Positions 1 to 20,921 of a stretch of DNA of 20,921 bases are shown in pieces. The notes below the pieces were generated by a model. It saw nothing but the letters and a program-made list of their open reading frames with translations. It had not been told where the DNA came from and did not search any database. Positions within the stretch are counted from its first letter, which is position 1, and every line of letters starts with the position of its first letter. The position numbers and the translations under genes are program-made. Source of the stretch: a virus; the IMG/VR virus record IMGVR_UViG_3300022932_000121, positions 1-20,921 of that record. One strand, given 5' to 3'.

Positions 1-143
1 GGTGTTGTCAACTCTTCCTGTGACATATTTGCCTCATGTTGAATATTCAATTCCTTTGAAATATTCTCTTTTAATCCCTTCCAAATCTTTTCTATAAAAT
101 GAGTTGGTTTGCCATTTAAATGTGTGCTAAATCCTAATATCAT
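1..143 (-). CDS. Small phage protein, partial (C-terminus outside window)
   Basis: An open frame starts with ATG at 143 and runs off the left edge after 47 codons, beginning MILGFSTHLNGKPTHFIEKI. The start lies 11 nt after the stop of the 98-residue DGR partner gene, so it is probably in the same leftward operon. The opening MILGF-x-T-x(4)-G-x-PT-x-F-x-EKI resembles, from memory, a short conserved protein in Bacteroidetes transposable phages that follows the early module. No function can be assigned from the visible part. Confidence 0.6.
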   Translation of the reverse strand, partial: MILGFSTHLNGKPTHFIEKIWKGLKENISKELNIQHEANMSQEELTT

Positions 144-154
144 AATTTTAAGTT

Positions 155-451
155 TTAAGTGAATTCTAAATATTCGTTGCGTTTGACAATTGTTGTGGTG
201 AATGGAAATTTATCTTGTGGTATTTTTTTTATTGTTTGAATAAGTATTGTTGCGCCTGTAAATACAACTCTTTTACGCTGATCAATCTCAATTTGTAAAG
301 TCAAATAATCTGAGTTGGCTTTCTTCTTTGACGGTTCCACTTTGTAACCGTGGACTTTGATTAACACATTCAATATTTCGTCTATTTTTATACTTTTTCC
401 TGCGAAGTGCAATACTTCGACTTCTATTCCTAAATCCGAGAACTTGGTCAT
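155..451 (-). CDS. 98-residue DGR-associated small protein
   Basis: This is a small protein encoded directly after the DGR reverse transcriptase. It begins MTKFSDLGIEVEV, contains a KRVVFTG segment near residue 60 and ends in FPFTTTIVKRNEYLEFT. The pattern looks mixed alpha/beta, not the four-helix bundle of the classical DGR accessory protein Avd. I recall similar small proteins downstream of DGR reverse transcriptases in Bacteroidetes but cannot name a domain. Its ATG at 451 lies inside the RT frame. The bases ATGA would form a stop/start overlap with the RT if the RT frame were shifted by one base, which suggests translational coupling. It might help RT function or template RNA handling; that is inference from position. 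Confidence 0.75.
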   Translation of the reverse strand: MTKFSDLGIEVEVLHFAGKSIKIDEILNVLIKVHGYKVEPSKKKANSDYLTLQIEIDQRKRVVFTGATILIQTIKKIPQDKFPFTTTIVKRNEYLEFT

Positions 452-1430
452 TTGGGCTTATCTTTTTTAGTAAGTGATTAGAATCACAGTACATAATCCA
501 ACCCATATAGGCGGCTATAACTGCTTTGTTGTTTTTGGTAAATGCTTTTGCAGCACGTTTTTTGATTGTTTTTCGAAGTCGTGTATGGGTGTGGTAGAAA
601 ACATAACCTACAAAGTCAATTCCTCTTTTTGAAACTGGGAAAACTTGGTAATTTCCTTTAACCTGTAGTTTTAAATTGTCGTTTAAATACTGTTTAATCT
701 CACTTAAAAGAATATGTAAATCATTTTTTTTGTCTGTGAGTATTACAATATCATCCGCGTATCTGAAGTAATATTTTACTTTTTTTGTTTCTTTTATCCA
801 GTGGTCAAATGCTGTTAAGTAGAAATTGGCAAAGTATTGGCTGAGATAGTTTCCAATTGGAATACCTTCAGAACTGTCAATGATTTCATCCAGTAGCCAC
901 AAAAGATCATTGTCTTTAAATTTTCTTCGAAGTTGATTTTTTAAAATGTGGTGATTTATTGATGGATAAAATTTGGTGATATCCAACTTCAAGCAGTAAG
1001 CTGTTCCAGGCACATCGGCCAAAGCTTTTTTAACAGCTTTGGCAGCCGAATGTATCCCTTTTCCTTTTATTGAACTGTAGGTATCAGTTGTGAATAATTT
1101 TGTAAATATGGGCTCCAAAACATTCATGATAGCGTGGTGTGTAATACGATCAGGAAAGAACTGTAATTTAGAAACGATTCTTTCTTTCGGCTCATACACT
1201 TTAAAGGTTGCATAATTTGAAGTTACGTAATCTTTGTTTTTCAAAATTTCGTGAAGCTTCAAAATATTGCTTTCCTTATTCTTATTGTGAATGATCACAC
1301 CTTTTTGTCTTGATTTACCTTTCTGCGCTCTTTTATCAGCCAACATCAGGTTATCAATACTAATTATTTCGCTATATAGATTGTTGTATCTTTTCAAAGC
1401 CTTTGTATTATTGGGTCGCTTTCTTGACAA
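288..1430 (-). CDS. DGR reverse transcriptase
   Basis: This reverse transcriptase copies the template RNA into adenine-mutagenised cDNA that replaces the variable repeats. Visible motifs are motif A LKLDITKFYPS with Asp150, the DGR-type motif IPIGNYLSQ at 190-198 (SQ where other RTs have QG) and the catalytic box YADD at 224-227. A GIDFVGYVFY block follows at 270-279. The first ATG at 1430 fits the usual DGR RT N-terminus. The frame as read is 380 residues. The last 50 or so (from about residue 324) look like a different frame read through the partner gene, being basic and low in pattern. One extra base in the A-run near 463 would end the protein at about 327 residues with a TGA at 450-448. 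The RT lies directly downstream of TR, the standard DGR order. Confidence 0.95.
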   Translation of the reverse strand: MSRKRPNNTKALKRYNNLYSEIISIDNLMLADKRAQKGKSRQKGVIIHNKNKESNILKLHEILKNKDYVTSNYATFKVYEPKERIVSKLQFFPDRITHHAIMNVLEPIFTKLFTTDTYSSIKGKGIHSAAKAVKKALADVPGTAYCLKLDITKFYPSINHHILKNQLRRKFKDNDLLWLLDEIIDSSEGIPIGNYLSQYFANFYLTAFDHWIKETKKVKYYFRYADDIVILTDKKNDLHILLSEIKQYLNDNLKLQVKGNYQVFPVSKRGIDFVGYVFYHTHTRLRKTIKKRAAKAFTKNNKAVIAAYMGWIMYCDSNHLLKKISPNDQVLGFRNRSRSIALRRKKYKNRRNIECVNQSPRLQSGTVKEESQLRLFDFTN

Positions 1431-1501
1431 GAACAGAATACTAACGACCCGTTAAAAATTGAGTTTTTTTGCACTGATGGCAGGGTTTGCACCGAATAAT
1501 A

Positions 1502-1582
1502 TTTTTTACATGGTGGGAGCTGCAGTTCGTATTCGTGTTCCAGTTATCGACATTGTTCAACGACCAACCCGAAGAGGGAGAA
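1502..1582 (-). repeat. DGR template repeat (TR)
   Basis: This is a non-coding copy of the repeat that occurs inside the two target genes. It aligns base for base without gaps to 1687-1767 and 2070-2150. The core is 1511-1582. Read on the minus strand in the target-gene frame it would give SPSSGWSLNNVDNWNTNTN and onwards, with many AAC/AAT codons, as expected of a TR whose adenines seed diversity. The first 25 bases on the minus strand contain no adenine and are identical in all three copies. The left edge (1502-1510) is less certain because VR2 has two non-adenine mismatches there. Confidence 0.95.
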
Positions 1583-1622
1583 CGACTCAAAAACCACAGC
1601 ATTCAATGCACAACCTTTTATT

Positions 1623-1997
1623 TTATAGAATCTCTTTGATCAGATCAGAGAAGTTTTCCCAGAAGTAACGGCCAATCGCTCTCGTTCTGAACACACGGCG
1701 GGAGCCGCAGATCGTAACCGTGTACCAGACACCGACATCGTACAACGACCAACCCGAAGAGGGAGAATACTCGTACCAGTTCTCATACTTTATCTGATCT
1801 CTATCTGAATAATCAGCAATCCACGGTTTGTCCTGACCTTCGTTGTTTAATGCTCTAATCACTACATCAGCTTTGTAGTTGTTAATTATAGAAGCTTTGT
1901 CGTCTTCGTTTTGCAAGTGATCTACACCAGGCATTAATGTAATATCTAATCCCTCAGCGATAAATGCCTTTTCAATTGTGTTTATTGTTAATTCCAT
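1623..1997 (-). CDS. DGR target protein 1, C-type-lectin-like variable protein
   Basis: This 124-residue protein contains VR1. From about residue 77 it reads YSPSSGWSL, then the variable stretch with a fixed Trp (VW), then CGSR and a constant tail RYFWENFSDLIKEIL. The SGW...W...GSR arrangement near the C-terminus is what is expected of C-type-lectin-fold DGR targets, whose variable residues form a ligand-binding face. The N-terminal part contains A-x-x-VIRALN, reminiscent of a small protein family common in Bacteroides mobile elements. There is no signal peptide or membrane helix. It lies 5 nt after target 2 and directly before TR and RT. The ligand is unknown. Confidence 0.9.
   Translation of the reverse strand: MELTINTIEKAFIAEGLDITLMPGVDHLQNEDDKASIINNYKADVVIRALNNEGQDKPWIADYSDRDQIKYENWYEYSPSSGWSLYDVGVWYTVTICGSRRVFRTRAIGRYFWENFSDLIKEIL
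1687..1767 (-). repeat. DGR variable repeat 1 (VR1)
   Basis: VR1 lies inside the C-terminal half of the 1623-1997 gene. Over 81 bp it differs from TR at 17 positions, 12 of them in the 72-bp core. Every one is a T on the plus strand, so an A in the template-sense strand. All other bases are identical. The diversified residues fall between SGWSL and the segment following CGSR. Confidence 0.95.
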
Positions 1998-2002
1998 TTT
2001 TG

Positions 2003-2479
2003 TTATTTAATAAGGTTAATGTAAATCTCTTTGAATGTGTTCCAAGCGTATTGTGCGTGCTCGCGATCGAGGAACGCCAGGCGGGAGCCGCAGAACGTAT
2101 GCGTGCGCCAGTGATCGACACTGTCCAACGACCAACCCGAAGAGGGAGAATACTGATAATAGTGTAAATACTTTGATTGATTACCATTGCCCCAGTCTAA
2201 TACTTCTTTTGTATCAGCATTAAAACAACGGCTGATTAATAATGCTTGACGCATAGCATTTGCGGCGATATCGTCAGGATCATCACTTTCGCAGATGTAT
2301 TTTTTTGGACTTACGCCCATTTCTTTGCATACATCATCAAAGGATTTAATTCGTTCCATGATGTTAGGTTGAAAAATTTTGATTCCAAAAAGGTTTTCTA
2401 AAAACACTTTTCTACCGCCTTTTGCTTTGTTGTAAGCGGTTAATACTTTGCCTTTGTCGGCTGTTAATGTTTCACTCAT
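2003..2479 (-). CDS. DGR target protein 2, C-type-lectin-like variable protein
   Basis: This 158-residue protein contains VR2. The start at 2479 (MSETLTADKGK) was chosen over an upstream ATG at 2590 because the longer version would overlap the zinc-ribbon gene by about 90 bp. Layout: an N-terminal helical segment (KVLTAYNKA...LENLFG), then MERIKSFDDVCKEMGV, a helical middle, then YSPSSGWSL, the variable stretch, FCGSRLAF and a constant tail AQYAWNTFKEIYINLIK. The MERIKSF...GSRLAF...A-x-Y pattern matches, from memory, a small-protein family frequent in Bacteroidetes phages, here fitted with a DGR variable region. It is paralogous to target 1 in the C-terminal half but has an additional N-terminal segment. 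No export signal is seen. Confidence 0.9.
   Translation of the reverse strand: MSETLTADKGKVLTAYNKAKGGRKVFLENLFGIKIFQPNIMERIKSFDDVCKEMGVSPKKYICESDDPDDIAANAMRQALLISRCFNADTKEVLDWGNGNQSKYLHYYQYSPSSGWSLDSVDHWRTHTFCGSRLAFLDREHAQYAWNTFKEIYINLIK
2070..2150 (-). repeat. DGR variable repeat 2 (VR2)
   Basis: VR2 lies inside the 2003-2479 gene. In the core 2079-2150 it differs from TR at 11 positions, all template adenines. Outside the core (2070-2078) it has further adenine changes plus two non-adenine mismatches, so the true VR boundary is probably near 2079. It also differs from VR1, so the two targets have been rewritten independently. Confidence 0.93.
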
Positions 2480-2498
2480 TTTATAGTTGTTTTTAAAG

Positions 2499-2726
2499 TT
2501 ATTCTGTTTTAAATCTTTCTTGGTTAATAATAATATTGTCGTTTTCATCCCTAGAGTGACATTTCTCGCAATAATGCTTTTGTTTTTCAACGATCCATTC
2601 TTCAGATGTCACCTCTTCGTTTGCATTGTCTTCGTCGAAGAAAAATGCGTGATCTTCCGTTTCTCTAAACTGTGCTTTACAGTTGTCACATATAATCCCT
2701 GTGAATGTTTGTTTTATAAATCCCAT
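2499..2726 (-). CDS. Small zinc-ribbon-like protein (75 aa)
   Basis: There are two CxxC pairs, CDNC at 13-16 and CEKC at 53-56, separated by an acidic segment with FFFDEDNANEE. This spacing is typical of a treble-clef or zinc-ribbon fold. The gene sits in the leftward early operon between the replication-like protein (16 nt upstream) and DGR target 2 (19 nt downstream). The function is not recognisable; it could be a nucleic-acid or protein adaptor. Confidence 0.7.
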   Translation of the reverse strand: MGFIKQTFTGIICDNCKAQFRETEDHAFFFDEDNANEEVTSEEWIVEKQKHYCEKCHSRDENDNIIINQERFKTE

Positions 2727-2742
2727 TGTTTTTATTTTTAGA

Positions 2743-3261
2743 TTATTTTCTGTTTGTTTTTTTCCAGGCTAAATCCTGTATTATTGGATTGAAATTTTTT
2801 GTACTTATTGGCTCGGAATATTCATCATTAAATCGCTGTTTGTGTATCCATGAGGACAATAAAGCTTGCGATATTGTAGACTTTGAAAGTTTCTTTAAAT
2901 ATTTCGGTACCTGGATAAAACACTTAATCTTTTCAGCTTCTGTTAGCTTCTTAAATTTCTGTTCTGCTTCTTTTCGAGACTCCTTGTAACCGTACATATT
3001 CCACAATGCTTCAAAACTTAAATCGGCAGGCGACATGTCGATTTCAAAAACCTTTGTGTATTTTTCATCTTTCATCCAAATAGTTTTCACAATCATTTCA
3101 GTAGCTGGGAAGTTTTCTGAAAATAGCCAGTTTATTTGCTTTAGATTCAATTCTCCTTCTGAAATTTCAAAGAGCTTTAAATTGCCGTTTAGATCGTATT
3201 TAAATAGGAATACTAGTCCTATTTCTTTGCCTTTGGCTCTATAGGTTGTTAGTTGTTCCAT
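2743..3261 (-). CDS. Phage replication-protein-like C-terminal domain protein (172 aa)
   Basis: The C-terminal half contains FEALWNMYGYKESRKEAEQK, then KLTEAEKIKCFIQVPKYL and an SSWIHKQRF segment. This resembles the tail module F-x-x-FW-x-x-Y-x-K...KL...E...LP-x-Y...TWL-x-x-RW found at the end of many phage replisome organiser or helicase-loader proteins. The N-terminus (about 80 residues) is unfamiliar. Its ATG at 3261 shares one base with the stop codon of the upstream gene, so the two are probably translationally coupled. A role in phage DNA replication is inferred from the tail alone. Confidence 0.6.
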   Translation of the reverse strand: MEQLTTYRAKGKEIGLVFLFKYDLNGNLKLFEISEGELNLKQINWLFSENFPATEMIVKTIWMKDEKYTKVFEIDMSPADLSFEALWNMYGYKESRKEAEQKFKKLTEAEKIKCFIQVPKYLKKLSKSTISQALLSSWIHKQRFNDEYSEPISTKNFNPIIQDLAWKKTNRK

Positions 3262-3593
3262 TATGCCATTTGTTGATTTAAAGATGACTTAATAAGCCTA
3301 AGCACATTTCGATCATAATCGTTCATTGGAAAGGTTTCTGCTACTTCAATAAACTTTTCCAAGTAATGAGCCTCAAAATATTCCAGGCTAAACGATACTT
3401 TTTTTGGTTTGGAAAAAAGAGTTGCTTCATGTTTAGTTTCCAACTGTTTTTTCTGCATTTTTAAAGACACTTTTTCCAAAACTGACCTGGCAACTCTTAT
3501 CTCTCTATTTTTCTCTGGTGTAAATGGAGGTTTTGGAAAATGAAATACCAATGCGTTTAATTGTTGTGGTGATAATTTTATATTTACTTTCAT
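3261..3593 (-). CDS. Hypothetical early phage protein (110 aa)
   Basis: The start at 3593 (MKVNIKLSPQQ) was chosen because it lies one base after the stop of the 47-residue Cys-rich gene. A longer frame from 3704 would overlap that gene in another frame. The protein is basic in the middle (KMQKKQLETKHEATLFSKPK) and helical, with no recognised motif. Tight spacing on both sides places it in the early operon. Function unknown. Confidence 0.65.
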   Translation of the reverse strand: MKVNIKLSPQQLNALVFHFPKPPFTPEKNREIRVARSVLEKVSLKMQKKQLETKHEATLFSKPKKVSFSLEYFEAHYLEKFIEVAETFPMNDYDRNVLRLIKSSLNQQMA

Positions 3594-3594
3594 C

Positions 3595-3738
3595 TTAACA
3601 TTCTGTTTTAGGTTCTGATATTTCAGCACCACACTGGATACAAACGAGTATTGTAGTTTCGCAGGTGCAGGCGGTATTGAGTACTCTGATTTTTGTGTCT
3701 TCATGTGGACAATCTTCCGTGATGCTGTAGTTTTCCAT
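3595..3738 (-). CDS. 47-residue Cys-rich microprotein
   Basis: This short gene was read by hand. ATG at 3738 directly follows the stop codon of the upstream gene (TAA then ATG), and its TAA at 3597-3595 ends one base before the next ATG. It begins MENYSITEDCPHEDTKIRVL and carries C10-P-H12, C24-T-C26, C33-I-Q-C36 and a final C47, so it looks like a minimal zinc-binding knuckle. The perfect end-to-start packing on both sides supports it as real and shortens the next gene. Function unknown. Confidence 0.65.
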   Translation of the reverse strand: MENYSITEDCPHEDTKIRVLNTACTCETTILVCIQCGAEISEPKTEC

Positions 3739-3957
3739 TTAGTGTTTCAGACCACAATTTGAACATTGTAGCCGACCGTTTTTTTCTTTTACTGGCTTTT
3801 CAATTTCACATTCGAAGCAATACAAGTCATCTAATGTATGAGTGGCCTCATCGTCATTTTCGTAGTCATCTAACTTTGATAAAAAACCTCCGAGCTTATA
3901 TCCTAACCACAAAAAAAGAAGACAAAGAATAGCGAGTATGATATATTTGTAATCCAT
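3739..3957 (-). CDS. Single-pass membrane protein with zinc ribbon (72 aa)
   Basis: There is an N-terminal hydrophobic helix at residues 5-25 (YIILAILCLLFLWLGYKLGG), an acidic linker, then two Cys pairs, CFEC at 47-50 and CSNC at 65-68, forming a likely zinc ribbon. It probably sits in the inner membrane with the ribbon in the cytoplasm. It is one of three small Cys-pair proteins in this part of the operon. A membrane-anchored early protein could take part in superinfection control or host interference, but nothing in the sequence decides this. Confidence 0.7.
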   Translation of the reverse strand: MDYKYIILAILCLLFLWLGYKLGGFLSKLDDYENDDEATHTLDDLYCFECEIEKPVKEKNGRLQCSNCGLKH

Positions 3958-3958
3958 A

Positions 3959-4315
3959 TTATTTGTATTTTTTAATTACCATTGATTCAAAACAACTGAT
4001 CATTTTTGAAAGCTCCTTTTCGTCCATTCTATTTAAAGGCTTATTAACTGGTGATTTATCACTCTTTAAAAACTCGCTAAGCCTGTTTAAGTCTGGAACT
4101 TCTCCCCACTTTTCATTAGGTACAACCCATTGAAGTGTTCGCAATTGTGATAGAATTGTTTTATGTTGCTGATTTTTATTATCGAACAAGCCCCAATTAC
4201 TTTTGCTGTGGCTTCGACCTCCAGTTAAAATGGTTTCGAGTTGTTTCTTTGGGTTTTGATAGTTGTCTACAGCGGAACCGGTTCCGCTGTAGACTTGTGG
4301 TTTATTTGATGTCAT
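3959..4315 (-). CDS. Hypothetical early protein, possibly GemA-like (118 aa)
   Basis: The C-terminal part, from HKTILSQLRTLQWVVP to PLNRMDEKELSKMISCFESM, has the shape of the GemA/Mu gp16 (DUF1018) family tail, in which a short helical domain ends with a M-x-x-x-E-L-x-x-x-I-x-x-L/F-E element. The similarity is weak and by eye. Codons 8-17 coincide exactly with a 30-bp perfect DNA palindrome. The start overlaps the upstream stop as ATGA, so the gene is coupled to the 64-residue gene before it. GemA in Mu affects host gene expression and supercoiling. The assignment is tentative. Confidence 0.55.
   Translation of the reverse strand: MTSNKPQVYSGTGSAVDNYQNPKKQLETILTGGRSHSKSNWGLFDNKNQQHKTILSQLRTLQWVVPNEKWGEVPDLNRLSEFLKSDKSPVNKPLNRMDEKELSKMISCFESMVIKKYK
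4265..4294. repeat. 30-bp perfect palindrome inside a coding region
   Basis: Two 15-bp arms meet without a spacer between 4279 and 4280, with the centre reading AACCGGTT. On the minus strand the palindrome occupies codons 8-17 of the 118-residue gene in register. It could extrude as a cruciform, fold into a strong hairpin in the mRNA near the start codon, or bind a dimeric protein. Confidence 0.9.
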
Positions 4316-4506
4316 AGTTCTTCTACTTTTTTAGTTGCATCACACCCTTTGTCAAATCCTGCTTTATAAGCATCATCATGTATCTTTTGTAAATAATCCT
4401 GACCTTCTAATAACTTTTCAATAGCTGATGATACAGAGCTGTTTTCAGCCACTTTAATGGTTTTCATTAATTCGTCAAATGCTTTTATCTTGTTGAAATT
4501 TTTCAT
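4312..4506 (-). CDS. Hypothetical early protein (64 aa)
   Basis: A short helical protein (MKNFNKIKAFDELMKTIKVA start, KKVEEL end) with no recognised domain. It is coupled to the next gene by an ATGA overlap and lies 5 nt after the gene upstream. Predicted mainly amphipathic helix; probably cytoplasmic. Function unknown. Confidence 0.6.
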   Translation of the reverse strand: MKNFNKIKAFDELMKTIKVAENSSVSSAIEKLLEGQDYLQKIHDDAYKAGFDKGCDATKKVEEL

Positions 4507-4511
4507 ATTCT

Positions 4512-4712
4512 TTATGATTTGTATATTGATTTGAAGTGTTTTTTTATTCTAGGATTTTTTATAACTACCTCTTCATATTTTTTAAAAGCTTGAAGTTCTT
4601 TGTTTGACAAATCCTGTTTGCATGACCAGTTATTTAGATGGTCTTTATAGACCATATGACCATTAACTTCGTATTGTTCGTGATCTGTTATTGGAATTAT
4701 TTCTACGCTCAT
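4512..4712 (-). CDS. Hypothetical early protein (66 aa)
   Basis: It begins MSVEIIPITDHEQYEVNGHM and ends in a basic KNPRIKKHFKSIYKS segment, with no known motif. Its start overlaps the end of the small membrane-protein frame by about 50 bp, so one of the two may be shorter than drawn. Small proteins of this kind, with a YEVNG-x-MVYKD core, seem familiar from Bacteroidetes phages, but no function is known to me. Confidence 0.55.
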   Translation of the reverse strand: MSVEIIPITDHEQYEVNGHMVYKDHLNNWSCKQDLSNKELQAFKKYEEVVIKNPRIKKHFKSIYKS

Positions 4713-4842
4713 TTTTCCACTGTTTATAGATTGTTCTTATTCTGAATTTAAGCCACTCATTAAAAGTGGCTATTGGTTTACGGTTTGTCATATATAGCGC
4801 TATGGCCAATACTATGATCGTACTAAGATTCGACTGGTTCAT
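4663..4842 (-). CDS. Possible small membrane protein (59 aa)
   Basis: The frame from ATG 4842 begins MNQSNLSTIIVLAIALYMTN, giving one membrane helix, followed by a basic tail with RNNSNNRSRTIRS. It overlaps the DUF3164-like gene by 20 bp and the 66-residue gene by 50 bp. Without it about 110 bp would be empty in an otherwise packed operon. The helix and position favour it; the overlaps and the low-complexity tail speak against it. Confidence 0.45.
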   Translation of the reverse strand: MNQSNLSTIIVLAIALYMTNRKPIATFNEWLKFRIRTIYKQWKNERRNNSNNRSRTIRS

Positions 4843-5518
4843 TGTAAAACTCGAATTTGTAACCTTTTGAAAAATCAACTGAACTGGCAGAAAGTGGTAT
4901 AGTTGTCCTTGTACCGTCCTCAGCTATCAAAGAAGCTTCGATATACCAAACCGAGCGAATCGGCTTATAAGATTCTGAAATGATGTTTACACCGTCGGTA
5001 AATTCTACATCATCAATCTTCTTGGTTAATTTTTGTAGTTCTAAAACTCTACTTCCTTTCAGATTTCCTTTTGCATCCTTCTTTAGGAGATTAAAAACAA
5101 TGTCAACAAGCGCAGCTGTGGATTCATTTGTAGCCAGGGAACTAATATATTTCTCAACTTTGGCGATGCCGGCACTCACTGTGTCATCCCATCCGTCAGT
5201 AACTCTGTAACCGATTGTTATTTCAGCGCCCTTGCATGAAAATGTGTGTGACTGCTGTTTTTCTTTGATTCCGAACGTATCTGCTTTTAGCTTTAAAATA
5301 TCTTCAAATAATTGGAACGCTTGTGTTTTAGCGTTTGAAATCATTTCAGAAGCTGCGCAAAGCGTATAAATTGCTTTTGGGACTGCCTGCTCTACAAGTT
5401 CTTTATAAGCTTGTCGGTCATTGGCTTTTTTTGAATCTACTTTATCTAAGGCTTCTTTTAATTGTTTAGCTGAGAATTTTGTTAAATCAATTGTTTCTAT
5501 TGGAGTTGTTGTATTCAT
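4823..5518 (-). CDS. DUF3164-family phage protein (231 aa)
   Basis: The start at 5518 (MNTTTPIETIDL) was chosen over an upstream ATG at 5587 that would overlap the preceding gene. Features include ELVEQAVPKAIYTLCAASEM, a KQQSHTFSCKGAEITIGYRV strand region, DGWDDTVSAGIAKVEKYI, and a C-terminal IRSVWYIEASLIAEDGTR segment. This is the pattern of the DUF3164 family encoded early in Mu-like phages. The family has no settled function. Its presence supports the transposable-phage call independently of the transposase. Confidence 0.75.
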   Translation of the reverse strand: MNTTTPIETIDLTKFSAKQLKEALDKVDSKKANDRQAYKELVEQAVPKAIYTLCAASEMISNAKTQAFQLFEDILKLKADTFGIKEKQQSHTFSCKGAEITIGYRVTDGWDDTVSAGIAKVEKYISSLATNESTAALVDIVFNLLKKDAKGNLKGSRVLELQKLTKKIDDVEFTDGVNIISESYKPIRSVWYIEASLIAEDGTRTTIPLSASSVDFSKGYKFEFYNEPVES

Positions 5519-5535
5519 AATTGTATTTTTTATAA

Positions 5536-5847
5536 TTAGTTTATTTTTAAATGTTCTAAAAAGTTGCTTTGAGGATAACCTTTCCATTCCTGATCAATAA
5601 TGTTTTTTAAACATTTTTCAATTTGTTGATCTAAGGAGACTGAAACTTCTGTAGTTCTCATTTGATTCTCTGATATTTCACCAGCTAAAAAACTTAAGTA
5701 CTCATATTTGGACCCGCGCTCTTGGTTTATCGCAATTCGTTCTCCGGTTGTAAATACTGGCCTTTTTCCTTTTTCCTGTTCTGTAGTGCAGAATTGCAAA
5801 ACCAGGTACAGTAACTCTAATCTCTGTAATGTTTGGGTTTTAGTCAT
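5536..5847 (-). CDS. Hypothetical early protein (103 aa)
   Basis: It starts MTKTQTLQRLELLYLVLQFC and contains QMRTTEVSVSLDQQIEKCLK and a terminal WKGYPQSNFLEHLKIN. Mostly helical and soluble; no recognised motif. It lies 13 nt after the 133-residue gene and 17 nt before the DUF3164-like start. Function unknown. Confidence 0.6.
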   Translation of the reverse strand: MTKTQTLQRLELLYLVLQFCTTEQEKGKRPVFTTGERIAINQERGSKYEYLSFLAGEISENQMRTTEVSVSLDQQIEKCLKNIIDQEWKGYPQSNFLEHLKIN

Positions 5848-5860
5848 AAGTTAAATCTGG

Positions 5861-6262
5861 CTAGTTTAATTTTGCAATTGATATTGAAGTTCTGATGCCG
5901 TGAACTCTTGTAAGTGGTAGCTTTTCATCTCGCTTTTTTGCTTCGTCGAGTAACGCTTTGGGAAATCGTGACATCAATTTGCTTATACATTTGCAGTAGA
6001 GCCAATCTTTGTCATTTCCTTTTGTATCAGGATAATGTGAGATAAAGTATCTAAAGTCGCTTTCCTTCTTTTTTAGTTCCTGCATAAACCACTTATTGAC
6101 TGGTGCACATGCAAATACTTTTAAAAACTCGACTGAATTGGAAGTAACGCTTTCAACCCAATAGAACCAAAATGCGAGAATAAAGTCTTCTTTGGTTTCG
6201 CATATTTCTAAATGGCTCATTAAATAATCTTCTGCGGATTCTTTTGTAATTTGTGTTTTCAT
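5861..6262 (-). CDS. Hypothetical early protein (133 aa)
   Basis: A soluble, helix-rich protein with aromatic clusters (FILAFWFYWVESV, KDWLYCKCISKL) and no motif I recognise. ATG at 6262 lies one base after the stop of the P-loop ATPase gene, so it is translated from the same message. It may work with the transposition ATPases upstream, by position only. Confidence 0.6.
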   Translation of the reverse strand: MKTQITKESAEDYLMSHLEICETKEDFILAFWFYWVESVTSNSVEFLKVFACAPVNKWFMQELKKKESDFRYFISHYPDTKGNDKDWLYCKCISKLMSRFPKALLDEAKKRDEKLPLTRVHGIRTSISIAKLN

Positions 6263-6263
6263 A

Positions 6264-6908
6264 TTATCCTTGTTCTAATAGTTTAAAATGCTTTTCGTTG
6301 TATCCTTGTTGCCAAATTATTCTTGGTTCATAAGCTTCAAATCGATTTTTCTCAACTACTGCTTGGTAATTTTTCACTTTAATTACAATATCAGCATCGT
6401 AATAAATATCATTGGCTATCTGTCCTTTTGGGCTTTCACCATCTGCGCCACTAATCCAAATGAATGTTGTGTCTTGAAACTTGCTGATAAAATCGAAATA
6501 ATGTTCTGTTCGCATCTTTCTAAAAAAATATTGAACAGAATCAATCACAACTATTTTTGGTTGACGTTGACGGCTTAAACGTGCTGTTAACTGAGTAAGA
6601 TTTTCATTGTGATAATTGAATCCAGACACGCCTTTCATATTACTTCGTTTAAGTGCCATTTGAAAACCTTTCTTTAATCCCTCTTCTAATGTGTTGTAAT
6701 GAGCTTTTTGCGAATTCAGGCATATTTGCTTTACAATTTGTAATACATAAGTTGTTTTACCTTGCCCTGATCCCCCATAAACAAGCCAATGACTATTGCC
6801 TAATTGCGGTTCGCCTAGATGTTGCTGCCATTCATTATCTACTTTAATGGTTTTAAATTTTATTCTTTCAATGTCTTCGTAGCTGTATGCTCTGGGAACT
6901 TTTATCAT
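6264..6908 (-). CDS. Second P-loop ATPase (RecA/KaiC-like fold, 214 aa)
   Basis: Walker A is GGSGQGKT at 45-52 and Walker B is KIVVIDSV at 118-125. An IWISGADGESPKGQIANDIY segment after Walker B resembles the core of RecA/RadA-type ATPases. This is shorter than a full DnaB or RadA protein and lacks an obvious DNA-binding extension. It starts one base after the MuB-like gene ends, which suggests stoichiometric co-expression with transposase and MuB. It may act in target capture, in remodelling the transposition complex or in early replication; the role is inferred. Confidence 0.8.
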   Translation of the reverse strand: MIKVPRAYSYEDIERIKFKTIKVDNEWQQHLGEPQLGNSHWLVYGGSGQGKTTYVLQIVKQICLNSQKAHYNTLEEGLKKGFQMALKRSNMKGVSGFNYHNENLTQLTARLSRQRQPKIVVIDSVQYFFRKMRTEHYFDFISKFQDTTFIWISGADGESPKGQIANDIYYDADIVIKVKNYQAVVEKNRFEAYEPRIIWQQGYNEKHFKLLEQG

Positions 6909-6909
6909 T

Positions 6910-7755
6910 TTACGCCACCTTTTTTTGATTTAGAAAATAGCTTTCAACATCTTGTTTCACGCGTCTTAAATCACCTTCGCAATTGCAAAAAACAGTTTCG
7001 ATTCTTTCAGTATCAGTTAATCCGTTTTCAACACAGATAGCCGTTACGTCTGTTAGTGTTAGAGGTTTAAGTTTTAGAAATTTTCTTCCGATTCTTGACC
7101 ATAACTCGAAATACCCGGAGCGATCGGCTTTTACGCCTCTTTTTATTCTCTTTTCCAGTGCTGGAACTCCTGAGAGTAGAAAACCACAATGGCCTACTAA
7201 ATCATTATAGAAGTCTATAAAGAAATCCATTGATCCATCTTTTAACTTGTCCATCTGGTCAATGATCACTAATGGTTTATCCAATCCGCTTAAATGATCT
7301 ATAAAGCGTTCTACTAAATCTTCGGTAGTCCCAAAATCATCTAAACCACACGCCGTAACCAAAGCTTTAGCGTAGCTTTTTGACTTCCAGAAAGTTTTAC
7401 ATTCGATATAGATTACATTAGGCAATGTGCTAGCGATTAACTTATAAGTTTGGCTTTTACCTGCTCCAGCATCATAGGATATTGCGAAGCTGATCGATTT
7501 TTCTTTTGCCTTTTCAGCATGCCTGTAGATATATTCTAAGTTGGTGGTTTTAGCGGTTTTCCAATCCAACTCAATGCGAAGCTTCACTTTGACCTTGCGC
7601 CACATTTCGTCTTTAATTAAATTCCAGTTTTCATTTATCATTTGGCTAATGGTAGCCGATGATACACCTGCTTTAGTAGCAACTTTATTTTGAGAAGTTA
7701 AAACACATAAGTGTTTTATTTCTTTTACTATCTGATGTTTTTGTTCTGTTGTCAT
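6910..7755 (-). CDS. MuB-like transposition ATPase with N-terminal HTH (281 aa)
   Basis: This AAA+ ATPase would bind target DNA and activate the transposase. Residues 19-42 form a helix-turn-helix (TSQNKVATKAGVSSATISQM), as in Mu B. Walker A is SYDAGAGKS at 93-101 and Walker B is PLVIIDQMDKL at 161-171. The residue after the Walker B Asp is Gln where Glu is usual in AAA+ proteins, so hydrolysis may be slow or use another residue. A LLSGVPAL sensor-1-like segment and a C-terminal helical domain follow. The gene begins 18 nt after the transposase stop. Confidence is high from context and motifs. Confidence 0.9.
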   Translation of the reverse strand: MTTEQKHQIVKEIKHLCVLTSQNKVATKAGVSSATISQMINENWNLIKDEMWRKVKVKLRIELDWKTAKTTNLEYIYRHAEKAKEKSISFAISYDAGAGKSQTYKLIASTLPNVIYIECKTFWKSKSYAKALVTACGLDDFGTTEDLVERFIDHLSGLDKPLVIIDQMDKLKDGSMDFFIDFYNDLVGHCGFLLSGVPALEKRIKRGVKADRSGYFELWSRIGRKFLKLKPLTLTDVTAICVENGLTDTERIETVFCNCEGDLRRVKQDVESYFLNQKKVA

Positions 7756-7773
7756 TTGTGAGATTGGGTTTAG

Positions 7774-9759
7774 TTAAAAATCGTATTGGTTGTCTATTGC
7801 TTCGGTGATCAATTGCTCTACTTTTGTAATGTTTCCGCCCATTTTAATGAGTAAATCGGTGTCTTCTATTAATGTTTGCCTGTTAATACCTGTGCGATCT
7901 TCCAATGCTTTTAATTCACGTTGTGTTCGCTCAAGTTCTAATTTTCGTACCTGCATATCGGAAAACCATTTTTCTTTGTCGCCTTCTTTCATTAAGGCAG
8001 GTATATTTTGATGTTTTCGTTTCGGTTCTGCATTGGCCATCCATACATAATTGTCTTTTTCATCTTTAATATAGAGTTGGACATATCCGTCAAGGAAATC
8101 AGGATCATATCGCACTTTGAATTTATTTCCGATGTTTTTGTATCTAAAATCACTATCGACTTCGCCTTTACTGTTGTAAACTTCAAACTCGTAATCTACT
8201 CCTGATATATTTACATTGATCCCAGACCCTTTATAGGTTACTAATCGTTTAGTTTCTTCAATCCACATCTTATCCATAATATCCCAAAGCGTCAAAGGCT
8301 CTTTCATTGGCATTTCATGTTGATAAACTTCATTACGGCTCATTTCAAAATGCGGATGCTGTTTGCAGTTCCAAAGATTTACTGCTGCCAACCAAGCCTT
8401 TTGCAATTCCTCAACCGTTTTAAGATTGGCTTTGTTTTCGAGGATGAAATCAGTATTCATTTTGTTGTCATCACGTTTTACCGTTACACCTTGACCATCT
8501 GAAAACCAAAATTTTGTAATCACTTGCTGTTGAAAACGTGCAAACAGTTGTTCTGACGGATTTGAGTGATTTCGGGCTTTATTTGGGTGATGTGTTCCCT
8601 GACCATCGACAGCCATTAAAGAATCATATAACGATTGCATCCTGTCCATTTTATGCCCTCCCTGATGGTCATACGTTAAATAATATGGCCTGCATTGTGC
8701 CTCATTTACTGCCATTTTGATTGCTTTGAAGTGTTCAATGTGGCTTTCGGTAAATGATAAATCCCAACCGATTATTTTTTCGCTGTAAACATCAAACATC
8801 ACATCTATTTTAAGTTTCGCACCCATTTTATTACTGCTGTCATCCCAATAGTGTATCCAGTCAAGTTTTGTTCCGTCAATCGCCCAATAAGCATTCGGGA
8901 ACCAATCGCTTCGATCTCTGGTGATTGTGTGTTTGTATTTTTTATTATATGCTGACAATCCGTGGCGGGCTAGTGTCCAAATACGTTCTCTTTCCGGTTG
9001 ATAAAGCCAATTGTAAATAGCTGCCTCAGTCAAACTTTTCCAGTTACGTTTTTCGGCTTCAACATCATAAGCATACAAAACTTCGGGAATAGACATTTTT
9101 ATCGGTAGACAATATTTAGCCAGGATAAAATCGGCGATTTCTTCTTTTATGATCTGAGCGTTTTTTTGTCCTTCGCCTTTATGCAGAAAAACCTCGTAAC
9201 CATTTTTTAAATAATCTTCATATTTTGCTTTTAGTCTTCGAGGGTTTCCGGGTAGTGAGAAAATCCATTTATTGGTATTTATTCCATTTACGGCAATGCT
9301 TACTTCATCCCAAATCTTACTTGTTTTTGCTCCAAAAGCGTTTCTTTTTAATTTAGGATCATTAAACAGCATTCGAATACCATTTAAAATCATTGCGCTT
9401 GTGGCTTTTTCTCGTTGGTCTTCATCTGATAATGGTCGGCCGTTTGGCTTGCGGTGTTCCGCGAAAAATCTTATTGATTGTACGTCTGGAACAATATAGT
9501 TTTCTAACTTATTTCTAACGAGAACCTCTTTAGGTTCTCCAAGTCCTTCGATGCATAATTTTTTAAAATCAATGCCCTGGTGAACCGGCAAATCGTGAAA
9601 ACTCACGAACGGTTCGTTACCCGGTCCTCGACCTTCTTTGGTACGTACTAACTTTCCACGTTTGCATAAATTTTGGTAATTGTTATAAGTAATCAATCCC
9701 CAATCTTCATATAGAAGCTTAGCAGGTATTGATAGTGTGTTTTTATGATATTCGTACAT
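7774..9759 (-). CDS. Mu-type DDE transposase (MuA-like, 661 aa)
   Basis: This transposase cuts the phage ends and joins them to target DNA. The retroviral-integrase-like core holds the acidic triad: Asp295 in YWAIDGTKLDW, Asp364 in YLTYDHQGGHK and Glu403 in NPSEQLFARF. The N-terminal 200 or so residues should bind the phage ends. A beta-barrel domain (about 515-595) and a helical C-terminal tail (KLELERTQRELKALEDR) follow, as in Mu A, where the tail contacts MuB. Length matches MuA (663 residues). It is followed immediately by the MuB-like gene and preceded by an 87-bp leader with an inverted repeat and two hairpins. Confidence 0.97.
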   Translation of the reverse strand: MYEYHKNTLSIPAKLLYEDWGLITYNNYQNLCKRGKLVRTKEGRGPGNEPFVSFHDLPVHQGIDFKKLCIEGLGEPKEVLVRNKLENYIVPDVQSIRFFAEHRKPNGRPLSDEDQREKATSAMILNGIRMLFNDPKLKRNAFGAKTSKIWDEVSIAVNGINTNKWIFSLPGNPRRLKAKYEDYLKNGYEVFLHKGEGQKNAQIIKEEIADFILAKYCLPIKMSIPEVLYAYDVEAEKRNWKSLTEAAIYNWLYQPERERIWTLARHGLSAYNKKYKHTITRDRSDWFPNAYWAIDGTKLDWIHYWDDSSNKMGAKLKIDVMFDVYSEKIIGWDLSFTESHIEHFKAIKMAVNEAQCRPYYLTYDHQGGHKMDRMQSLYDSLMAVDGQGTHHPNKARNHSNPSEQLFARFQQQVITKFWFSDGQGVTVKRDDNKMNTDFILENKANLKTVEELQKAWLAAVNLWNCKQHPHFEMSRNEVYQHEMPMKEPLTLWDIMDKMWIEETKRLVTYKGSGINVNISGVDYEFEVYNSKGEVDSDFRYKNIGNKFKVRYDPDFLDGYVQLYIKDEKDNYVWMANAEPKRKHQNIPALMKEGDKEKWFSDMQVRKLELERTQRELKALEDRTGINRQTLIEDTDLLIKMGGNITKVEQLITEAIDNQYDF

Positions 9760-9761
9760 AC

Positions 9762-9778
9762 TTTAAACGGTGTTTAAA
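9762..9778. promoter_or_regulatory. Inverted repeat upstream of transposase, candidate operator
   Basis: TTTAAAC-GGT-GTTTAAA is a 7-bp perfect inverted repeat with a 3-base spacer, directly before the transposase ATG at 9759. Its core AAAC-N3-GTTT is the same as in the palindrome at 10093-10107, so both may be bound by the same regulator (the repressor or the HTH protein). A second unit gives a tandem AAAyGGTGTTT repeat at 9765-9786. Confidence 0.55.
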
Positions 9779-9797
9779 TGGTGTTTTTTTGTTCCCG

Positions 9798-9827
9798 CCC
9801 GGTACTCGAAACCGGGAGTGTGCCACT
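9798..9827 (-). other. Two consecutive hairpins in the transposase mRNA leader
   Basis: On the minus strand AGTG-GCA-CACT is followed directly by CCCGGT-TTCGAGT-ACCGGG. The second stem has a 7-base loop, TTCGAGT, identical to a tRNA T-loop. There is no T-run after it in the direction of transcription, so it is not a standard terminator. It lies between the HTH gene and the transposase and could be an attenuator, a processing site or a tRNA remnant. Confidence 0.5.
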
Positions 9828-9846
9828 CAGGATGATTTTCTATATT

Positions 9847-10020
9847 TTATATAGTTACATTATTAGCTTCTGACAACAACAACTCTTTTGCACGAGCGCG
9901 AACCTTCTTTGCAAGCTCTGAGTTGTTGTAATAGTCAAGTGCAGTTTTTACATTTTGCTTACTTGTATTAAATTCTTTTGCCATTTGAGTTTTAAACTCG
10001 GGAGCGATTCTTATTTTCAT
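9847..10020 (-). CDS. Small helix-turn-helix protein in the Ner position (57 aa)
   Basis: This gene was read by hand. ATG at 10020 and TAA at 9849-9847 give 57 residues beginning MKIRIAPEFKTQMAKEFNTS. The segment MAKEFNTSKQNVKTALDYYN fits a helix-turn-helix, and SELAKKVRARAKELL follows, like short DNA-binding regulators of Bacteroidetes phages. It is the first gene of the leftward operon, opposite the repressor, which is where Mu encodes the early repressor Ner. It probably down-regulates early or repressor transcription through the neighbouring palindromes; the role is inferred from position and fold. Confidence 0.75.
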   Translation of the reverse strand: MKIRIAPEFKTQMAKEFNTSKQNVKTALDYYNNSELAKKVRARAKELLLSEANNVTI

Positions 10021-10085
10021 ATCTTTGCGTTTTATACTATGTTTTGAAAGCGTGTTTTGAAACTTGTATTCTGTATTTTGTTTTA

Positions 10086-10107
10086 CAAATATATAAACAA
10101 AGTTTAT
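10086..10107 (-). promoter_or_regulatory. Early promoter -7 box with overlapping operator
   Basis: On the minus strand TATATTTG (10093-10086) matches the Bacteroidetes -7 consensus TAnnTTTG and lies 66 nt before the HTH gene start. No convincing -33 box is visible. Next to it, ATAAAC-AAA-GTTTAT (10093-10107) is a perfect inverted repeat that touches the -7 box, so a bound repressor would block the promoter. A related half-matching site lies at about 10123-10137. Confidence 0.55.
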
Positions 10108-10162
10108 GTTTTTCCATAAAAATATAAACTTTATTTACATTAAATAGAAAATAATATTGTAA

Positions 10163-10882
10163 ATGACTAAAATTGAACGAGTTAGGAAGTTAAGTAAATG
10201 GCTTATTTTTGATGGATTTGCAGATAACGATGCTGATTTAGCTAAAAAATTGGGCTATTCTAAGTCTTCTTTTTCTCAAATAATAAACGAAAAAGTGCCG
10301 CTTTCAACTAAGTTTATTGAAACATTATGTAATGCAAACGAAAATATAAACAAAGTTTGGATAACAGATTTAAAAGGTACAATGCTTAAAAACACTTCTA
10401 ATCCGTTAACTAATCGTGAAGACAAAAAACTTATCCCCTTGTATGATGGAGTTGTTACGGCAGGTATGCAAGAAACCGCAATAATGGATGCAACACAGCA
10501 ACCAGCAGAAATGATTGACGCCGGTGATTGGTTTCGTGATGCAACCGCGGCAATGCGCGTTCACGGAGATAGTATGTATCCTGAATATAAATCAGGAAGT
10601 ATTGCTGCTTTAAGAGAGGTAATGAATAAACGTTTAGTTGTTTATGGTCAGGATTATTTAATAGAAACAACAGAGTACAGGGTTATTAAGCGCCTTCAAA
10701 AAAGTGATATACCACAAAATTGGTTGGCTTGTTCTGTGAATGAAGAAAAGTACGAGAGCTCCGGGCGATTAGTACATGAGCCATTTGATGTGCATATTGA
10801 CGATGTAACAAGACTGTACCAAGTGTTAGGAAATGTCAAAAGAAACCAAAGCAGTACCGTTATACATACAAATAGAACTTAA
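10163..10882 (+). CDS. Phage repressor, HTH plus S24/LexA-like domain (239 aa)
   Basis: This is a lysogeny repressor of the C1/LexA type. Residues 23-42 (DADLAKKLGYSKSSFSQIIN) form the helix-turn-helix. The S24 domain has the expected cleavage dipeptide Ala100-Gly101 in VVTAGM, the nucleophile Ser137 in VHGDSMYPE and the general base Lys176 in YRVIKRL. It should therefore self-cleave on SOS induction, unlike the Mu c repressor. It is transcribed divergently from the early operon, with palindromic operators between them, and is followed by an intrinsic terminator at 11116-11150. An additional operator-like 15-mer lies inside the gene at 10344-10358. Confidence 0.92.
   Translation: MTKIERVRKLSKWLIFDGFADNDADLAKKLGYSKSSFSQIINEKVPLSTKFIETLCNANENINKVWITDLKGTMLKNTSNPLTNREDKKLIPLYDGVVTAGMQETAIMDATQQPAEMIDAGDWFRDATAAMRVHGDSMYPEYKSGSIAALREVMNKRLVVYGQDYLIETTEYRVIKRLQKSDIPQNWLACSVNEEKYESSGRLVHEPFDVHIDDVTRLYQVLGNVKRNQSSTVIHTNRT
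10344..10358. promoter_or_regulatory. Operator-like 15-mer inside the repressor gene
   Basis: ATATAAACAAAGTTT here is identical to 10091-10105, which includes most of the control-region palindrome. A 15-base exact repeat of an operator in the first third of the repressor gene could allow cooperative binding or looping, or may be chance in AT-rich DNA. Confidence 0.4.
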
Positions 10883-11032
10883 AAACAGTTTAATTTGCTA
10901 TTTTTCAACAACTTGAACATTGTTTATGTTTTTTTATTATGTATTTAAACCCCCTAACTCAGAGTTGTTTTAAATACAAAATTCCTTATTTGTGTTATTT
11001 CAATTATTACTCAATCAAATATTTTATCAAAT

Positions 11033-11068
11033 TTTGACCATCTATTTGACCATCTATTTGACTATCTA
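11033..11068. repeat. Three tandem 12-bp repeats
   Basis: TTTGACCATCTA is repeated head to tail three times (11033, 11045, 11057), the third copy with one change. They lie between the repressor and its terminator, close to the phage end. They could be protein-binding iterons or a small tandem duplication. Confidence 0.7.
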
Positions 11069-11115
11069 ATGATTTTTTACCTAACTATCTTTTTTCTTTA
11101 GTTTGATTTTTAAGT

Positions 11116-11150
11116 AAAAAAAAAGCCTGCCATTATTGGCAAGCTTTTTT
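11116..11150 (+). terminator. Intrinsic terminator after the repressor
   Basis: AAAAGCCTGCCA pairs with TGGCAAGCTTTT around a short loop (one mismatch) and is followed by a T-run. The A-run on the other side makes it potentially bidirectional. It ends repressor transcription before the phage end sites. Confidence 0.8.
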
Positions 11151-11225
11151 ATAAAATGGAGACTTTAAGGCTTATAAATAAAGGTTTAATGTATATTTAC
11201 CGACTAGACGGTAGTTCGTGTCTTA

Positions 11226-11380
11226 AATGGTACAATAAATTCGTTTAGAATGGTACATAAACGATACTTAATGGTGCATATCTGTACATTTTAAAATATA
11301 TCTTTTTTTAAACTTTTTAGGCCTTAGGTCTTGATTTTATTGGCTTTTTCGACCTTTTTTGTATTAGTATCCATTGTACA
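11226..11380. other. Phage end with transposase-binding-type repeats
   Basis: AATGGTACA occurs at 11226-11234 and 11249-11257, AATGGTGCA at 11270-11278, and looser copies at 11280-11288 and 11372-11380, all in one orientation. The first three are 23 and 21 bp apart, about two helical turns. This is what an array of MuA-type end-binding sites looks like, with the last copy at the extreme end of the element. The stretch 10883-11386 otherwise holds only the repeats at 11033, the terminator and AT-rich DNA. Confidence 0.6.
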
Positions 11381-11386
11381 TTTTAT

Positions 11387-12664
11387 TTAATGGCCTATAG
11401 TTTTAAAAGTATCAATAGTATTTCCGTATTTATCCAAAATTGAAGAGCTTAGCATTGACATAAAAATATTCATCTTTTTTGAGTCATCAGCCATTAACTT
11501 TATACTTTCGCTCTTACTATACCAAGGTGTAATTATGAGATAACGAATAATATCATTTTCATTTACTTCAGATACAATTTCTTTAATTTTTTGAGAAAGC
11601 TCATCAGTATGCTCTTTTGGGAAATCTTGTCGAATTGTAGCTAATTTAAATTTGCCTCTTTGATCAGAATATTTTTTTTCGACCTCTGCTATTTTTACCT
11701 TATTTTTTACTTGTTGATAAATTCTCAATGCATTTTCAGTAAATGTAACAGATGCCATATTTCCACCTTCCTCAGCATCATCAGAAAGTTTTAGATAAAG
11801 TTCAGCTTTGTATTCTAAAAAGCTACTAATCTCTTTGTTAGTTTTTTTAGCAATTTCGATATTAACATCAGTTATATAGATAGCTCCCCAAATATGATTT
11901 TTTTCTATTTCTTTAGCTCCTTGGTTATTTTTAATTAAAATGTTATCATAATTAATTTTATTCTTAAAAGTTTTAAAATATCCAGAAGTTAAGTTAGATA
12001 AATCTAATAGCACACGAAGTGTACCATCCATTGATATATTCCATTCATTATGTGTTTCCGAAAGTGATTTTGTTATTAGATCAAGTTCTTCATTTAATTT
12101 AGCCGTAGAAGCAATTAAAAATGCTTTTTTAAAAGTTGAAAAATATTCTAATATGTAGTGATTCTTATTGTTTGGGTCTTTAGCTTTGGTTAAATAATAT
12201 TGACTTAGATCGAAAAGTTCTTTAAAAAGCGATTTTTTAAAATCAATATGTTTAGAGTATGCTGTCTGTGTTCCAAAATAAACTAAAAGACCAAATTCTG
12301 TTTTTGCATATAAATTTTCACAAAATTCATATCTTTCTTCAAAATATTGAAAATCCTCAAATTTTAATTTTCTAACGTCCGGCCAATAAAATGGTCCAGT
12401 AGAACCATCCTCAAAAGTTTGATTTCCTGACATTTTCCAACTCAAACCACTGATAGTTCCATTGTCTTTATCTTCAATTTTTTCAAAAGATTTTGTAATT
12501 GCAAAAGCTTGTCTTTCTAACTCTGAAATTTCCAGATTTTTATAATCCCCTTTTTCATCAAATATGGTTGAAATTTTAAGTAATTCAGAATTTATTTCGT
12601 GACTTGAGCGATTATCATAATTACTTTGATTTAGTTTTTTATAAAATTGTTCTAGTTCATTCAT
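11387..12664 (-). CDS. DUF7380/DUF4209-like protein, probably truncated by the prophage (425 aa)
   Basis: This is a large soluble helical protein. Segments such as FYWPDVRKLKFEDFQYFEER, AKTEFGLLVYFGTQTAYSKH and the end SILDKYGNTIDTFKTIGH recall, from memory, the N-terminal part (DUF7380) of roughly 600-residue Bacteroidetes proteins whose C-terminal part is DUF4209 with a conserved R-N-x-x-AHG motif. No such C-terminus is present here. The stop codon lies 7 bp from the inferred phage end, so the gene may have been cut by the insertion. Full-length relatives occur near defence genes. Function unknown; a cellular sensor or RNA-related role is only a guess. Confidence 0.6.
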   Translation of the reverse strand: MNELEQFYKKLNQSNYDNRSSHEINSELLKISTIFDEKGDYKNLEISELERQAFAITKSFEKIEDKDNGTISGLSWKMSGNQTFEDGSTGPFYWPDVRKLKFEDFQYFEERYEFCENLYAKTEFGLLVYFGTQTAYSKHIDFKKSLFKELFDLSQYYLTKAKDPNNKNHYILEYFSTFKKAFLIASTAKLNEELDLITKSLSETHNEWNISMDGTLRVLLDLSNLTSGYFKTFKNKINYDNILIKNNQGAKEIEKNHIWGAIYITDVNIEIAKKTNKEISSFLEYKAELYLKLSDDAEEGGNMASVTFTENALRIYQQVKNKVKIAEVEKKYSDQRGKFKLATIRQDFPKEHTDELSQKIKEIVSEVNENDIIRYLIITPWYSKSESIKLMADDSKKMNIFMSMLSSSILDKYGNTIDTFKTIGH

Positions 12665-12994
12665 AAGTTATTTTAATTATTACATTATTAAAAGTATCGC
12701 AAGAGTTTAATTAAAAGCCATTTTCTAATTTTAAAAATTTATGGATTTATAATAGACATTACATGTTCTGTTCATTTTCAATTTCACATTAATTGTTTGA
12801 TAATGTAGAAAAATTATTTTAATTATTTATGATCCAAAACTATCTACGTAGTGCGCAGTTATTTTGCGTAGATTTATATATTTCCATTATAAAATAATTC
12901 TAATACAAATATTATTATCTAATTTTAAACTTCATTACGTAAAACCATAATGATTAATATTTTATTAGTTATAATTTTGAAAAAAAACTAGACA
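12665..12994. other. AT-rich non-coding stretch with one hairpin
   Basis: No gene is seen in this stretch. The one structured element is ATCTACG at 12842-12848 pairing with CGTAGAT at 12867-12873, with GC-rich bases in the loop. It is oriented between two genes that point away from each other, so promoters are expected, but I cannot pick one out. Confidence 0.5.
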
Positions 12995-13069
12995 ATAAAA
13001 AACATAGTAATATCCGTTTTAGTCTTGGCTTTATCTATGAGCCAAGCTCAAGAAGAAAAAAGGATCTAA
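12995..13069 (+). pseudogene. Relic of a secreted-protein gene start
   Basis: In one frame, ATA at the expected start position is followed by KNIVISVLVLALSMSQAQEE, then K-R-I and a stop. This reads as a typical Flavobacterium signal peptide (K-x-I-V...LALS-x-SQAQ) whose ATG has become ATA and whose mature part is missing. An in-frame stop two codons upstream rules out a longer reading. It looks like a decayed gene fragment left by earlier rearrangement. Confidence 0.5.
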
Positions 13070-13079
13070 TTTTATTTTA

Positions 13080-13751
13080 ATGAAAGATTTTTTTAAAGAA
13101 AATAAGGTAGTTTCATTGTTGATTTTTATATCAGTCTTTATTTGTTTAATTCCAATCACTTGTTATGTAATTAAATTTTCTGGACATGCTTTATCAGATG
13201 ATCCGCTAGTATGGGGAACATTTGGAGATTTTTTAGGAGGTACAATTAATACAATACTTTCTCTGAGCAGTTTGGTAATCTTGGCAATTTTAACCAGTTC
13301 AATTAATAAGCAATCAAATGCAGAGAATAAGAAAAATAGTTTTTTACTTAGAAGATTAGACAGTTTTGATCAATTGTCTTCTTATTTAGACAAAATTGGT
13401 CATATTACAATTTATGTTAGTACAGTCTTAAATGAAAATAAGGTAACTAAAAAATTGAGTGATGAACATGATGTTTCGAAGTTAAAAGAGTACAGGCATT
13501 CTCTAATAGAAATTACTGTTTATTTAGGTACTTTTCGCCAAAGGTATGGGCATTTATATGAATATGATTTTTATTCAACTGAGTATATAGATCTTCTTAC
13601 AAGTTCAGATAAATTTAAAGACCTTTTTGATACAATGATTTTAATTATTAATGGCAAGGATAACCATAAAGAAATAATAAGTGATGATTATGAAAAATTT
13701 ACTAGAAAATTTGATCAAGTCCTGAAAAATTTGTCAAAGGAATTAAAATAA
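13080..13751 (+). CDS. Two-helix membrane protein, possible abortive-infection type (223 aa)
   Basis: Two hydrophobic helices at about 11-31 and 54-74 flank the motif WGTFGDFLGG (45-54). A soluble helical C-terminal domain of about 145 residues follows. The arrangement W-G-x-F-G-x-F-x-GG between two helices is familiar from small membrane effectors, such as putative phage abortive-infection proteins (PutAbiC-like) and related retron effectors. The cytoplasmic domain is not recognised. It lies next to a Gabija system, so a defence role is plausible but not shown. Confidence 0.6.
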   Translation: MKDFFKENKVVSLLIFISVFICLIPITCYVIKFSGHALSDDPLVWGTFGDFLGGTINTILSLSSLVILAILTSSINKQSNAENKKNSFLLRRLDSFDQLSSYLDKIGHITIYVSTVLNENKVTKKLSDEHDVSKLKEYRHSLIEITVYLGTFRQRYGHLYEYDFYSTEYIDLLTSSDKFKDLFDTMILIINGKDNHKEIISDDYEKFTRKFDQVLKNLSKELK

Positions 13752-14259
13752 AATTTTAAATAAATTTTATCAGAAACCATCTTAATATTACAAGTTAATT
13801 TACAACTTTTTTAGAATGTTTATTTGTAAAGTCTTGCCAAAAGATAAGTAAAATAACAAAATGTTTCTCTCTTTTAAACAGAGGACTGAAGGTTCGAATT
13901 TTTCCAAATTAAATATAAATTGAAAAATGTACAAATTTAATAATCGTTAAACTTTTATTTCAAATGAAATTAATTTTCTTTAAATCATCTGTAAAATGGT
14001 TCGAGTCCTGTTCCCGCTACTAGAAAAAATTCAAAATCCACTTTTATAGCGTTTTTTAGTTTAAAAGAACACATTTTTAATTAAGAAGCTCAAAATTTGT
14101 ACGAAGCACTTCCTAGTAGCAGGAACAGGACTCGAACCAAAATATTTTCAAACAGCTCCTCTGTCCATCTCTCTTATAAAATTATTTAATAAAGAACCTT
14201 AAAGTAATCCGCTCATTCAAATCAACTGATCACTCCAGCCAACCTCCCCTTTACCGGCC
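13752..14259. other. Gene-free stretch with tRNA-3'-end-like inverted repeats
   Basis: No coding region is seen. The 26-base segment 13998-14023 reads GGTTCGAGTCCTGTTCCC followed by GCTACTAG, which is the T-arm and acceptor 3' strand of a tRNA (probably tRNA-Met type). Its reverse complement lies at 14113-14138 with one mismatch. The rest of the tRNA is absent in both. Such pieces are usual scars of islands that integrate into tRNA genes. Another GGTTCGAA box is at about 13891-13898. Confidence 0.65.
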
Positions 14260-14367
<108 letters not shown>

Positions 14368-14384
14368 CAAAGCAAGAATCAAGC

Positions 14385-14494
14385 GGCAGTTAAAGGATGC
14401 GGAGTGCTATAAGTCCCGAAGGGCGGACGAAAGGTAACTGGAGTCCGTTATGCGCATGCAGCAGACGGCTGGCGCTATCTTGGCTGCCCTTTTT
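14385..14494 (+). ncRNA. GC-rich structured RNA candidate with terminator-like end
   Basis: This stretch of about 110 bases is much richer in G+C than its surroundings. GGCAGTTAA (14385-14393) pairs over 9 bp, with two G-T pairs, with TTGGCTGCC (14480-14488), and a T-run follows (14490-14494). Inside, GCGGAC (14423-14428) pairs with GTCCGT (14443-14448), and CCCGAAGGG (14415-14423) can form a small hairpin. No reading frame is evident and I do not recognise a known riboswitch or ribozyme. It could be a small RNA, a leader of the Gabija operon or a recombination site. Confidence 0.45.
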
Positions 14495-14563
14495 AGTCGT
14501 TTCGAATGAAGACAGGCTTATAATAATCTTACACTAAAAGAAAAAATGCAATTTAAATTATGG

Positions 14564-14579
14564 TTACGGAAAACCGTAA
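14564..14579. promoter_or_regulatory. Inverted repeat upstream of gajA
   Basis: TTACGG-AAAA-CCGTAA is a perfect 6-bp inverted repeat ending 54 bp before the gajA ATG. It may be an operator or an mRNA hairpin in the leader. No Bacteroidetes -7 box is clear in this stretch. Confidence 0.4.
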
Positions 14580-14633
14580 TTATTTAAAAACAATAATTAA
14601 TATATTTAAAGCCTAAAAACTAACCAGCTAACC

Positions 14634-16634
14634 ATGTACATTGAAAGACTTACAATTACTAAATTCAGATCTATTGAGCATTTAGTGGTTGATTTTAATA
14701 AAGGGGTAAATATTATAATAGGGGAAAATAATGCAGGTAAAAGCACTATTATGGATGCTTTGCGCATTTGTCTTAGTTTGGGCAGACAATGGCGAGACAT
14801 TGGTATAAAAAATCCGGAAGATTTTTATATAGACAAAAGTATAATTTCCGATGTTGTGGAACCTATTGAATTCCTTATGGAATTTAAGGTAGAAGATGCT
14901 GAGGACCGGAATATCTTTCATTCACTCCTATGGCAGGATCCTAAAAAAGCTAGCAATATCAATTTAAGGCTCCATTTTCGATATGAAATTGAAAAAGATG
15001 CGGCAGGTAACGACAAATTAAAATGGAAAGCAACAGGAGGATCGAATGCTGTAGTTGAGATCTCTGAGCTACAGCAAATATATTATTCATATCTGGAACC
15101 ATTGCGAAATGCAGAACAGGAGCTTCGTCCCTATGCAGTAAACAATAAGATAACTTCCCTATTCAGAGATATGACATCTTATGAAATACCTGATCCACAT
15201 GGTGCAAAAAATATCCCTCTTACTTCTGATAAAAAAAATGAGCTTTCGCAGGCTCTTGAAGCGGTTCTTAAAAACGAGGACTGGACTGGTCTGATTAGTA
15301 CCGGACAGCAGTTCATAAACGAGCATCTGGATAAAGCTGATATTAAGAAAAAAAGCTCAAAAGTACATTTGAAGCTTTTAGAATATAAGTATGATAACAT
15401 TGTAAAAGGGTTTCTTACGCGAAAACCTGTCTATTCAGATACCGTTCTGGGAAAAGACATTCATCTTCAGAAATACTTTGATATCAGCCAGAATGGTCTG
15501 GGTGATAATAACATTATTCTATCATCAGCTGTACTAGGCGATCTTAAAAGCAGAAGAGATCAAAAAATAGAACATTATTATGCACTGCTTATAGAAGAGC
15601 CTGAAGCACACCTGCATCCTCAGAGACAAAATACTTTTTTTAATTATCTGAACACGCTTCAGGATCTTGGGGTACAGATTTTTATCACATCACATTCCCC
15701 AACTATCACAGCCAAATCTGACCTAGACAATTTATTGATACTTCAAAAAAATGAAGAAAACAATACAGCATTATTTACAACTAAAAAATCAGCTCTCTCA
15801 CCAAAAAATAAATCATATCTCAGAAAATTTTTAGATGTTACCAAATCCCAGTTATTCTTTGCCAGCGGCTGTATTCTTGTAGAAGGGATATCAGAAGCTC
15901 TTCTGCTTCCAACTTTCGCAATAATGATGGGGTCTGACTATGATCTGGATAAAAACGGAATTGAAATTGTAAATATAAACGGTGTTGCTTTTGAACCTTT
16001 CGCAAATCTTTTTAACAGTTCAGATGAAAAAAAGAGATTATCCACTTTCTGCACTATTATAACTGATGACGACAGAAGCATAATAAAGGCCGGAAATTTT
16101 ATCAGTAAAACTGAAAATATAACAAAGGCCAAGGCGACAGATATATTCAAAGAGCTGAAAAACTTAAAAGTAATAGACGAAAATAATAGGATCAAGGATT
16201 TTAATCCAGCCAGCCCAATAAAAATTGCAGGGTACGAAGATAAAGAGATTTTTATAAAAAAAATATTAGCTGCCAGATTCAACAAGTTTTCCGACCGTGC
16301 AACTAAAGCACAAAATTTAGCTTCTGAAAATCTTCACGTTGAACTGGCAGAACATACGTTTGAATACGAGCTGATAACGGCTTCTGACATAAATGCCAAT
16401 ATTATAGGATCACTTTATAATAAAATGCATTCGGCAGGTTATGTAGATCCGAAAGCAGATAAATTCTTACTTGCTGCTGATATATTAAAAAAACTGAAAT
16501 CAAATAAAGATAAATCTGAGCTAGCCGAGTTTCTCTCATACGCTTTTGACGAAATTCCCGATTTCCGAAAGAATTTTGTTATTCCAGTTTATCTTCAAAA
16601 CGCCATCAGATGGGTAATTGATAAAAAGATATAG
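14634..16634 (+). CDS. gajA: GajA-like OLD-family ATPase/TOPRIM nuclease (Gabija, 666 aa)
   Basis: This is the nuclease subunit of a Gabija anti-phage system. The ABC-type ATPase part has Walker A GENNAGKST at 30-38, a signature-like SQNGLGDN at 285-292, Walker B LLIEEPEAHLHP at 318-329 and the D-loop/H-switch region FITSHSP at 350-356. The TOPRIM nuclease domain follows, with the metal-binding Glu417 in ILVEGISEALLLP and acidic TDDDRS at 477-482. This order is that of class 2 OLD nucleases, which occur with a UvrD-like helicase. At 666 residues it is longer than the Bacillus cereus GajA (about 580). The helicase gene follows after 2 nt. GajA cleaves DNA when nucleotides are depleted during phage infection; that is family knowledge. 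Confidence 0.9.
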   Translation: MYIERLTITKFRSIEHLVVDFNKGVNIIIGENNAGKSTIMDALRICLSLGRQWRDIGIKNPEDFYIDKSIISDVVEPIEFLMEFKVEDAEDRNIFHSLLWQDPKKASNINLRLHFRYEIEKDAAGNDKLKWKATGGSNAVVEISELQQIYYSYLEPLRNAEQELRPYAVNNKITSLFRDMTSYEIPDPHGAKNIPLTSDKKNELSQALEAVLKNEDWTGLISTGQQFINEHLDKADIKKKSSKVHLKLLEYKYDNIVKGFLTRKPVYSDTVLGKDIHLQKYFDISQNGLGDNNIILSSAVLGDLKSRRDQKIEHYYALLIEEPEAHLHPQRQNTFFNYLNTLQDLGVQIFITSHSPTITAKSDLDNLLILQKNEENNTALFTTKKSALSPKNKSYLRKFLDVTKSQLFFASGCILVEGISEALLLPTFAIMMGSDYDLDKNGIEIVNINGVAFEPFANLFNSSDEKKRLSTFCTIITDDDRSIIKAGNFISKTENITKAKATDIFKELKNLKVIDENNRIKDFNPASPIKIAGYEDKEIFIKKILAARFNKFSDRATKAQNLASENLHVELAEHTFEYELITASDINANIIGSLYNKMHSAGYVDPKADKFLLAADILKKLKSNKDKSELAEFLSYAFDEIPDFRKNFVIPVYLQNAIRWVIDKKI

Positions 16635-16636
16635 TT

Positions 16637-18460
16637 ATGTACAGCACTTTATCTAAGGGACAGAAGAAGATACTGGATTACAATAAAGGAACAGTAGTTG
16701 TTAAAGCATGTCCTGGAAGCGGAAAAACTTTCTCGCTGGCAGCCAGAATATCGCGATTATTGAGAGAGCAAAGTTCAGAAAAAAAAGGTCTTTGCGTAAT
16801 CTCATTTACCAATATTGCCTGCCAGGAAGTTGAAGATAAGCTTTCCAAAGTTTTCTTCACACACGTCCCCTTAAAACATCCTCACTTTTTTGGCACCATA
16901 GACAGTTTTATAAATACTTTTATATTCCTTCCCTTCGGACACCTAATTATGGGCTGTGATTCACGACCTGAATTAGTTGGTGAGCCTCATGGTGCGTGGA
17001 GTATAAAAAGGCACGACAGAGATTATGACCAGTTTTTTGACAAGACCACTTTTGACTCTAATGATCAGCTTACTGCTATTGCGCCTTATCAGGCTTTTAA
17101 CTTTATCTGGAAGTATCATAATAATAATGGACAGGTAAATGGAAATATTCTGGCAATTATAAGATCTAAAAAAGCATTGTTTAAAAAAGGATATGCCAAT
17201 CAGTCCGACGCTAATTACATTTCTTTAAAAGTCCTTCAAAAATATCCTTTAATTGCCGAGAATCTCGCTAACAAATTTTCGCATTTTTTAATTGATGAAT
17301 GCCAGGATACCAATGACGTGCACATGCAAATAATAGATATATTAAATGAGAAAGGGGCTGATAATATTATGCTTGTCGGGGACAGAGACCAGTCAATATT
17401 TGAATGGAATGATGCACGTCCTGAATTGTTTGATATAAAATATGATTTATGGGACAAAATACTTTTGGATGAAAACCGAAGAAGTTCACAGCTTATCTGC
17501 AATTTCATTAAGAATCTGTCTTCTTTCTCAGAAATAAAGGCAGTCAACGAAAAAGTCAAAGAATCCGTTCTGGAACCTTCTATCGATAGTTACATTTTAC
17601 CTAAGAAAGCTACCTTAAAAGATACTACTATAATAACGTTGAAAGAAAGTACGGAAAGCTTCAATGAAATCTTAGAAGATTTCCTCAAAGAGTGCTCAGC
17701 AAATAATATTCCAATAGATAAGGAAAATACTGCTGTCTTATATAGAGGCACTGCCAGTTCAAAATATTTGGGCCTTAGTTCAGATATCCATGATTTTAAA
17801 ACTATACCATGGTTTGCAAACCATTATCATGTCAGAAACATTCTCAAAGGTAAACATATGTATGAGAATGGATTATTCAGCAAAGGATACAAACTGATGG
17901 AAAAGGGATATTTTGAAGCACTACAGCGTCCCTTAGAAGACCGGTTTTATTGCAGCTCACAGTTCTTAGCAGATCGGATATCTGTACATGGAATCAAAAA
18001 TCATAGAAATGAGGTTTTTAATTTCATAAACTCTCTTCCCTTAACTAAAGATAAAACTATTACTTCCTGGGTAAATGAAGCAAATGCAGGATTTAAGAAA
18101 TCTTCAATAAATCTCGAATTTCAAATTGAACTTCAGTTTGGTAATGTTTCTATCGATGATTATTTCGGGGAAGATTTAAACAGCGAGAAACTGCATCCAT
18201 TCTATTTTGGAACCGTGCACTCAGTAAAAGGAAAAACTTTTCAAGCAGTTTTATTGCTGCTTGGCAAAAGAGCCGGTAAAAATTATGATACTCTTTTGAA
18301 ATCCGATCCTACGATTTTAACCCCTAAAGATCTGGAAGAACTTCGAATAGTATATGTTGCTTTATCGCGTCCTCAAATTCTTTTAAAGATGGCTGTGCCT
18401 GCATCAGATCATAAACTATGGAACGATAAGCTCAATAAACTACCCAGAAGCAATCATTAA
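16637..18460 (+). CDS. gajB: GajB-like UvrD-family helicase (Gabija, 607 aa)
   Basis: This superfamily 1 helicase is the partner of GajA. Motifs in order: I ACPGSGKTFSLA from about 24, Ia VISFTNIACQEVEDKL at 54-69, II LIDECQDTND at 218-227, III VGDRDQSIFEW at 247-257, IV LDENRRSS at 277-284, V GTVHSVKGKTFQ at 525-536 and VI LRIVYVALSRPQ at 569-580. The set is complete, so ATPase and helicase activity are expected. It starts 2 nt after gajA, implying coupled translation. In known Gabija complexes GajB binds the GajA tetramer. Confidence 0.92.
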   Translation: MYSTLSKGQKKILDYNKGTVVVKACPGSGKTFSLAARISRLLREQSSEKKGLCVISFTNIACQEVEDKLSKVFFTHVPLKHPHFFGTIDSFINTFIFLPFGHLIMGCDSRPELVGEPHGAWSIKRHDRDYDQFFDKTTFDSNDQLTAIAPYQAFNFIWKYHNNNGQVNGNILAIIRSKKALFKKGYANQSDANYISLKVLQKYPLIAENLANKFSHFLIDECQDTNDVHMQIIDILNEKGADNIMLVGDRDQSIFEWNDARPELFDIKYDLWDKILLDENRRSSQLICNFIKNLSSFSEIKAVNEKVKESVLEPSIDSYILPKKATLKDTTIITLKESTESFNEILEDFLKECSANNIPIDKENTAVLYRGTASSKYLGLSSDIHDFKTIPWFANHYHVRNILKGKHMYENGLFSKGYKLMEKGYFEALQRPLEDRFYCSSQFLADRISVHGIKNHRNEVFNFINSLPLTKDKTITSWVNEANAGFKKSSINLEFQIELQFGNVSIDDYFGEDLNSEKLHPFYFGTVHSVKGKTFQAVLLLLGKRAGKNYDTLLKSDPTILTPKDLEELRIVYVALSRPQILLKMAVPASDHKLWNDKLNKLPRSNH

Positions 18461-18601
18461 AAAAATGTTAGCTTATTAATTTGTACATTACCAGAGAATT
18501 CAATGACATTTTTATAAAAGCTCTATTCAATCTTGATAATTACAAAACCTAACATACTCCATATTTCAATTCATTTTATATCTTTAAATACCATAAAATA
18601 A

Positions 18602-20131
18602 ATGAGCTCCTTGGACAATATTAGCGCTTCAGAAATTTTAGATTTACTTGCTGATACGAAGAAGATATCCTCGGTTTCAGCATATGGCACGAAATTGATT
18701 GCTCATAAAAATATAACTGGAATACTGGTTATCCGCAGCAGGAACATAAAGGAAACTATAACATTCCTAAACTGTACTTTTGAAGATGTCGTTATCGACA
18801 ATACCCACTGCGAAGATTCCATAGAATTTAAGCAATGCACATTCTCAAAAGATTTCAGGATCATATTCATTGAAGCAAATACTTTCAACCTGGAAAACTG
18901 CCAGTTTGAAAAGGCTTTTATAATTCAAAACTGCATTTTACAATATCTTATATTTCACAGAATTGAAGCCCGGAACGGAATAATGATCGAAGGCGGAAAA
19001 ATCTTGCTTCTGGATATAAGACCCATGGATGAAAAAACGAGTTTTTCATTTACCGGCATGTTTTTGCTTATTCATACGCTCTCTGTGATTTCGCAGTCCG
19101 GCATCACAACTTTTGCTAAAACCTGTGTCATCAACATTATCAATTTAACAGGATATTTAAACACTGCCTCCAGACTGGATTTTACCCGAATAAAAAATAA
19201 AAAGATAGCGATTTACGAATTGAACAACGGCGGTAAAATTTACTTTTCGAATATAGAGCCAGCTGGAGCTGAAGGCTTTATCGAAAAACCTCTTGCTCCC
19301 TTTATTGAAAAATATCGAAAATCTGCATTGCCGGATGTACGGGAATTCACTTTCCTTTCACAATTATCATTAAATATGGGTTCTCTTGAAATACTTACGG
19401 GCAACTACCCTCTTTTTGGATTCCGCAGATTCATGGAACAGAATCATTCCAATGAATTTCTGGCTTATTTAGAAACAATAGAGGTTCAGTTCAGCGTTCA
19501 TAATTCCTCGCCGGGAATTCTCGAACTTAAATCACTGCTGTTCGAAAGCTATAAGATAGAAATTAAAAATTCAGATCTTTCAGCGGTAAAACTGCTGCAT
19601 ACGAAAATACCGGATGTTAAATCTCTGGATGATTATTTAAACTATTATAATGTTTACAATGATTTATACACAGCGGCAGTCAGGCAGAACAATACCAAAG
19701 ATAAAGCCTTCTATTACAAAATTTCCCAAAAATATCTTTATGAATATTTAAAAAATGCCTCTAAGGCAGGCGATGGTGATTTAGGATCTAGAATAGCCAT
19801 TACAGCTTCCAGGATCTTTAGCAGCCATGGTACTGACTGGATAAGGGCATGTTTAGTTACTTTGCTTATAACCTTCCTTTTCTTTGGCTTATTTACTGAA
19901 AGCCTTAAAGAAATAAATGTTGATTTAAGCGGAAATGGCGCTGTTTATTTTTGTGAGGCAATACTGCCTTTCTTTTTCGAGTTCATTAATCCTTTACATA
20001 GGATAGATTTTATGTCCGACGTAAGTCCGCTTGGAGGATGGACAGCTTTATTTGATTTTGCATCAAGGATATTTTTAGGTATCGGGATTTTTGAAATTGT
20101 CCGATCTTTTAGAAAACACGTAAGACAATAA
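18602..20131 (+). CDS. Beta-helix protein with C-terminal membrane domain (509 aa)
   Basis: Residues 35-130 show loose repeats of about 20 residues, such as ITFLNCTFEDVVID, IEFKQCTFSKDFRI and FNLENCQFEKAFII, as in pentapeptide-like right-handed beta-helices. A helical middle (to about 400) follows with NYYNVYNDLYTAAVRQNN. The C-terminus has three hydrophobic segments, about 414-431, 447-462 and 482-500, the arrangement of a small ion-channel-like domain. Proteins of this general design occur as membrane-acting accessory or effector proteins beside defence genes. It lies 141 bp after gajB on the same strand and the gap shows no terminator, so it may be co-transcribed. The function is not known. 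Confidence 0.65.
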   Translation: MSSLDNISASEILDLLADTKKISSVSAYGTKLIAHKNITGILVIRSRNIKETITFLNCTFEDVVIDNTHCEDSIEFKQCTFSKDFRIIFIEANTFNLENCQFEKAFIIQNCILQYLIFHRIEARNGIMIEGGKILLLDIRPMDEKTSFSFTGMFLLIHTLSVISQSGITTFAKTCVINIINLTGYLNTASRLDFTRIKNKKIAIYELNNGGKIYFSNIEPAGAEGFIEKPLAPFIEKYRKSALPDVREFTFLSQLSLNMGSLEILTGNYPLFGFRRFMEQNHSNEFLAYLETIEVQFSVHNSSPGILELKSLLFESYKIEIKNSDLSAVKLLHTKIPDVKSLDDYLNYYNVYNDLYTAAVRQNNTKDKAFYYKISQKYLYEYLKNASKAGDGDLGSRIAITASRIFSSHGTDWIRACLVTLLITFLFFGLFTESLKEINVDLSGNGAVYFCEAILPFFFEFINPLHRIDFMSDVSPLGGWTALFDFASRIFLGIGIFEIVRSFRKHVRQ

Positions 20132-20150
20132 TATTAAACCAAAAATAAAA

Positions 20151-20921
20151 ATGAATTTCCAATATGAACCTTTAGGGGATGAATACAGATTCCAAGCTTT
20201 TCTCAAAGATTTGTTTAATGTTATATATGCGACTGAAACATTTGAAGAGTATGGTTCAAAAGGTAATCTACAGCATGGAATAGATATTTACAGTCCTATT
20301 TTAAGAACTGGAATACAGGCCAAAAAAAAAGATTTAAATAGAAATAAAAAATTGATACTGAAAGAACTTCTAAACGATCTATCAGAAACTTTAGAACAAG
20401 TCAAAAATTTTCCATTTCCAATCGAAAAGCTCTTTTTTGCGACAACAATAAAGAAAGACATTACGCTGCAAAAGGCTTGTTTCAATGCGAGCATCAGTCA
20501 TGGAATAAATGTAATCCTATTTTCCTGGGACGAAATACAAGAAAAACTTCCAGATTGCCATTCAGTAAGGAACAAATATTTCCCACACTTACACCAGGCA
20601 AACTTACAGGAGGCTGAAATAAGTAAAAAACTAAAAAAAATCAAGAAATTGCTTTCGATGCTGGAAGTTAAAAAATCCACTGAAAAGAAACAATACCGAG
20701 ACATACCCCAATGTGAAATTTTGCTCCCTGAAGCTCCTGAAAATATCCAAAAGATGCTGATAGCTTCCATAATAAAAGTTTCTCTGTATGAAACATTTTC
20801 AAAAACCAGCTATAAGAAATTTGGCTGTCTGATTAATTTCTCAGCGACCTATACACAATTTTCCGACGGATCCTCAGGACCAGGCCTGCAACTAATATCA
20901 GGTGAAGTAATTTTTCTTGGA
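20151..20921 (+). CDS. PD-(D/E)XK nuclease-like protein, partial (at least 257 aa)
   Basis: The frame opens with ATG at 20151, 19 nt after the preceding gene, and is still open at the right edge. Residues 33-58 read EYGSKGNLQHGIDIYSPILR then TGIQAK. The pattern E...G...Q-x-GIDI...Q-x-K is that of Mrr-like restriction-endonuclease folds, with Glu33, Asp45, Gln56 and Lys58 as the likely active-site residues. The next 100 residues include a FFATTIKKDITLQKAC strand region as in related DUF-type nuclease heads of multidomain defence proteins. A later domain is probably outside the window. It could be the sensor/effector of a further defence system or a Gabija accessory. Confidence 0.7.
   Translation, partial: MNFQYEPLGDEYRFQAFLKDLFNVIYATETFEEYGSKGNLQHGIDIYSPILRTGIQAKKKDLNRNKKLILKELLNDLSETLEQVKNFPFPIEKLFFATTIKKDITLQKACFNASISHGINVILFSWDEIQEKLPDCHSVRNKYFPHLHQANLQEAEISKKLKKIKKLLSMLEVKKSTEKKQYRDIPQCEILLPEAPENIQKMLIASIIKVSLYETFSKTSYKKFGCLINFSATYTQFSDGSSGPGLQLISGEVIFLG

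Follow-up and report, generated by a model that had tools for sequence, protein, structure and literature searches.

Evidence for a diversity-generating retroelement in a Mu-like phage in which one template repeat serves two small target genes

We analyzed a stretch of viral DNA of 20,921 nucleotides from an IMG/VR record (hereafter, the window) and found that it comes from a Mu-like phage of Bacteroidota that carries a diversity-generating retroelement (DGR). Our preferred explanation, to which we assign a probability of about 0.93, combines an RNA composed of a template repeat (TR) and the adjoining spacer, a reverse transcriptase (RT) with an OB-like partner protein, and two small targets that are rewritten independently. 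According to this mechanism, the RNA with its folded spacer would presumably be bound by the RT and its partner, cDNA synthesis would be primed in the spacer, and the RT would copy the TR into cDNA with errors at adenines. The cDNA would then replace the matching variable repeat (VR) in one or the other of two small neighbouring genes, each on its own, with replacement stopping at a GC-rich 3' boundary marked by fixed TR-VR differences. Within this explanation, the function of the accessory protein, the priming of cDNA in the spacer and the binding partners of the targets are the parts that we infer.

Results

One template repeat aligns with two variable repeats

The cassette is on the minus strand throughout and runs from target 2 (VR2) through target 1 (VR1), the TR, the spacer and the RT to a gene encoding a 98-aa protein. 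The 72-nt TR core (1511-1582, of which 1511-1521 form an IMH*-like 3' boundary) aligns without gaps to VR1 (1696-1767) and VR2 (2079-2150), at offsets of 185 and 568. VR1 differs from the TR at 12 positions and VR2 at 11, and all 23 differences fall on the 18 adenines of the core; the probability that every difference would hit an adenine by chance is 1.2e-9 for VR1 and 1.1e-8 for VR2. An earlier note on this DNA had reported the same gap-free alignment and the same numbers, and our recount was identical. It had also begun the TR at 1502; the core at 1511-1582 holds, and the additional letters contribute only a weakly matching run of A. Eight of the changed adenines are common to both VRs (with different bases in VR1 and VR2 at five of them), four are changed only in VR1 and three only in VR2, and the adenines at 1530, 1536 and 1556 are the same as the TR in both.

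Some of these differences look like a fixed feature of the template/target boundary rather than repeated random mutation. At A1521 and A1514, almost all VRs of the clade depart from the TR: AGY becomes GGY in 67 of 69 VRs, CAC becomes CGC in 69 of 69, and the A of CAG is changed in 178 of 180. At A1511, VR1 carries G in all four close phages, and VR2 carries T in three of them and is unchanged in the fourth (L003). Judged by sequence pattern, namely a GC-rich 3' end at which TR and VR differ in a fixed way, this boundary is comparable to the IMH/IMH* of BPP-1. Because sites 1521, 1514 and 1511 are fixed or paralog-specific in relatives, we did not count 6 of the 23 changes as mutagenesis. Thus, where the earlier note took all 23 as a mutagenesis record, 17 hold: 9 in VR1 (P 2.9e-7) and 8 in VR2 (P 2.2e-6), on 15 adenines of 61 nt. 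Changed sites in the two VRs then overlap at 5 positions, against 4.8 expected if they were independent, and four of these five carry different bases in VR1 and VR2.

Relatives show repeated copying from the template and independent diversification

We ran an automatic TR-VR finder, which favours A mismatches, on 81 viral loci including the window. TR-VR pairs were detected in 64 of them, 39 with two VRs, 5 with three and 20 with one, so that 44 of 64 carried two or three; no pair was found in the other 17, several of which are interrupted by contig ends. In the relatives VR1 usually lies near -188 and VR2 near -580 from the TR. Scoring 113 TR-VR pairs with a neutral boundary placed 1464 of 1528 mismatches at template A, a fraction (96%) that is somewhat inflated by the preselection of these pairs with the A-weighted finder, and only 14 of the 1528 had A in the VR. 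These comparisons show adenine-specific change that is directed from TR to VR. The rate of change, which also includes selection on the proteins, was 85% for the first A of AAC, 38% for the A of ACG and lowest, 30%, for the A of TAY; the top rank of AAC agrees with the preference reported for BPP-1 (PMC12875486). Near-identical copies of the window TR were found only in L002 and L004, both already-known relatives.

Two further comparisons are independent of the finder's A weighting and provide the stronger evidence. Where the window phage, L002, L003 and L004 differ in template bases, both VRs of the phage concerned carry the same difference, which requires repeated copying from the TR; this pattern of concerted evolution argues for the past retrohoming of one TR into two genes that the earlier note had proposed. 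In addition, an alignment of TR and VRs in relatives, which that note had suggested as a check, revealed three sister prophages of Elizabethkingia type (L028, L031 and L032) with identical TRs (0/76 differences), VR1 and VR2 differing at 8-13 positions each, and all 63 of 63 VR changes at template adenines, while the remaining sequence differs by 2.9-4.2%. The VRs of these related isolates have diversified independently, in agreement with the note's claim that each VR was rewritten separately and with the overlap in changed sites observed in the window. The cassettes of L028 and L031 are identical to those of Elizabethkingia prophages L107 and L108. The VR count for L022/L027 was left out, being blurred by an alignment shift.

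We also observed that in Dyadobacter sp. CY261 (L110) one TR is accompanied by four VRs, one of them in a small target gene of its own, 7.3 kb downstream and flanked by helicase-methylase and DNA clamp genes.

The reverse transcriptase is preceded by a conserved structured spacer

The RT gene (288-1397, minus strand; 369 aa) encodes a DGR-type enzyme by its matches to phrog_1423 (E 2e-120) and RVT_1 and by the motifs GIPIGNYLSQ and YADD, which fit the (I/V/L)GxxxSQ and YxDD patterns of DGR RTs. We place its start at the TTG at 1397, a position at which many relatives have ATG; the ORF tool lists a TTG at 1430. The 113-nt TR-RT spacer (1398-1510, minus strand) is predicted from an alignment of 46 loci to fold into two stem-loop regions, one a short hairpin and the other a longer stem with interruptions. 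In ten of its 11 pairs both sides have changed without loss of pairing, and 96.8% of alignment cells are paired compared to 34-49% in slid controls. This covariation shows a conserved RNA fold; the BPP-1 spacer is also structured (PMC12875486). An Rfam search of window positions 1300-2600 matched no family. A stem-loop downstream of the VR is needed for full efficiency in BPP-1, and here we found one just downstream of the VR in 29 of 113 cases versus 18 in shuffled sequence, a weak excess that falls short of clear enrichment.

A 98-aa protein is linked to the RT

A gene for a 98-aa OB-like protein (155-451, minus strand) overlaps the 3' end of the RT gene and is a candidate DGR accessory in place of Avd. 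Nearly all viral relatives have a homolog in this position. A genome search with the 98-aa protein alone retrieved 23 loci, and all 23 also encode a related RT; in 22 of these the homolog overlaps the RT or lies no more than 9 nt from the end of the RT match, and in the remaining locus (L119) a partial RT match ends 442 nt before it. In the archaeal viruses ANMV-1 and vir525, too, the homolog comes directly after the RT; BPP-1, two crAss-like phages and Perkons gave no match. An AF2 model of the protein (pLDDT 90.7) gave many OB folds among its best Foldseek matches, all weak and none significant (best E 0.06), and we infer that it may act as a nucleic-acid-binding partner of the RT. The bAvd profile (PF22296), the accessory of BPP-1-like DGRs, matched none of 12 records (the window and 11 related or archaeal ones), with BPP-1 as a positive control at E 2e-37; the PF05635 profile gave zero matches anywhere and hence carries no information on Avd. 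Taken together, these searches show a conserved accessory gene linked to the RT, and no bAvd match in the 12 records.

The targets are small paralogous proteins

Target gene 1 (1623-1997, minus strand) encodes 124 aa with VR1 in the C-terminal half, and target gene 2 (2003-2479, minus strand) encodes 158 aa from the ATG at 2479 with VR2 in the C-terminal part; a 195-aa ORF call is a longer reading of the latter. Both frames remain open through the VR. The two proteins are paralogs of one family that has short and N-terminally extended forms. The model of the VR2 protein (pLDDT 92.5) is helical with a beta-hairpin, and its variable residues, 119-134, fall on strand two of the hairpin and the loop after it, the part of the model with the lowest confidence. 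Compared with the PDB it had no significant match and no lectin among the weak matches listed, and it resembles only uncharacterised phage proteins. A phmmer search with the VR1 protein gave a lone match (E 0.09), a C-type lectin from a snake, which we did not take as evidence. No receptor or tail-fibre annotation was found for the targets, and tblastn detected no target homologs in named phages.

The VR ends in a short GSRLCF-like motif that is also present in two larger targets, that of L074/L076 (442 aa) and that of cr55_1 (572 aa), the latter with a borderline head-fibre match. Because this ending recurs in large targets of related RTs, the small targets could descend from a lectin, or be reduced lectins. 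In L074 and L076, a related RT is accompanied by the 442-aa target and not by a small pair. By this comparison, the target class can switch within the RT clade.

The cassette is carried by a transposable phage

Since MuB-like ATPase (6910-7755) and MuA-like transposase (7774-9759) genes are present (both minus strand; phrog_296 and phrog_310), the carrier can be assigned to the Mu-like transposable phages. The nearest relatives, L003 included, have RTs 83-87% identical to that of the window. In both the positions and the counts of its repeats, the L003 cassette matches the one in Flavobacterium denitrificans DSM 15936 (L097), and because of this match the host, a member of the Bacteroidota, is probably Flavobacterium or a close relative. 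The L003/L097 RT is 83% identical to that of the window and the cassette layout is the same; no MuA match was found in the L003/L097 phage. The cassette appears to pass from one phage to another, unrelated one. The window ends at position 1, before the later phage genes, among which a third target could be located.

From about 11.3 kb onward the sequence reads like host DNA. Several AATGGTACA-like repeats at about 11200-11380, between the phage repressor side and the host-like genes, probably mark a Mu-like phage end with transposase sites. The apparent host flank adjoining the prophage contains a Gabija defence pair (14634-18460, plus strand; GajA E 3e-148, GajB E 3.5e-209) and, between host genes upstream of GajA, a run of about 20 units of the tetramer CTAA (14285-14374). 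A 30-nt inverted repeat (13997-14026 and 14110-14139, 93% complementary) resembles tRNA 3' ends (GGTTCGAGTCCTG...), and ARAGORN calls no tRNA.

Discussion

A plain gene duplication followed by mutation, with no active retroelement and with the adenine pattern arising from selection on Asn codons, would account for the paralogy of the two targets. It fits poorly, however, with changes confined to A while synonymous sites are unchanged and with an intact DGR-type RT, and it is contradicted by the mirrored template differences and the sister prophages with identical TRs; we give it practically no weight. It is also improbable, though much less so, that the DGR was active in the past and is now dead in the window phage. 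Activity is invisible in one assembled sequence, but the RT, the accessory gene, the TR and the fold of the spacer are intact, as are the frames of the two targets, and relatives have diversified recently.

What the targets do is a separate matter. The earlier note had called them two receptors, and the same DGR could indeed diversify virion receptor-binding modules, small tail adhesins that change host range as in BPP-1. Most of the targets known for phage DGRs are tail proteins (PMC8144416), the GSRLCF-like ending is found in larger targets, and a fibre-like ORF, judged from sequence, lies a few kb from the cassette in the L003 phage, so that a virion role is possible. Against this, the targets are only 120-160 aa and have no shaft, the VR2 model has no recognisable lectin among the PDB matches listed, and the targets are early or replication-linked in position in several unrelated phages: in L004 they are next to the transposase operon and over 10 kb away from the baseplate, sheath and tape-measure genes, and in L061 and L110 their neighbours are methylase, helicase and DNA clamp genes. 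We therefore regard the receptor label as unsupported and small tail adhesins as a serious but not the favoured possibility; gene position leads us to favour, tentatively, binding proteins that are expressed early and possibly act inside the cell over tail fibres. A still broader proposal is that the cassette represents a DGR branch with an OB-fold partner instead of Avd, found in Bacteroidota phages and archaeal viruses, which in the former diversifies small non-lectin early intracellular proteins, for example to track host defence, and not tail receptors. We offer this as a speculation that is rather unlikely to hold in full.

The best-studied DGR needs Avd, and among the targets known for phage DGRs, tail receptors with a lectin fold predominate. 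A clade in which a linked OB-like gene stands in for Avd, with a covarying template RNA and paired small targets next to early genes, would widen what DGRs are seen to diversify, and it offers a compact system for study: an RT, a 98-aa partner and an RNA of about 190 nt. In our literature search, in which coverage of subscription journals and preprints was thin, we found no description of an OB-fold DGR accessory, of a replacement of Avd, or of small, apparently non-lectin paired targets. Multi-target DGRs, by comparison, are already well documented (PMC3521204, PMC6642488, PMC10743442).

The element resembles the BPP-1 DGR in having an RT, a single TR, a VR that lies C-terminally in the target and changes specifically at adenines, the order target-TR-RT on one strand and a TR-RT spacer. 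It differs in that BPP-1 has Avd (PF22296) between target and TR, whereas here no Avd was found and an OB-like gene follows the RT; in that BPP-1 has a single lectin-type tail target, whereas here there are two small ones; and in TR length, about 72 nt compared to 134 nt. ANMV-1 shares the 98-aa homolog, annotated in its record only as hypothetical, and differs in having one target near tail-fibre genes and an ORF that its description marks as Avd (PMC4372165). The Hankyphage of Bacteroides is likewise a DGR-bearing, Mu-like transposable phage of Bacteroidota (PMC6199706), but its target is a single very large C-type-lectin ORF with the VR at residues 2188-2225 and 117-bp repeats. Two targets are also known from phage DGRs with tentaclins (PMC10743442) and from Quimbyvirus (PMC8008677), where C-type lectin domains are reported; in Quimbyvirus one target lies near defence-related rather than structural genes, and a non-structural target has been proposed (PMC8008677). 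In contrast, the PDB matches listed for the VR2 model here include no lectin, and the two targets are side by side next to early genes. Multi-VR systems make up about one seventh of DGRs in one account (PMC3521204) and 28.6% of 948 in another (PMC6642488), and, like the element described here, use one template for several, often paralogous, target genes; what sets the present cassette apart from them is that most of a clade of Bacteroidota phages keeps the order VR2-VR1-TR-RT-accessory.
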